Source: Leptolinea tardivitalis (GTDB lineage: Bacteria; Chloroflexota; Anaerolineae; Anaerolineales; Anaerolineaceae). From it: 64,000 nt of DNA. Shown piece by piece: positions 1 to 64,000 of this stretch. Each line of letters begins with the position of its first letter. Position 1 is the stretch's first letter. The notes under the pieces were generated by a model. That model saw only the letters and a program-made list of their open reading frames with translations. It made no database searches and was not told the DNA's origin. The position numbers were made by a program, and so were the translations under genes. Location of the stretch: the NCBI RefSeq assembly GCF_001050275.1, contig NZ_BBYA01000008.1, forward strand, positions 310,001 through 374,000, given 5' to 3'.

Positions 1-2
1 AC

Positions 3-659
3 GGCGAGCGTCCGGCCTTGCATGTAGTGGGTGCCAACGGCGAATTGACATTGGATGACATCAATTGGGATGTGATTGCATCTGCCCAATTCTTGCATAT
101 GGGTGGTTCATCTCTGCTCCCCAAGATCGATGGCGAACCCACCGCTAAAATTTTGAAATTTGCCAAAGAGCATAATGTTGTCACCACATTTGACCAGGTG
201 GCTATTGCCCGTCCTGATCTTCTGGATATCATCGTTCCATGCATGCCATACACCGATTATTTTATGCCTGGTTTCGAAGAAGCTCAGATGATGTGCGGCT
301 TGAAAGACCGGAAGGATGTCATCAAATTCTTCCTGGATAAAGGCGCAAAACACACCGTCTTTAAGATGGGTGGAGCCGGTTCCAGTATTGCCTGGTATGA
401 CAAGAATGGCCATATCGAAGAGATTCGATTACCGATCCTTAAAGCCAATGTGGTAGATTCCACCGGCTGCGGTGACTCCTACTGTGCCGGCTTTATCAAA
501 GGGCTCTCCCTGGGTTGGGACCTGGAAAAATGCGGCATGCTCGGAAGTGCCTGCGGCGCCCTGGTCATCACAGGATTGGGTTCAGATGCCGGAATCAAAG
601 ATTTCGACAGCACTGTCAAATTCATGAATACGGCGGAAAAATTACCGTTACACGATTAA
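3..659 (+). CDS. PfkB-family carbohydrate kinase (5' end outside window)
   Basis: C-terminal part of a ribokinase/PfkB-type sugar kinase, which phosphorylates a sugar or sugar acid with ATP in the cytoplasm. The frame is open to the window edge (GERPALHVVGANGEL reads upstream of the first in-frame TTG at 18), so the N-terminus is missing. The second PfkB signature is visible as DSTGCGDSYCAGF at about residues 147-159 counted from that TTG, with the catalytic base Asp in GCGD. An ATP-site Gly-rich segment (FKMGGAGS) precedes it. It is followed by a hairpin and then dhaK and dhaL, so it probably belongs to the same catabolic locus. The substrate cannot be read from the visible part. Confidence 0.88.
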   Translation, partial: GERPALHVVGANGELTLDDINWDVIASAQFLHMGGSSLLPKIDGEPTAKILKFAKEHNVVTTFDQVAIARPDLLDIIVPCMPYTDYFMPGFEEAQMMCGLKDRKDVIKFFLDKGAKHTVFKMGGAGSSIAWYDKNGHIEEIRLPILKANVVDSTGCGDSYCAGFIKGLSLGWDLEKCGMLGSACGALVITGLGSDAGIKDFDSTVKFMNTAEKLPLHD

Positions 660-673
660 TGGTAGGATGGGTG

Positions 674-707
674 AAAAGCCGCGGTTCCCTAAGCCGCGGC
701 TTTTCCG
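674..707 (+). terminator. Hairpin between the sugar kinase and dhaK
   Basis: AAAAGCCGCGG at 674-684 pairs perfectly with CCGCGGCTTTT at 694-704, an 11-bp stem with a 9-nt loop; the descending arm ends in four T. It may be an intrinsic terminator or an attenuator lowering transcription into dhaK. Confidence 0.65.
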
Positions 708-751
708 AATTTAATAATGACAAACCCAAATTTTATTAAAGGAAGAGACAA

Positions 752-1747
752 ATGAAAAAATTCATCAATGATCCCTTCAATCTTGTAGATGAAATGTTGG
801 ATGGTTTTCTGGCTGTTCATAAAAAGAAGATCCGAAAGCTGGAAGATGTGCGCTCCATAGCTCGCACCGATGCCCCGGTTGCGGGGAAAGTTGGGATTGT
901 CAGCGGTGGAGGCTCAGGCCATAAACCGGCGTTCATTGGCTTTTGTGGAGAAGGCATGCTGGATGCCGTAGCCGTTGGAGAAATTTTTACTTCACCTCCT
1001 CCACTGGCCTGTTACGAAGCTGTCAAAGCTGCCAACGGTGGAAAGGGTGTTTTGATTCTGCTGGGGAATTATGCCGGTGATGTGATGAACTTCCAGATGT
1101 CTGCTGATCTCAGCGCGGCAGATGGAATCGAAGTAGAGCAGGTGATCCTGACGGACGATGTGGCTTCTGCTCCTAAAGGACAGGAAAACCGGCGTCGTGG
1201 CGTTTCGGGTGCTTTCCTATGCTGGAAAGTGGCTGGGGCCAAAGCGGCAGCTGGGGGCAGCCTGGCAGAATGTAAAGAAGTTGTTGAACGGGTCAATGCC
1301 AATACCCGCACCATCGGTGTGGCTCTTTCACCCTGTACGGTTCCAGCCAAAGGTTCCCCCACATTCGTGCTGGCTGATGATGAGATGGAATACGGCGTAG
1401 GTCACCACGGTGAACCAGGAACGGAACGGATCAAAATGATGTCTCTGGATGATACTGTCCAGAAGATGATGAATGAGATTCTTGTGGACCTCCCATTTAC
1501 AAAAGGTGACAATGTCGCGGTTGTGATCAATGGATTGGGATCAACGCCGCAGATTGAGCTGTACGCTGCTTTCCGAAAAGTAAAGAGTATTCTCGATACG
1601 GAAAAAATAAACATTGAGAATGCCTATGTGGGAGAATTCTTTACCGGGTTGGAAATGGCTGGATTCTCCATCACATTATCGAAACTGGATCCAGAGATCA
1701 AATCTTTGTTAGACGCCCCGGCCAGTACGCCCTGTTATACATGCTAG
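752..1747 (+). CDS. dhaK: Dihydroxyacetone kinase subunit DhaK
   Basis: Substrate-binding subunit of dihydroxyacetone kinase. DhaK binds dihydroxyacetone through a hemiaminal bond to a His and receives phosphate from the DhaL-bound nucleotide. At 331 residues it has the usual subunit length. Visible signatures are SGGGSGHKP (about 51-59), GNYAGDVMNF (about 105-114, with the catalytic Asp at about 110) and GHHGEPG (about 217-223), whose His 219 aligns with the covalent substrate His of the family. The start has a GGAAGAGA ribosome binding site. dhaL follows after 7 bp. No DhaM phosphotransferase subunit is seen nearby, so the phosphate donor is uncertain. The true substrate could be another short keto-sugar. 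Confidence 0.95.
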   Translation: MKKFINDPFNLVDEMLDGFLAVHKKKIRKLEDVRSIARTDAPVAGKVGIVSGGGSGHKPAFIGFCGEGMLDAVAVGEIFTSPPPLACYEAVKAANGGKGVLILLGNYAGDVMNFQMSADLSAADGIEVEQVILTDDVASAPKGQENRRRGVSGAFLCWKVAGAKAAAGGSLAECKEVVERVNANTRTIGVALSPCTVPAKGSPTFVLADDEMEYGVGHHGEPGTERIKMMSLDDTVQKMMNEILVDLPFTKGDNVAVVINGLGSTPQIELYAAFRKVKSILDTEKINIENAYVGEFFTGLEMAGFSITLSKLDPEIKSLLDAPASTPCYTC

Positions 1748-1754
1748 GAGTGAA

Positions 1755-2396
1755 ATGATGTCTGAATCAATCAGCAACAAACAGATGTACCATATCGTCG
1801 AAACCATCTGCGATACCATTGAAGAACAACAACAATATCTTTCTGATCTGGATGGCGAACTTGGCGATGGCGATCATGGTGTTAATATGGCCAAGTGTTT
1901 TCGAGAGGTCCGCAAGAAAGTGGAACCCGTTGCGGATAAGGATTGTGGAACCATATTAAAAACCGTTGGAATGTATGTCATGAACTCAGTGGGCGGAGCC
2001 ATGGGTGCATTATATGGAACCATGTTCCTAAAACTGGCAGCCGAATGTACCGGCAAGACGGAAGTCACACTGGATGATCTGGCACGCATGTTCACGGCGG
2101 CAGAAAACGGCATCCGTACTATCGGGAAAGCACAGGTCGGTGATAAGACTCTATTGGATACGGTCGCACCTGCCGTAGCATCCTTGCAAAAATCAGCCGC
2201 TGAACACAAATCTCTGACAGAAGCTCTGGCGGCTTTTGAAATGGCGGCAAAGAATGGAATGGAATCAACCCGTGACCTTATTGCCAAAATGGGACGGGCG
2301 AGCCGTCTGGGTGAACGGACAATTGGTCATCTGGATGCTGGCGCCACATCTTGTTATTTTATTCTGAGATCATTCGCCCATGGTGTGGAGAAATAG
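1755..2396 (+). CDS. dhaL: Dihydroxyacetone kinase subunit DhaL
   Basis: Nucleotide-binding subunit that transfers phosphate to the substrate held by DhaK. The Mg-ADP-binding motif GELGDGDHG is at about residues 34-42, carrying the metal-binding Asp residues 38 and 40; a Gly/Ala-rich helical region (GGAMGALYGT) follows, and GDKTLLDTV is near residue 128. Length (213 aa) fits a stand-alone DhaL. The gene opens with ATGATG behind a GGAGTGAA site, 7 bp after dhaK, so the pair is translated together. In PTS-dependent systems DhaL is recharged by DhaM; no dhaM or other PTS gene is present in the window. Confidence 0.94.
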   Translation: MMSESISNKQMYHIVETICDTIEEQQQYLSDLDGELGDGDHGVNMAKCFREVRKKVEPVADKDCGTILKTVGMYVMNSVGGAMGALYGTMFLKLAAECTGKTEVTLDDLARMFTAAENGIRTIGKAQVGDKTLLDTVAPAVASLQKSAAEHKSLTEALAAFEMAAKNGMESTRDLIAKMGRASRLGERTIGHLDAGATSCYFILRSFAHGVEK

Positions 2397-2424
2397 CTGA
2401 TACGGGTAAAGAATATTCTTCATA

Positions 2425-2467
2425 GACCTGGGTGGAACTGGTCTTATGGCTTGTTTCAACCCAGGTC
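2425..2467 (+). other. Intercistronic inverted repeat after dhaL
   Basis: GACCTGGGT at 2425-2433 pairs with ACCCAGGTC at 2459-2467, with partial extension inward (GGAAC against GTTTC). No T-run follows, so it is more likely an mRNA processing or stability hairpin than a terminator. It lies just before the ribosome binding site of the next gene. Confidence 0.4.
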
Positions 2468-2488
2468 ATATGTCAATTAGAGGCTATC

Positions 2489-3709
2489 ATGATCGGGAAC
2501 AAAACTGTTATTGTTATTGGAACCGTAGATACAAAAGGCCCGGAATTGGATTATCTGAGACAGCAAGTAAAAGCGGCTGGCTGTGAAGCCTTATTAATGG
2601 ATGTGGGGGTACACAATAAATCTGAAACCAGAGCCGATATTACAGGTGATGATGTTGTCAAAGCCACAAACGACCAAATTGAGTCGATTCGTTCGCTTCC
2701 TCGCGGTGAAGCCGTTGAAAAGATGAGCAATTCGGCGGCCGTATATCTGGCAAAGATGGTGGCTGACGGAAATGCTCATGGTGTGATCGGACTGGGGGGA
2801 TCTGGCGGAACCACAATCTGTGCCGCCGCTATGCGCGGTTTGCCGTACGGTTTGCCTAAACTACTGGTTTCCACCCTGGCTTCGGGGAACACCCGCTGGC
2901 ATATTGGCATATCGGATATCGTGATGATGCCGTCTATTCTGGATATCGGTGGATTGAATCCGATGCTGCAAATGGTCCTTAAGAATGCAGCCGGAGCGAT
3001 TGCCGGAATGGTGAATCACCATGAAGCCTATATTCCCTCCGGAAAGCCGGTGGTTACATTCACCATGTATGGCACAACAACCCCGGGAGTCAGTGCCACA
3101 CGGAAAATCGTTGAGGATGCCGGTTTTGAACCCTGGGTATTTCATGCCTCCGGTGTAGGCGGAAAAACCATGGAACGGATGATTGATCTGGGTTACGTGA
3201 AGGGTGTGGTCGATATGACCCTGGCTGAAATTGGGGCGCATTTGATTGGCGGTTTGCATGATGCCGGCCCGGAACGGCTGGATGCTGCCGGAAAAGTTGG
3301 AATTCCCCAGTTGATTGTTCCTGGAGCAGCCGATACCGTTGTGCTTCCTCCACGGGATCAAATACCGGAGAAGTTCAAAAATCGTATTTTGAATTTCCAT
3401 AACCCGACCATGACCACCATGCGTACAGAACCGGATGAAAATCGGGCCATTGGTGAATTTATAGCCCGTAAATTGAATGCCTCCCACGGACCGGTAAAGG
3501 TTCTTTTCCCGTGGGGTGGTTTGTCATCCATTGACCATCCAGGTAAGATTTTCTATCTGCCGGAAGCCAATAAAGCCCTGTTTGAAACCTTGAAGATAAA
3601 TCTTAAACCCGAGATTGAACTTCTGGAAGACGATCATCATCTGGATGACCCGGAATTTGCCCAAAGGGCAGCCGGAATCTTCCTGAAAATGATTGAGAAA
3701 ACTCATTAA
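2489..3709 (+). CDS. Tm-1-like ATP-binding domain protein (UPF0261)
   Basis: Member of the UPF0261/Tm-1-like family, about 400 residues in bacteria. The N-terminal motif GTVDTKGPELDYL and the glycine-rich IGLGGSGGTTICAAAM (about residues 93-108) are family hallmarks; the latter probably contributes to nucleotide binding. The start at 2489 (ATGATCGGG) is preferred over an upstream ATG at 2432, because it follows an AGAGG site and begins directly with the conserved strand, while 2432 lies inside an inverted repeat. The next gene, 18 bp on, encodes the TIM-barrel half that is fused to this domain in the tomato antiviral protein Tm-1. The bacterial reaction is unknown; context with DhaKL and a sugar kinase suggests carbon metabolism. 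Confidence 0.88.
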   Translation: MIGNKTVIVIGTVDTKGPELDYLRQQVKAAGCEALLMDVGVHNKSETRADITGDDVVKATNDQIESIRSLPRGEAVEKMSNSAAVYLAKMVADGNAHGVIGLGGSGGTTICAAAMRGLPYGLPKLLVSTLASGNTRWHIGISDIVMMPSILDIGGLNPMLQMVLKNAAGAIAGMVNHHEAYIPSGKPVVTFTMYGTTTPGVSATRKIVEDAGFEPWVFHASGVGGKTMERMIDLGYVKGVVDMTLAEIGAHLIGGLHDAGPERLDAAGKVGIPQLIVPGAADTVVLPPRDQIPEKFKNRILNFHNPTMTTMRTEPDENRAIGEFIARKLNASHGPVKVLFPWGGLSSIDHPGKIFYLPEANKALFETLKINLKPEIELLEDDHHLDDPEFAQRAAGIFLKMIEKTH

Positions 3710-3727
3710 TACTAAAAGGATTTCCCC

Positions 3728-4564
3728 ATGAAACAATATACGCGAATTGAGCTAATTAACCGGTTAAAGGCCAAACTGGCTTCTGGAAAGATCATTGTAG
3801 CCGGTGGAGCCGGTACTGGCATTTCTGCTAAATTTGAGGAAGAGGGCGGAGCCGATATTTTGATGGTTTTTAATTCGGGCCGTTACCGAATGCACGGGTT
3901 GGGTTCTCTTTCCGGCTGGATGGCTTATGGTGATGCCAATGCCATCTCAATGGAAATGGGTGAACGCCAGGTGCTTCCGATTACTAAAGAAGTACCCGTG
4001 GTTTGTTCTGTAAATGGAACTGATCCAACCCGGGTGATGTCTGTATTCCTCAAAAAAGTGGTTGAAGCCGGATTTTCAGGTGTAAATAATTTCCCCACGA
4101 TGGGTATGATTGATGGAAACTTCCGGGCGACTCTCGAAGCCACTGGGATGGGGTATGACAAAGAAGTGGATATGATAGGCCTTGCACACCGCATGGATAT
4201 TTTCACGATGGCTTATGCTTTCAAAGTTGAAGAAGCGGTAGCCATGGCGAAAGCTGGCTGCGATATGCTGCTGGCTCATGTCGGCCTGACTTCTGGCGGT
4301 TCCATAGGTGCAGTTAAAACTTTGACTCTCGATGAGTCGGCAGATCTGGTGGCTGAGATGAATGCCGCTGTCAAGAAAGTCAATCCAGAAATTATGGTCT
4401 TATGCCACGGCGGTCCCATCTCGCTGCCAAAGGATGTGGAATATATATTAAGCAAAGTAAAAGTGGAAGGCTTTGTGGGGGCATCCAGTATGGAACGCCT
4501 GCCGGTTGAAACCGGCATCCGCGAAATGACGGCCGCTTTTGCTGCCATCCCCTATAGAAAATGA
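3728..4564 (+). CDS. Phosphoenolpyruvate hydrolase family TIM-barrel protein
   Basis: A 278-residue protein of the PEP_hydrolase/PEP-mutase-like TIM-barrel family, which corresponds to the C-terminal half of plant Tm-1. Visible features are an N-terminal strand with GGAGTGISAKFEEEGGADI (about residues 19-38), the segment NSGRYRMHGLGSLSG, VNGTDPTR near residue 95, and LAHVGLTSGGSIGA near 178. An AAAGGA site precedes the ATG by 6-7 nt. It is the last gene of the block and ends 22 bp before a strong terminator. A lyase or hydrolase acting on a 3-carbon phosphate product of the neighbouring kinases would fit the context, but no catalytic activity can be assigned from the sequence. Confidence 0.85.
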   Translation: MKQYTRIELINRLKAKLASGKIIVAGGAGTGISAKFEEEGGADILMVFNSGRYRMHGLGSLSGWMAYGDANAISMEMGERQVLPITKEVPVVCSVNGTDPTRVMSVFLKKVVEAGFSGVNNFPTMGMIDGNFRATLEATGMGYDKEVDMIGLAHRMDIFTMAYAFKVEEAVAMAKAGCDMLLAHVGLTSGGSIGAVKTLTLDESADLVAEMNAAVKKVNPEIMVLCHGGPISLPKDVEYILSKVKVEGFVGASSMERLPVETGIREMTAAFAAIPYRK

Positions 4565-4585
4565 GTCTTATTTTTTGATTCTTGT

Positions 4586-4620
4586 AGAAGGCCTGATTGT
4601 GATGAATCAGGCCTTCTATT
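4586..4620 (+). terminator. Intrinsic terminator after the dha/Tm-1-like block
   Basis: AGAAGGCCTGATT at 4586-4598 pairs perfectly with AATCAGGCCTTCT at 4605-4617, a 13-bp stem with a 6-nt loop, followed by ATTATTT. It separates this block from the convergent membrane-protein gene ending at 4619. Confidence 0.8.
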
Positions 4621-6127
4621 ATTTAGGCGAATAGAAAACACCTGATCCAGATCTTCGGTCTATTTTATAGTTATTCGCAATGGCAATTCGCATGTTGCGG
4701 GTCATTGAACCTGTGCGGTCTTTTTCCTGTGAATATTCTAAAGTGCCTGTGCTTTTAGGTAAAGCGTGATTAAGTTGGATGACGGAAAATTGATGTGTTT
4801 CAATCATCATCAAAATTAGATTTTCGTCTGTTTCACCCAATATAGCCAATTCAGAAGCCTGATATGGATCAATTTCCAGAGGCTTTCCAGCTGTGTAACA
4901 TAAAAGCAAGTTTTCACAAAAGATGCGTCCTTGTTGATTCTTAAGATAATCTGCATCATCACGAAAACCTTTTTGAACGGATGCCAGCAAATCGGTTGAA
5001 TTACTTCGAGGCAGGCGTATCGGCAGGTGATAGAGCAGGGAAAAAGTTATTATGACCGGTAGCAACCATAACATCGTCTTCCTAATTCCAACGGATTTTG
5101 GGAAGGCAAATTGAACCTTTAGAAGGCAGACACTTAAAAGAAAAGCTAGAGCCAGAAAGAGGTCAAAGAAATAACTAATAGAAGATATTGTTGACCCGGA
5201 AAAGGCCACGGCAACCACCAGAGATATCGCCATATATAACCCGAAGACACGTAATTGCGTATCGAAGACACAAAACATACTGGTCCAACCGGCGGTCAAC
5301 AGAAGGATGAAAAACGGGATATCCAGGCGGGAGAGTTGACTCAATACCCGATCAGGAGCAACATGGGATAATGAATGGAATTGCTGACGAAATTGGACTC
5401 CGAAATGAAAATCAGAAAAAGCATCCAACAAAAACCAGAATAAAAGCAAAGCCAGAACCCAGATAATGCCGTATTTTCGAGAACGGATCATTACATCCAG
5501 GCCAATAGCCAGTGGCAAAGCAAAAAGACTCTGCACGGTGTACAGACTGAGTACCATGAGAAGAGCGGAAATCATCAGAGGCGGCCATGAAGTGGATTTC
5601 CGCAAGTAAATAATCAAACCTGTAACAGCGAATAAAAGTGCCAGGAAATGAGGGTCATCCATTCCGATGTAATCTTGCGCATAGTCAAGATATAAAAGGA
5701 GGGCGGATACACCACCAAAAATGGCAGGTCCTCTATTTATTCCCTGGTGGATGAGAAGCAGACTGCATGCGAAAATAATTACGAGCAGGGAGACCAGAGA
5801 GATGACTCTGCCAGCAAGAAGATAGCTGCCAAAATTTTTGCCTGATAATCCAACCAGGAAATATGACAGCGGCGGATAGGCTGGAGGTGTGAAAGGATCT
5901 GATGACGAATCAGCATACAGTGGTTGACCTTCGGCAATTTCAGAAGCGTGATACACATTGCTTCCTTCATTGTAATTGATTTGATACACATACCCGAGAC
6001 GCATGACCGGATAGATCAACATAAGAATTGCCCCAATAACAAGGAGTAATATCCAGAAGAACAATCCGTTCCTATTCCGGGGATTGATGGCTACGGTTTG
6101 AAAAGAGTCAATCTGTTGAGTTTCCAT
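4619..6127 (-). CDS. GT-C-type membrane glycosyltransferase-like protein
   Basis: A 502-residue polytopic membrane protein. The first membrane segment is at about residues 24-46, followed by an extracytoplasmic loop carrying YNEGSNVYHASEIAEGQPLY and a proline-rich PAYPPLSYFLVG. An acidic residue in the first loop is the hallmark of GT-C (ArnT/PMT-like) lipid-linked sugar transferases. About ten more hydrophobic segments follow and a soluble C-terminal part of about 130 residues ends the protein. It stands alone on the minus strand, facing the dha block and divergent from the iron operon. Its lipid-linked donor and its acceptor are unknown. Confidence 0.72.
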   Translation of the reverse strand: METQQIDSFQTVAINPRNRNGLFFWILLLVIGAILMLIYPVMRLGYVYQINYNEGSNVYHASEIAEGQPLYADSSSDPFTPPAYPPLSYFLVGLSGKNFGSYLLAGRVISLVSLLVIIFACSLLLIHQGINRGPAIFGGVSALLLYLDYAQDYIGMDDPHFLALLFAVTGLIIYLRKSTSWPPLMISALLMVLSLYTVQSLFALPLAIGLDVMIRSRKYGIIWVLALLLFWFLLDAFSDFHFGVQFRQQFHSLSHVAPDRVLSQLSRLDIPFFILLLTAGWTSMFCVFDTQLRVFGLYMAISLVVAVAFSGSTISSISYFFDLFLALAFLLSVCLLKVQFAFPKSVGIRKTMLWLLPVIITFSLLYHLPIRLPRSNSTDLLASVQKGFRDDADYLKNQQGRIFCENLLLCYTAGKPLEIDPYQASELAILGETDENLILMMIETHQFSVIQLNHALPKSTGTLEYSQEKDRTGSMTRNMRIAIANNYKIDRRSGSGVFYSPK

Positions 6128-6289
6128 TTATCCGCTATTGACGTGAAGTACTACAACACAATTGTCTATCAAATGCTGTTATTTCATTCTAGCTTAAAGG
6201 GGATGCCTGGTTCCAAAATCTGATTCAAATTGTCAGGATCGGAAAAACAACTTATCTTTTTTGTAAAATAAATTCGTATTGGTTTGTGT

Positions 6290-6329
6290 TATACTTCACA
6301 AATGATAAGGCATGCCTTATCATTTGTGA
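6290..6329 (+). promoter_or_regulatory. Iron-operon promoter with perfect 34-bp palindromic operator
   Basis: TATACT at 6290-6295 is a good -10 hexamer with no clear -35. Directly after it, 6296-6329 is a perfect 34-bp palindrome with half-site TCACAAATGATAAGGCA. The core TAAGGCATGCCTTA resembles DtxR/IdeR/MntR-type boxes. It spans the expected transcription start and its right end supplies part of the GTGAGG ribosome binding site of the ATG at 6336, so a bound regulator, or an RNA hairpin, would block expression. Confidence 0.75.
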
Positions 6330-6335
6330 GGAAAA

Positions 6336-6995
6336 ATGATAAATCCATCGGTTTCAATAGAAGATTATCTGGGTGCTATTTACCGTTTGCAACGGAAAGA
6401 CGGTCAGCCTCTCCCGCTGGGAGATTTACAAGAACATTTTGGTTTTTCACCTATTTCCATCCATGAGATGGTACAAAAGCTGGTTCAACGGGGATTGGCT
6501 GTATATATCCCCTATAAGGGGGTATTGCTGACTTTAACTGGTTCCACCACCGCCGAGGCTTTGATCCGCCGACACCGTATATGGGAATGTTTCCTCTCAA
6601 ACGAATTGGCTGTCCCGATTGATGAAGCTCATCAGTTAGCCGGTGATCTGGAACATGCGGCACCAGATTGGATTACTGAACGGTTATTTAACCATCTCGG
6701 TCAGCCATCTTTCTGCCCTCATGGCAGTGCAATAGATGAACTGACATCCACACCAGTGGGAATTTCAATAGCCAACGGTCAGGCGGGGCGGACGTATGTA
6801 ATCTCGTGTATATCTCCTGAGAACTCAAATTCTCTTCAAATCGCTCGCGAGGCCGGTATATTACCTGGTTCATCGTTAACGATCATTGAGAAAAAGAACG
6901 GGAATATTGAAATTGAAATAAATGATCAGAAAAAGCAATTATCGGAAGACGATCTCGCTTATTTCTGGGGAATGGATATGACGGATGGATCATGA
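6336..6995 (+). CDS. DtxR-family metal-dependent regulator
   Basis: A 219-residue iron- or manganese-responsive repressor. An N-terminal winged helix (residues about 5-65: SIEDYLGAIYRLQ, then LPLGDLQEHFGFSPISIHEMVQKL) is followed by a dimerisation domain with the family segments LIRRHRIWECFL and FCPHGSAI, and a C-terminal FeoA/SH3-like domain (about 145-219). The Cys-Pro-His-Gly segment is part of the metal-binding region of the family. It is the first gene of the feo operon and overlaps the feoB start by 11 bp. The palindrome immediately upstream makes autoregulation likely. Confidence 0.9.
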   Translation: MINPSVSIEDYLGAIYRLQRKDGQPLPLGDLQEHFGFSPISIHEMVQKLVQRGLAVYIPYKGVLLTLTGSTTAEALIRRHRIWECFLSNELAVPIDEAHQLAGDLEHAAPDWITERLFNHLGQPSFCPHGSAIDELTSTPVGISIANGQAGRTYVISCISPENSNSLQIAREAGILPGSSLTIIEKKNGNIEIEINDQKKQLSEDDLAYFWGMDMTDGS

Positions 6996-9240
6996 TTTGG
7001 TGCGATTGACAGATTTGGGAGTAGGAAAACATGCCCAGGTTCGTCGTCTCGAAGGCGGGAAGGGATTTATTTCGCGTCTGGCGGCTATGGGGTTTACACC
7101 TGGTGCTCCGGTGACGGTCTTGCGCCGTAATGGAAACGGCCCGATATTGGTCAGTCTGCGGGGTGCCCAGGTAGCTCTCGGATTTTTAGAGGCAAAGAAA
7201 ATCAGGTTGACAGTTGTAGAAGAACAGGACCAAGCCTTTATTCAAGAGCCTACGATTCACGGCAATACCCCTGAAAAACACATGGTCATTGCCCTGGCCG
7301 GGCAGCCGAATGTAGGAAAGTCTACAGTTTTTAATCTTCTTACGGGATTAAATCAACATGTGGGTAATTGGGCTGGAAAAACGATTGATTTGAAATCCGG
7401 TGGATTCATGGTGGGTGACACCTCAATCACCCTGGTGGATCTTCCCGGCACATACAGTCTCACAGCCAATTCGGAAGAAGAGCGAATTGCCCGCGATTTT
7501 ATCCTTAAAGAACACCCCGATCTGGCCATTGTTGTGGTGGATGCGGCGAACCTTGAACGCAGCCTTTATTTACTGGCAGAAGTCCTTCTCCTGCCGGTTC
7601 CTGTTATTCTGGCGTTAAATATGATGGACGTTGCCGGACAGGAAGGAATTCAAGTTGAACCGGGAGTCTTAGAGAGTGCGCTTGGCATCCCGGTGGCTCC
7701 AATGTCTGCTGCACACAATCAGGGTATAGACGCATTATTGGCTGTCATTCGGGAATATCTTGATGGAAAAATGCCATTCAACCCGAAGAAGCCTTCCATA
7801 TCCGATGAACATAAGGGGATATTGGCCGAGATTGTTGAGCAGATTAATGGTTACACCCCAGAGGGATACCCGACAAAATGGGTTGCCCTGAAACTGCTGG
7901 AAGGAGATGAAGAACTGGCGGGTTTAATCGAGAAAAACCTGCCTGCGGCCAACTGGCAGAAAGTGGCCGCATTGTTATACGAACACGAAGATGCCGTGTT
8001 GGATATTGCCGGTGAACGATATGAATGGATTGCCCGGATGGTGCGTGCGGCTGTTGTAGAACCGCGGATTACACGCGGAAGTCTGACCTCACGTTTGGAT
8101 CAGGTATTAACACATCCTGTATTTGGGTCATTGATACTGGCATTGGTACTGGGTGGTGTATTTTTCGTAACGTATGCAATCGGATCACCCCTGCAAAGTT
8201 GGCTGGGGAGAGGTGTGGAAGCCCTCACAGAATGGTTACGAGTGCAAATGGCTAATTCTCCCGACTGGTTGTCTCATTTGATAACGGATGGTGTTTTAGG
8301 TGGTGTCGGTCTGGTTCTGACTTTTCTTCCGATACTGGCGATCTTCTATATCGCATTGGGATTATTGGAAGATACGGGCTATATGGCACGCATCGCATAT
8401 TTGACGGATCGTTGGATGCACCGTCTTGGACTTCATGGCAAGAGTTTTCTTCCATTACTTCTTGGATTTGGTTGTAACGTCCCAGCCGTATTTGGAACGC
8501 GGATTATTGAATCTCGCCGCAGCCGATTATTGACCATTTTATTAATCCCGTTGATCCCCTGTACAGCCCGCATGGCTGTGATCACGATTTTGACGCCCAT
8601 CTTTTTCCCGGTGCACTCCGCACTGGTTGCCTGGGGGTTGGTGGCTGGTAATCTGGTGATCTTGATGTTACTGGGATTGGCATTGCACAGTTTGATATTG
8701 AAGAATGAGCATGTGGCGTTTATTATGGAACTTCCTTTGTATCATGTTCCCAACATGAAAACCATTGGAATTTATGTATGGCAGAATCTACTCAGTTTCC
8801 TGCAAAAAGCAGGAACCGTCATTCTGGGCGGTTCCCTGGTTATCTGGGGATTGTCATATTTCCCTACAGGCGAGGTTATGACGAGTTATCTTTCCTATGC
8901 CGGCCGCTTCCTTGAACCTATTGGACTGTGGATGGGGTTACCCTGGCCTGTACTGCTGGCCATTCTGACCAGTGTTGTTGCCAAAGAGAATACGATAGCC
9001 ACACTGGGTATCTTGTATGGGGATGTCGTAAAGGTTCTACCTACACTCCTGACTGCTTCATCAGCCCTGGCTCTTCTGGCTTTTCAAATGCTTTTTATCC
9101 CCTGCCTCGGTACCATAGCCGCCATCCATGAGGAGACGAAATCTCTGATGTGGACCATTGTCAGTGCGGTTATGATGCTTTCTCTTTCCATCGGGGCAGG
9201 CGTTTTGATCTATAAGGTCGGATTATTACTTTTTGGATGA
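6985..9240 (+). CDS. feoB: Ferrous iron transporter FeoB with fused N-terminal FeoA domain
   Basis: GTP-dependent Fe(II) importer of the inner membrane. Residues 1-77 form a FeoA/SH3 domain usually encoded by a separate gene. The G domain follows with G1 GQPNVGKST (106-114), the switch Thr at about 133, G3 DLPG (152-155) and G4 NMMD (about 211-214). The membrane part includes GFGCNVPAVFGTR (about 492-504) and GLPWPVLLAILTSVVAKENT, both typical of FeoB Gate/core regions with the conserved Cys. Length (751 aa) matches FeoB plus a FeoA domain. It overlaps the regulator gene upstream and shares ATGA with the FeoC-like gene downstream. Confidence 0.97.
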   Translation: MDHDLVRLTDLGVGKHAQVRRLEGGKGFISRLAAMGFTPGAPVTVLRRNGNGPILVSLRGAQVALGFLEAKKIRLTVVEEQDQAFIQEPTIHGNTPEKHMVIALAGQPNVGKSTVFNLLTGLNQHVGNWAGKTIDLKSGGFMVGDTSITLVDLPGTYSLTANSEEERIARDFILKEHPDLAIVVVDAANLERSLYLLAEVLLLPVPVILALNMMDVAGQEGIQVEPGVLESALGIPVAPMSAAHNQGIDALLAVIREYLDGKMPFNPKKPSISDEHKGILAEIVEQINGYTPEGYPTKWVALKLLEGDEELAGLIEKNLPAANWQKVAALLYEHEDAVLDIAGERYEWIARMVRAAVVEPRITRGSLTSRLDQVLTHPVFGSLILALVLGGVFFVTYAIGSPLQSWLGRGVEALTEWLRVQMANSPDWLSHLITDGVLGGVGLVLTFLPILAIFYIALGLLEDTGYMARIAYLTDRWMHRLGLHGKSFLPLLLGFGCNVPAVFGTRIIESRRSRLLTILLIPLIPCTARMAVITILTPIFFPVHSALVAWGLVAGNLVILMLLGLALHSLILKNEHVAFIMELPLYHVPNMKTIGIYVWQNLLSFLQKAGTVILGGSLVIWGLSYFPTGEVMTSYLSYAGRFLEPIGLWMGLPWPVLLAILTSVVAKENTIATLGILYGDVVKVLPTLLTASSALALLAFQMLFIPCLGTIAAIHEETKSLMWTIVSAVMMLSLSIGAGVLIYKVGLLLFG

Positions 9241-9497
9241 ATATGTTGATCAAAATTCTGCAGATCATACATCGTTATCCTCTGGCTACAATGGAACAAA
9301 TCCAGGAGGAATTAAGTGTCTCGGCAGAAATGCTGAATAGTATGGTTGCTGATTTAGTTAAAAAAGGGTATCTTAAATCGTATGAAAGCTGTGCCTCTGC
9401 CTGTGATCATTGTTCCTTATCCTCTGCATGCGGGGGACAAAGCCATCCCAAAATCTGGATGTTGACAGATAAAGGAAACGATCTAGCCCGCAGGTAA
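9237..9497 (+). CDS. FeoC-like winged-helix Fe-S protein
   Basis: A small (86 aa) protein: a winged helix (residues 1-50, MNMLIKILQIIHRYPLATM then KKGYLKSY) followed by a Cys cluster C52-x3-C56-x2-C59-x5-C65 likely to bind an iron-sulfur cluster. This is the architecture of FeoC, which modulates FeoB. The start overlaps the feoB stop by 4 bp (ATGA). No separate FeoA gene is present because FeoA is fused to FeoB. Confidence 0.82.
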   Translation: MNMLIKILQIIHRYPLATMEQIQEELSVSAEMLNSMVADLVKKGYLKSYESCASACDHCSLSSACGGQSHPKIWMLTDKGNDLARR

Positions 9498-9522
9498 AAA
9501 ACTTCATTGGTCAGGTGAAAAG

Positions 9523-10284
9523 ATGAAATTTGTCCGCTATAGAATTGGCAATGGTGAACCCCGTTATGGCTGGATATATCAGGATCGGGTTGGTCCGGTG
9601 GAAGGGGATCCTTTTGGAGAATACCGCCGGTTGGAAGTGGAAACATCTTTATCAGATGTGCAATTATTATCGCCTGTTATTCCCGGGAAAATCATCTGTG
9701 TGGGCCGGAATTATATCGAGCATGCCAAAGAACATTCTGCTCCCGTACCTGAATGGCCGATGTTATTTATGAAACCTCCCAGCAGTGTTATTGGGTTGAA
9801 TGATTTAATCCATCTTCCTCCCCAATCTGAACAGGTGGAACATGAAGTTGAACTGGTGGTCGTGATGGGAAAAGGCGGCCGGTGGATTCAACCGGATGAA
9901 GCTTTCCGGTATATTTTTGGTTACACCATTGGTAATGATGTTACCGCCCGGGATCTACAAAATAAAGACGGCCAGTGGACGCGATCAAAAGGATTTGATA
10001 CGTTTTGTCCGCTGGGACCATGGATTGAAACTGAATTGGATCCGGCTGATGTCTTATTAAGCTGCCGGGTAAATGGCGAATTGCGGCAGATGTCATCAAC
10101 CCGTGAAATGGTTTTCACTGTTCAACAACTGGTGGCATTTGTGACATCCATTATGACATTGAATCCTGGTGATATTATCATGACAGGTACACCTGCCGGT
10201 GTTGGCCCGCTGAATGAAGGTGACGTGGTGGAATGCACGGGAGAAGGCATCGGTACATTAACCAACCAGATTGCTGCAAGATAA
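9523..10284 (+). CDS. Fumarylacetoacetate hydrolase family protein
   Basis: A 253-residue enzyme of the FAH superfamily, metal-dependent hydrolases, decarboxylases or isomerases of beta-keto acids. The N-terminal region is short, then the conserved GKIICVGRNYIEHAKE leads into the catalytic domain. Metal ligands are suggested by VEHEVELVVVMG (Glu-x-Glu motif) and GNDVTARDLQ, and the family signature GDIIMTGTPAGVG is near the C-terminus. An AGGTGA site precedes the ATG. It follows the feo operon by 25 bp but has no obvious link to iron transport. Fumarylpyruvate or acylpyruvate hydrolase, or oxaloacetate decarboxylase, are all possible activities. Confidence 0.9.
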   Translation: MKFVRYRIGNGEPRYGWIYQDRVGPVEGDPFGEYRRLEVETSLSDVQLLSPVIPGKIICVGRNYIEHAKEHSAPVPEWPMLFMKPPSSVIGLNDLIHLPPQSEQVEHEVELVVVMGKGGRWIQPDEAFRYIFGYTIGNDVTARDLQNKDGQWTRSKGFDTFCPLGPWIETELDPADVLLSCRVNGELRQMSSTREMVFTVQQLVAFVTSIMTLNPGDIIMTGTPAGVGPLNEGDVVECTGEGIGTLTNQIAAR

Positions 10285-10382
10285 CTGGTGCGTAGGCAAA
10301 AAGTCAGTACATATGATTTGGATGAACGACTCTGGTTTTGCTACTTCACAGGTGCTTCACCGGTACCAGGATGCTTTCATGG

Positions 10383-10388
10383 TATAAT
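10383..10388 (+). promoter_or_regulatory. Candidate -10 element upstream of yebC
   Basis: A perfect TATAAT lies 58 bp before the yebC start in the 160-bp gap after the FAH gene; the -35 region is poor (TTCACC with a 20-bp spacer). It would drive yebC-ruvC-trmH-ruvA. Confidence 0.4.
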
Positions 10389-10445
10389 TTTTTTCCGTTC
10401 TTTTGAAACATTCCATCCTTGCAACTATTAAAGGAGTTATTACCC

Positions 10446-11201
10446 ATGTCCGGTCATTCTAAATGGGCAACTATTAAAAGGAAAAAAGGTGCTGCTGATG
10501 CAAAACGCGGGCAGATATTCACTCGTTTGACACGTGAAATCGTCATGGCAGCACGTGATGGCGGCGGCGATGTTGATTCAAACTTCCGGCTGAGATTGGC
10601 CATTGAAAAAGCCCGCGCCCAAAATATGCCAAAAGACAACATAGACCGGGCCATTAAACGCGGCACCGGCGAGTCAAAGGAAGGCAATTCCTTCGAGCAA
10701 ATTACTTATGAAGGCTATGCCGGACACGGTGTTGCCTGCATGATCGAAGTGGTTACAGATAACCGCAACCGTTCTGTTGCAGAAATCCGTCATGTTCTCT
10801 CCCGCGCTGGCGGTAATCTTGGCGAAAATGGTTCTGTTGCCTGGCAGTTCAAACGGATAGCCTATTTTTCCATTCCGGCTGCCGGAAATGATTTTGACAA
10901 GATTTTCGAACTGGCTGTGGATTGCGGTGCAGATGATGTGACCAGTGAAGAAGATGAAATTGAAATCTTCGCCCCTGTTGAATCCTTCAAGACGATCAGC
11001 GACCGCCTCCGCGCAGAAAAGATCACCATTGATGAGGCAGAACTGCGCATGATCCCCACCCAGGAAATGGATCTGGATGTCGAAAAAACTCTCGCTGTAA
11101 TGAAAACTCTGGATGCCCTGGAAGAACTGGACGATGTGCAGGCTCTCTCATCCAATCTGCACATTTCTGAGGAGGCCATGGCGGCTCTGGAGAACGAATA
11201 G
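10446..11201 (+). CDS. yebC: YebC/PmpR (TACO1) family protein
   Basis: Member of the conserved YebC/TACO1 family; members act as DNA-binding regulators or as ribosome-associated factors that help translation of proline-rich stretches. The N-terminus SGHSKWATIKRKKGAADAKR and the following helical segment (ARAQNMPKDNIDRAI) are diagnostic. I chose the ATG at 10446, which yields the family's canonical MSGHSKW start (251 aa) and has an AAAGGAG site, over an in-frame ATG 27 bp upstream. ruvC begins 6 bp later, matching the widespread yebC-ruvC linkage. Confidence 0.96.
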   Translation: MSGHSKWATIKRKKGAADAKRGQIFTRLTREIVMAARDGGGDVDSNFRLRLAIEKARAQNMPKDNIDRAIKRGTGESKEGNSFEQITYEGYAGHGVACMIEVVTDNRNRSVAEIRHVLSRAGGNLGENGSVAWQFKRIAYFSIPAAGNDFDKIFELAVDCGADDVTSEEDEIEIFAPVESFKTISDRLRAEKITIDEAELRMIPTQEMDLDVEKTLAVMKTLDALEELDDVQALSSNLHISEEAMAALENE

Positions 11202-11207
11202 ACTGCC

Positions 11208-11708
11208 ATGTTGGTGCTGGGGATTGATCCCGGTACAGCCACTACAGGTTTCGGTCTTATCCGTAACCTGAATAATGGTGACCTCGAATCAGTGTCCTAC
11301 GGGGTGATCACCACACCGAAAAAAACTCTTCCAGAAGAACGTCTTCTTTCTATTTATAACGAGGTTATACAATTACTGACTCTCCACAGCCCTGATATGG
11401 CGGCTGTGGAGAAACTTTTTTTTCAGCGAAACGTAACCACAGCACTGGCTGTCGGCCAGGCCAGGGGAGTGGTGTTACTGGCTCTTGCTCAGAAAAAGAT
11501 ACCTCTGGCAGAATATACTCCCATGGAAATTAAACAGGCTGTAGCTGGATATGGCGGAGCAGAAAAGAACCAGGTTCAACTGATGGTGAAAGCCCTTTTG
11601 AATCTTGAGGATATTCCCCGTCCGGATGACGCTGCAGATGCTCTGGCAGTGGCCATTTGTCATTGCCAATCCTACCGGTTTAAACACCTGGAATCTTTGA
11701 GCCTATGA
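11208..11708 (+). CDS. ruvC: Holliday junction endonuclease RuvC
   Basis: Resolves Holliday junctions by symmetric cleavage, working with the RuvAB branch-migration complex. The four acidic catalytic residues expected for the RNase H-like fold are visible: Asp7 (GIDPGT), Glu67 (AAVEKLFF), and Asp140 and Asp143 (RPDDAADALA), with the same three-residue spacing as in the E. coli enzyme. Length 166 aa is normal. The stop overlaps the start of the following RNA methyltransferase by 4 bp. Confidence 0.96.
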   Translation: MLVLGIDPGTATTGFGLIRNLNNGDLESVSYGVITTPKKTLPEERLLSIYNEVIQLLTLHSPDMAAVEKLFFQRNVTTALAVGQARGVVLLALAQKKIPLAEYTPMEIKQAVAGYGGAEKNQVQLMVKALLNLEDIPRPDDAADALAVAICHCQSYRFKHLESLSL

Positions 11709-12532
11709 CCCTCATTACCAGTTCTGCCAATCCGCGAATCAAAGACCTTCGCAAACTGCGCGACCGGAAATATCGATCTGAAACCGGCCTGGCATGGGTG
11801 GAAGGTTTGCGGGCCTGCGGAGATGCTTTCTCACACCCTGAGCATGTTGAGCAGATGGTTATTTGCCCGGAGACTTTACACAGTTCATTTGCCGATGAAT
11901 TACTCCAAAAGGCACTGGATCATAATATTGATGTAATCGAAACCAGCCGAGAGGTGTATTCCTCTCTTTCTGGCAAGGAAAATCCACAGGGAATGGGCGT
12001 TGTCATTCGGCAAACATTCCAGACTCTGGACAATGTTGTATTAAGTCAGGCTGACCTGTGGGTGGCTTTGGACCGTGTAGCTGATCCTGGGAATCTGGGA
12101 ACCATACTCAGGACACTCGATGCCAGCGGTGGTAAAGGATTGATTCTGCTGGATCACTGCACCGATCCGTATGATCCTACAGCGATTCGTGCCTCAACGG
12201 GCGCCGTTTTCCATCTCGATCTTGTAAAATCAGATACACAATATTTTTCTATGTGGAAAACCCGGCAAAACGCTAATCTGGTAGGAGCAGTGGCCGTCCC
12301 GGGGGCTCAGGATTATCATTCCTATGTCTATACCCGTCCAATGATATTGATCATGGGCAGTGAACGGGAAGGATTATCACCTACTCTGACTGAACTTTGT
12401 GATGGATTGGTATATATCCCCATGATCGGTCATGTAGATTCATTGAATCTGGCAGAGGCAACGGCTATCATGTTGTATGAAATCTTCAATCAACATCGTG
12501 AAGCAAATTCAGGGCTGGGAGAAAAAAGATGA
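11705..12532 (+). CDS. TrmH/SpoU family RNA 2'-O-methyltransferase
   Basis: SPOUT-fold SAM-dependent methyltransferase acting on ribose of tRNA or rRNA. An N-terminal substrate-binding domain (about 1-100, ITSSANPRIKDLRKLRDRK) precedes the knotted catalytic domain with the three SpoU motifs: DRVADPGNLGTILRT (about 120-134), GSEREGLSP (about 218-226) and IPMIGHVDSLNLAEA (about 238-252). Length is 275 aa. It is inserted between ruvC and ruvA with 4-bp overlaps on both sides, so it is translated together with the recombination genes. Which RNA position is modified cannot be told. Confidence 0.92.
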   Translation: MTLITSSANPRIKDLRKLRDRKYRSETGLAWVEGLRACGDAFSHPEHVEQMVICPETLHSSFADELLQKALDHNIDVIETSREVYSSLSGKENPQGMGVVIRQTFQTLDNVVLSQADLWVALDRVADPGNLGTILRTLDASGGKGLILLDHCTDPYDPTAIRASTGAVFHLDLVKSDTQYFSMWKTRQNANLVGAVAVPGAQDYHSYVYTRPMILIMGSEREGLSPTLTELCDGLVYIPMIGHVDSLNLAEATAIMLYEIFNQHREANSGLGEKR

Positions 12533-13107
12533 TTGCAGCCGTTCGTGGTGAGGTGATTGGTAAAGGAGACGATCATCTGATAGTAGAAACAGGTGGGGTC
12601 GGATTTAAAATATTTACCACACAGGATTATGCCTTACGAACTGTGATCGGTGATCCTGTTCTCCTGTTTACCCATCTGGTGGTTCGTGAAGACGCCCTTA
12701 CATTGTTTGGTTTTGAAACCGAAGAATTGCGCGACCTCTTTATACTTTTGCTGGGTGTCAATGGGGTAGGTCCGCGAATAGCACTGGCCATACTTTCCAG
12801 TATGTCGCCTGATGCCATTCGACGGTCTGTTTTATCCGAACAGGCAGATCTCTTTACCCGTGTGCCCGGGGTTGGTAAGAAAACTGCACAACAAATTCTG
12901 TTGCATTTGCAGGGTAAGATAAAGGGCGAGATGGCACCTGGCCGCGAGCCGGGTACAATTGAAATCGATGCCCAGGTGTTAGACGCCCTTACCGGATTGG
13001 GTTATTCTGTGGTGGAGGCTCAGGCAGCCATTCAATCCATTCCGCGCGGGTCGGCATCTGATGTGGAAACCCGTCTCCGCCTGGCATTGCAATATTTTTC
13101 CAACTGA
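12529..13107 (+). CDS. ruvA: Holliday junction branch migration protein RuvA
   Basis: Tetrameric junction-binding protein that loads the RuvB motor. The 192-residue sequence shows the N-terminal OB fold (IAAVRGEVIGKGDDHLIVETGGVGF), two helix-hairpin-helix motifs (LLGVNGVGPRIALAILS and FTRVPGVGKKTAQQILLHL), and the C-terminal RuvB-binding domain after a flexible linker (about 145-192). It overlaps the methyltransferase gene by 4 bp. ruvB is not in the window. Confidence 0.96.
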   Translation: MIAAVRGEVIGKGDDHLIVETGGVGFKIFTTQDYALRTVIGDPVLLFTHLVVREDALTLFGFETEELRDLFILLLGVNGVGPRIALAILSSMSPDAIRRSVLSEQADLFTRVPGVGKKTAQQILLHLQGKIKGEMAPGREPGTIEIDAQVLDALTGLGYSVVEAQAAIQSIPRGSASDVETRLRLALQYFSN

Positions 13108-13148
13108 ATCTTTGCCGGTTTATTTCTTTTAGTGATCTGGATGGTGCT

Positions 13149-15290
13149 ATGAAACAGGTTCTGCAATCCATGCAAGATGGAAAAACCACTGTCGTCGAGG
13201 TTCCTGATCCTTCTGTCAGACCGGGAATGGCACTCGTACGAACCGCATTCTCACTCGTATCGGCAGGAACGGAACGGATGGTGGTGGAATTTGCGGAAAA
13301 GAACCTGTTAGATAAGGTGCGTTCACGGCCAGATCTGGCCAGGCAGGTGATTGATAAAGCCCTGAAAGAAGGCCCATTAACTGCACTGGACGCAGCGTTT
13401 AACCGGCTGGACCAGCCTATGGTTTTAGGATATTCATCCAGTGGTGTGATAGAGGCAGTTGGACCCGGTCTGACCGGTTTTTCTGTGGGCGATAGAGTGG
13501 CCTGTGCGGGTGGTGGTTTCGCCGTTCATGCTGAACTGGCTGTGGTGCCGCAAAACTTGCTGGCAAAAGTACCTGATTCTGTCGAAATGGATCAGGCTGC
13601 CTTTGCCACACTGGGTGCCATTGCCATGCATGGTTTCCGTCTGGCTTCTCCGCAGGTTGGTGAAAGAATTGCTATTATCGGAATGGGCTTGCTGGGTTTA
13701 CTGGCTGCGCAAATTGCCCGGGCTGCCGGATGTTTTGTGCTGGGAATTGATACCAATCCCCAGCGGGTCAAACTGGCAGGAACCATAGGTTTTGAATCTG
13801 TCGGTCGGGACGAAGCAGAATCCGCCTGCTTGGCTTTTACACACGGAAAAGGTGCCGATATTGTCTTGATCTGTGCAGATACAACATCAGATGACCCGAT
13901 TGACCTGGCTGCACGCATCGCCCGAGACCGGGCTGTGGTTGTTGCTGTGGGAGCGGTCGGGTTGAAATTAACCCGCAAGCTGTATTATGAAAAAGAATTG
14001 GATCTACGTATTTCTCGTTCTTATGGTCCCGGACGGTACGATCCAGAGTATGAGGAACACGGTAAAGATTACCCGATCGGATATGTACGCTGGACGGAAG
14101 GCCGTAATATTCAGTCCTTTGTTGAACTTCTGGCTGCGGGAAAAATGGATATTTCGCCGTTAATCACACACCGTTTTCCGATTGATCAGGCTGAAAATGC
14201 CTACGAACTGATCACAGGGAAGATAAATGAGCTATTCCTGGGCGTCTTGTTGACATATCCCCAACCGAATAGACCGGTGGAATATCAACGTAAAGTCATT
14301 AATCCTCTGGCTTCAGGAAAAGCAACCCAGACAGTGAGAGTGGGAGTGTTGGGAGCCGGAAATTTCGCCAATGCCATTTTGCTGCCAGCGGTAAAAAAGG
14401 CAGGAGGCGTTGATTTAACAGGTATTGCGTCTGCCGGCGGGGTTACTGCACAGGCAGCCGCCCGGAAATATGATTTCCGGTTTGCATCAACTGATGAAAA
14501 AGATATTCTGGAAAACCCAGATATCAATACCGTTATGATTCTTACCCGGCATAATCACCATGCCCGCCAGGTACTGGCGGCTTTGCGTGCGGGAAAGAAT
14601 GTATATTGTGAGAAACCTCTTGCACTTACGGAAGAAGACCTGAATGCCATTTTTGATGCATTGAAAGAAGTATCTGGCGTCATGCTGGCTGTGGGTTTTA
14701 ATCGTCGGTTTGCACCGTTATCCACACGATTGAAGGCTTTTCTTGGTTCCTGCAATGAGCCGTTTGCTGCGGTATACCGGGTGAACGCAGGTTATTTGCC
14801 CCCTACTCATTGGACACATGATCCTGCTCAGGGTGGTGGACGGATTGTGGGAGAAGGTTGTCATTTCATTGACTATATGACCTATCTCGCTGGAGCTGCT
14901 CCGGTCAGGGTGGAAGCCCGGGCATTACCCGATTCAGGCCGCTACCACAGAGATAATGTTCAAATTAATCTAACATATCCCGATGGATCTCTGGCTCAGG
15001 TGTTATATCTGGCCAATGGCGACAAAGGATTACCGAAAGAAAAGTTGGAAGTCCATTGTGCCGGAAGAAGTGCCATTCTAGATGATTACCGGGAATTGCA
15101 GTTATGGTCAGGCGGTTCGAAGAAAGTGTATCGATCCATGCTGCGGCAGGATAAAGGGCATCAGGCGGCATGGCAGGCCTTTGTGGAAGCCGTGAAGACT
15201 GGAGAAAATCCATCCATACCCTATGATCAATTGTACGGCTCCAGCCTGGCGAGTATTCAGGCTGCCCGTCAGATCGCCGGGCAGGTCTGA
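13149..15290 (+). CDS. Bi-domain oxidoreductase: ADH-like plus Gfo/Idh/MocA
   Basis: A 713-residue fusion. Residues 1 to about 370 are a medium-chain (zinc-type alcohol dehydrogenase-like) dehydrogenase with GYSSSGVIEAVG and the Rossmann motif GMGLLGLLAAQIA. Residues about 390-713 are a Gfo/Idh/MocA dehydrogenase beginning with the Rossmann motif GVLGAGNFANA and carrying the family EKPLAL motif. Both halves use nicotinamide cofactors and probably act on nucleotide- or polymer-linked sugars. This fusion is commonly found beside heparinase-like genes in exopolysaccharide loci, as here: the next gene begins 16 bp on. The substrate is unknown. Confidence 0.88.
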   Translation: MKQVLQSMQDGKTTVVEVPDPSVRPGMALVRTAFSLVSAGTERMVVEFAEKNLLDKVRSRPDLARQVIDKALKEGPLTALDAAFNRLDQPMVLGYSSSGVIEAVGPGLTGFSVGDRVACAGGGFAVHAELAVVPQNLLAKVPDSVEMDQAAFATLGAIAMHGFRLASPQVGERIAIIGMGLLGLLAAQIARAAGCFVLGIDTNPQRVKLAGTIGFESVGRDEAESACLAFTHGKGADIVLICADTTSDDPIDLAARIARDRAVVVAVGAVGLKLTRKLYYEKELDLRISRSYGPGRYDPEYEEHGKDYPIGYVRWTEGRNIQSFVELLAAGKMDISPLITHRFPIDQAENAYELITGKINELFLGVLLTYPQPNRPVEYQRKVINPLASGKATQTVRVGVLGAGNFANAILLPAVKKAGGVDLTGIASAGGVTAQAAARKYDFRFASTDEKDILENPDINTVMILTRHNHHARQVLAALRAGKNVYCEKPLALTEEDLNAIFDALKEVSGVMLAVGFNRRFAPLSTRLKAFLGSCNEPFAAVYRVNAGYLPPTHWTHDPAQGGGRIVGEGCHFIDYMTYLAGAAPVRVEARALPDSGRYHRDNVQINLTYPDGSLAQVLYLANGDKGLPKEKLEVHCAGRSAILDDYRELQLWSGGSKKVYRSMLRQDKGHQAAWQAFVEAVKTGENPSIPYDQLYGSSLASIQAARQIAGQV

Positions 15291-15306
15291 CCGGCAGGAT
15301 CAAACA

Positions 15307-17280
15307 GTGAACAATCTGGTCCGAGTCTACAAAACCATCCGTCAGGTCGGGCTGCGACCTGTCTTGCAGGTTGCTCTGTATCGTTTCGGATTGCTCACCG
15401 GCCATTACCGAAGGTCAACACCACCCATACCTTATACAGGTAAGGGAAACGAACTGACATGGATAAAACCAGTAAAAAAGCTGGATGAATCTGATTTGCC
15501 AGGATTTTTCCAGGGCGAGCAAACAAAGTATGAGGAATCCCCGGAGAGGCTCAAACTACCGTTTCAGGGTAAATGTGAAATCTTTGGTCGTCAGGTGGTG
15601 GATATTTTTCAAACGTTTCCGGATATAAATCGCCATTGGACGGACTATGAATTGGGCCGGGTCAAGCTGCCTGAAAAAGATATCAAATTCGTCTGGGAGC
15701 CTGCCCGATTGGGGTGGATTTATTCTCTGGCGAGAGCCAGAGTCCGAAATCTCTTACCCGATTCTGGGGTAAAAGGTTGGTCCCTTTTGAAGGAATTCTT
15801 TCACAGGAATCCAGTCAATTGCGGGCCGAATTGGATGAACGGGCAGGAGGTGGCACTGCGGATCATTGCCCTGGTTTTCTTCCATGAGGTCTTCTATGAT
15901 GATGACCTTCCTGCAGATTGGGAGCAGATTCTGGCCGCTGCCGTAGTGGATCATGCCCGGCGTATCCCGCCGACGATGGTCTATGCGCGCAGTCAACAAA
16001 ACAACCATCTGCTGGTTGAAGCGGCCGGTCTTTATACGGCAGGGGTATTCCTTCCCGATTTTCCTGAATCGACCAGATGGAAAAAGATTGGCTGGGAGAC
16101 ATTCCATCAGGCTCTCAATGATCAGGTTGCGGATGATGGACTGTATTTACAATATTCCACCAATTACCACCGCCTGATGCTTCAAATAGCCATCTGGATG
16201 AAAGCTGTCAGCACACGGGCAGGAGATGAATTTCCAGAACAAAGCCAGCAAAAACTGGCTACGGCAACGGCATGGCTGGCTGGATTGATGTTTGCAGAAA
16301 CCGGCCGGGTTCCCAATTACGGTCATAATGATGGAGCCTATATTCTTCCTCTGACAGGTAATCGGTATGACGATTTCCGCCCGGTAGTACATACCGCCAG
16401 GCATTGTTTTAATTTAGCCAGTCCAGACGAGAAAAAAGATGAAATGACTCTCTGGTTTGAATGGCTGGCCGGAAAATCCTTTGGCGGTGGCAGGAGTGCC
16501 AAATCAAATCCGGCCATTCAATCTTATAAAAAATTATCTGATGGACAAACCTCGATCATCCTCTTTGGACCAGATATTTCCCGGCGTCCCGGTCAGGCTG
16601 ACCTGCTTCACATTGATCTATGGCATAACGGCTTGCCTGTACTTCTTGACCCCGGTACCTATCGCTATAATGATGAACCACCCTGGGATAATGCATTAAC
16701 TCGAACGATTGTGCATAACTCCGTTTCGATCAACGGAGAAGACCAGATGACTCGGGCGGGCCGGTTCTTGTGGCTCGATTGGCCGGTTATTAAATGGGGG
16801 AAGGAAAAACATGGCGGAAACAGCCTGGAGGCTTCCCATAATGGATATCATCGGTTCGGGTTGATTCATGAACGCGAAGTGGTGATGATCAATGAGCATG
16901 TCTGGCGAGTATTTGACAGGTTAATTCCAGAGAATGGTAAATCACCTTCTCCAGTTGACATTTCGATTAACTGGTTATTACCTTCATTAGACTGGCATAT
17001 TGACGAGACGAGTTTAAGATTCGAAGACACATTCACCAGCTGTAAAGTTGTAATGACACCTATTTCTGCAGGCGGTGCAAATCCGGTTTACGAATATCAG
17101 GTCATAAAAGCTGGAAAAATGCTCTATTCCAGTACTGGCAGGGGGATTCCAGAAGAAGATATTGTCAACCTCGGGTGGTATTCGCCGACTTATGGATATT
17201 TAGAACCGGCTGTATCCTACCGTGTACTGATTTCGGGAATTACAAATTTGGAGTTTTTAACAGAATTTAATGTCTGTTAG
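15307..17280 (+). CDS. Heparinase II/III-family (alginate lyase-like) protein
   Basis: A 657-residue polysaccharide-lyase-like protein. An N-terminal alpha/alpha-toroid (about 60-350) contains YSTNYHRLMLQIAIWM and the segment RSQQNNHLLVEAAGLY, where the Asn-His pair and nearby Tyr are typical of heparinase II/III active sites. A C-terminal beta-sandwich (about 400-650) includes HIDLWHNGLPVLLDPGTYRY and TIVHNSVSINGEDQ. No signal peptide is evident, so it may act inside the cell or on a membrane-linked polymer. The start GTG at 15307, behind GCAGGA, is preferred: an earlier in-frame ATG lies within the upstream gene. With the oxidoreductase and GT4 it forms a capsule or exopolysaccharide set. 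Confidence 0.85.
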   Translation: MNNLVRVYKTIRQVGLRPVLQVALYRFGLLTGHYRRSTPPIPYTGKGNELTWIKPVKKLDESDLPGFFQGEQTKYEESPERLKLPFQGKCEIFGRQVVDIFQTFPDINRHWTDYELGRVKLPEKDIKFVWEPARLGWIYSLARARVRNLLPDSGVKGWSLLKEFFHRNPVNCGPNWMNGQEVALRIIALVFFHEVFYDDDLPADWEQILAAAVVDHARRIPPTMVYARSQQNNHLLVEAAGLYTAGVFLPDFPESTRWKKIGWETFHQALNDQVADDGLYLQYSTNYHRLMLQIAIWMKAVSTRAGDEFPEQSQQKLATATAWLAGLMFAETGRVPNYGHNDGAYILPLTGNRYDDFRPVVHTARHCFNLASPDEKKDEMTLWFEWLAGKSFGGGRSAKSNPAIQSYKKLSDGQTSIILFGPDISRRPGQADLLHIDLWHNGLPVLLDPGTYRYNDEPPWDNALTRTIVHNSVSINGEDQMTRAGRFLWLDWPVIKWGKEKHGGNSLEASHNGYHRFGLIHEREVVMINEHVWRVFDRLIPENGKSPSPVDISINWLLPSLDWHIDETSLRFEDTFTSCKVVMTPISAGGANPVYEYQVIKAGKMLYSSTGRGIPEEDIVNLGWYSPTYGYLEPAVSYRVLISGITNLEFLTEFNVC

Positions 17281-17289
17281 AATAATCGC

Positions 17290-18531
17290 GTGCATATCTT
17301 AATCATCCATCAGGCCTTTTCATCGTTATCTGATGCCGGAGGAACGCGTCATTATGAAATGGCGCGATATCTTCGGCAAAAAGGGCATGACGTAACAGTC
17401 ATAGCCAGCCCGGTGAATTACCTCACAGGGAAAAGCAGCTCCCGGGGAAAATGGATTGATCGCCAGGTTGATGAAAATGGAATTGTCATTTTACGTGCCT
17501 ATACATACCCGGCCTGGCATCGCAGTTTCTTTCACCGGGTCATTACTTTTCTCAGCTTCATGGTGTCATCCTTTTTTGCTGCTCTTTCGGTAGAACAGGT
17601 TGATTTTGTCTGGGGGACATCTCCTCCCATTTTCCAGGGGATTACAGCCTGGCTGACAGCCCGTCTAAAAGGTGCTCAGTTCCTTTTTGAGGTTCGCGAC
17701 CTGTGGCCGGAATTTGCCATAGCAATTGGTGTGTTAAAAAATCCCATCATTATCCGGCTGTCAAGGTGGCTGGAGCATTTTCTCTATTCTCATGCCGACC
17801 AGGTGATTGTTAATTCACCGGGTTATGTGGATTATGTCACCAGCCGGGGAGCACGATCAGTCAAACTTATTCCCAACGGAGCTGACGTTGAGATGTTTCA
17901 ATCTGATCGTGGAGATCAACAGAAAAAGGAATGGGGGCTGGAAGGTAAGAAAATTGTTCTTTATGCCGGGGCTCATGGTATTTCCAATGATCTCGGTGTG
18001 GTTTTGAAGTCGGCTGATCTTCTTCGGGAGCGAAAGGATATTGCGTTTGTTTTTGTGGGGGATGGAAAAGAAAAATCCAACCTGATCAAACAGGCTGAAT
18101 ATCTTAATCTTCCGAACGTCAAATTTTTACCATCTGTTAACAAAAATAGTATTGCCAGTGTGTTCGCAGGGGCTACAATTTGCCTTGCCATTCTCAAACC
18201 ATTAGAATGGTATAAAACCACATACCCAAATAAAGTTTTTGATGCCATGGCGGCTGGAAAACCTGTACTGTTATGTATTGATGGTGTGATCCGCCAGCTT
18301 GTGGAAGGAGCCGATGCTGGAATGTTCGCTCAGCCTGGTAATCCGGAAGACATTGCCAGAGTGATCATATCCATGGTGGATGATCAAAAGCATTGTCGTC
18401 AGATGGGTATTAATGGGGAGACGCTTGTACGAGAAAAATATTCACGCAGCGTCATCACCGATGAATTACTGGTTGTGTTGGAAGCGATGAGGAGGGAACG
18501 TGACAGAGGCCATTCTGGTGGTGGAAGATGA
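17290..18531 (+). CDS. Glycosyltransferase family 4
   Basis: A 413-residue GT-B-fold retaining glycosyltransferase, related to WcaI/WbuB-type enzymes that add sugars to lipid-linked polysaccharide precursors at the cytoplasmic membrane face. The N-terminal domain begins [23 protein letters not shown]. The C-terminal domain has [19 protein letters not shown] and [20 protein letters not shown], ending in an EP-like region ([14 protein letters not shown]). The start is a GTG with only a weak ribosome binding site, 9 bp after the heparinase-like gene. Its last 32 bp overlap the start of the response regulator gene. Confidence 0.92.
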
Positions 18532-19216
18532 AATATCTTTACAGGAGACACTGGCATACAACCTGAAAAAGCAGGGATATACCGTTCATACAGCTTCCAC
18601 AGGCGGACAGGCTTTAAAGTTTGCCCGAGAATTGAAACCCGACTTAATTTTGCTGGATATAATGCTGCCCGAAATGGACGGATTTGAAGTATGCCGGACC
18701 CTTCGACAGGAAATGAACACCCCTATTTTGATGTTAACCGCACGTGATGATGAAATTGACCGGGTGGTTGGGTTGGAAGTGGGCGCCGATGATTATCTAA
18801 CCAAGCCGTTTAGTATGCGGGAATTGCTGGCACGAGTCAAAGCCATGCTGCGACGGGTAAGGTTAATCCGTGAAGATGCCGAAGCTCATACAGCCGCCCT
18901 CGAATCACCTGCGGGCGGAATCATGCAATTTGGCAATCTTGAAGTCAATTCCACGCGCCGTGAAGTTCTATTTAATGGAAAACCCTTACCCTTGAAACCA
19001 AAAGAATATGAATTATTGCATTACCTGGCTATTCATCGGGGGCAGGTTTTGACCCGGGAGACAATTCTCGAAAAAGTCTGGGGATGGGATTTCATAGGAG
19101 ACAGCCGGACGGTAGACGTTCATATCCGGTGGCTGCGGGAAAAAATCGAAAAAGATGCCGCGACACCGGAACGAATCGTAACCGTACGCGGTGCCGGATA
19201 CCGGTTTGAAGGATAA
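18500..19216 (+). CDS. phoB: PhoB/OmpR-type response regulator
   Basis: A 238-residue two-component response regulator. The receiver domain (1-120) has the acidic pair Asp10-Glu11, the phospho-acceptor Asp53 ([10 protein letters not shown]), the switch Thr (LTARDD) and Lys (DYLTKPF). The C-terminal winged helix (about 140-238) shows [20 protein letters not shown] and [16 protein letters not shown]. The start is a GTG behind a strong AGGAGG site, 31 bp inside the preceding glycosyltransferase gene. It is 5 bp from its kinase gene, and the phosphate transporter operon lies immediately downstream, so a phosphate-regulon role is likely. PhoP is an equally fitting name. Confidence 0.9.
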
Positions 19217-19221
19217 GTCTT

Positions 19222-20976
19222 ATGCGACAATCATTGTTTGCACGGTTTGCGTTGCCCTATATCATTCTTATTCTCGTGATTATGGGCGGGTTAAGCCTGG
19301 TGGTCTCTTATTCCCTTGAACAGTCTTACACCGAAAATTTAAAGGTACGACTTCTTGCTGAAACGCGCGGTTTGGCCGATGACGTGGCAACAGTCATGAA
19401 ATCCGGCCAACCTGAGTCAGTATATGAACAGATTGCCTCTTCTAATGCCCGTTTGTTGGATTCACGAGTCACTATTATTCTGGCGGATGGAAGTGTGGTG
19501 GGTGAATCGCAGACCAATCCATCAGAAATGGAGAACCATCTGGAGAGGTTTGAAGTGCAATCGGCGCTAAAAGGAAACGAAGCTACAGCTACACGTATTT
19601 CCAGTACACTGGGCAAACAGTACCTGTATGCTGCTGTACCCGTTAAAGTGGATGACCGTGTCAGGGCAATAGCCCGACTTTCAATGCCGTTAACAGAAGT
19701 GGAAGCCAGTGTATGGGCATTAAACAAGGCGATACTTGCCGCCACAGGGGTGGCGGCGCTTCTGGCCATTCTGTTAAGTATCTTGATCACAAACTGGACA
19801 ACTCAACCGGTTAGACGGTTATCAGATGCCATACAATCGTTTCGAAAATCTTCTACCGGAAAAAATTCACTGCCTGAAAAAGTAGATGAGATTTCCCGTT
19901 TGAATCATGCCTTTTCCAGCATGAGCCTCCAATTACAGGCGCAAATTGACGAGCTCACCAGCGAACGCACAAAACTGGCAGCTGTGTTGAACAATATGGC
20001 GGATGGAATCTTGATTGCCGGGAAAGATGGCACAGTTCAGCTGATCAACCCGGCAGCAGAGCGCATGTTTAAGACAACGTCGGCGGAAGCCATGGGTAAG
20101 ACTCTCGTTGAAGTTGTCAGGCATCATCAACTGGTTGAATTATGGCAGCGATGCAAGAACACGGGAGAACCACAAACAGCCAGTTACGAAATAAGCCTGG
20201 AAAAAATATTTGTTCAGGCGGGTGCAACGTTAATGGATTCGGGAATGCCCGGCGCCGTCCTTCTGATATTGCAGGATATGACCCGGATTCGAAAGCTTGA
20301 ATCCCTGCGGCGCGAATTTGTCTCCAATGTATCTCATGAGTTGCGAACACCTCTGGCTTCCATGAAAGCGCTTACTGAGACTTTGCGCGAAGGTGCCGTG
20401 GATGATCCGCCGGCTGCCCAGCGTTTTTTGAGTCGCATGGATATTGAAATTGATACCCTCACCCAAATGGTGGAAGAACTACTGGAACTTTCCCGTATTG
20501 AATCTGGGAGGGTTCCTCTGGAACACCGGATTGTTCCTCCCGGTGATCTTATGGACAAAGCTGTTGATAGGATGATTCTTCAGGCTCAACGAGCCGGTTT
20601 GACCATTGAGAAATGCATTGAGCCGGATTTACCGAAGGTATCTGTGGACGTCAGTCGTATGGTGCAGGTAATCGTAAACTTGTTGCACAATGCCATCAAA
20701 TTTACCTTGCCTGGAGGGAAAATCACCTGCGGTGTGAACAAAACGCAGGAAGGTGTGGTTTTCTTTGTTCAAGATACCGGCGTAGGAATTGACCCAGAAT
20801 CTTTGCCCAGGATATTTGAGAGGTTTTATAAGGCCGATAAAGCTCGTTCTGGCGGCGGTACCGGACTTGGATTGTCTATTGCCAGACACCTGGTGGAAGC
20901 ACATGGCGGCCGGATTTGGGCTGAGAGTGAGCTTAATAAGGGAACAACAGTATCTTTTCTTTTACCGGAAAATTAG
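19222..20976 (+). CDS. phoR: PhoR-type membrane sensor histidine kinase
   Basis: A 584-residue sensor kinase. Two membrane segments (about 9-30 and 171-190) enclose a periplasmic domain of about 140 residues. They are followed by a HAMP linker (about 192-245), a PAS domain (about 255-355; LNNMADGILIAGKDGTVQLI) and the catalytic core. The phospho-acceptor is His372 in FVSNVSHELRTPLASM; the ATPase domain has N-box LLHNAIKF, G1 DTGVGI and G2 GGTGLGLSI. The layout matches PhoR except that the extracytoplasmic domain is larger than in E. coli PhoR. A terminator follows, then pstS. Confidence 0.92.
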   Translation: MRQSLFARFALPYIILILVIMGGLSLVVSYSLEQSYTENLKVRLLAETRGLADDVATVMKSGQPESVYEQIASSNARLLDSRVTIILADGSVVGESQTNPSEMENHLERFEVQSALKGNEATATRISSTLGKQYLYAAVPVKVDDRVRAIARLSMPLTEVEASVWALNKAILAATGVAALLAILLSILITNWTTQPVRRLSDAIQSFRKSSTGKNSLPEKVDEISRLNHAFSSMSLQLQAQIDELTSERTKLAAVLNNMADGILIAGKDGTVQLINPAAERMFKTTSAEAMGKTLVEVVRHHQLVELWQRCKNTGEPQTASYEISLEKIFVQAGATLMDSGMPGAVLLILQDMTRIRKLESLRREFVSNVSHELRTPLASMKALTETLREGAVDDPPAAQRFLSRMDIEIDTLTQMVEELLELSRIESGRVPLEHRIVPPGDLMDKAVDRMILQAQRAGLTIEKCIEPDLPKVSVDVSRMVQVIVNLLHNAIKFTLPGGKITCGVNKTQEGVVFFVQDTGVGIDPESLPRIFERFYKADKARSGGGTGLGLSIARHLVEAHGGRIWAESELNKGTTVSFLLPEN

Positions 20977-20996
20977 CACGATCATGATATCCACAC

Positions 20997-21034
20997 AAAC
21001 CTGGTTGGATTCATCCTTCCAGGTTTTTCTTTTA
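20997..21034 (+). terminator. Intrinsic terminator after the sensor kinase
   Basis: AAACCTGG at 20997-21004 pairs with CCAGGTTT at 21019-21026, with extra internal pairing of GGAT and ATCC, followed by TTTCTTTT. It insulates the two-component genes from pstS. Confidence 0.75.
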
Positions 21035-21114
21035 ACAATTTACGGGATCCTAAACACTCCTTATTCATTTGTTAACATTGCCTTCCTGCCTTCTTAAACA
21101 TGACTGGTTATGAT
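21032..21114 (+). promoter_or_regulatory. Candidate phosphate-regulated promoter of pstS
   Basis: Four TTAACA/TAAACA-like elements occur at 21032, 21051, 21072 and 21094, spaced 19, 21 and 22 bp, about two helical turns. The last lies 8 bp before the -10-like TATGAT (21109-21114), and no consensus -35 is present. Repeats replacing the -35 are the arrangement expected of a PhoB/PhoP-activated promoter. The binding motif in this lineage is not known to me, so this is inference from spacing and position. Confidence 0.5.
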
Positions 21115-21148
21115 AATGGCTATGAAAACAATCCAAAGGAGTAAAGAT

Positions 21149-22192
21149 ATGCGTTCAAAATTGATGATTTTTGTCTCCCTTTTTGCGGCCATTGGTATGT
21201 TCCTGACTGCCACTGCCCCGGCTTCACCGGTTTTTGCTGCTCCTGCCGCAGAACCGACCAAAGCCGCCGAACCAACAAAAGCAGCAGTAAAAGAAGTTGA
21301 ACTTCCAGAAGTTGATCCGTCCAAATTAAAAGGTGATATTTATTCCGCTGGTTCTTCAACAGTGGGACCTCTGTCTGAAGCCATCCAGGAGCTTTTTGTA
21401 CAGGATGGTTATACCGGTGAGATCAAGAATGACATCATCGGAACGGGTGGTGGTTTCGAACGGTTCTGCAAGACCGGTGAAACCGATATTGCCAATGCCA
21501 GCCGTGGAATCAAGGACGAAGAAAAAGCCAACTGCGCCAAATTAAATCCCGCCCGCAACCCGATTGCCTTCCGTGTAGGCACAGATGCGATCACCATTGT
21601 CGTCAATAAGAAAAATGATTTCCTGAAAAACGTTACCACCGAAGAATTGGGCAAAATCTTCACCACGGCTGAAAAGTGGTCTGATGTCAATCCAAAATGG
21701 CCTGCCCAGCCTATCAAACGGTTTACTCCCGGAACCGACAGCGGCACCTTTGACTTCTTTGCTGAATTTGTTATCCAGAAACCCCAGAAACTTGCCAAGC
21801 TGGATGATGCCAAGAAACTTTTGCTCAATGCCAAGAATACCCAGGCCAGCGAAGATGACAATGTCCTTGTGCAGGGTGTGGAAGGCGATCAATACGCCAT
21901 TGGTTACTTCGGGTTCGCTTATTACCAGCAACAACAAGACCGCCTGAATGCCATCTCCATCAACGATATTGCACCCAGTTTTGAGACTGCAGAATCTGGT
22001 AAGTATCTGCTCTCCCGCCCGCTGTTCATCTACTCTGATGCAGCCATCCTGAAAGCTAAACCCCAGGTTGCCGGTTTCATCAACTACTACCTGACCAATG
22101 TTGACAAAGTTATCGACAAGGTTGGTTATTTCCCGGCCAGTGATGAAGCTCTGAATGCTTCCAAACAGGCTCTACTGGATGCCTTGAAATAA
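21149..22192 (+). CDS. pstS: Phosphate ABC transporter substrate-binding protein PstS
   Basis: Extracytoplasmic phosphate-binding protein (347 aa). A Sec signal peptide occupies about residues 1-32 (MRSKLMIFVSLF, hydrophobic core, VFAAP), followed by an Ala/Glu/Pro/Thr/Lys spacer. Phosphate-binding family motifs are IYSAGSSTVGPLSE, GTGGGFERFC, ANASRGI and FTPGTDSGTFDFF. There is no lipobox Cys, so it is either secreted or held by other means. The ATG at 21149 is chosen because AAAGGAG precedes it by 7 nt; ATGs at 21110, 21116 and 21122 lack such a site and 21110 overlaps the -10 element. It is the first gene of pstSCAB-phoU. Confidence 0.96.
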   Translation: MRSKLMIFVSLFAAIGMFLTATAPASPVFAAPAAEPTKAAEPTKAAVKEVELPEVDPSKLKGDIYSAGSSTVGPLSEAIQELFVQDGYTGEIKNDIIGTGGGFERFCKTGETDIANASRGIKDEEKANCAKLNPARNPIAFRVGTDAITIVVNKKNDFLKNVTTEELGKIFTTAEKWSDVNPKWPAQPIKRFTPGTDSGTFDFFAEFVIQKPQKLAKLDDAKKLLLNAKNTQASEDDNVLVQGVEGDQYAIGYFGFAYYQQQQDRLNAISINDIAPSFETAESGKYLLSRPLFIYSDAAILKAKPQVAGFINYYLTNVDKVIDKVGYFPASDEALNASKQALLDALK

Positions 22193-22235
22193 CAAAACAA
22201 CGGCAAGACCTGATTTATAGATAGATAATTTCTCC

Positions 22236-22265
22236 GGGCTGGTCTGTGGAAACACAGGCCAGCCC
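22236..22265 (+). other. GNRA-capped hairpin between pstS and pstC
   Basis: GGGCTGGTCTGTG at 22236-22248 pairs with CACAGGCCAGCCC at 22253-22265 (13 bp, one T-G wobble) around a GAAA tetraloop. There is no T-run after it. Such a stem between a binding-protein gene and its permease genes typically stabilises the upstream mRNA or dampens readthrough, giving more PstS than PstCAB. Confidence 0.7.
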
Positions 22266-22286
22266 AAGTCTGAAGAATGGAAAAAC

Positions 22287-23252
22287 ATGCGTGAACAGAT
22301 CATGAACCATACGCTAAGCACGGTACAAATCAAACCAGCTTCACGGGTTCCTGAATTTCTTCGCAAGAAAAAACGTTGGAATGAAATCCTCATTCAGGGA
22401 TTTTTATTTTTTTGTGGATTTGTGTCGATACTGACAACCATCGGAATTGTATTTGAACTGGGAAAAGAATCTCTCCTGTTTTTTGCCAATCCAGATGTCA
22501 GTCTGCTTGAATTCTTTACAAACACCCGTTGGCAGCCTTCCATAGGGGAATTCGGTATCTTGCCGCTGGCTACATCTACCCTGTTGACCACGTTGATTGC
22601 CATGATCGTAGCGTTGCCCGTGGGGTTGAGTGCCGCCATTTTTCTTAGCGAATATGCTTCATCCAAAGCGCGCAGTGTATTAAAACCTATCCTGGAGATA
22701 CTGGCAGGTGTTCCGACGGTAGTCTACGGTTATTTTGCACTCACGTTCATGACGCCGGTATTGCGGGGTATTTTTGGCGAACAGAATGTGGAAATTTACA
22801 ACACACTCTCTGCCGGTCTTGTCATGGGGATCATGATTCTTCCTCTGGTAAGTTCAATGAGTGAAGATGCTCTTACGGCTGTTCCGCGTTCATTGCGAGA
22901 AGCCGCCTATGGATTGGGAAGTACCCGTCTGGAAACAGCGGTACAGATTGTGGTTCCTGCCGCCCTCTCTGGCATTATTGCTGCTTTTATTATTGCCATT
23001 TCGCGAGCCATCGGTGAGACAATGATTGTGGCCATCGCCGCCGGGTCTGGCTCAAATTTCACTTTTAATCCATTCAAGGCCGCAGAAACCATGACGGGGT
23101 ATATTGCTCGTATCAGCGGTGGTGATGTGGGTTATGACACTCCAGATTACAACAGTATTTTTGCCATAGGGCTGGTGTTATTCCTTGTAACCCTCGGGTT
23201 AAATATTCTTAGCCGCAGACTTTCTGCAAAATACCGTGAGGTATACGAATGA
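22287..23252 (+). CDS. pstC: Phosphate ABC transporter permease PstC
   Basis: Membrane subunit of the high-affinity phosphate importer (321 aa). Six hydrophobic segments are visible, the first at about residues 38-62. The cytoplasmic EAA-type coupling loop reads [21 protein letters not shown] (starting at about 202), and [18 protein letters not shown] is a conserved PstC segment. It overlaps pstA by 4 bp. Confidence 0.95.
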
Positions 23253-24481
23253 ATGAATATACTGATCTTGCCGGAGAAAGTAATACCAATCTACAAAAGA
23301 GACACCGTGATAGTAAAATCTGGCGGACGATTTTTTATGCCTCGACGGCAGCGGCCATTATTATTCTGGCTATCCTTATTTTAAGTATAGTTAATCAGGC
23401 ATTCGGTCTGGTTGTCTTGAAAAACACGGTGGAACCCGAAAAAATATCTTCGGTGCCGCTGGAACAGTTAAGCAGCCAGGATTTGATCAAAATCTTGAAG
23501 AAAAATCTCACAAGCAATCGATACAAGACCATTGATCGTGATATGCCCTTTACTGCTAGAAGCCAGGCGGACCTGGTCGATCTGGTCATTGCAGAAGTAG
23601 TCAAACCTACCGTGGTGGATAGTTATCATCTGGATGTATCAATTCTGCATAGGAATGAAATCATGGCCAGAGCGGCCGAAAAGTACCCGAATGGGCATGT
23701 GGAATTTCATTCCTGGCTGAACCCTGAATTCATCACCAGAAGTATGTCAAGCACGCCGGAACTGGCCGGGGTACGCACGGCCATATTCGGTTCTCTTTGG
23801 ATCATTTTGATCACCGTCCTGGTGGCTTTCCCAACCGGTGTTGGAGCTGCGATCTATCTTGAAGAATATGCGGCATCCAACCGGATCAACAAGATCATTC
23901 AAACCAATATCGATAACCTGGCCGGAGTGCCCTCCATCATCTATGGGATTTTGGGATTGGCCATATTTGTCCGTGGCTTGGGCTACTTTACCGGAGGTGG
24001 TTTTCTCGGTAGCGGTGAGACCGGCGGCAGAACGATCCTCTCTGCAGGATTGACCATGGCTTTGTTGATATTGCCCATCCTGATTATCAACGCACAGGAA
24101 GCCATCCGGGCTGTACCAAGATCTCTTCGAGAGGCAAGCTATGGGTTGGGTGCCACCAAATGGCAGACCATCTGGCACCATGTTTTGCCTTCGGCTCTTC
24201 CCGGTATTCTTACCGGTACTATTCTTGCAATATCCAGAGCTATTGGTGAAACGGCTCCGTTGATCCTGGTAGGAGCTTCTTCGTTCATCAACCGCGACCC
24301 AAGCAGTGTGTTCTCCCGGTTTACAGCGCTGCCAATCCAGATTTATAACTGGACAACACGTCCACAAGACGAATTCAGAAATATCGCGGCAGCAGCCATT
24401 CTGGTATTATTAGTCTTACTCTTATCTCTTAATGCGTTTGCCATCCTTATGCGCAACCGCTTTACCAGGCGGATTTCATGA
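23249..24481 (+). CDS. pstA: Phosphate ABC transporter permease PstA, long form
   Basis: Second membrane subunit of the phosphate importer. The core matches PstA ([21 protein letters not shown], and coupling loop [20 protein letters not shown]). At 410 residues it is about 110-130 residues longer than typical PstA. The extra part lies after the first membrane segment (about 28-52) as a hydrophilic stretch of about 115 residues (roughly 55-170) before the next segment at about 172-198, so it should face outside. It overlaps pstC and pstB by 4 bp each. The extra domain may contact PstS. Confidence 0.94.
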
Positions 24482-25266
24482 TCGATCATCAAACACAAAC
24501 AAAGCCTCCCATTATTAGTGCTGAAGACCTTTGCATTTTTTATGGTAATTTTCGTGCTGTAAAGAATGTAGATATGAAAATCGTTCCCAATCAAATTACG
24601 GCCATTATCGGCCCTTCAGGATGCGGGAAAAGCACGGTTCTGCGCTCTTTCAACCGGATGAACGATTTCATACCCAATTGTCATGTCACCGGAAAGATAA
24701 CATTTCACGGACATAATATTTATGACGAAGACGTTGACCCCGTCCAGGTTCGGCAGAAGATTGGTATGGTTTTCCAAAAGCCCAATCCGTTCCCAAAATC
24801 GATTTTTGATAATGTAGCCTGGGGATTGAAGATCAATGGTATGAAAGGCGACTTGAGTGAACCGGTTGAACAGGCGTTGAAACAGGCTGCCCTGTGGGAT
24901 GAAGTCAAAGACCATTTGAAGAAATCAGGGTTGTCACTTTCAGGAGGGCAGCAGCAGCGGCTGTGTATTGCCCGGGCGCTGGCGGTGAAACCAGACATCA
25001 TCCTCATGGACGAACCATGTTCAGCACTTGACCCGATTGCCACATTAAAAATTGAAGATTTGATGCGCGAACTTTCGAAGGACTATACCATAATCATCGT
25101 CACCCATAATATGCAGCAGGCTGCCCGCGCATCCGATTACACAGCTTTCTTTACCATGGATTCAGACCGGGCAGGGGTCATGGTAGAATACGGTGAAACC
25201 AGCCACATCTTCACCAACCCGCAAGACAAGCGGACGGAAGATTACATCACCGGGCGGTACGGATAA
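24478..25266 (+). CDS. pstB: Phosphate ABC transporter ATP-binding protein PstB
   Basis: ATPase subunit of the phosphate importer (262 aa). Walker [10 protein letters not shown] is at 45-53, the Q-loop at about Q100 ([11 protein letters not shown], typical of PstB), the ABC signature LSGGQQQR at 154-161 and Walker [13 protein letters not shown] at 175-186; the switch His is in [14 protein letters not shown]. It overlaps pstA by 4 bp and is followed by phoU. Confidence 0.97.
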
Positions 25267-25297
25267 AAGTTCGGGTGACAGAGAGCCAGGTGAATCT

Positions 25298-25975
25298 ATG
25301 ACGCGAGAAGTATTAACCCAACAGATAAAGAAGCTGCTGGATGAGGTCTTATTACTCGGTAGTATGGTAGAACAGGCCACATTCAATGCTATTGCCACTC
25401 TTAAAAATCGGGATATACATGCTGCCCGACAGGTATATGATGATGATCAAACGATTAATGAGAAGCGGTTTGCCATTGAGAATGCCATCATCATTACAAT
25501 AGCAACACAACAGCCGATGGCGCGCGATTTACGTACACTGGCCGCCATACTTGAAATCATTACAGAACTGGAGCGCATGGGTGATTACGCCAAAGGTATT
25601 GCCAAGGTGACCATGCGTCTGGGTGATGCTGAACTGCCCATACCCATCCGAGAAATTGAGCAAATGGGAGAACTTGGGTTAGGGATGCTCCACCGCGCAC
25701 TGAGCGCCTTTGTGAATGAAGATGCTCGCACAGCCAGCAAGATACCGGCAGAAGATGATGCCGTCGATGCCTTATATAATGAGATTTACAGTGAATTGGT
25801 TAATGAAATGATCGCCGATCCCCGGTTGATCGAATCAATCAACCTGCTCCTCTGGGTGGTTCATAACCTGGAACGGCTGGCTGATCGCGTGACCAACATC
25901 TGTGAACGTACCGTGTTCATCACTACCGGAGAATTGATGGAGATGGACACGGCAGACGAAGAAGAAAACGAATAA
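25298..25975 (+). CDS. phoU: Phosphate signalling protein PhoU
   Basis: All-helical regulator (225 aa) that links PstSCAB activity to the PhoR kinase and represses the Pho response in high phosphate. Two PhoU repeats are visible, each with the D-R-x-x-R / metal-binding pattern: ARDLRTLAAILEIITELERMGDYAKGIAK (first 20 residues starting at about 78) and INLLLWVVHNLERLADRVTN (starting at about 183). I chose the ATG at 25298 behind AGGTGA; an in-frame upstream ATG at 25193 lies inside pstB. Confidence 0.95.
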   Translation: MTREVLTQQIKKLLDEVLLLGSMVEQATFNAIATLKNRDIHAARQVYDDDQTINEKRFAIENAIIITIATQQPMARDLRTLAAILEIITELERMGDYAKGIAKVTMRLGDAELPIPIREIEQMGELGLGMLHRALSAFVNEDARTASKIPAEDDAVDALYNEIYSELVNEMIADPRLIESINLLLWVVHNLERLADRVTNICERTVFITTGELMEMDTADEEENE

Positions 25976-26034
25976 TTTTCATTGCTATATAATGAATAAT
26001 AAAACTTCTTTCCAAACTATAAGGCAGGAGAAGG

Positions 26035-26745
26035 ATGTTATCTACTGGCAACTATAAAGGAAAACTGATAGTCGTTGAAGGAATTGACGGCAGCGGCAAG
26101 TCAACGCAAATCGATCTGCTTCACAAATGGCTGCTTTCTAAAGGACATTCTGTCTATTTCAGTGAATGGAATAGTTCAGAACTGGTGAAATCGACCTCGC
26201 GGATGGCGAAAGAGAAGAAGATGTTTACCCCCACCACTTTCAGCCTGATGACAGCCACGGATTTTGCCGATCGCTGGGAACGATACATTTTCCCTTTGTT
26301 GAAGGCTGGCGGAATCGTTCTGGCTGACCGGTATGCCTTCACGGCATTTGCCCGCGATGTAGCTCGTGGAGTTGACCCGGCCTGGGTACGCAGCATGTAT
26401 TCCTTTGCTCCTATGCCTGACCTTACCCTCTATTTCCGCGTCCCGTTGGATGTAGCTGTGGACCGCATCCTATCAAGCCGTGCCAAGATCAAATATTATG
26501 AGGCTGGCATGGACCTGGGTCTGTCGGATAACAAGGTTACAAGTTTCCGACTATTTCAACAACGGGTTATCGACGAGTACGAGAAAATGGTTGATGAATT
26601 TGGCATGACCGTCATAGATGGAACAGAATCTGTTCAAAAAGAACAAAAACTTGTTCGACAACTGGTGACCCGCATTTTACGTGGTTGGGAAGGGCTGCCA
26701 AATCCATTGGTTCGTTCTCGCCGCCGTTCAACGGTTGTGGCATAA
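26035..26745 (+). CDS. Thymidylate-kinase-like P-loop kinase, intact Walker A
   Basis: A 236-residue protein with the thymidylate kinase fold. Walker A EGIDGSGKSTQ spans about residues 15-25, ADRYAFTAFARD is at about 97-108 (kinase DR(Y/H) motif), and PDLTLYFRVPLDVAVDRI is near 128-145. The REPGG motif that contacts dTMP in true thymidylate kinases is absent; its place holds FSEWNSSELV. It is therefore unlikely to be an ordinary dTMP kinase. It has a strong AGGAGAAGG site and TATAAT at 25988-25993. A paralogue follows after 12 bp, then a CHAD protein. A role in phosphate or polyphosphate metabolism is inferred from the neighbours only. Confidence 0.82.
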   Translation: MLSTGNYKGKLIVVEGIDGSGKSTQIDLLHKWLLSKGHSVYFSEWNSSELVKSTSRMAKEKKMFTPTTFSLMTATDFADRWERYIFPLLKAGGIVLADRYAFTAFARDVARGVDPAWVRSMYSFAPMPDLTLYFRVPLDVAVDRILSSRAKIKYYEAGMDLGLSDNKVTSFRLFQQRVIDEYEKMVDEFGMTVIDGTESVQKEQKLVRQLVTRILRGWEGLPNPLVRSRRRSTVVA

Positions 26746-26757
26746 GGGGAGGTAACG

Positions 26758-27453
26758 ATGCATTCAGTTGATTTTTACGGAGCTGGTTTCCCCTATAATC
26801 CTATCAAAGAACTCGAAGGGAAATTGATCGTACTCGAAGGAACCGATGGTGTCGGTCGTTCGACCCAGATACAGTTGCTGCGCCGCTGGCTGGAAGATGA
26901 AGGGTATGCTGTTAGCGATACTGGACTTCACCGGTCACCGTTAACCCAGGCAGGATTGGAATCTGCAAAGAATGGTCATACGCTCAGTCCATTAACAATG
27001 AGTCTTTTCTATGCCACTGACTTTGCCGACCGGCTGGAAAACCAGATCATACCTGCTTTGAAAGCCGGTTTTGTTGTGCTCTCAGACAGGTATTTCTTTT
27101 CTATTATTGCTCGTGATATTGTGCGAGGTGCTGACCCGGATCGGGCAAGGTCAATTTATGGATTTGCCCTTAAACCTGATCTGGTAATCTATATGCGTTC
27201 TGACGTGGATTCGCTGGTTGCCCGATTAGTTCACGGCCGTGGTTTTGACTACTGGGAATCAGGAATGGATATTCGCTGTGCCGATAATATTTTTGACAGC
27301 TTTGTCATCTATCAGGGAAAACTGATCGAGCAATTTGACAAGATGTCAGATGAATTCGGTTTTGTGACAATTGATGCTACCCGTTCTGTACAGGCGGTCT
27401 TTGGGGATTTGAAAGCCCAGATAAAGAACCTGTTTGAACGATTACCTGAATAA
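26758..27453 (+). CDS. Thymidylate-kinase-like paralogue with Lys-to-Arg Walker A
   Basis: Tandem paralogue (231 aa) of the previous protein, with shared segments ARDIVRGADP, PDLVIYMR, and Y-W-E-S-G-M-D (matching Y-Y-E-A-G-M-D). Its Walker A reads EGTDGVGRSTQ at about 27-37: the invariant Lys is Arg34, which usually cripples ATP hydrolysis or transfer in P-loop kinases. The SDRYFFSIIARD motif is kept. About 17 extra N-terminal residues precede the P-loop. The REPGG motif is absent here too. GGGAGGT precedes the start. A pseudo-kinase partner for its neighbour is plausible. Confidence 0.8.
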   Translation: MHSVDFYGAGFPYNPIKELEGKLIVLEGTDGVGRSTQIQLLRRWLEDEGYAVSDTGLHRSPLTQAGLESAKNGHTLSPLTMSLFYATDFADRLENQIIPALKAGFVVLSDRYFFSIIARDIVRGADPDRARSIYGFALKPDLVIYMRSDVDSLVARLVHGRGFDYWESGMDIRCADNIFDSFVIYQGKLIEQFDKMSDEFGFVTIDATRSVQAVFGDLKAQIKNLFERLPE

Positions 27454-27509
27454 AACCGGTATGTAATCAATATATTCGATCAGGCTGGCGGTTTTTTGAG
27501 GAGAAGCTG

Positions 27510-28526
27510 GTGAAACAAAAACCGGAAGAAAGCATCCGCATTTATGCCGCTGGCCTGTTCTTAAAGCAACTGGATGTTATTTCATCTGAAATTCCTGGTG
27601 TTCGAAAACAGCGGGATATTGAAGCTGTCCATAGGATGCGTGTATCCACACGACGAATGCGCGCCGTGTTGGACGTGTTTCAGGATTGTCTTCCTGCCAA
27701 ACGTGGAGTGATCTGGGAGAAGGAAATTCATGGACTCACCAGTGCACTGGGGGCTGCCCGAGATACAGATGTTCAGATTGATTCCATATCTCACATCCTG
27801 AAAAATATCCCTGATCCTCAATTTGGTCCGGGGATACGGAGGTTATTGCTTCGTCTAAAACAGAAACGAAACAAAATACAAGACCGGTTATTAAAGCGGT
27901 TGACAGCTTATGAGCATTCCGGGGTGGCAGAAGAGATGCGGGCGGCATTTGAAGGAGCCGCTGCCCGAAGTTCAGATATCTATTTATATACTCCAGCCCT
28001 GTATCAACGTTCTTTTGACACAATCCATTCGGCATTTGAAACATTTTCTTCCTATGAGGAAAGTATTCAAGATCCTGCCAACGTTGCTGACCTTCATGCC
28101 ATGCGGATTGCCGGAAAAAATCTGCGGTACACGATGGAATGTTTTTCTTCTATTTATGCCAACGAATTGAAAAACACATTGGCCATCATGCGTACTGCTC
28201 AGGAATTGCTGGGTTCTATCCATGATTGCGATGTCTGGATTCAGTTCTTGCCAGGCTTTGTGGAGGAGGAGCATCAGAAAACTCTGGCTTATTTTGGCCG
28301 TGATCGCTACTCCAATCACTTCATTCCCGGTGTTAATTATCTGCTATCGTTGAAACAGGGGAATCGGGAAGAACAGTATAAGGAATTCATTGAAAAATGG
28401 TATCTTTGGAAAACTGAAAAGGTCTGGGAAAATTTATTCCAGGTTCTGCAGGTTCCCTTTTTTAATAAAAAGGAAAATATTCCTTTATCTCAAAATAATC
28501 CGGTACAAAGCGGAGGAAACACATGA
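27510..28526 (+). CDS. CHAD domain protein (polyphosphate-binding)
   Basis: A 338-residue all-helical CHAD (conserved histidine alpha-helical domain) protein. The two symmetrical halves carry the basic signature: HRMRVSTRRMRAVLDVF (about 41-57) and LHAMRIAGKNLRYTMECF (about 195-212), whose His, Arg and Lys residues line the basic groove that binds polyphosphate in characterised CHAD proteins. The start is a GTG behind TGAGGAG. The gene overlaps the next by 4 bp. The chain Pst-PhoU, kinase pair, CHAD supports a polyphosphate function. Confidence 0.92.
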   Translation: MKQKPEESIRIYAAGLFLKQLDVISSEIPGVRKQRDIEAVHRMRVSTRRMRAVLDVFQDCLPAKRGVIWEKEIHGLTSALGAARDTDVQIDSISHILKNIPDPQFGPGIRRLLLRLKQKRNKIQDRLLKRLTAYEHSGVAEEMRAAFEGAAARSSDIYLYTPALYQRSFDTIHSAFETFSSYEESIQDPANVADLHAMRIAGKNLRYTMECFSSIYANELKNTLAIMRTAQELLGSIHDCDVWIQFLPGFVEEEHQKTLAYFGRDRYSNHFIPGVNYLLSLKQGNREEQYKEFIEKWYLWKTEKVWENLFQVLQVPFFNKKENIPLSQNNPVQSGGNT

Positions 28527-29419
28527 AAGTTGCATTGCTTTCTGATATTCATGGCAATTTGCCAGCACTGGAGGCAGTTCTAGCCCATGCCGGAGAAATG
28601 AAAGTGAAACAAATCTGGAACCTGGGAGATTTCACTGGCTTTGGTGCAAAGCCGGATGCAGTAATAAAGCTGGTTAAGAAACATAAAGCCATCAGCATCA
28701 TTGGTAATTATGACCAGAAGGTACTGAAAGTTCCAGAAAAAAGTGATGAGTGGAAAAATACCAAGGTCCCTGAGAAATGGTTTTCATTCCACTGGTCTTA
28801 TGAACAACTTTCAAAAAAAAGCATTGACTACTTGAAAAGTTTGTCTGAAAATCATCGTGAGACAATAAAAAACTGGAAAGTCCTCTTTTGTCACGGCAGT
28901 CCAGAAGCCATTGATGAAGCATTAAACGATGAGACACCGCAGGAACGGTTACGCGATCTGGCCAAAAAAGCTCATGCCAACATCATTCTTTGCGGACATT
29001 CCCATGAACCCTTCATGCGTTTTGCGGGAGGATCTATTTTTATTAACCCCGGCAGCGTCGGCCGGCCATTTGACGGGGACCCGCGGGCATCATATGCCGT
29101 ACTATCCATAAAAAAGCATAAGGTGGAAGTGGATTTCTTTCGGATTGATTATGATGTAGAGAAAGCTGCCGAAGCTCAAAATGCAGCCGGTCTTCCGGTT
29201 GAATACGCTGAAATGACTCGCCGCGGTATCAGTCTGGATGATATTCAAAAAGAAAACCACTCAAAAGAAAAGAGAAGAGAAGACCAGGATCAAGCTGATG
29301 CGTTGCCAATATCAACTCCTGAAGAGAAAGTGGAAATAACCCGAGAAGTTGTTCAACCGACCGAGATTGTAAAGAAACCCGCCCCCCGCCGAAAAAAAGT
29401 TACAGAAGAGCAATCATGA
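28523..29419 (+). CDS. YfcE/MJ0936-like metallophosphoesterase with charged tail
   Basis: A 298-residue calcineurin-like phosphoesterase. Metal ligands are visible as D8-x-H10 (SDIHGN), Asp36 (GDFTGFG), Asn62 in GNYD (usually GNHD), His124 (CHGSPE) and CGHSH at about 157-161. The catalytic domain ends near residue 215. The last 60 or so residues are highly charged and low in complexity (KENHSKEKRREDQDQ and KKPAPRRKKVTEEQ), probably disordered and able to bind polyanions. It overlaps both neighbours by 4 bp. Candidate substrates are phosphodiesters, nucleotides or phosphate chains. Confidence 0.88.
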   Translation: MKVALLSDIHGNLPALEAVLAHAGEMKVKQIWNLGDFTGFGAKPDAVIKLVKKHKAISIIGNYDQKVLKVPEKSDEWKNTKVPEKWFSFHWSYEQLSKKSIDYLKSLSENHRETIKNWKVLFCHGSPEAIDEALNDETPQERLRDLAKKAHANIILCGHSHEPFMRFAGGSIFINPGSVGRPFDGDPRASYAVLSIKKHKVEVDFFRIDYDVEKAAEAQNAAGLPVEYAEMTRRGISLDDIQKENHSKEKRREDQDQADALPISTPEEKVEITREVVQPTEIVKKPAPRRKKVTEEQS

Positions 29420-30030
29420 TTTTCCCTGATGAGACCAATCCCGAAGAAGATGTCATTCTTTCTCAGGTAATCGACCTGGCAAAAACGTGTGAATCTGAAT
29501 ATGAACACGTGATTCACGTGTCAAAATTGACTTTACGTCTATTCGATGAACTGGCAGAATGGCATCATCTGAGGCATGAAGACCGATTCATTTTGCAATG
29601 TGCGGCCATCCTGCATGACATTGGATGGGTGGAAGGATGGAAAAACCATCACAAGACGGCTTTGCGGATCATCCTTGAAACCAAATTGCTGCCATTTGAT
29701 CATCATAACCGTTTGATTATCGGGTCTATTGCTCGTTATCATCGTAAAGCTTTACCGGTTATTTCTCATGATCATTTTGCATCAATGAATCCCGCTGACC
29801 GTAAACGTGTACAGATATTGGCATCCTTTCTACGGTTGGCCGATGGACTTGACCGCACCCACAGGGGAAAAATCCGTGATCTTGCCTGCAAGATAAAAAA
29901 GAATCGAATATTGATTTTTTGCTCTTCTGCGTTTCCCGCTGTTGAAGAATGGCGCGGGGGTATTGAAAAATCGGATTTGCTTTCATTGGTGACTGACAAA
30001 GAAATACAAATAAAAATAGTGGCTCTATAA
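29416..30030 (+). CDS. HD-domain protein resembling the Ppx/GppA C-terminal domain
   Basis: A 204-residue stand-alone HD-type domain. The metal motif is His67-Asp68 (AAILHDIGW) with an earlier His34 and a later Asp144 (LRLADGLDRTHRGKI). The RYHRKALP and ADGLDR segments match the C-terminal HD domain of exopolyphosphatase/GppA rather than ordinary HD phosphohydrolases. The actin-like catalytic N-terminal domains of Ppx are missing and not nearby. It overlaps the phosphoesterase gene by 4 bp. With a CHAD protein two genes upstream, a polyphosphate or (p)ppGpp role is likely. Confidence 0.85.
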   Translation: MIFPDETNPEEDVILSQVIDLAKTCESEYEHVIHVSKLTLRLFDELAEWHHLRHEDRFILQCAAILHDIGWVEGWKNHHKTALRIILETKLLPFDHHNRLIIGSIARYHRKALPVISHDHFASMNPADRKRVQILASFLRLADGLDRTHRGKIRDLACKIKKNRILIFCSSAFPAVEEWRGGIEKSDLLSLVTDKEIQIKIVAL

Positions 30031-30035
30031 ACGCT

Positions 30036-30839
30036 ATGGACGAACATCCCATCATTACCCTTTTAACTGATTTTGGATTGCGTGATCCGTATGTGGGTAT
30101 TATGAAGGGGATCATTTCGGGTATTGCTCCAAATGCAAAGATCATTGATCTGACACATTTGATTCCCCCACAGGATATTCGGGCGGGCGCCCTGGCACTG
30201 GACCGATCCTGCAAGTATTTTCCACCTGGCACGATACATCTGGCAGTTGTTGATCCGGGAGTAGGAACGGAACGACATGCTTTGGCTATGCGGATTGATC
30301 GTCAATTATTCATTGGTCCAGACAATGGTCTGTTTACCTTCATTATTCAGTGGGGAAAAGAAAACAGGAAGCAAGTAAAAGCGTTCAAAATAGAGAATCC
30401 ACGTTTCCGGCTTGAACCTGTGAGCCCGGTGTTTCATGGCCGTGATCTTTTCGCTCCGGCCGCCGCCTATCTGGCTGCTGGAGCCGCCCTGGAAGATTTT
30501 GGCCCTGAAATAACCAATCCTTTTGTTCTATCAATGGCTGTTACTGAACGTACCAGTAGTGGATGGGTCGGTGAAATCTGGGCAGTCGACCACTTTGGAA
30601 GTCTGGAGACAAACTTCGATAATACGTTGCTGTCAGGTTGTGATCCGAAACGCGCACGTATTCACATTGCAGAAAAAATTATTGATCGTTGGGTTACCAC
30701 ATTTGCCGAAGGAAAACCGGGGGAACTTGTTCTACTTATAGATAGCGCTGACCGATTATGTATCAGTGTGGTCAACGGCAGTGCTGCCCAAGAATTGGGT
30801 GTTGGAGTGGGAACTCCGGTCGAACTGTTGGTTTATTGA
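30036..30839 (+). CDS. S-adenosyl-L-methionine hydroxide adenosyltransferase family
   Basis: A 267-residue protein of the DUF62/SAM hydroxide adenosyltransferase family, which hydrolyses SAM to adenosine and methionine; relatives are the fluorinase and chlorinase. The family motifs are ITLLTDFGLRDPYVGIMKG (residues 6-24), AVVDPGVGTERHALAM, FIGPDNGLFT and FHGRDLFAPAAAYLA, followed by a C-terminal beta-barrel. It is 5 bp from the HD gene and appears to be the last gene of the phosphate block. It lacks an obvious link to phosphate; it may simply remove SAM or supply adenosine. Confidence 0.92.
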   Translation: MDEHPIITLLTDFGLRDPYVGIMKGIISGIAPNAKIIDLTHLIPPQDIRAGALALDRSCKYFPPGTIHLAVVDPGVGTERHALAMRIDRQLFIGPDNGLFTFIIQWGKENRKQVKAFKIENPRFRLEPVSPVFHGRDLFAPAAAYLAAGAALEDFGPEITNPFVLSMAVTERTSSGWVGEIWAVDHFGSLETNFDNTLLSGCDPKRARIHIAEKIIDRWVTTFAEGKPGELVLLIDSADRLCISVVNGSAAQELGVGVGTPVELLVY

Positions 30840-30891
30840 ATTGTTAGTATCTGGTTTGCATTTTGAGAAGCAATCATGATATTTCTTATTC

Positions 30892-30963
30892 ATAACTCCA
30901 TTTTGTTTTTGGGGTTATAGATATTAATCTATCCTTAATCTTTTCATTCAATCGGTGTATACT
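30892..30963 (+). promoter_or_regulatory. Hairpin and -10-like element before the GNAT gene
   Basis: In the 177-bp gap, ATAACTCC (30892-30899) pairs with GGGGTTAT (30911-30918, one wobble) without a T-run, and TATACT (30958-30963) is a plausible -10 for the gene at 31017. The -35 is unclear. Confidence 0.35.
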
Positions 30964-31016
30964 TTTTAAAGTTTTATGCATTTATTCTACTTTTGCATCA
31001 GTCATGACGAGGAAAA

Positions 31017-32144
31017 ATGATCACAGTTGAGCAAATTGACCTTTCAAACAAAAAACAAGTAGATGATTTTGTCATGCTCCCCTATCGTCTATACAAAGAT
31101 TGTCCACAATGGGTGCCACCATTCATCAATGATATTCGGCTAATGCTCAATAAAAAGAAACACCCTTTCTATGAATTAAATGATGCAGACTTCTTTGCCG
31201 TTTATCGTGATGGTCGGATGGTAGGCCGCATTGCCGCCATGGAGAACCGGTCATTTAATGATTACCATAAAACAAAGAAAGCGCAGTTCTATCTGTTTGA
31301 TATCGAGAATGATCAGGAAGCTGCCAATGCGTTGTTTGCGCGCACATTTGACTGGGCACGTGATCGCGGTTTGGATACTCTGGTAGGGCCCAAAGGTTTT
31401 TCTGCTTTTGATGGGTATGGCATTCTGGTGGAAGGATTCGAAGAACGCCAGATGATGACCATGATGAATTACAACTATGATTATTATCCCAAACTGGTTG
31501 AAACCGTCGGATTTGAAAAAGAGGTGGATTTTGTTTCCTGTTATCTCTCTCGCGAGAATTTCCGATTACCTGAAAAGGCACAGGAAATTGCACGCCGGGT
31601 GGAAGAACGCGGTGCTTTCAAAGTAATTAAATTTAAGAACAAACGGGAAATTGTCAAAATGGCCAATGATATCGGCCATGCTTATAACAATGCTTTTGTC
31701 AACAACTGGGAATACTATCCCCTTACACAGGGAGAAATTGACTTGCTTGTTGAGAACCTGTTGACTGTGGTTAATCCAAAACTGATCAAGATTATGACAT
31801 ACAACGATAAGATCATTGGATTCCTGCTGGCCTTCCCGGATATTTCAGCTGCCCTGCAGCGGCATGGTGGAAAGATCACCATCTGGGGGATCATTGACAT
31901 GCTGATCGAGATGAAAAAGGCCAAGGTCGTTTCTTTGAATGGCGCCGGTGTTCTGCCTGAATACCACGGACGCGGCGGAGCAGCATTGCTTTATTCTGAG
32001 ATGCAGAAAACTATTGAAGATTTCAATTTTGAGCACGCCGAATTAACCCAGGTGGCCGAAACAGCGGTCCAGATGCGTAAGGATTTGATCAATGTAGGCG
32101 GCCGGGCGTATAAAAACCACCGCGTCTATCGCATCAAACTTTAG
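31017..32144 (+). CDS. GNAT-type N-acetyltransferase family protein
   Basis: A 375-residue cytosolic protein. The N-terminus (TVEQIDLSNKKQVDDFVMLP then RLYKDCPQWVPPF) belongs to a widespread family annotated as GNAT-like. The C-terminal half has an acetyl-CoA-binding pattern, GAGVLPEYHGRGGAALLYSE (starting at about 306). The middle segment (GPKGFSAFDGYGILVEGFEE) is well conserved in this family. GAGGAAAA precedes the ATG. It is monocistronic between a promoter-like region and a strong terminator. The acceptor molecule is unknown. Confidence 0.78.
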   Translation: MITVEQIDLSNKKQVDDFVMLPYRLYKDCPQWVPPFINDIRLMLNKKKHPFYELNDADFFAVYRDGRMVGRIAAMENRSFNDYHKTKKAQFYLFDIENDQEAANALFARTFDWARDRGLDTLVGPKGFSAFDGYGILVEGFEERQMMTMMNYNYDYYPKLVETVGFEKEVDFVSCYLSRENFRLPEKAQEIARRVEERGAFKVIKFKNKREIVKMANDIGHAYNNAFVNNWEYYPLTQGEIDLLVENLLTVVNPKLIKIMTYNDKIIGFLLAFPDISAALQRHGGKITIWGIIDMLIEMKKAKVVSLNGAGVLPEYHGRGGAALLYSEMQKTIEDFNFEHAELTQVAETAVQMRKDLINVGGRAYKNHRVYRIKL

Positions 32145-32154
32145 TCTGATATTG

Positions 32155-33432
32155 TTATTGGAGGCTGCCCATCCCGGCAGCCTCTTTTTGTTTCGATTGA
32201 AAAATCAATTTCCCCAGAGATGTTATAGCGGCTGCCTGTGCGGTACTGAACAGGGGAATCAGAATGATGTAGTACCGTTGGAATGGAACAGGTGTAAAGA
32301 AAGTCAACATAACAAGGCTGACCAGTGTAATTGCAAAGAACATGACTGTGGAATATCTGTTAGTGGTTTTCTTGTTTGATAACTTTCGAATTAAGAACAC
32401 ATACCCCAACACAGTCAATATTAAAAGACCTGTCCCATTGATGAAACCCTGGGTAAGATTGTTCAATGGCTGCGAAAAATACCGATCTTCCTGATTTTTT
32501 GTTTCTGCCTGGTAATTTAACACATCGGCGCAGGCAGGTGGTTGAAAGAAAACCCGGACTAATAACGTAATTCCCTGTTCCATTGGATTGTGATTTACCC
32601 TGTAATCCGCTTCCATCCGGGAAGATAATTCAGCCCTCAAGTCAACACTTTTGGTCACAGCTTCAATGGGTGATTTCCAGAATACCGGATTTAATATGCA
32701 AAAAATCACTAATAGTATCAACAGGTAAAGAAACAGATTCCAAAATTTCTTTCGAATTGAATCGGCTTTTTGAAAAAAGATTGTCAATACTCCCAAACCT
32801 GCATACGGGATGGCGGTCTGTTTGGAATTAACCGCCAACCCTAAAAAAAGTGCAGAAGGGATTGTTCTAAAAGGATCACATACGAGAACCCATAGAGAGG
32901 CACAAAAAAAGCAGATCAGGGAACTTTCTGCCATCGCCCTGCGGGTATGCAGAAGAATTAAACTGTTGAACGCCATGAGAATAACCGCAATCAGGGCTGA
33001 CCCTTTGTTGTCAATCTGTCTAACGGCAAGGAAGAGGAAAAGGCAGCTAAAGGGAAAAAGCCACGCTACAGAAAATCTGGCCGCCAGTAACACGTCACTG
33101 GTAGGTAGAGCACCGGCTAATTCATTGGCTATCCATGTGGTTGACCAATTCCAATCGGTTGGAATGGAGTGCTTGCCCTGAAGAGTCAACCCCCATCCGA
33201 TCAATGTCCGGGTGATGGGAGAATCCAGCAGGCGGTAACGCAGGCGATCACTCATTTCCATCGGTGGATTGTAAACAAGGTCGAATGGATGTTGACTGGT
33301 ATCTGCGCTCATATAGATCTGAGTGCTTTCATCCGGGTGGAATGGTACAAGGATCACTCCAGCGAAATACATCCAGAAAATCAGGATGAAGAAAAAAAGA
33401 CCGGCTGTCTGTTTCCAGGGGAAGGTTTTCAT
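32155..33432 (-). CDS. GT39/PMT-like membrane glycosyltransferase
   Basis: A 425-residue polytopic membrane protein of GT-C type. After the first membrane segment (about 9-30) comes the acidic motif FHPDESTQIYMSAD, the position of the catalytic Asp-Glu in PMT/ArnT-like enzymes. The fourth segment is followed by LHTRRAMAESSLICF, also typical of the GT39 family. About nine hydrophobic segments are visible. It is divergent from the seven-gene array on the plus strand with only 19 bp between start codons. Donor and acceptor are not predictable. Confidence 0.75.
   Translation of the reverse strand: MKTFPWKQTAGLFFFILIFWMYFAGVILVPFHPDESTQIYMSADTSQHPFDLVYNPPMEMSDRLRYRLLDSPITRTLIGWGLTLQGKHSIPTDWNWSTTWIANELAGALPTSDVLLAARFSVAWLFPFSCLFLFLAVRQIDNKGSALIAVILMAFNSLILLHTRRAMAESSLICFFCASLWVLVCDPFRTIPSALFLGLAVNSKQTAIPYAGLGVLTIFFQKADSIRKKFWNLFLYLLILLVIFCILNPVFWKSPIEAVTKSVDLRAELSSRMEADYRVNHNPMEQGITLLVRVFFQPPACADVLNYQAETKNQEDRYFSQPLNNLTQGFINGTGLLILTVLGYVFLIRKLSNKKTTNRYSTVMFFAITLVSLVMLTFFTPVPFQRYYIILIPLFSTAQAAAITSLGKLIFQSKQKEAAGMGSLQ
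32161..32189 (+). terminator. Intrinsic terminator of the GNAT gene
   Basis: GAGGCTGCC (32161-32169) pairs perfectly with GGCAGCCTC (32176-32184), loop 6 nt, followed by TTTTT. It lies inside the last codons of the convergent gene 32155-33432. It works only on the plus strand, since the minus strand has no T-run after the stem. Confidence 0.88.
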
Positions 33433-33451
33433 TTTGCGCTACAATAATTTA

Positions 33452-35122
33452 ATGAATAATTCAACCCGGTCTACGGAAAAGAACATCATATCTGACAACA
33501 TTCCGGTCTGGGGCTGGGTTTTGCTCATGGCAATGCTGGGGATACTTTGGAAAATCATCTGGCTGGCCAACCAGGCCTTTCCCTTCAATTCTGATGAAGC
33601 CATTACTGGACTGATGGCCCGGCATATTCTGCAGGGTGAGCGTCCGGTTTTCTTTTATGGGCAGGCATATATGGGCAGTCTGGATGCTTTTCTTGTCGCC
33701 GGATTGTTCCGCCTGCTGGGGGATTCCATTCTTTCCATCCGTATTCTTCAAATGATACTTTATACCTGTACTATTATATCGACAGCCGCTCTTGGATGGA
33801 AATTGACACATCGGCGAGATGTGACGGTTATTTCGTCTTTTTTAATGGCCATCCCGGTTGTGAATGTGACTCTGTACACAACAGTCAGTCTGGGTGGGTA
33901 TGGGGAGGCTCTGGTTTTATCCAACGCCGCTTGTCTGTGTGCTTTATCTATGGACGTGGATAAAAAGGGAGAAATGCCTATCCATAGATTGATCATTCTC
34001 TCAATTCTTCTTGGTTTGATAACAGGTCTTGGATTCTGGTCATTTGGACTCAGTCTGGTGGCGACGGTCCCAGCCTGTTTGTATGGATTCCTGACTATCT
34101 TGAAGGCAAGGAAAAAGAACAACTGGATTTTTTCCATCGCATTAATAATCATATTCTTTTTTATTGGGTCATTTCCCTGGTGGCAGGCGGGTTTCCAATC
34201 AGGATCGAGTTTGCAAATAAGTGAGATGTTCGGGTCTGCCGTATCCATAGAAAAAGATCCCTGGATTGTGAGGACCGGGAATCATCTTTTCAACTTCCTG
34301 TTTCTGGGTTTGCCGGCAATATTCGGTTTGCGTCCGCCATGGGAAATCCGATGGCTTGGTCTGCCACTTTTGCCATTCATTTTGGTCATCTGGGGGGGAG
34401 CTTTCTGGTTTTTCGGAAAACTGTTGAAAACTATGGAGGCGGGAGAACGCCAAAAATGGTATTTGATTCTGGCATCTGTCGGTTTTTTGGCAGCCGGTTT
34501 TATCTTTACAGCATTTGGATTGGATCCGTCAGGTCGTTATTTTCTTCCCCTGGCGGTACCATTCTCATTGATATTTGCCCGAACGGTGGTCTCGTTACCT
34601 GTAAAAAAAACAATCCAGTTTGCTCTGGTGGCCATTTTGGTTGTTTATGCCGGGGTGGGAACAATCCAGTCTGCTTTAAAAAATCCCCCGGGAATTACGA
34701 CGCAGTTTGACAGTGTGACATGGATAAACCACCAGTATGACGAAAAACTGATCGAGTTTTTGAAGGATAAAGGTGAGGTGTTTGGTTATTCCAATTATTG
34801 GGTGACTTATCCGCTGGCCTATAAGAGTCGGGAAGAAATCCTGTATTCTCCTAGTCTGCCATATCATAATGACCTGCGTTATACATCACGTGATAACCGT
34901 CTGCCCGAATACACCCGTCAGGTGGAAAGAGCATCCAGGACGGCATATATCACGACGTTTAATCCGCCCCTGGATATGGCATTAAAAACGGGTTTTTCTC
35001 GTCTTGGAGTAAACTGGAGAGAAGAAACCATCGGAGATTACCATATCTATTTTGACCTGAGCCGCCCGGTTCATCCGTCTGAACTAATCGGTGAATTGAC
35101 GCCAATACCCCCGAGTCAGTGA
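33452..35122 (+). CDS. GT39-like membrane glycosyltransferase, array gene 1
   Basis: A 556-residue membrane protein starting the glycosyltransferase array. The first loop carries FNSDEAITGLMARHILQGER, where Asp-Glu matches the GT-C catalytic acidic motif, then FYGQAYMGSLDAF. About eleven hydrophobic segments are followed by a soluble C-terminal part (about 430-556). The ATG at 33452 (MNNSTRSTEK) is chosen because an upstream in-frame ATG at 33323 would lie within the divergent gene. TACAAT at 33440-33445 ends only 6 bp before the ATG, which would give a leaderless or near-leaderless message. Confidence 0.75.
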   Translation: MNNSTRSTEKNIISDNIPVWGWVLLMAMLGILWKIIWLANQAFPFNSDEAITGLMARHILQGERPVFFYGQAYMGSLDAFLVAGLFRLLGDSILSIRILQMILYTCTIISTAALGWKLTHRRDVTVISSFLMAIPVVNVTLYTTVSLGGYGEALVLSNAACLCALSMDVDKKGEMPIHRLIILSILLGLITGLGFWSFGLSLVATVPACLYGFLTILKARKKNNWIFSIALIIIFFFIGSFPWWQAGFQSGSSLQISEMFGSAVSIEKDPWIVRTGNHLFNFLFLGLPAIFGLRPPWEIRWLGLPLLPFILVIWGGAFWFFGKLLKTMEAGERQKWYLILASVGFLAAGFIFTAFGLDPSGRYFLPLAVPFSLIFARTVVSLPVKKTIQFALVAILVVYAGVGTIQSALKNPPGITTQFDSVTWINHQYDEKLIEFLKDKGEVFGYSNYWVTYPLAYKSREEILYSPSLPYHNDLRYTSRDNRLPEYTRQVERASRTAYITTFNPPLDMALKTGFSRLGVNWREETIGDYHIYFDLSRPVHPSELIGELTPIPPSQ

Positions 35123-36648
35123 TCATGGATACAACAATTTCGCCTGCTAAAAACCGAAATTCCATCGGATTCCAGAACCTGATTCTGGTTCTTACTCTGT
35201 TATTGATATTTCTGGTGGCATCACGCTCGCCTCTGGATTCTGATCTCTGGTGGCATCTTCAAAGTGGGAAAGTGATGACAGAGACTGGAAAGCCTCTGCT
35301 TTCTGATGTTTTTTCATACACGCGCGGGGGGCAGGTCTGGGTGAATCATTCCTGGTTGAGTGAAGTATTCCTGTACAGTCTTTACCATCTGACCGGATGG
35401 CTTGGAATTTCCGCCTGGATGGGGCTTATGGCTGTGATTATCGCCTGTATATTATGGTTTCAGGTGGAATCGGATCATTTTTCAAAAGCAGGAATAGTTC
35501 TTTTGGCCAGTGTGTCCTGCGCTCCTTTATGGACTCCGCGTCCGCAATTTTTTTCTCTGGTATTGCTGGTTTTTCTGGCATGGTTGATTGACCAATGGAT
35601 AAAGAAAGGCGGCCGCAGCCTCTGGATCACAATTCCTGTATTTATTTTTTGGTCAAATTTGCACGGAGGATACATACTCGGGATACTTTATCTACTGGCC
35701 TGTGCAGCGGGATTGGTTTTGGATGGTTTCCCCACAGAAAAGCAAAAATTGCATCAGGCCGGGTTGATTCTTATCGTTGCCATTGGCGGTTATCTTTCAA
35801 CAGCCGTCAACCCAAATGGAATTCGCATGTGGCTGATACCATTTCAGACTGTTGGAGTGGGTATTCTGAGACAGTTTATACAGGAATGGGCATCACCCGA
35901 TTTTCATTCTGTCGAATCCTGGGCATTCGCGGCTTATCTGATCTTATTTCTATTCTGTCTCGCCCGTCGATCCGGTAAGGTTCCCTTCTGGCAACTTATG
36001 CCTTCTTTATTGTTCATTTTGATGGCTTTATATGCCCGCCGAAACATTTCGACGGCTGTAGTCGTATCAACACCGATCTTTTTGCAGGCATGGACGGACA
36101 TGAAGGTCTGGTCAGTGATCTCGCAAAAATCTCCGGAATATTTGAAGCAGCTCTTTGTCCGCTACAAAGCAATGCCCCGCCGTGAATTGACAGATTCTCA
36201 AAAGAGAACCATCAATCTGGTTTTTGCCGGGCTACTGGGACTGTTCAGCTTTTTCAAACTGGCTGCCGTGACGAATCCTGTATTGATGGAGGCTTTCGAA
36301 AGGAAATACTATCCCGAAAATGCCGTGAAATATCTGGCAGCCAGTCCCATCACTGAAAAGGGCAGGCTTTTCAATGCTTATAACTGGGGCGGGTATATCG
36401 TCTGGAAGAATCCTGATGAGAAAGTCTTTGTTGACGGCCGCACAGACCTTTTTGGTGATGCCATTCTGGGCGAATGGCTGACCATCATCCAGGCCGGTAA
36501 TGGTTGGCAAGATTTGATGGCAAAATGGGGAATCACCCGAATAATCATTGAGCCAAATCGGCCGTTGGTCTTTGCACTTCCGAAAGACGAATGGGTGGAA
36601 CAGTATCGAGACGATCAGGCAGTAATTTTTAACCGGGTTTCACCATAG
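35119..36648 (+). CDS. Polytopic membrane protein, array gene 2
   Basis: A 509-residue membrane protein with 10-11 hydrophobic segments. The first loop has SPLDSDLWWHLQSGKVMTET, with Asp in the GT-C position and a WWHL motif shared by uncharacterised membrane proteins of many bacteria. TPRPQFFSLVLLVFLAW and WSNLHGGYILG are further conserved segments. A soluble tail of about 130 residues ends the protein (VFVDGRTDLFGDAIL). GTG at 35119 overlaps the upstream stop; an ATG at 35125 is an equal candidate. Probable lipid-linked sugar transferase, inferred from context. Confidence 0.7.
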   Translation: MIMDTTISPAKNRNSIGFQNLILVLTLLLIFLVASRSPLDSDLWWHLQSGKVMTETGKPLLSDVFSYTRGGQVWVNHSWLSEVFLYSLYHLTGWLGISAWMGLMAVIIACILWFQVESDHFSKAGIVLLASVSCAPLWTPRPQFFSLVLLVFLAWLIDQWIKKGGRSLWITIPVFIFWSNLHGGYILGILYLLACAAGLVLDGFPTEKQKLHQAGLILIVAIGGYLSTAVNPNGIRMWLIPFQTVGVGILRQFIQEWASPDFHSVESWAFAAYLILFLFCLARRSGKVPFWQLMPSLLFILMALYARRNISTAVVVSTPIFLQAWTDMKVWSVISQKSPEYLKQLFVRYKAMPRRELTDSQKRTINLVFAGLLGLFSFFKLAAVTNPVLMEAFERKYYPENAVKYLAASPITEKGRLFNAYNWGGYIVWKNPDEKVFVDGRTDLFGDAILGEWLTIIQAGNGWQDLMAKWGITRIIIEPNRPLVFALPKDEWVEQYRDDQAVIFNRVSP

Positions 36649-36658
36649 GGTTGTTTTC

Positions 36659-37831
36659 ATGTCGATAATGCGAAAGCTGGATGGGAAGCTGGCTGCCGGG
36701 GTATTCATCATCCTCAGGTGCATCCTGTTTTTCGTCATGCCTTATTCTGCCTACCTTGGATTTGGCGACCAGTTGAATTTCTATCGACTGGCACAAATAC
36801 CGGGATGGCCTTTTTTTGATTACTGGGTGGAATTCCCTCCGATTTTCCCCTTTATCTCAACAGGTTTGTATCGACTTGCCGGTGGGGATGAAAAAATCTA
36901 CTGTTATATGCTGGCAAGTCTCCTGACTCTTTTTGATGCTGGTTCAATTCTAATTTTCTGGAAACTTGTGGAACGAACCGATGCGAAAGAGACGGCCAGA
37001 GTCAAATTGAGTCTTTACACCCTGTTTTTGTCCTTCTTTCCGTATGGCTGGTGGTATTTTGATCCAATGGCTGTATTCTTGCTTTTGCTGGGTCTCTGGT
37101 TCGCTCTTACAAGAAAACAATTTGCTGCCGGACTTACATTGGGATTGGGATTTCTTGTAAAAATATTCCCGGCTCTGGTACTACCCATCGTCTGGAAGCG
37201 GACAGATAAAAAAAGTTTCCTTAAGACTTTCTGTTTGTTCAGTATAACGATTCTTGTTACGCTGGGATTTCTGTGGCTGTTTTCTCTCCAAATGACAACA
37301 GCTTCTCTTTCCGCCCAATATTCCAAAGGATCGTGGCAGACTGTCTGGGCTTTATTGGATGGTAATCTGGGAACGGGGAATTTCGGTCCATTAACAGACC
37401 GTTGGGATCCAGCAAAGGCGTTCCATCGGCAGGGAAATCCCGCCAAAATTCCGGCCATCGTTCCCTTTTCGATTGCTGTCTGTATCGGGTTTTGGATTTT
37501 ATTAAAATCGGTTCTGCAATCCGATCGTCAACTAACGGCCTTGGTCGGTGTGGCCTGGTCTTTACTGATTTTGGTATCTCCAGGATGGAGTCCCCAGTGG
37601 ATTTTGTATATTATCCCACTCATACTGTTGGTATTGCCGATCAATATAGCGGCGTTATATTCATTGCTCCTGATAGGTTTGAGCTTGATCGAATGGCCGA
37701 TACTTTTTAGCCGCAGCAGGATTGACCTCCTCTGGATCGTGGTGCTCATGCGAACTATGCTGATACTGATTGCCGGGATCCATTTCGCACGAATTACTAT
37801 GAAATTAGAAAGAGCTAAACGAACTATTTAA
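36659..37831 (+). CDS. DUF2029/GT87-like membrane glycosyltransferase, array gene 3
   Basis: A 390-residue membrane protein with about nine hydrophobic segments. Family-type features are DYWVEFPPIFPFISTGLYRL in the first loop and LTLGLGFLVKIFPALVLPIV (about residues 159-178), the latter characteristic of GT87/PIG-M-like mannosyltransferases that use polyprenyl-phosphate sugars. WSPQWILYIIPLILL is also typical. It is 10 bp from the previous gene. Sugar specificity is unknown. Confidence 0.75.
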   Translation: MSIMRKLDGKLAAGVFIILRCILFFVMPYSAYLGFGDQLNFYRLAQIPGWPFFDYWVEFPPIFPFISTGLYRLAGGDEKIYCYMLASLLTLFDAGSILIFWKLVERTDAKETARVKLSLYTLFLSFFPYGWWYFDPMAVFLLLLGLWFALTRKQFAAGLTLGLGFLVKIFPALVLPIVWKRTDKKSFLKTFCLFSITILVTLGFLWLFSLQMTTASLSAQYSKGSWQTVWALLDGNLGTGNFGPLTDRWDPAKAFHRQGNPAKIPAIVPFSIAVCIGFWILLKSVLQSDRQLTALVGVAWSLLILVSPGWSPQWILYIIPLILLVLPINIAALYSLLLIGLSLIEWPILFSRSRIDLLWIVVLMRTMLILIAGIHFARITMKLERAKRTI

Positions 37832-37949
37832 AGAATAAGTTTTTTGAAAAAACCATCTGTTTTCTGCTGGAAAAAACTAGATATAAAAATCTCTCAAATT
37901 AGCAATTTTGAAAAGATTCCATAGATTATCCTCGGCATCTCCAATGAAT

Positions 37950-37980
37950 TATAATGACGTTAATTATCTATTATCCGGAG
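37950..37980 (+). promoter_or_regulatory. -10 element and ribosome binding site for the TTG-started gene
   Basis: In the AT-rich 155-bp gap, TATAAT at 37950-37955 is a good -10 without a clear -35. CCGGAG at 37975-37980 is followed 6 nt later by TTG at 37987, which makes the TTG the best start. Confidence 0.4.
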
Positions 37981-37986
37981 TGATCA

Positions 37987-39234
37987 TTGAGGATTCAACG
38001 GGAATTACGCAACTGGTTATTTGCTGCCCTGGGAGTGATCATTTTCCTGGCGGCTTTGACCTATGCCAACCATTATTATGCGGTACGGAATCCGGGGGGA
38101 AACGATTTTCTCGTTCACTGGGTAGGTACGCGGGCTCTTCTGGTGGATGGGATCAGTCCTTACAGCGATGAAGTGGCGGGACGAATACAAACGATGGTTT
38201 ATGGGCGGCTGGCGCAGGCGGGTGAACATCAACTGCGTGTTGCGTATCCCCTTTATAGTATTTCCATTTTCCTTCCTTTTGCCCTCATCCCTGATTTTGT
38301 GATTGCCCGGTCCCTATGGATGACTGTATTGGAGATAGCCCTGATTGGTCTGGCCATTCTCTCCATGCGTCTGGCTGACTGGCGCCCGGGGATGAGCATG
38401 ACTGTCGGATTTATCCTCTTTTCTTTGTTCTTCTACCACGGCCTGCGTCCATTAATTAATGGAAATGCGGTGATTCTTGTCGCTTTTCTTTCGGTTGCTG
38501 GTTTGACAGCGTTGCGCGGCAGGGCAGAAGAATTGGCCGGGGTATTGTTTGCTTTTATGACCATCAAGCCGCAGATTGCCCTTGTTTTTATCCTCTATTT
38601 AACATTCTGGGGAATTTCCAACCAACGCTGGAGAATGCTGGGCTGGTTGTATGGAACAGTGGTTGTATTATCCATCGTTGCCACTATGTTAATTCCCGAT
38701 TGGTTGATGCAAAACCTGCGCGAAGTGGTGCTTTATCCAAAATATAACCCACCCGGTACACCGGCGGCGATCTTCGCAGATTGGCTTCCAGCTACAGGTC
38801 AGAAAATCGGTCTGGCATTGACCATCATATTATCTGTTTTATTGATCGTTGAATGGTTCCTTTCCCGACGATATGAATTTCGTGGATTTCTCTGGGTTTG
38901 CTGCCTGACCCTGACGGTTTCGCAATGGATTGGCATTCAAACAGATCCAGGCAATTTTATTATTCTCCTGCCTGTTCTGGCTTTATTATTTTCGATTATT
39001 GATGAACGCTACCGCCACATGGGAAAGTACTTTATATGGTTCCTGATGATCCTGTTGATGATTGGTCTCTGGTGGCTCTTTTTAGGAACAGTAAGTTATG
39101 AGTATCAACCTATCCAGAGTTCAGTAATGTTTTTCCCGTTTGTTGGACTTTGCTTATTATTGTTGGTATGGGTTCGCTGGTGGGCGATTCGTCCCATTCA
39201 GCTATGGTTTGATCAGATTTCCAGGCAGGGATAA
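37987..39234 (+). CDS. DUF2029/GT87-like membrane glycosyltransferase, array gene 4
   Basis: A 415-residue membrane protein. The first loop reads NPGGNDFLVHWVGTRALLVD with GISPYSDEVAGRIQ, a pattern typical of DUF2029/GT87 proteins. The segment AGVLFAFMTIKPQIALVFIL (about 184-203) corresponds to the conserved KPQ motif of the family. Ten hydrophobic segments are visible. The start is TTG with a GGAG site; no ATG or GTG fits. Its last 26 bp or more overlap the next gene. Confidence 0.76.
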   Translation: MRIQRELRNWLFAALGVIIFLAALTYANHYYAVRNPGGNDFLVHWVGTRALLVDGISPYSDEVAGRIQTMVYGRLAQAGEHQLRVAYPLYSISIFLPFALIPDFVIARSLWMTVLEIALIGLAILSMRLADWRPGMSMTVGFILFSLFFYHGLRPLINGNAVILVAFLSVAGLTALRGRAEELAGVLFAFMTIKPQIALVFILYLTFWGISNQRWRMLGWLYGTVVVLSIVATMLIPDWLMQNLREVVLYPKYNPPGTPAAIFADWLPATGQKIGLALTIILSVLLIVEWFLSRRYEFRGFLWVCCLTLTVSQWIGIQTDPGNFIILLPVLALLFSIIDERYRHMGKYFIWFLMILLMIGLWWLFLGTVSYEYQPIQSSVMFFPFVGLCLLLLVWVRWWAIRPIQLWFDQISRQG

Positions 39235-40723
39235 TCTGCGCCGGGCTTTATTTCACCCTCTCACTGGCATAATCACCGGGGCGGCTGCCATCCGGTTAAT
39301 TGGAATATCCACCCGGGGAATTCAATATGATGATGCTTTCAGTATCCTGTTAGCCGGGCGGCCTCTGGCAGAAATAATGAAAGGTACCGCGGCGGATACC
39401 ATGCCGCCTCTGTACTATTTAATTTTGCATCTCTGGCAGCAGCTGGGTACTTCCGTCGCGTTTCAACGCCTTCCAGGAATTGTCTTTAGTCTTGGCATAA
39501 TCTTGGTTTCTTATTCACTGGTAAACAGGCTGGCTGGCAGACAAGCCGCCATCTGGACGGCTGCCATACTGGCTGTATCTCCGCTTCAGTTTTACCATGC
39601 GCAGGATATCCGTATGTACAGCCTCGCGACGCTGTTTATTCTTGGGTGGGATTGGTTTGCCATCCAGATGGACAGGGTAGAAGATCCAATAAAGATGCCT
39701 GTTTGGAAATGGTTATTAATGGTTATCTGCGGAGCAGGAGCTTTGTACAGCCATGCTCTGGCTGGTTTTGGTCTTCTGGCGCCTTTTGGATATTACTTAT
39801 GCAAAAAAGACAGAAAACGCCTGATTAGTTGTTTCGCTGCGGGTGTGTTTTCACTGGTCTTATATTTTCCCTGGCTGGTTATGGTCCCCGGACAAATTGC
39901 CAAGGTACAACATGCCTTCTGGACACCGGTGCCGGGTATTGTTGAAGTAATCCAGGCGGTCATCATGGTTCTGGGTGATATCCCATCTCCAGCGTGGGTT
40001 TTGGGTTTTGTCCTGTTTGCGATCTTGATGATAACAATCCTCTGCGGGATGGAATTTTTTCGTCATAAACAGGACAATGCTCCCCTGTTATTTTTTACCC
40101 TGATGACTCTTATCCCCCCGATCTGCCTGTTTCTTCTTTCCTATTTGATGCGGCCGATGTTCGTTCCACGTGGTTTTTTAAGCGGCTATGTGGGGATCTC
40201 AGCCTGCATTGGGGTATTGGGATCGCGATCACGCAAGATAGAACAGATACTCATTGGTGGATTAATCCTGGTGTCTTCTTTGGTTACGCTACCTGTATCC
40301 ATCAATTATGAAAGTTTTCCACGGTCACCATTTCAACCAGCATCACAATATCTTTTATCTGAGATGAAAAATGATGATATTGTGCTGCATGATAATAAAT
40401 TGAGCTTTTTCCCGTTTCAAGTATATGCTCCCGGATTGAATCAACGTTTCCTGGCAGATCAGCCTGGCAGTGCCAATGACACCCTTGCCCGGCAGACCAG
40501 TGATGCCCTTCATTTGACATCCTTTATTTATATTGATCCAGATGATGCCGTCCAGGGATTCAGCCGAATATTCTTTGTCGTTTTCTCACAAACGATCCAG
40601 GAATATTCAACTACAGGCGGACATCCTGTTATTCGTAACCTCGATTTGAAGTTTGGAAAACCGATCGAACACGCATTTGGTGACTTATTAATCCTTGAAT
40701 ATCACTCTGTTCGGGATGACTGA
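39209..40723 (+). CDS. GT39/PMT-like membrane glycosyltransferase, array gene 5
   Basis: A membrane protein of about 504 residues. The first loop has IQYDDAFSILLAGRP and the second ADTMPPLYYLILHLW, the classical GT39 pattern (acidic pair, then an aromatic PPLYY motif); ILAVSPLQFYHAQDIRMYSL follows, also diagnostic. About ten hydrophobic segments precede a soluble tail. The start is uncertain: the frame is open from a TTG at 39140, but residues before 39209 only shadow the preceding gene's last membrane helix. TTG at 39209 is my choice; the ribosome binding site is weak. The next gene begins directly after the stop. Confidence 0.78.
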   Translation: MIRFPGRDNLRRALFHPLTGIITGAAAIRLIGISTRGIQYDDAFSILLAGRPLAEIMKGTAADTMPPLYYLILHLWQQLGTSVAFQRLPGIVFSLGIILVSYSLVNRLAGRQAAIWTAAILAVSPLQFYHAQDIRMYSLATLFILGWDWFAIQMDRVEDPIKMPVWKWLLMVICGAGALYSHALAGFGLLAPFGYYLCKKDRKRLISCFAAGVFSLVLYFPWLVMVPGQIAKVQHAFWTPVPGIVEVIQAVIMVLGDIPSPAWVLGFVLFAILMITILCGMEFFRHKQDNAPLLFFTLMTLIPPICLFLLSYLMRPMFVPRGFLSGYVGISACIGVLGSRSRKIEQILIGGLILVSSLVTLPVSINYESFPRSPFQPASQYLLSEMKNDDIVLHDNKLSFFPFQVYAPGLNQRFLADQPGSANDTLARQTSDALHLTSFIYIDPDDAVQGFSRIFFVVFSQTIQEYSTTGGHPVIRNLDLKFGKPIEHAFGDLLILEYHSVRDD

Positions 40724-42325
40724 ATGAGACTTCGTGACTATCTGATCCAGTTTTTCATTGCGCTGACTGTTTTTGCCATATTTTCGATATGGATTCGCGT
40801 TCCGGGGTATATGGACGCCGAATACTACACTTTATCTGCCACTCGATTGGCAACCGGGCACGGACTTACTCAGCCTATCATCTGGAATTTTCTAGATGAT
40901 CCAACCCGATTGCCGTATGCCTCGCACACGTATTGGATGCCGGCACCATCCCTCGTAGCCGCTGCCGGGATGCGGATATCAGGTACAACTGATTTCTCTT
41001 TCGGAAGACTGCCTTTCGTTCTTCTGGCTGCCCTTGTCGTTCCGGCAGCCAGTTGGATGGGATGGCGGCTGGATAAAACAAGGTTGACCGGTTGGCTGTC
41101 AGCCGGATTGGCTGTCTTCTGTGGATACTATGTCCCCTATTCTTCCACTGTGGATAGCTTCTTTCTGATAATGCTGGGTGCCTGGCTGATCCTGTTCCTG
41201 ATGGATGGAACATTGGCCGACTGCCTGCCCTTCAAACCATTCATCTGGTTGGCATTTGGACTGGCATCAGGATGGATGCATTTAAACCGGGCAGATGGTT
41301 TCCTCTGGCTGGCATTGACCGCCGGTTTCTGGATACATCAATATATAAAATCTGGTAACACTTCCACACGGCAAAAATTGATATTTTACGGTTTCCTGTT
41401 GGCATCAGGATATTTTTCTGCCACCTGGTTCTGGTATAGCCGGAATGTTGTCGAATTTGGAAGCCTCTTTACTCCTCATACATCCCGGGCTCTCTGGACA
41501 ACAAATTATGATGAGTTGTTCTCATATCCGCCGGAAGTTTTAACCTACAACCATTGGATCACTCCAGGCTGGGGAATTATTTTGCGTGATCGCCTGGCAG
41601 CACTGGGGAACAACCTGGCGGCTATGGTGGCTGTTCAGGGACTGGTGTTTCTCTTCCCGTTTTGTGTGGCAGGCATCTGGAACCGCCGGCATGATCCTCT
41701 GGTACGGATGGGGATCGGAATGGAGATCGTCATTCTGTTGGTCATGTCATTTGTCTTTCCTTATTCGGGACGACGAGGTGGTTTTTTACATTCATCTGCC
41801 GCCCTGCAACCGCTGATCTGGGGTCTTTCAGCGGCCGGTCTGGCGGATGTACTGAAATGGATTGCGCCAAAGCGGAACTGGAATGCCGCTAGATCCATAA
41901 AAATGTTTGCTCCTGGTGCTATCCTTCTTTGCGCAATCACCACAGTCTTCGTGTTTCAAATGATGGTAATCGGTAATAATCCCATGCAGCCTTTATGGGA
42001 GGAAAGCTACCGGGATTCGGTGACGGCGACAGAAATGATTAATAAGAACGGCATTCCAGTTTCAGACCGAATCATGATCAATAACCCGGCTGGTTTTTCT
42101 CTGATTTCTGGACGTGAGTCTGTGGTCATTCCCTATGGAAATCCACAGGCAGCCCTCGAGGTAGCGGAAAAGTTTAAGATCGATTACATTCTGCTGGAAA
42201 AAAACCTGGTCAGCAGATTGATGCCGTTATACCGCCAACCAGAAAAGTTCTCAGCGTTTAAAGTTGTTGATCGCCTGGACGATAAAATTCTCTTAAAAAT
42301 CAACCAATCATCCGGAGGAAATTAA
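40724..42325 (+). CDS. Polytopic membrane protein, array gene 6
   Basis: A 533-residue membrane protein with about eleven hydrophobic segments. The first loop shows VPGYMDAEYYTLSATRLATG, with Asp-Ala-Glu in the GT-C acidic position, and a later YASHTYWMPAPSLVAAAGM. GWMHLNRADGFLWLALTAGF lies in mid-protein. A soluble tail of about 110 residues includes SDRIMINNPAGFSLISG. It starts immediately after the previous stop and ends overlapping the next start by one base. Sequence similarity to array gene 7 in the tail suggests related function. Confidence 0.7.
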   Translation: MRLRDYLIQFFIALTVFAIFSIWIRVPGYMDAEYYTLSATRLATGHGLTQPIIWNFLDDPTRLPYASHTYWMPAPSLVAAAGMRISGTTDFSFGRLPFVLLAALVVPAASWMGWRLDKTRLTGWLSAGLAVFCGYYVPYSSTVDSFFLIMLGAWLILFLMDGTLADCLPFKPFIWLAFGLASGWMHLNRADGFLWLALTAGFWIHQYIKSGNTSTRQKLIFYGFLLASGYFSATWFWYSRNVVEFGSLFTPHTSRALWTTNYDELFSYPPEVLTYNHWITPGWGIILRDRLAALGNNLAAMVAVQGLVFLFPFCVAGIWNRRHDPLVRMGIGMEIVILLVMSFVFPYSGRRGGFLHSSAALQPLIWGLSAAGLADVLKWIAPKRNWNAARSIKMFAPGAILLCAITTVFVFQMMVIGNNPMQPLWEESYRDSVTATEMINKNGIPVSDRIMINNPAGFSLISGRESVVIPYGNPQAALEVAEKFKIDYILLEKNLVSRLMPLYRQPEKFSAFKVVDRLDDKILLKINQSSGGN

Positions 42326-43794
42326 TGAAACCGGATTTCAGAAAAACCATTTTCTTAATACTGATGGGCGCCTCGATTCTGGTAGTTGCCATTTTCCTGG
42401 TTTTTTCTGCCAGTTCCGGTTATTGGGGATTCCCTTTGGATGATGCCTGGATTCATCAAGTTTATGCACGCAACCTGGTTCAAAGGGGAGAATGGTCATT
42501 TAACCCCGGCCAGCCTTCCGGCGGATCTACGTCACCGTTATGGTCAGTGTTGCTGGCAGGGGCATATCTACTAAAAATTTCCCCGATCATCTGGTCAGGG
42601 TTTTTGGGGCTTCTTTCTTTATTTGGAATCGCCCTGTTCGCAGAATTAATCCTCCGGCGCTGGGTGCCCGCTTATTCGGGATTGCTCCCCTGGGTTGGTC
42701 TTTTCTTTATTTTCGAATGGCACTTAATCTGGGCTTCTGTTTCTGGTATGGAGACAGTCGTCTATATCTGTTTGATACTGGCTGTATTTTTTTTCCTGGG
42801 GCAGGGAAAGGAAAAATCCTGGCTGGCAGGCCTATTGATTGGGTTGAGTGTATGGGTCAGGCCGGATGGAATTACCCTGCTGGGTCCTGCACTATTATTG
42901 GTCGTATGTCGGAAACAAAGATGGCATAGTACGGCAAGAGATTTGGCGACCATACTGGCCATATTTCTTTGCCTCTTTGCACCTTATCTATTGTTTAATT
43001 ATCAACTTGCAGGAAGCCCCTGGCCGTCAACTTTTTCTGCCAAACAGGCTGAATACAGCGCTTCTACTACATTACCCATTTTTACACGATTAGGCTCACT
43101 CATTCTTCCATTTCTTGCCGGAGGGGGTGTTATTTTACTTCCGGGAATCATTGCTGCGGCAATATGTATCTGGAAAGAGAAAAAGGTTGAACAGGCTGGA
43201 GTCTTTCTCTGGTTTACAGGATACCTGGTGCTGTATGCCGTCCGTTTGCCAGTAAATTATCAGCACGGGCGATATATGATGCCTGCTATGGCAGGTTTCT
43301 TTCTGATTGGATTATGGGGGGTGATTACTCTGGTGAATCAATGGGGGAAAAACCGCCGGGCGAATTTATCCCGAATGTTCTGGTTGTCAGCGCTGGCTGC
43401 CGTCACTCTGACGTTTTTTGTCATGGGATTGGCTGCTTTTCGCACCGACGTGGGAATTATCGAAACCGAAATGGTACAGACAGCTCGCTGGCTGCGGGAT
43501 AATACGCCGGCCGGGAGTCGACTGGCGGTTCATGATATCGGGGCGATCGGGTATTTTTCCAATCGTGACGTAGTGGATCTGGCCGGTCTGGTTAATCCAG
43601 AGGTGATTCCGATTATGCGTGATGAAGATCAACTGGCAGCTTATCTGAACCGAAAGGATGTGGATTATCTGGTTACTTTTCCCGCCTGGTATCCAAAAAT
43701 GACATCACATGCCCGTCAGGTATATCAAACCGGAGGAAAAATTTCACCGCTATCAGGTGGTGAAAATATGACGGTATATGCCTGGAAGAAATAA
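42325..43794 (+). CDS. Polytopic membrane protein, array gene 7
   Basis: A 489-residue membrane protein closing the array. The first loop has FPLDDAWIHQVYARNLVQRG followed by SFNPGQPSGGSTSPLWSVLL, a motif pair found in a widespread uncharacterised GT-C-like family. SVWVRPDGITLLGPALLLVV is another conserved segment. About ten hydrophobic segments precede a soluble C-terminal part (about 385-489) with HDIGAIGYFSNRDVVDLAGL, which recurs in this family and probably forms an extracytoplasmic domain. TAATG overlaps the upstream stop. Confidence 0.73.
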   Translation: MKPDFRKTIFLILMGASILVVAIFLVFSASSGYWGFPLDDAWIHQVYARNLVQRGEWSFNPGQPSGGSTSPLWSVLLAGAYLLKISPIIWSGFLGLLSLFGIALFAELILRRWVPAYSGLLPWVGLFFIFEWHLIWASVSGMETVVYICLILAVFFFLGQGKEKSWLAGLLIGLSVWVRPDGITLLGPALLLVVCRKQRWHSTARDLATILAIFLCLFAPYLLFNYQLAGSPWPSTFSAKQAEYSASTTLPIFTRLGSLILPFLAGGGVILLPGIIAAAICIWKEKKVEQAGVFLWFTGYLVLYAVRLPVNYQHGRYMMPAMAGFFLIGLWGVITLVNQWGKNRRANLSRMFWLSALAAVTLTFFVMGLAAFRTDVGIIETEMVQTARWLRDNTPAGSRLAVHDIGAIGYFSNRDVVDLAGLVNPEVIPIMRDEDQLAAYLNRKDVDYLVTFPAWYPKMTSHARQVYQTGGKISPLSGGENMTVYAWKK

Positions 43795-43814
43795 GAAATT
43801 ATGGATGAATACTG

Positions 43815-43831
43815 TATAATTTGCGCAAATT
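43815..43831 (+). promoter_or_regulatory. -10 element overlapping a 14-bp palindrome
   Basis: TATAAT at 43815-43820 overlaps AATTTGCGCAAATT, a perfect palindrome at 43818-43831, 54 bp before the SRPBCC gene. This is an operator-like arrangement; the regulator is unknown. Confidence 0.4.
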
Positions 43832-43884
43832 CTTATGAAACAGGAATGGAAAGCTGAAGAGCTTTCGATCTGTATAGAGATGGA

Positions 43885-44790
43885 ATGAGGCTTTCAATGC
43901 GGCGTATAGAGAACAAATGGCTCAGATTATTGTATGGTTTTTTGATTATGCTTGTTTTTATGGGGATCACCTTTTCTGCTTTACCTTCCTGGATTGAAAC
44001 GTATGGTGCCTCGGAGAATGATGTAAAAGCAGTTTATCCTGGAGATGAGATTATTCCGGAGCCGTCCATTATCTGGACGCATGGATTGACCATTGCTGCA
44101 CCTCCGGAAAAGGTATGGCCCTGGATCGTACAAATTGGCCAATCCCGGGGCGGTTTCTATTCTTATACGTTTATAGAGAATATGATCTCGCAAGATCAGT
44201 CATATCAGAACGCTTCGATGGTGAATCCCCAATTCCAACATCCACAACCGGGGGATTTCATCATCAACAATATGCTTCCTATCAAAGAATACAAAGACGG
44301 AAAGTATTTCCTTGCGGCAACGGATGATTTTTTCGGTATGGGGTGGACCTGGAGCTGGAATCTTCAGGCGTCAGGTTCAGATTCTACTCGCTTGATCATC
44401 CGCATGAAAATCAAAGCACCTGAAGGCGGATCGAACCCTGTGATGAACTGGTTCTTGAATGCGGGAGGGTTCGTCATGGAGAAAGCCATGCTTCGAGGAA
44501 TTAAGGAACGGGCGGAAGGGCAGTCACTCCCTTCACCTATTGAGCCGCTTGAGATCGTCATCTGGGTGGCAACTCTCCTGACAGGATTAATATCAGGCTG
44601 GCTGGTATTTCGTCAAAAGGACTGGCTGCTCCCATTGGGAATTGGAGTTGTCAGCCTGGCGGCATTACTGGTATTCACGTTTATTCAACCATCTCTCGTT
44701 TGGCGGATTGTCATACTTTCGGTACTGATCATAGCTGTCTGGCAATGTGCAAAACGGGAAGAAAATCCAAAAGAAAAAGAACAAAAATAA
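43885..44790 (+). CDS. SRPBCC-family membrane-associated protein
   Basis: A 301-residue protein: a first membrane segment (about 12-34), an SRPBCC/START-like ligand-binding domain (about 55-205, with TIAAPPEKVWPWIVQIGQSR and GFYSYTFIENM) and two or three C-terminal hydrophobic segments (about 230-292). The domain should face outside if the first helix is a signal anchor. Members bind hydrophobic ligands, but no ligand is assignable. GAGATGGA precedes the ATG; a second in-frame ATG lies four codons later. It is separate from the glycosyltransferase array by its own promoter-like region. Confidence 0.75.
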   Translation: MRLSMRRIENKWLRLLYGFLIMLVFMGITFSALPSWIETYGASENDVKAVYPGDEIIPEPSIIWTHGLTIAAPPEKVWPWIVQIGQSRGGFYSYTFIENMISQDQSYQNASMVNPQFQHPQPGDFIINNMLPIKEYKDGKYFLAATDDFFGMGWTWSWNLQASGSDSTRLIIRMKIKAPEGGSNPVMNWFLNAGGFVMEKAMLRGIKERAEGQSLPSPIEPLEIVIWVATLLTGLISGWLVFRQKDWLLPLGIGVVSLAALLVFTFIQPSLVWRIVILSVLIIAVWQCAKREENPKEKEQK

Positions 44791-44810
44791 TCAATATGAC
44801 AAACAGGTTA

Positions 44811-44819
44811 TGCTATACT
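44811..44819 (+). promoter_or_regulatory. Extended -10 promoter of the DegS-like kinase
   Basis: TGCTATACT at 44811-44819 fits the extended -10 form TG-n-TATAAT, 67 bp before the ATG at 44887; no -35 is needed for this class. Confidence 0.5.
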
Positions 44820-44886
44820 ATTCACTTGTGCCTTGAATACCCAAAAGTACCTGCAATTAAAGCATTACTGAAGTGGGAGATTCAGG

Positions 44887-45993
44887 ATGACCATTAAACG
44901 GGCTGAAACAAGCGACCCCTGGTTGGAATTTCAACAAGAAGTTAATAATGAACTCGAACAATCCCGACGCACGATGTCAGAGATCAGGATGATGCTCGAG
45001 CAGAGTCAGGCTGAATTGACGCGGTTGACGCAGCGGAATGCGGCCATTACCGGAAAAATGCAGCAAGTTCAAACTAGTTTTGAAACCCTGCCCCGTGAAG
45101 AATTACGCCTGACGTTCAATGAAGCACTTGATGCGCAGCAGCGGTTGTTGGTCATGCGCGGTCAGATGGATAAATTACAATCTGATCAATCCCATTTACA
45201 GCGGTATATCAATTATCTTGAAAAAGTACAGCTTTTTGTTTTCAATGAAAAAGCTATCAGCAAAGATGTAAAACAGCAACAACAATCTCAACAATCCACG
45301 GGCGTGGAAACACTGGCGATGGTGATGGATGCCATCGAAAATGACCGGATTAAGATTTCCCATGAAATGCATGATGGCCCGGCTCAGGTTCTCTCCAATT
45401 TCATCATCCAGGCAGAAATCGCCAACCATCTTGTGGATGTAGATCCAGCAAAAGCCAAGATTGAGCTTGAAAACCTGAAAGCAGCCGCCGATGCTACGTT
45501 CAAAAAGATCAGAGCGTATATCTATGAATTACGCCCGATGACTCTGGATGATCTGGGTTTGCTTCCAACGTTGAAACGCTTTTTCGAGAGTTTTGCTGAA
45601 CAAAACGGCGTAGAGTACAAATTCGAATACAAAGGGGCCGAGCGTCGTCTGGTCAGTTACCTGGATGTCTTACTCTTCCGGGCTGTTCAAGAGTTATTGA
45701 CCAATGCTGTTGAACATAATAAGGATTATCCGGTTAAATTACAGCTGTATGTGCAGGTCATTTATGAAGATTCAATCGTACGTGTAATCGTACGAGATAA
45801 CGGGAAAGGGTTTGATGCTACTCAGATGGACCAATCTGGAACGCATGGTCTTCAGACTCTTCAACAACGTATCAAGATGGCCGGCGGTGAGATAGAGATA
45901 GACTCACAACCGGGAAAAGGTTGTACAGTTACATTCCAGATCCCCGCGATTGAACCTGGCGGTGCCGCGCCTGAAATGCCGCCGGTAAAATGA
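44887..45993 (+). CDS. Soluble DegS-like sensor histidine kinase
   Basis: A 368-residue cytoplasmic histidine kinase of the HisKA_3/DegS-NarX type without membrane segments. A long coiled coil (about 12-135, Gln/Glu/Arg-rich, including a QQQQSQQS stretch) precedes the dimerisation helix with the phospho-acceptor His162 in [13 protein letters not shown]. The ATPase domain has [11 protein letters not shown] (N-box), DNGKGFD (G1) and [13 protein letters not shown] (G2). This resembles Bacillus DegS. No response regulator lies next to it. The following gene is a phosphofructokinase 31 bp on. Confidence 0.92.
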
Positions 45994-46024
45994 ACTTCTA
46001 TTTTTTTATCTTGAGGAGGTAGAA

Positions 46025-47194
46025 ATGTCGAAGACCATTGGAATCTTAACAGGCGGAGGAGATGTACCAGGGCTAAATCCATGCATGAAGGCAGTGGTTA
46101 TCGGTGCATTGGAAATGGGGTACAGGGTTCTGGGTATCCGCCGGGGTTGGGCTGGCCTGCTCAACTACAACCTGAATGAACCATCTACCCATGAGTATTA
46201 CGTCCGCGAGCTTCACAAAGAAGATGTCCGGACGATTGATCGGACTGGTGGAACTTTCCTGCACACATCACGGACCAATCCACAAAAAGTTACCGTAAAT
46301 CGGATTCCAGATTTCTTAAAAACTTCATCCTATGGTGTCAAGGTTAATGATGAAGGAATCATGGATTACACCGATTATGTGATGAAGGTGTTGGACCATC
46401 TGACAATAGATACCCTGGTCACCATTGGTGGTGACGATACATTAAGCTATTCTGCCCGTCTGCACAAAGAAGGGTATCCGTGCGTCGCCATCCCCAAAAC
46501 CATGGATAATGATGTTTTTGGTACAGATTACTGCATTGGCTTTTCCACGGCTGTTACCCGCAGTGTGGATATGATCACAAATATGCGCACCTCAGTCGGT
46601 TCGCATGAACGCATCGGTGTTGTTGAATTGTTTGGCCGGAATTCTGGTGAGACCAGCCTGATTGCTGCCTACCTGGCATATGTCGATCGCGCCCTGATCC
46701 CAGAAGTCCCGTTTGATATCAATAAACTTTGTGATTTCTTGATTGATGATAAACGGAGCAATCCGTCTAACTATGCCATGATCACTGTTTCTGAAGGCGC
46801 CATCATGGAAGGCGGCGAGATTATTGAAAAAGGCGAAGCGGATGCCTATGGTCACCGTAAACTTGGTGGAATCGGCGAACTCGTTTCGGCAGAAATTAAA
46901 GCCCGCACAGGACAGGATATCATGTATCAGCAGCTGGCTTACATGATGCGCTCTGGTGCACCTGATTCGTTGGACCGCATGGTGGCTATGTCCTTTGGTA
47001 ATCTGGCCGTTCAATTGATTAAACGCAATGAAACAGGTAAAATGACTGCCCTGCATGGCGGGAAATACACCACAGTTCCGATCGATATGATCATGGCTGG
47101 AAAAAAACGTGTGGATGTTCCCGCTTTTTATGATATTGAGACGTACCGTCCGAGAGTCAAAGACTTTATGGGCGTCCCGATGTTCCTGAGCTAA
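46025..47194 (+). CDS. 6-phosphofructokinase, predicted PPi-dependent
   Basis: Phosphorylates fructose 6-phosphate in glycolysis (389 aa). The fold is clear from [10 protein letters not shown] (10-19), the substrate segments [10 protein letters not shown] (187-196) and ELFGRNSGE (201-209). Two positions set the phosphate donor in the family: GGDDT (135-139) has Asp where ATP enzymes have Gly, and PKTMDND (157-163) has Lys where ATP enzymes have Gly. Both are the pyrophosphate-dependent states, so the enzyme should use PPi and work reversibly. A strong GAGGAGGT site precedes it. A class II aldolase gene follows 39 bp on. Confidence 0.93.
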
Positions 47195-47233
47195 TAACAG
47201 GAACTATCGAATTTTCCTGGAGGATATTGAGAC

Positions 47234-48652
47234 ATGAAAGAAGCATTGGCAAAAGAATTTGTAACCCTGTTGGAAAACAGTATCGAAATCACCGGTGACA
47301 AAGTCAAGTTGTTAAAACCGGATACCGCCAAAAAATATGCTCGAAAACTGGCAGAAATCTCTGCGCTTGAAAAAGGACCTCGAGCAGGTGCAGCCCGCTA
47401 TATCACCCGCTGTATTGCCCAGCAGATGGGCATTGTCCCTGCCTCCATCCATGAACTTTATATGGCCCGCGGTACTGGCGAAGTAAAACCCACATTCACC
47501 GTTCCTGCAATCAACCTGCGCGTTCAAACTTTTGACTGCGCTTCTGCTGTTTTCCGTGCCGCGAAAAAAATGGATGCCGCATCCATCCTGTTTGAAATCG
47601 CCCGCAGCGAAATGGTTTACACCGATCAGCGCCCGTCTGAATACACCACCTCTGTTCTGGCTGCCGCCATTGCAGAAGGCTACAAAGGCCCGGTATTCCT
47701 GCAGGGTGACCACTTCCAGGTCAAACCGAAAGCCTATGCTACGGATCCAAACAAAGAAATTGAATCGCTGAAAACTTTGATGGTAGAAGCCATTGCAGCC
47801 GGTTGGTTCAACATTGATGTCGATACATCCACACTGGTTGACCTTGAAAAGAAAACCATCCCTGAACAGCAGGCTGTTAATGTTGGTCTGTCTTCCATGT
47901 TCACCAAATTCCTGCGTGATACCCAACCGGCCGGTGTGACAATTTCGGTCGGTGGTGAAATCGGAGAAGTTGGCGGGCATAATTCTACCGTAGAAGAATT
48001 GCGTGGTTACCTGGAAGGGTACAAAGCTGCATTAGCCAAACTTGATCCGAAGGCTGTTGGTCTGAGCAAGATCAGCATCCAGACCGGCACATCACATGGC
48101 GGCGTGGTTCTTCCAGATGGCAGCATTGCCAAAGTGAATGTTGATTTCAACTGCCTCAAAGAACTGGGTGCAGAAGCTCGTAAATACGGCCTGGGTGGCG
48201 CAGTTCAGCATGGCGCTTCAACGCTGCCTGAAGATGCTTTTGGTCATTTTGTACAGTATGAAGGCCTCGAGATTCACCTGGCAACTAACTTCATGAATAT
48301 CTGGTACGATCATATTCCTGCCAGCCTGAAAGATGAAATGTACAAATATCTGCGTGAGAATAATGCTGCAGATCGCAAACCAGATATGACCGATGAGCAG
48401 TTCTATTACAAGACTCGCAAGAGTGCAGTAGGTCCTTTCAAGAAACAGAGCTGGAATCTGCCCGAAAACGTTCGCGCTGAAATCGGCAAAGCCTGGGAAG
48501 ATCAATTCACCAAACTGTTCACACTGTTAGGATTGAAGGGCACAAGCGAAATCGTTGCCAAGACGGTTCATGCTAAAGTGATTGATCCGGTGGAAAAAGA
48601 TTACTTTGTGGGCGAAGCAGCTGCCGAAGATGTGACCGGCATGGCTGACTGA
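47234..48652 (+). CDS. Class II fructose-bisphosphate/tagatose-bisphosphate aldolase family
   Basis: Zn-dependent aldolase family member (472 aa), which splits fructose 1,6-bisphosphate to triose phosphates; it is longer than ordinary class II aldolases (about 300-350). Metal-binding and catalytic segments are FLQGDHFQ (His160), NIDVDTSTLVDLE (about 193-205), GEIGEVGGHNS (about 245-255) and GTSHGG (about 293-298). VQHGASTLPEDAF is further on. The C-terminal extension of about 100 residues has conserved Tyr/Lys-rich sequence. GGAGGAT precedes the start. It is the second gene of a two-gene glycolytic operon with the PPi-type phosphofructokinase and is followed by a terminator. Confidence 0.9.
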   Translation: MKEALAKEFVTLLENSIEITGDKVKLLKPDTAKKYARKLAEISALEKGPRAGAARYITRCIAQQMGIVPASIHELYMARGTGEVKPTFTVPAINLRVQTFDCASAVFRAAKKMDAASILFEIARSEMVYTDQRPSEYTTSVLAAAIAEGYKGPVFLQGDHFQVKPKAYATDPNKEIESLKTLMVEAIAAGWFNIDVDTSTLVDLEKKTIPEQQAVNVGLSSMFTKFLRDTQPAGVTISVGGEIGEVGGHNSTVEELRGYLEGYKAALAKLDPKAVGLSKISIQTGTSHGGVVLPDGSIAKVNVDFNCLKELGAEARKYGLGGAVQHGASTLPEDAFGHFVQYEGLEIHLATNFMNIWYDHIPASLKDEMYKYLRENNAADRKPDMTDEQFYYKTRKSAVGPFKKQSWNLPENVRAEIGKAWEDQFTKLFTLLGLKGTSEIVAKTVHAKVIDPVEKDYFVGEAAAEDVTGMAD

Positions 48653-48680
48653 TTCATAAAATATTCTCGATGTTAGAATC

Positions 48681-48719
48681 AAGGGCAGGTCATTGACCTG
48701 CCCTTATTTTTTCTTTTTT
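48681..48719 (+). terminator. Intrinsic terminator after the aldolase
   Basis: AAGGGCAGGTC (48681-48691) pairs perfectly with GACCTGCCCTT (48695-48705), a 3-nt loop, then a T-rich tail ATTTTTTCTTTTTT. Confidence 0.93.
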
Positions 48720-48743
48720 AATTGCGGAAAGGAAATTTGAAGA

Positions 48744-49265
48744 ATGCCCGTATCTGATCAAGGAGTGTCTCACGATCGGTATAAGATAATTCCCAGGGTA
48801 TTGATATTCCTCACCCGCGGGCGGGAAGTATTAATGATTAAAGGGTCGCCATCCAAACGATTATGGGCAAACAAGTATAACGGGATTGGCGGTCATATTG
48901 AGCAGGGAGAAGATGTATTATCTGCGGCTTACCGGGAACTTAAGGAAGAGACTGGAATCATAGATGTCGATCTGGAGTTCTGTGCCCTTCTCACAATTGA
49001 TACCGGAGAACGAACCGGCATTCAATTGCATGTATTCCGTGGGAAGGTTGATGAAGGAAGTGAACCCAAACTTGAGCCTTGTGGAGAAGGCAGCCTGGAA
49101 TGGGTTCACCAATTTGATATGGTTTCCCTTCCTTTGGTGGAAGACCTGCCAGTATTAATTCCGCGTGTTCTGGCGTTCAAATCTGGAGAACCACCGTTTT
49201 TCGGTCTATATTCATATTCGCCAGACGGCCGGCTTAATATTCGCTTGATTTCTAACAAGTCATAA
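48744..49265 (+). CDS. NUDIX hydrolase (MutT-like)
   Basis: A 173-residue NUDIX pyrophosphohydrolase. The Nudix box reads GGHIEQGEDVLSAAYRELKE followed by ETGI, with all Glu metal ligands present (about residues 50-72). KGSPSKRLWANKYNGI before it is typical of 8-oxo-dGTP diphosphatase-like members. GGAAAGGAAA precedes the ATG. It follows the aldolase terminator and converges with rsmD with 18 bp between stops. Nucleotide sanitation is likely but the substrate is not certain. Confidence 0.9.
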   Translation: MPVSDQGVSHDRYKIIPRVLIFLTRGREVLMIKGSPSKRLWANKYNGIGGHIEQGEDVLSAAYRELKEETGIIDVDLEFCALLTIDTGERTGIQLHVFRGKVDEGSEPKLEPCGEGSLEWVHQFDMVSLPLVEDLPVLIPRVLAFKSGEPPFFGLYSYSPDGRLNIRLISNKS

Positions 49266-49283
49266 GGGACCTGGAACGCCATT

Positions 49284-49850
49284 TCATACTGCCAGTTTTC
49301 TTTCATAAAAAACCAGCAATGTGCTCCCATATTTACGCCGATCGATTTCTTCAAGATTAATCAGCGAGATTTCTTCCATCTCAACCGGATGAATTTGAAC
49401 GATCGCCCAGCCATCTTCACTTAACCAACCGGGGTTGTCATCCACCATTTGAAGCGCTTCACTCCACATGGATTTATACTGGGGTGGGGCAATATAGATG
49501 TAGTCATACGCACGATCAGGGGCAGATCGCAGAAGTGTGAATGCATCGCCCTGTGTAACCTGACCTTTGGCTTTCAATCGGGTGATTTCAAGGTTGGTAT
49601 GTATGGTCTGAATAGCCAGACGATTCATCTCATTAAAACGTACATATTCAGCCCCGCGGCTGAGCGCTTCGATGCCAATACTGCCGGTACCGGCAAAAAG
49701 GTCCAACCAGATTGATCCCCGAACGTCGCTTGACAGGATATTGAACAGTGATTCCTTCACCCTGTCAGTGACAGGGCGGGTGGTGTCACCAGGAACAGCC
49801 TGTATACGCATCCCGCGGGCAGTTCCACTGATAATCCTGAGTCCAGACAT
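49284..49850 (-). CDS. rsmD: RsmD-family 16S rRNA (guanine-N2)-methyltransferase
   Basis: A 188-residue class I SAM methyltransferase of the RsmD family, which methylates G966 of 16S rRNA. The N-terminus LRIISGTARGMRIQ, then TRPVTDRVKESLFNIL and the SAM motif DLFAGTGSIGIEALSRGA, are diagnostic. The catalytic motif IV reads IYIAPPQYKSMW, so the usual Asp/Asn of (D/N)PP(Y/F) is Ala here. It is the last gene of a minus-strand run with gtrA and a sugar-nucleotide enzyme upstream. Confidence 0.9.
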   Translation of the reverse strand: MSGLRIISGTARGMRIQAVPGDTTRPVTDRVKESLFNILSSDVRGSIWLDLFAGTGSIGIEALSRGAEYVRFNEMNRLAIQTIHTNLEITRLKAKGQVTQGDAFTLLRSAPDRAYDYIYIAPPQYKSMWSEALQMVDDNPGWLSEDGWAIVQIHPVEMEEISLINLEEIDRRKYGSTLLVFYERKLAV

Positions 49851-49907
49851 TTTCTTTTATAGGCTTTCTTTTAAATTTCGCCGACAAAAATGATTTAACC
49901 CTGAGGT

Positions 49908-50360
49908 TCAATCAATATCATTGTAGGTCCAATAACGGTTGGCGATGTAATTCCACATCATGACTACCAGAATGGCAAAAGCCAGAGTGAAATTGTGGCC
50001 GATGAAAGTTGGTGTCAGGCCGATATTTGGAAGGTAACTTTCTGCGAGAGAAATCAATGGTTTTTCGAGCAGGGCAAACAGTCCCAGACGTATGGCCATA
50101 CCAACCAGACTGATCAGCAAGAATTGCACGGCCTGCCGTGCCAATGGTTTGCTTCGCGAATCGGGGTATGTCCAGTAGCGGTTTAGAATGAAATTGCTGG
50201 CCACGGCCATGATGAATGACAGTGCACTGGAAATAATCGCCGGAATACCAACGAGACTGGTAAAAAGATTAAAGAAACCGAAATCAATAACCGCCCCAAA
50301 AGCGCCTACGGCAGCGAATTTGAAAAAGCGGGTTCTTTCTTGGGGATTGGAGAGAATCAT
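49908..50360 (-). CDS. GtrA-family membrane protein
   Basis: A 150-residue GtrA-like protein with four membrane helices, thought to move polyprenyl-linked sugars across the membrane or to assist GT-C enzymes. Helix 1 holds [20 protein letters not shown]; the last reads [20 protein letters not shown] followed by YWTY, typical of the family. The start at 50360 ([15 protein letters not shown]) overlaps the stop of the upstream epimerase-like gene by 4 bp (ATGA); an earlier in-frame start at 50435 lies well inside that gene. The coupling suggests that it acts on a sugar made by its neighbour. Confidence 0.88.
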
Positions 50361-51316
50361 AAAAGGCCTAACTTCTCCTTGAAGTATGGAATGGTCCTGT
50401 TGATCCCTTCTTCGAGGGAGGTTTTTGGTTCCCAATGAAGGATGGATTTAGCCCTGGTGATATCGGGTTGGCGTTTTTGTGGGTCATCTCCGAGACGCAG
50501 ATCCATTTTTATCTGGATACCGGCTGGATTGTTCGTGATGTGATTGATTGTCTCGGCAAATTGGCGGATCGTTGTTTCTGTCGGGTTGCCAATATTGACC
50601 GGGTAATGTTCGTCAGAAAGTAACAGGCGGTAAATTCCTTCTACAAGGTCATCTACAAAGCAGAAACTTCTCGTTTGCATGCCATCACCGTAAACGGTTA
50701 ATGGTTCTTTTCGCAAAGCCTGTTGGATGAAATTGGGAACTACGCGGCCGTCATCCAACCGCATACGCGGACCGTATGTGTTGAAAATCCGAACAATGCG
50801 GGTATCAATGCCATGTGCACCGTGATAGGCCATTGTCAGGGCTTCAGCAAATCGTTTGGCTTCATCGTAGACGGAGCGAATACCAATTGGATCGCAATGC
50901 CCCCAGTATGTTTCCTTTTGTGGATGTTCCAACGGGTCCCCGTAGATTTCGCTGGTGGAAGCCAGCAGAAACCGAGCCTGATGTGCTCGGGCAACACCCA
51001 GAGTGTTATGGGTACCCAAGGCCCCGGCTTTCATGGTCTGAATGGGTAAATTGGTATAACCATATGGCGAATCAGGGTTTGGACTTGCCGGTGAGGCAAA
51101 GTGCATAACCGCATCCACTTTGCCGGGTACAAAGATGAAATTGGCCACATCATGCCGGATAAAAGTAAATCGGGGATGACCGGCCAGATGGGCAAGATTC
51201 TCCGGATTACCGGTAATAAAATTGTCCATACCGATTACTTCATGACCTTCTGAAATAAGGCGATCACATAAATGTGAACCTAAAAAGCCTGCTGCACCAG
51301 TTATTAGTACTCTCAT
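50357..51316 (-). CDS. UDP-glucuronate decarboxylase-like extended SDR
   Basis: A 319-residue NAD-dependent sugar-nucleotide enzyme. The Rossmann motif [10 protein letters not shown] is at 7-16, [20 protein letters not shown] at about 75-94 is characteristic of UDP-xylose synthases (UXS), [14 protein letters not shown] at about 120-133 provides the Ser/Thr and Glu of the active site, and Y150-x3-K154 is the catalytic pair. [18 protein letters not shown] follows. The likely product is UDP-xylose for glycans. It is coupled to gtrA. A dTDP-glucose dehydratase-like activity is less likely because of the UXS signatures. Confidence 0.88.
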
Positions 51317-51340
51317 TATTCCTCTTATAGGGGTTTGATT

Positions 51341-52939
51341 TTATCGCCAGGCGAGCATACTGACCAGACCATCGCCGGTAATTTGTTGCGATTGACCGGT
51401 GAATGGATCGACAAACCAGATATTGCCCTGATAGATCAGGGCGATTCTCTGGGGGATGTTATCTTCAGGTGGCGGTGACCAGGTCACCTGTTGGGGTTCG
51501 ATTGGTTGTGAACCTTCCGGCGGAAAAACCTGTCGATGGTTTGAACCATCGCGATCCATCACCATCAAGCGGGTGCGGCTGGTTTCGCTTTGACCGGGAA
51601 ACACAGCCTGCAGATAAGCTACCAGATAATTTGATTCATCTAACCAGGGAGATGGGATGGGATAAGCAAACATACCAGTCTCAGGAACGAGTTCGAGGGT
51701 TAATCCCTGGCGGGGAACGGTGACGGATACATTGAAACGCTGGGATTGTTCCGGGGTAGAAACAGCGGGATCCTGATTATGATTGGTGAAAAATAGCGAT
51801 CTGTGGTCGGGAGACCAGCCAATGGCTGGAACCCAGGCCCAGTCACCTCTTGTTTGCAGGGGAGTAATATGCATTAGTTCTGTCATCTCCCCGCTATCTG
51901 GATCTACCAGTCCAATAGAATCGGGGCGCGCATAGGCAAGCCGTTCGCCATCTGGCGACCAGACATACCGGGTGCCCCAGTATCCGAAAACGCCACCAGA
52001 GTTGACCGCCACAATTTCTTTCCCGCCGATGATTTGACCACCGTTATCTATGCGTAAGAGCTGAAGATCATTGTTGGATTGCCAACCGGGAGCCGCCGTA
52101 CGAGATTCGACGGTGGAATATGTAAATGTGACATCTTTTCCCGGAATAAACCCTGCTGCATTAATTACATTATTCACATGCAGATTAACCAGTGTCTCCG
52201 TTTTAACGTCTGTACGAGCAAGCCACAGTGAATTAATAATATTCGGTTCACTATCTTTTAGCTTTCGAGTGAACAACACCCATTTCCCATCGTTTGAAAG
52301 ACTCAAAACATGCCCATCGGCATCTGCCGTGGTGACGATAAGCCGGCGATTGCCTGTGGAACCTTCCATCATCCAAATATTGCCGGAAGAGAGATAGACG
52401 ATATGCCCTTGAATTGCAGTCGAACTAAAAGGAGCCCGTACGCCGATCATCACTATCTCGGGCTTGGCCTCTTTAATCACCTGTGATTTGAAAAGGGTTT
52501 CGGCTGTCTGCTGTTCATCTTCAAAAACCCGGCGGTACGTGTCTTGACGCTGCCCGTTTTCTCCAGGCTGGATCATCATGGTTTGTCCCTCAGGAAGGGC
52601 TTCATTGCGCACGGTCTGATGTTCAAAAGGAATGGTCACATCACGGGTATCGAATTCTTCTCGAACACGCGTCACTGTAATGAGTGAAATATCAGCAATT
52701 ACAGAACCCGCCGGTGGATTTACTTTGTCCAGGGGAGCCAGAGTAATTCCTGCTTTATCCAAAGCCGCTTGAACACTTGAACCCGGAGGAACATCCACGG
52801 TTAGCTTTGTGCCGTCGACACTGATAACGACTGATACAAGTGTCGTCTGAGTGGGTGTGACGGCACATCCTGTAATAAGGATGGTGGTTATCGCCATAAA
52901 GGCGAGAATTAACAGTGGGAGTTCTATCCGACGTTTAAT
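51341..52939 (-). CDS. Lipoprotein with DUF348/G5-like and beta-propeller domains
   Basis: A 532-residue lipoprotein if started at an ATT codon (52939). The canonical ATG at 52897 gives a signal lacking positive charges, whereas translation from 52939 yields IKRRIELPLLILAFMAITTI leading to the lipobox LITGC, and AAAGG sits 5 nt upstream of ATT. No ATG, GTG or TTG is in frame between 52897 and the upstream stop at 52984-52982. After the signal come a DUF348/ubiquitin-like segment, a G5-type segment with TRVREEFDTRDVTIPFEHQT, and a TolB/WD40-like propeller (RYVWSPDGERLAY, IGWSPDHRSLFFT, QGNIWFVDPFTGQ). It is probably an outer-face cell-wall- or glycan-associated protein. Confidence 0.75.
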   Translation of the reverse strand: MKRRIELPLLILAFMAITTILITGCAVTPTQTTLVSVVISVDGTKLTVDVPPGSSVQAALDKAGITLAPLDKVNPPAGSVIADISLITVTRVREEFDTRDVTIPFEHQTVRNEALPEGQTMMIQPGENGQRQDTYRRVFEDEQQTAETLFKSQVIKEAKPEIVMIGVRAPFSSTAIQGHIVYLSSGNIWMMEGSTGNRRLIVTTADADGHVLSLSNDGKWVLFTRKLKDSEPNIINSLWLARTDVKTETLVNLHVNNVINAAGFIPGKDVTFTYSTVESRTAAPGWQSNNDLQLLRIDNGGQIIGGKEIVAVNSGGVFGYWGTRYVWSPDGERLAYARPDSIGLVDPDSGEMTELMHITPLQTRGDWAWVPAIGWSPDHRSLFFTNHNQDPAVSTPEQSQRFNVSVTVPRQGLTLELVPETGMFAYPIPSPWLDESNYLVAYLQAVFPGQSETSRTRLMVMDRDGSNHRQVFPPEGSQPIEPQQVTWSPPPEDNIPQRIALIYQGNIWFVDPFTGQSQQITGDGLVSMLAWR

Positions 52940-52958
52940 GATGACCTTTGTCCCGCAA

Positions 52959-53525
52959 TTAGAGTTTCTGAGCGGTGATAATCAATTTGTGATCCGAAAT
53001 TGACATGGATTGGATGATAAAACCCTGACCGGTCTGTCCCTTTATCCCATCATTAATGGAAGTGGAGATATTTGTCAACATACTTTGCGGCAGTGAGAAT
53101 CCATTCAGGGTGGCATTCGTGATGGTAAGAGCTGGTTTCCCTTCGGCATCAGCGGAAACAGCCAGAGAAATGCTAACCTTGCCTGATATTCCGCTGGCCA
53201 CGACATCACCGGAAAGCTGCGCCTGATTGTCGTTCAGAGTAACCTGAATGTTGGAAAATTGTGCATCCTGAGTGGCGGGGATTTTTGAATTGATGAGACT
53301 GGTCAATTGGCTTTCGGTTAATTCGACGGTAATTTGTTGGCCACTGGCAGCCTGACTGATTTGAGAGGCGATCTGGTTTTCAAGCTGCTGTTGTTCGGCG
53401 GCAGGGATTGTTGGGATAACCTCTTTTTTCTCGCTTTTCGTTACGGCAGCCGGAAGGTTACAGGCCAAGGCTGAAGCTACAAGCAAGGACAGAATCAATA
53501 TTATTTTTACTTTCTTCGTTTTCAT
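52959..53525 (-). CDS. Hypothetical lipoprotein
   Basis: A 188-residue protein with a lipoprotein signal: KTKKVKIILILSLLVASALAC, the lipid-modified Cys at about residue 22. The mature part begins with a Glu/Gln/Ala-rich helix (about 35-60) and continues with a beta-rich domain (ITVELTESQLTSLINSKIP, then ISGKVSISLAVSADAEG) resembling DUF2993/LmeA-type tubular lipid-binding proteins; this comparison is weak. The start at 53525 is favoured by AAGGG 8 nt upstream; a longer frame to 53573 has no such site. It is first in the minus-strand run and diverges from scpB by 55 bp. Confidence 0.72.
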   Translation of the reverse strand: MKTKKVKIILILSLLVASALACNLPAAVTKSEKKEVIPTIPAAEQQQLENQIASQISQAASGQQITVELTESQLTSLINSKIPATQDAQFSNIQVTLNDNQAQLSGDVVASGISGKVSISLAVSADAEGKPALTITNATLNGFSLPQSMLTNISTSINDGIKGQTGQGFIIQSMSISDHKLIITAQKL

Positions 53526-53580
53526 TACTTTAACCCTTATAATAGGTAGAAAATACCCTAAATATCGCGGCAATTATAGC

Positions 53581-54153
53581 ATGAGTGAAGAGAGAGAAAA
53601 ATTACCTGAAATCAACTTGCAGTCGGCTTTGGAAGCCCTGTTATTTATTGCACCTGGCCCGGTCACACCTGACCAATTGGCCGAGGTGATGAATGTTCCG
53701 GTCAACCAGGTTGAAGCAGAGCTCTCCACTATGAGTGAAGTTTTTGAACAAAGCCGGGGTTTACGTCTGCAATTTCATGGTGGACGAGTTCAGTTAACAA
53801 CCGCACCCGAATTGGCTCCATTTGCAGAGAAATTTCTTGGTCTTGATGTTACTGCCCGATTGAGCCGTGCTGCACTGGAAGCACTTTCAATTATTGCCTA
53901 CCGACAACCGGTCACGCGACCCGAGGTGGATTCCATTCGTGGAGTCAATTCAGATGGCGTTTTAAAAAGTTTGTTAAATAAAGGTCTCGTACAAGAAGTA
54001 GGGCGGGCGGAAGCACCCGGCAGACCAATTTTGTATGGTACAACGGCTGAGTTTTTACAACATTTTGGTATAGATTCTTTGCAGAAATTACCTCCCTTAG
54101 AACAACCAGAGTCTGCAGAGGCTGAAAAAGGCATTGAATTATTAAAGGAATAG
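53581..54153 (+). CDS. scpB: Segregation and condensation protein ScpB
   Basis: Winged-helix subunit of the SMC-ScpA-ScpB chromosome condensation complex (190 aa). Two winged helices are visible: LQSALEALLFIAPGPVTPDQ (first) and ALEALSIIAYRQPVTRPEVD leading to SIRGVNSDGVLKSLLNKGLV (second). A possible -10 (TATAAT, 53538-53543) lies in the 55-bp divergent gap, and there is no clear ribosome binding site. It precedes the pseudouridine synthase by 6 bp, a common scpB-rluB linkage. scpA is not in the window. Confidence 0.94.
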   Translation: MSEEREKLPEINLQSALEALLFIAPGPVTPDQLAEVMNVPVNQVEAELSTMSEVFEQSRGLRLQFHGGRVQLTTAPELAPFAEKFLGLDVTARLSRAALEALSIIAYRQPVTRPEVDSIRGVNSDGVLKSLLNKGLVQEVGRAEAPGRPILYGTTAEFLQHFGIDSLQKLPPLEQPESAEAEKGIELLKE

Positions 54154-54159
54154 ACAAAA

Positions 54160-55206
54160 ATGGAAGAACGGATCCAAAAAATCATGGCACGCAATGGACT
54201 GGGTTCACGGCGTGACTGTGAAGAATTGATCGCTGCAGGCCGCGTAAAGGTGAATGGTGAAAAGGCGATTTTAGGAACCAAAGCAGACCCGGCGGTTGAT
54301 TCGATCATGGTTGACGGCAGGGTTCTATCGAAAGAAGAACCTGAACGTATTTATGTAGCTTTGAATAAGCCGCGAAATGTTCTTTCTGACAGTGATCCGA
54401 ATGATCCCAGACCATGTGTACGGGATTTGATTCCTATTCCCGGGCACCTGTTTACAGTTGGCCGTCTGGATTTTGACAGCGAAGGTTTGATCTTAATGAC
54501 CAATGACGGAGAATTGGCCAACCGGTTGACTCATCCGAGATACGGTCACGAAAAAGAATACCGTGTTTTACTGGCTGCCACCCCGGATGAAGAACAACTG
54601 GGAACATGGCGGCGGGGTGTTGTGTTGGAAGACGGCGACCGGACGTTGCCGGCTGATGTTCAGATTGAATCCAAATTGGGTAAAGGCGCATGGGTACGGG
54701 TGATCATGAGGGAAGGGCGGAAACGCCAGATTCGTGAGATTGGTAAGCGCATTGGTCTTCCGGTTGTGCGGATTGTACGAGTGCGGATTGGAACCTTGCG
54801 CCTGGGAACATTGAAACCACGGGAATGGCGCCATTTAACGCCTGAGGAAGTGAATACTCTTCAGAGTTTGCAATCAGAATCAAAAATGAAATTCGGGCCG
54901 GCAGAGAAAAGACACGCTGAACGCAATTCAGACAGATTCGCCGAAAGGGCCAGTCATCCGGGGTCTTCCAACCGGCCGACCCGGTCACGCTCTGAGCATA
55001 CTGGCACTGGCAACTTTCGACGGCCGGGCGGTTCAGGAGCACCTCGCCGACGAACGGGAGAAGATTCTGGAAACGTGTTGGAGTCAGATAAAAAGCCCTG
55101 GCACAAGAGTTCGAACCATACAGATCCATCTTCATCCACTCGGTCTGGCGGAGATCATCCTTACCGAAAACCGGTGGATCGATCTGGCAGAAAAACAGAA
55201 AATTGA
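54160..55206 (+). CDS. rluB: RluB-type 23S rRNA pseudouridine synthase with long basic tail
   Basis: A 348-residue pseudouridine synthase of the RsuA/RluB/E/F group. An S4 RNA-binding domain (1-60: RIQKIMARNGLGSRRDCEEL) is followed by the catalytic domain with GRLDFDSEGLILMTNDGELA (catalytic Asp in GRLDFDS, about residue 106) and MREGRKRQIREIGKRIGL (about 183-200). Residues 245-348 form a low-complexity tail rich in Arg, Ser, Gly and Pro, probably disordered RNA-binding sequence. The gene ends 4 bp before a strong bidirectional terminator. Confidence 0.92.
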   Translation: MEERIQKIMARNGLGSRRDCEELIAAGRVKVNGEKAILGTKADPAVDSIMVDGRVLSKEEPERIYVALNKPRNVLSDSDPNDPRPCVRDLIPIPGHLFTVGRLDFDSEGLILMTNDGELANRLTHPRYGHEKEYRVLLAATPDEEQLGTWRRGVVLEDGDRTLPADVQIESKLGKGAWVRVIMREGRKRQIREIGKRIGLPVVRIVRVRIGTLRLGTLKPREWRHLTPEEVNTLQSLQSESKMKFGPAEKRHAERNSDRFAERASHPGSSNRPTRSRSEHTGTGNFRRPGGSGAPRRRTGEDSGNVLESDKKPWHKSSNHTDPSSSTRSGGDHPYRKPVDRSGRKTEN

Positions 55207-55210
55207 TAAA

Positions 55211-55241
55211 AAAACTGGAGCCGGTTTCCGGCTCCAGTTTT
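55211..55241. terminator. Bidirectional terminator between convergent genes
   Basis: AAAACTGGAGCCGG (55211-55224) and CCGGCTCCAGTTTT (55228-55241) form a perfect 14-bp stem with a TTT loop, with A-run on one side and T-run on the other. It can serve both rluB and the minus-strand NERD-like gene. Confidence 0.9.
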
Positions 55242-55244
55242 GTG

Positions 55245-55976
55245 TTAATTATTTGCACTCTCATCTTTTGTTTCTTCCAGAGATTTATCTTCTGGAAGGA
55301 TTACTGCATTGATCTGGTTGACCTTTTCGAGGGGGAATGCGTTATCTTTAGCTTTTTTCCGTAAGAAGTCTTTTACTTTGTCAGCATCCACTGTTACATA
55401 AGGAGCATCCGATGCTTTTACCGTTACCTTCGGATTGGTGAAAAGTAGCAATGGATGTACAGTAGGAACTGAATCTGCATCCATTTGACGCAAAAAGAAC
55501 TTTTGAATATCTTCCAGAGCGTATTGGGCTTCCTTTTCCGGACGTCCCAGACCTTCCTGCGCGAATAGTTTCAGATACCAGTTGCCACCTTTTTGCCGGT
55601 ATTTTCCTTTTTCAAAGGTAATTATGCCTGGCTGGTTGTACGGAAGGATGGTCCAGACTCCAGATGGTCCCACCAGCAGGTGGGAGGCTGATGTGGCATA
55701 GTGGTAGAGGGAATAGCGGTCGTCCAAGCCTTTCAGAGATGCACTGACCTGTTCATCTGGCCGGGGAGAACGCCCGAATTTATTGCTGTAATAGATACCG
55801 AACTGCGAAATGAGAAAACCGATGATCAGGGCGATATATGAATAGGTGATATTCTGTACACTACCCGTGAGAGAGATGATCAGACCCAAGACCAGCACAG
55901 CGATAGCTGTGAAGGTAAGAATTTGACCGATCTTCTTATTTCGATTTATCAACCTGGTATTCGTGATTATTTTCAT
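55245..55976 (-). CDS. NERD-domain-like membrane protein
   Basis: A 243-residue protein with two adjacent membrane segments (about 18-38 and 43-64) and a cytoplasmic domain. HLLVGPSGVWTILPYNQPG and VHPLLLFTNPKVTV resemble the NERD (nuclease-related) family, whose catalytic Asp and Glu residues I cannot place with certainty. The C-terminus is acidic. It lies 27 bp after plsX in the same direction. Nuclease or signalling roles are both possible. Confidence 0.62.
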   Translation of the reverse strand: MKIITNTRLINRNKKIGQILTFTAIAVLVLGLIISLTGSVQNITYSYIALIIGFLISQFGIYYSNKFGRSPRPDEQVSASLKGLDDRYSLYHYATSASHLLVGPSGVWTILPYNQPGIITFEKGKYRQKGGNWYLKLFAQEGLGRPEKEAQYALEDIQKFFLRQMDADSVPTVHPLLLFTNPKVTVKASDAPYVTVDADKVKDFLRKKAKDNAFPLEKVNQINAVILPEDKSLEETKDESANN

Positions 55977-56003
55977 GGAGTGATTCTTTCTAAAAGAAGA
56001 GGA

Positions 56004-57026
56004 TTAGGAATTGGCGCCTGAGGCTGGTAATTGGGCAAGGCGTTCCTGGATTGCTGTGCGTAAAGATCCCAGTAAATCTACCTGAACAGACTGGTGTGCT
56101 ACTCGCAAAGCGGAAACCATCGCACGGGCATCTGATCGGCCGTGACCAACAAAAACCAGGCCGTCAATCCCCAGCAGAGGAGCCGCACCAGTCTCCGCCG
56201 GATCCATCATTTTCTTAATGGCTTTAAAGGCAGGTTTGGCAAGAGCGGCACCCAGTTTTGTCTGGAAGGAAGACATCAATTCTTCCTTCAACGTATCGGT
56301 GATTAATTTTGCCACAGCTTCACTGGATTTGAGGAAAATGTTTCCGGTGAATCCATCTGTCACCACCACGTCTGTCTGACCTCCAAAAACCTCTTTACCT
56401 TCTACATTACCGATATAGTTCAGTCCGCAGTTTTCCAGAAGATGATAGGTGTCTTTGATGAGTTGATTGCCTTTACCGGATTCTTCTCCGTTCGAAAGCA
56501 GACCAACTTTGGGATTGGGAATCTGCAATGTTTTTTGCGCATAGATGCTTCCCATAACCGCAAATTGCACAAGAAAATCCGGTCGACAGTCGGCATTGGC
56601 GCCGATATCGAGAACCACGCAATGACCGCCCTTAACGGGAAATAAAGTGGTCAGAGCAGGGCGCTGTACACCGGGGAGACGTCCGAGAATGCGGAGGGCG
56701 TTGAACATCACACCGCCGGTATTGCCGGCAGAAATAAACGCCTGGCCTTCACCGGTTTTCAAGAGATTCAACCCGACTGCCATTGAATTTAAAGGCTTCT
56801 TTTTAGCATTTTCAACAGGTTTGTCCCACATTTCCAGAATATCAGGGGCATGCACCAGTCGCACTCTGGATTTGTCACCGCTGGCAGCGGCTAATTTGGG
56901 CTTGAGAATATCCTCATTGCCTACCAGAATGATCTCTTCACCAAATTCAATGGAACAATCGATGGCAGCCCTTATTTCAGGATCGGGATATTGATCGCTT
57001 CCCATAGCGTCTAGAACGAGAGTCAT
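56004..57026 (-). CDS. plsX: Phosphate acyltransferase PlsX
   Basis: Peripheral membrane enzyme that makes acyl-phosphate from acyl-ACP for phospholipid synthesis (340 aa). Diagnostic segments are LVLDAMGSDQYPDPEI, AFISAGNTGGVMFNALRILG, VLDIGANADCRPDFL and GLLSNGEESGKGNQLIKD, with DVVVTDGFTGNIFLKS further on. AAGGAG lies 6-7 nt before the ATG at 57026; the in-frame ATG at 57032 overlaps that site, so 57026 is the start. plsX is usually near fabH/fabD, which are not in the window. Confidence 0.95.
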   Translation of the reverse strand: MTLVLDAMGSDQYPDPEIRAAIDCSIEFGEEIILVGNEDILKPKLAAASGDKSRVRLVHAPDILEMWDKPVENAKKKPLNSMAVGLNLLKTGEGQAFISAGNTGGVMFNALRILGRLPGVQRPALTTLFPVKGGHCVVLDIGANADCRPDFLVQFAVMGSIYAQKTLQIPNPKVGLLSNGEESGKGNQLIKDTYHLLENCGLNYIGNVEGKEVFGGQTDVVVTDGFTGNIFLKSSEAVAKLITDTLKEELMSSFQTKLGAALAKPAFKAIKKMMDPAETGAAPLLGIDGLVFVGHGRSDARAMVSALRVAHQSVQVDLLGSLRTAIQERLAQLPASGANS

Positions 57027-57060
57027 ATGCATCTCCTTTTTCAGTTATTTTCGTGTTTGC

Positions 57061-57088
57061 TTGACATAGGTACAGAGCCGATTATAAT
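57061..57088 (+). promoter_or_regulatory. Consensus sigma-70-type promoter of tRNA-Leu
   Basis: TTGACA (57061-57066) and TATAAT (57083-57088) are both perfect hexamers with a 16-bp spacer, 13 bp before the tRNA gene. It is the strongest promoter in the window. Confidence 0.9.
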
Positions 57089-57101
57089 AGCACTCGTACC
57101 C

Positions 57102-57183
57102 GCGCTGGTGCTGGAATTGGCAGACAGGCATGGTTGAGGGCCATGTGCCGCAAGGCGTGGGGGTTCAAGTCCCCCCCAGCGCA
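57102..57183 (+). tRNA. tRNA-Leu (anticodon GAG)
   Basis: An 82-nt class II tRNA. Acceptor GCGCTGG (57102-57108) pairs with CCAGCGC (57176-57182); anticodon stem CATGG/CCATG encloses TTGAGGG, anticodon GAG (Leu, CUC codons). A long variable arm (TGCC-GCAA-GGCG) and a T-arm GGGGG-TTCAAGT-CCCCC are present. CCA is not encoded. Confidence 0.95.
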
Positions 57184-57200
57184 CACGAAGACTTGAACGT

Positions 57201-57228
57201 ACCACCCCGAAATGGGGTGGTTTTTTTA
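57201..57228 (+). terminator. Terminator of tRNA-Leu
   Basis: ACCACCCC (57201-57208) pairs with GGGGTGGT (57214-57221) around a 5-nt loop, followed by six T. The convergent LarA-like gene ends at 57226, so the two overlap slightly. Confidence 0.88.
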
Positions 57229-58536
57229 TCCAATAATTGGATAGGTCATTCCTCCGTGCGGAAACAGGGCAACCTGTGCTTTACCGGGGAATTTTTCTCG
57301 AGCCAGTTCTATCCCTTCTTCCGGTGAATTCACAAATTCTATAAAGACCAGATTTTCGCGTGCTTCAGAAGGAATGGTGGGCGCATACATCACCAACCGG
57401 CAGCGAAGCATGGCCTGAAGGGCAAAATAGAGGAAGAACTTATCTTCTTCTCCCATCCCTTTTAATTTCATTTTTAGAACCAGCGGAAGGAGAAGGGGAG
57501 CAATAAATTTTAACATTTTCCGACCGACGGGCAGCTTTTTATTCGCCAGACCAAAAACACCGGTGCCCTCTTCTGCCCGGGCCAGAACAAGCAATACGCC
57601 TCCGGGACGCACAGAACGTATGGTGTTGGCAAGCGCTTTGACGCCCTGACGCAGGTCTGTATCCATTGGATGAGAAGAGGTGATCACAACATCCGCCGGT
57701 TTCTCGAGATGGGCGCTGTAAATCTCTGCGCTGGTCCGGCAGCCTTCGCGGTGGGCAGCAATGGGATCACCCGCCACAATGCGGACTGGCTGCAATGAGC
57801 TGTTCAAGACGGCGTTAATAAGGAAAACCGGTTTGCCGATCATGGCGGCACCTTCTTCCAGGTCAAGCCGCATGGGATTTCCCTCAATCGGCTGGCCAAC
57901 CATGTTGAATGTATCCGGCCGGCAATTGATGGCATGATTATGGGCGATGGTGGCACGCGATGCAATACCGGGAATGAGGTTTTTATATCCTCCGCCGAAA
58001 CTGGCGATGATATGCGGTTCGATACATCCTATGGAGATAATCAGGTCGCTTTCAGCGGCCGTCTTATTAACCAGAACTGGAGTACCGCGAGATGTTGTTC
58101 CGATATTTTTTAATTTTTCCGGGTTATCACAGTCATGACTTTCCAGGTGTATTTCGGCTGACACGTCGGTGCCCATGCGTGTACGCACTTCTTCTTCCGT
58201 CATTGGCCTATGGACACCCAGAGCAGGAATGACTGTTACCTGGGAAAGAGAAGCACCGGCCGTTGTCAATTCGTTCAATACTTCGGGAAGAATTTTCGAA
58301 ATGGGAGTGGGGCGGCTCAGATCATCAATGACAATTGTTATGGACATTCCAGGTTTGACCATTGTGCGCAGCGCCGGTGCCATGATCGGCCCGGTAAGTG
58401 CTTTACGCACCTCGGCAGATACATCAATAGTTGGTAATGAAGCAGATGGTTCCAGCCGACCGACGATATGCCATTCTGATGGAATTTCAAAAGCGTGTGT
58501 TTCTTTTCCCCAGGGAAGAGTGATTTTATCTGTCAT
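57226..58536 (-). CDS. LarA-like (DUF2088) lactate racemase family protein
   Basis: A 436-residue protein of the LarA family; characterised members are lactate or other hydroxyacid racemases using a nickel pincer cofactor. Family motifs are IVIDDLSRPTPISKIL, IPALGVHRPMTEEE, HLESHDCDNPEKL and FGGGYKNLIPGIASRA, then AHNHAINCRPDTF. The LarB, LarC and LarE cofactor-synthesis genes are not in the window, so the cofactor must come from elsewhere in the genome. The start at 58536 is preferred over 58548 because AGGCAG precedes it by 3-6 nt. The gene lies between two tRNAs. Confidence 0.88.
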   Translation of the reverse strand: MTDKITLPWGKETHAFEIPSEWHIVGRLEPSASLPTIDVSAEVRKALTGPIMAPALRTMVKPGMSITIVIDDLSRPTPISKILPEVLNELTTAGASLSQVTVIPALGVHRPMTEEEVRTRMGTDVSAEIHLESHDCDNPEKLKNIGTTSRGTPVLVNKTAAESDLIISIGCIEPHIIASFGGGYKNLIPGIASRATIAHNHAINCRPDTFNMVGQPIEGNPMRLDLEEGAAMIGKPVFLINAVLNSSLQPVRIVAGDPIAAHREGCRTSAEIYSAHLEKPADVVITSSHPMDTDLRQGVKALANTIRSVRPGGVLLVLARAEEGTGVFGLANKKLPVGRKMLKFIAPLLLPLVLKMKLKGMGEEDKFFLYFALQAMLRCRLVMYAPTIPSEARENLVFIEFVNSPEEGIELAREKFPGKAQVALFPHGGMTYPIIG

Positions 58537-58626
58537 GATCTGCCTCATATGATTAAGTAAACGGGGCGCTTTCGTGCGCCCCGCAGGGTAAAGATCTGGC
58601 TATTGAAATGTACAAAAAATTGGAAG

Positions 58627-58698
58627 AGCGGGTGATGAGATTCGAACTCACGAATGGTACCTTGGGAAGGTACTGCCTTACCACTTGGCGACACCCGC
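58627..58698 (-). tRNA. tRNA-Gly (anticodon CCC)
   Basis: A 72-nt tRNA on the minus strand. Acceptor GCGGGTG (58698-58692) pairs with CACCCGC (58634-58628); anticodon stem GTACC/GGTAC encloses TTCCCAA, anticodon CCC; T-arm GTGAG-TTCGAAT-CTCAT. CCA is not encoded. Confidence 0.95.
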
Positions 58699-59322
58699 GT
58701 GGGTACCCTGGTGTTTTTAGGGAGGGTACTGCTTGTGGTATTGGAAAATATGAAAGTCCTTAGGTACTGCCCATAATCGATGATGTTATAGTGTAGTACC
58801 TTAAACAACTTACTTATTATACCAAAATTATCAACACACAAAAAAAATTCCTTATCCTGATTTGTAAATAAAAAAGATTGTTTCCCCCAGAAAAATATGT
58901 TGCCCATAAAAATATGCCTCTTGTAAATATCCCTGATTACGCATAGCCAACATGGTTATTTAAAAGAAGAAAAGTAGAACCTTCCAACTAATATATATAA
59001 AATTAATAAATTGTATGCCATATCAGTGATATATATAGACACAACGTCTGCAAGAGGGGGTAAATTTTCATGGATGAAAAAATGTCTGGATTGTTCTAGC
59101 TTGATCGTGGTGTTAAGTTACCGCCGGTTGGCAAAATTATCAATATGGTTCAAATCAACCAGGAATATTCGAACAGATCGGGATTTGATCTGACGGTAGG
59201 CTAGTGTTCGCCAACCAGATGGGTGGAAATGCTGCGTTCCTTTAAAAAGAAGATGTGCCGTAGAAATATCCGGTGGTTGGCTTTTGTTATGTTCCATAAT
59301 ACCCATTAGATTAAGGAGAGAA
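58699..59322. other. AT-rich gene-poor stretch after tRNA-Gly
   Basis: About 620 bp without a convincing gene. On the minus strand TATAAT (58821-58816) may start a leader into tRNA-Gly. The octamer GGTACTGC (plus strand) occurs at 58669 inside the tRNA and again at 58725 and 58763 in the leader. From 58800 on, base composition turns strongly AT-rich, with runs such as ATATATATA near 58990 and 59030. A 60-codon frame at 59011-59193 lacks a ribosome binding site and family features. Confidence 0.5.
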
Positions 59323-59670
59323 ATGAAATTTGTAACCAATTTTCCACACCAGGAACATCCATACTGCGAACCTGGATTAGAGCTTGCGAGAAGTCCACAC
59401 GGATTGGAAGAATACAAGATGTACGTCAGGGGAGAGTTAGGCACGTTTCATTGCCTGGATACCTTTGAATATAAAAATGGGGAGTTTACCGGAGGTCTGG
59501 TCGAAGGGATTGGCCCGGATACAATTTACATTTGCATTGATACAGAAGACACTCCGATGGAACAAATCTTCTTACGGGCTGATGAAGCAGCGGCCATTGT
59601 ATCCCTTTTAGGAAAGGCGCTTAACCAATATCACCTGAATGATGTACGAAGTGGTCTCAAGCCTGAGTAA
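59323..59670 (+). CDS. Small hypothetical protein
   Basis: A 115-residue soluble protein I do not recognise. It begins KFVTNFPHQEHPYCEPGLEL and has no signal peptide or membrane segment. An acidic middle (YICIDTEDTPMEQIFLR) and a helical C-terminus (DEAAAIVSLLGKALNQYH) are visible. The start at 59323 has a strong AAGGAGAG site 4-5 nt upstream; an in-frame ATG at 59284 does not. It stands alone in an AT-rich region and is followed by a hairpin terminator. Confidence 0.65.
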   Translation: MKFVTNFPHQEHPYCEPGLELARSPHGLEEYKMYVRGELGTFHCLDTFEYKNGEFTGGLVEGIGPDTIYICIDTEDTPMEQIFLRADEAAAIVSLLGKALNQYHLNDVRSGLKPE

Positions 59671-59731
59671 AACATGAAGAAACTGACTCAGAAGATAAAA
59701 TTTTTTTACGTCTCCCATTTTTAATTAAAAG

Positions 59732-59777
59732 AATCGACGAATATTGGGCGTAAAGCCCGATTATTCGCCGATTTTTG
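59732..59777 (+). terminator. Terminator-like hairpin after the small hypothetical gene
   Basis: AATCG-A-CGAATATTGGGC (from 59732) pairs with GCCCGATTATTCG-C-CGATT (to 59773) with one mismatch and one wobble, loop GTAAA, then TTTT. Confidence 0.75.
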
Positions 59778-59796
59778 TAAGTTAATTCCCACTTTG

Positions 59797-59840
59797 GGCT
59801 GTCTCAAAGGCAATAAAAACTTTTGAGACAGCCTCTTTTT
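59797..59840 (+). terminator. Second hairpin with T-run, possible IS end
   Basis: GGCTGTCTCAAA (59797-59808) pairs perfectly with TTTGAGACAGCC (59822-59833), 13-nt loop, then TCTTTTT. The stem sequence resembles terminal repeats I associate with some insertion sequences, which is a recollection, not a search result. Confidence 0.6.
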
Positions 59841-60147
59841 GTATTCGGACTGTGTATGTCGTAAATGTCTGTTTGTAATTGTCTTGAAAGTGATCTAAGT
59901 AGTGGAGATTGATGATGTTGATCAGGTAATTGCTAGCCCTGTTACCTTTAACTTGAAGAGAGTTGCTCTTTCTGGCGATGCGAGATCAGGTGCGAAGCAG
60001 TGAAATCTACGTCAACCAAATGTTTTTTTACGATGTCTGATGGAAATAAATCCACAAGATTTTTTGAATTAATTAATTATTAATTTGATTATGGTTATCA
60101 ATTAGTTGTGATAATTTAATATCTGTCATACAATGTGACTGTTTTAA

Positions 60148-64000
<3,853 letters not shown>

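Follow-up and report, generated by a model that had tools for sequence, protein, structure and literature searches.

Two adjacent genes in the window, the whole 64,000-nucleotide stretch of the Leptolinea tardivitalis contig that was analysed, carry the database label thymidylate kinase and are likely to encode the subunits of a heteromeric polyphosphate (polyP) kinase with a thymidylate kinase (TMK) fold. The product of the first gene, A, would be the catalytic subunit and that of the second, B, a non-catalytic or regulatory subunit, and the pair would replace the polyphosphate kinase PPK1. By analogy in gene arrangement, context and active-site residues, the pair is very probably the bacterial counterpart of PPK3 from Sulfolobus. 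The coordinates of the genes and motifs are given in Table 1.

Table 1. Genes and sequence motifs of the A-B locus, in window coordinates
Feature	Position	Strand	Remark
pstS, pstC, pstA, pstB (high-affinity phosphate transport)	21110..25266	+	names assigned from sequence; relatives also found upstream of other copies of the pair
phoU	25193..25975	+	listed GTG start overlaps pstB
Gene A, 236-aa P-loop kinase with a TMK fold, putative catalytic-type subunit	26035..26745	+	closest experimental structure: S. tokodaii ST1543 (2PLR)
Walker A of A, GIDGSGKST	26080..26106	+	codon at 26098-26100; 126/126 homologues have Lys
EWNSS motif of A, at the REPGG place	26164..26178	+	also in S. tokodaii ST1543, not in canonical TMK
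Lid segment of A, R149...K153...EAGMD	26479..26514	+	Arg/Lys conserved in A
Gene B, putative non-catalytic-type partner, 231 aa	26758..27453	+	own Shine-Dalgarno-like site
Walker A of B, GTDGVGRST	26839..26865	+	codon CGT at 26857-26859; 129/129 homologues have Arg
Lid segment of B, R-G-F-D-Y-W-E-S-G-M-D	27238..27270	+	Asp usually replaces the lid Lys of A
CHAD-domain protein	27510..28526	+	domain match
YfcE-type metallophosphoesterase	28523..29419	+	family match
HD protein with a match to Ppx/GppA exopolyphosphatase domain III	29416..30030	+	domain match
SAM hydroxide adenosyltransferase (DUF62-type), end of the same gene run	30036-30839		

The gene pair and its surroundings

A and B are 47% identical over 194 residues in a pairwise comparison, and both match the Pfam family Thymidylate_kin. 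An earlier, sequence-only reading had described the open reading frames, the Walker A motifs with lysine in the first copy and arginine in the second, the DRY and GMD motifs common to both, and the lack of the REPGG motif of true thymidylate kinases, and all of this was confirmed. At the place of REPGG, A has EWNSS and B has GLxRS, while the motif itself is present in a separate canonical thymidylate kinase encoded in the same genome. With respect to the equivalog model TIGR00041, which has a cut-off of 83.25 bits, A scores 89.0, B 73.8 and the canonical gene 167.8. The canonical bacterial enzyme resembles A and B in fold and core motifs but differs in that it contains REPGG, lacks both EWNSS and the ExGMD lid, and is encoded by a single gene elsewhere in the genome. 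A housekeeping TMK function of A and B was rejected on the absence of REPGG and the separate canonical gene.

The predicted structures are of high confidence (pLDDT 91.7 for A and 90.5 for B). The VIA match of A is S. tokodaii ST1543 (Z 28.4, rmsd 1.6, 205 aligned residues), and the best match of B is 5H70 (Z 27.4, rmsd 1.7, 204 aligned). ST1543, solved as 2PLR, 4NZY, 4RZX and 5H70, has 46% identity with A across the fold and is an A-type protein with GIDGSGKS, EWNSS and DRY motifs, but it was deposited as a dTMP kinase. The possibility that A and B belong to the PPK2 family was rejected, since neither matches PF03976 at E 0.1 and hhalign found a weak similarity confined to the P-loop. No PPK2 chain was among the 50 matches listed in each structure comparison (A and B), a result that excludes nothing. 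In the published comparison of a PPK2 structure, the nearest structures after the PPK2s themselves were S. tokodaii 2PLR/4NZY (PMC4748334).

The genes from pstS to the SAM hydroxide adenosyltransferase gene (21110-30839) are separated by short gaps or overlaps only, and B has a strong Shine-Dalgarno-like site of its own, GGGGAGG, within the 12-nucleotide gap after A, which makes an operon likely. No promoter or terminator signals above chance level were found. The GTG start listed for phoU lies inside pstB, so the true start is probably further in, more likely at an internal ATG. Genes resembling the terminal adenosyltransferase are found 3' of the pair in a few relatives. The 118 neighbours of the pair at some 30 further loci, the majority of them in other phyla, are most often CHAD (14), Ppx-GppA (7), histidine phosphatase (6) and PstS-like (6) proteins.

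Distribution of the pair in relation to PPK1, PPK2 and CHAD

The phylogenetic profile covered 298 Anaerolineae genomes (40 with and 258 without the pair) and 119 Acidobacteriota genomes (21 with and 98 without). In comparisons that, like the Fisher test, ignore kinship among the genomes, PPK1 was present in 8/40 Anaerolineae with the pair vs 154/258 without it (Fisher p 2e-6), and in 2/21 vs 53/98 Acidobacteriota. Counted in the same way, PPK2 was present in 26 of 32 PPK1-negative Anaerolineae with the pair vs 7 of 104 without it (n=136), CHAD in 26/32 vs 3/104 of the same genomes, and PPK2 in 15/19 vs 5/45 PPK1-negative Acidobacteriota. When permuted within families that contain genomes both with and without the pair, the associations with PPK2 (p 0.011) and CHAD (p 0.004) were retained; the exclusion between the pair and PPK1, taken alone, was weak and short of significance (p 0.07). 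Among 50 pair-bearing genomes, about two thirds of which are from outside Anaerolineaceae, PPK1 was found in 12, and the genome of the window itself lacks PPK1 and carries two genes for PPK2. The replacement is also seen within a single genus (g69), in which one genome has the pair without PPK1 and five congeners have PPK1 without the pair. Taken together, the pair is most likely a stand-in for PPK1 in many bacteria that lack it.

Eight Anaerolineae genomes carry both PPK1 and the pair, six of them from one family, f33. Six of the seven pair-bearing genomes of this family thereby run contrary to the general trend.

The best CHAD match lies within 10 kb of the pair in 20 of the 40 pair-bearing Anaerolineae genomes, and a CHAD gene lies within 10 kb of PPK1 in at least 13 genomes with PPK1. 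CHAD is thus a companion of whichever enzyme is there, the pair or PPK1. CHAD proteins bind polyP granules (PMC10892726). The explanation that these genes are chance neighbours was discarded on the recurrent gene context and the phylogenetic profile.

These data bear on the alternative that A and B form an auxiliary kinase pair for dTMP or another nucleoside monophosphate, co-regulated with the phosphate supply, in which A would be the kinase and B its regulator. The fold and the nearest families are those of thymidylate kinases and A exceeds the TIGR00041 cut-off, but B falls below it, REPGG is absent, a strong TIGR00041 match to a separate canonical TMK was found in 34 of 36 pair-bearing genomes, the profile follows PPK1, PPK2 and CHAD, and the neighbours are polyP genes. 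We therefore consider a nucleotide kinase pair unlikely. The phosphate and polyP operon setting and the replacement of PPK1 point most strongly to a polyP kinase pair, a function that the sequence-only reading had missed, and polyP/ADP is a more probable substrate than dTMP. Some activity on dTMP is possible, since the A-type protein of S. tokodaii was crystallised as a dTMP kinase.

The lysine-arginine split and the pairing of A and B

Relatives of the two genes were drawn from 80 genome contigs and from the Anaerolineae and Acidobacteriota genomes, and the counts cover the copies with a readable Walker A motif, 126 of A and 129 of B. The sequence-only reading had proposed to examine whether the arginine is fixed in the second copy, and had named lysine-bearing homologues of that copy as evidence to the contrary. 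The residue is arginine in 129/129 B copies, encoded by CGC (55), CGT (33), CGA (18), CGG (13), AGG (6) and AGA (4), and lysine in 126/126 A copies, encoded by AAG (65) and AAA (61). None of the readable B copies has lysine, and an isolated mutation or a sequencing error is thereby ruled out. The use of all six arginine codons indicates that selection acts on the amino acid. The B copies span Chloroflexota, Acidobacteriota, Armatimonadota, "Deltaproteobacteria" and others. The Walker A lysine is also present in 2PLR and in the genome's own TMK, and no Walker A arginine was found among the TMK-like genes of a viral control set.

Alignment columns in which A and B carry different characteristic residues are S20/V32, K22/R34, S47/R59 and Y155/W166. 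The lid lysine K153 is present in 98% of the A copies, and 79% of the B copies have aspartic acid at this position. The TDFADR motif, the two arginines of ARDxxRG and the ExGxD of the lid are fixed or nearly so in A, B and 2PLR, but not in the genome's own TMK, and B retains the DRY motif, the P-loop aspartic acid and ExGMD. The exchange of the Walker A lysine for arginine and the loss of the lid lysine would deprive B of two basic residues that should lie close to the phosphate in transfer, with the fold kept.

B is located directly behind A in all but one of 130 loci. The exception is L060, on a split contig, where B is seemingly alone and its A is found on another contig of the same genome. 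Likewise, A adjoins B in all genomes with B in the profile sample (40/40 Anaerolineae and 21/21 Acidobacteriota). One metagenome-assembled genome contains a natural in-frame A-B fusion in a single open frame of 452 amino acids (L033:793-2148). A and B are thus an obligate unit. In the phylogeny, B forms one side of a branch with an SH-aLRT support of 99, and 2PLR, which has EWNSS, is on the A side. The simplest reading is a single origin of B before it spread over several phyla, by descent or by transfer of the pair. The distances within A and B are correlated (mirror-tree r 0.74), an unadjusted value that shared ancestry alone could give.

A-type proteins are also found without B. A search of plasmids for relatives of the pair gave no match, and viral contigs contained a single A-type gene without B. 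It is located on a phage-like contig (L138:155-799), has the motifs GIDGAGKST, SWNSS and EAGMD, and adjoins genes that by eye resemble those for terminase and portal proteins. Two distant solo A-like kinases (L179 and L180), with RWASS or KWNSS and 38-42% identity to A, possibly represent a third subfamily; they are encoded by the Acidobacteriota genomes G454 and G409, which have PPK1 but no B. The phage protein and the distant copies suggest that B is not universally needed.

Another alternative is that both subunits are active and that the arginine of B is a tuned Walker A residue, for instance for polyP instead of ATP as the donor. B is under strong purifying selection and keeps DRY, the P-loop aspartic acid and ExGMD, which is beyond the needs of a pure scaffold. 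Against this, A never departs from the Walker A lysine, which 2PLR and the TMK of the genome have as well, the basic lid residue is usually gone from B, and the viral control set has no TMK-like gene with an arginine at this site. Two active subunits hence seem improbable. The sequence-only reading of an intact kinase next to a weakened partner is well supported by the residue split, the loss of the lid lysine, the obligate pairing, the fusion and the co-divergence; the active/regulatory pair which that reading proposed is supported as well, with B as a putative regulator of A.

Proposed function and comparison with PPK3

In the account by Hofmann et al. (a 2024 preprint and a 2026 paper in JBC), PPK3 of Sulfolobus acidocaldarius is reportedly a heteromeric polyP kinase of the TMK family, separate from PPK2. 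It is reported to be encoded by two adjacent genes annotated as thymidylate kinase, downstream of or beside ppx; saci_2019 is said to be the catalytic and saci_2020 the regulatory subunit, and the reaction is reportedly reversible, with ATP formation from polyP favoured. The pair described here is similar to PPK3, as reported, in arrangement, context and the split in active-site residues. Two adjacent TMK-type genes were found in 61/61 sampled genomes with B, the CHAD protein and the protein with Ppx domain III are encoded downstream, and hhalign assigned the pair to TMK (99.3%) rather than PPK2 (0.9%). The Sulfolobales protein with which A groups is S. tokodaii 2PLR, not one from S. acidocaldarius, and the pair differs from PPK3 in that it is bacterial and located in pst-phoU/CHAD operons.

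A distinct PPK-type enzyme from Sulfolobus has been reported (Hofmann et al., as cited in PMC13318637 and PMC11677633). Sulfolobales make polyP and have PPX but lack both PPK1 and PPK2 (PMC6864096, PMC7831078), and their CHAD cluster holds SixA, PPX and a 'dTMP kinase' (PMC10892726). The class II PPK2 enzyme PA3455 is alike in outline, as this polyP enzyme combines an inactive P-loop kinase domain with an active one (PMC8776046), but it belongs to the PPK2 family, to which the profile comparison does not assign the pair.

In the mechanism that we infer, including the reaction, the A-B dimer, the regulatory role of B and its lack of activity, A, with its intact Walker A lysine, DRY motif and basic lid, would catalyse a reversible phosphate transfer that connects ATP/ADP with the terminus of a polyP chain. 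B, which keeps the fold, DRY and ExGMD, is probably not catalytic at its own site because of the arginine in Walker A and the loss, in most copies, of the lid lysine. It would more likely partner A in a TMK-like dimer, and may bind polyP or a nucleotide and thereby activate or regulate A. The operon would link phosphate uptake (pst/phoU) to the storage (CHAD) and degradation (Ppx-like) of polyP. More tentatively, the pair could be the main polyP-synthesising system that replaces PPK1 across several phyla, with the arginine Walker A of B as a dedicated P-loop that binds polyP, not ATP, and holds the chain for the active subunit. It is very improbable that B is instead an adaptor that senses phosphate or polyP and acts on Pst/PhoU or CHAD, with an ordinary partner in A and a role of the pair in signalling and not in polyP metabolism: pstSCAB-phoU is directly upstream of the pair in many Anaerolineaceae, but beyond this family the pst genes are often missing or divergent while the pair is retained, and the replacement of PPK1 requires an enzyme.

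The bacterial spread of the pair, its replacement of PPK1 in two phyla and the arginine that all copies of the partner subunit have may be new. The two genes offer a clean pair of a putatively active and a putatively inactive kinase, set apart by one fixed residue change that is open to dissection, and many genes labelled as thymidylate kinase would be due for relabelling. PolyP is often found in bacteria for which no kinase is recognised, and the polyP kinase proposed here is a concrete candidate in Chloroflexota and Acidobacteriota that lack PPK1.
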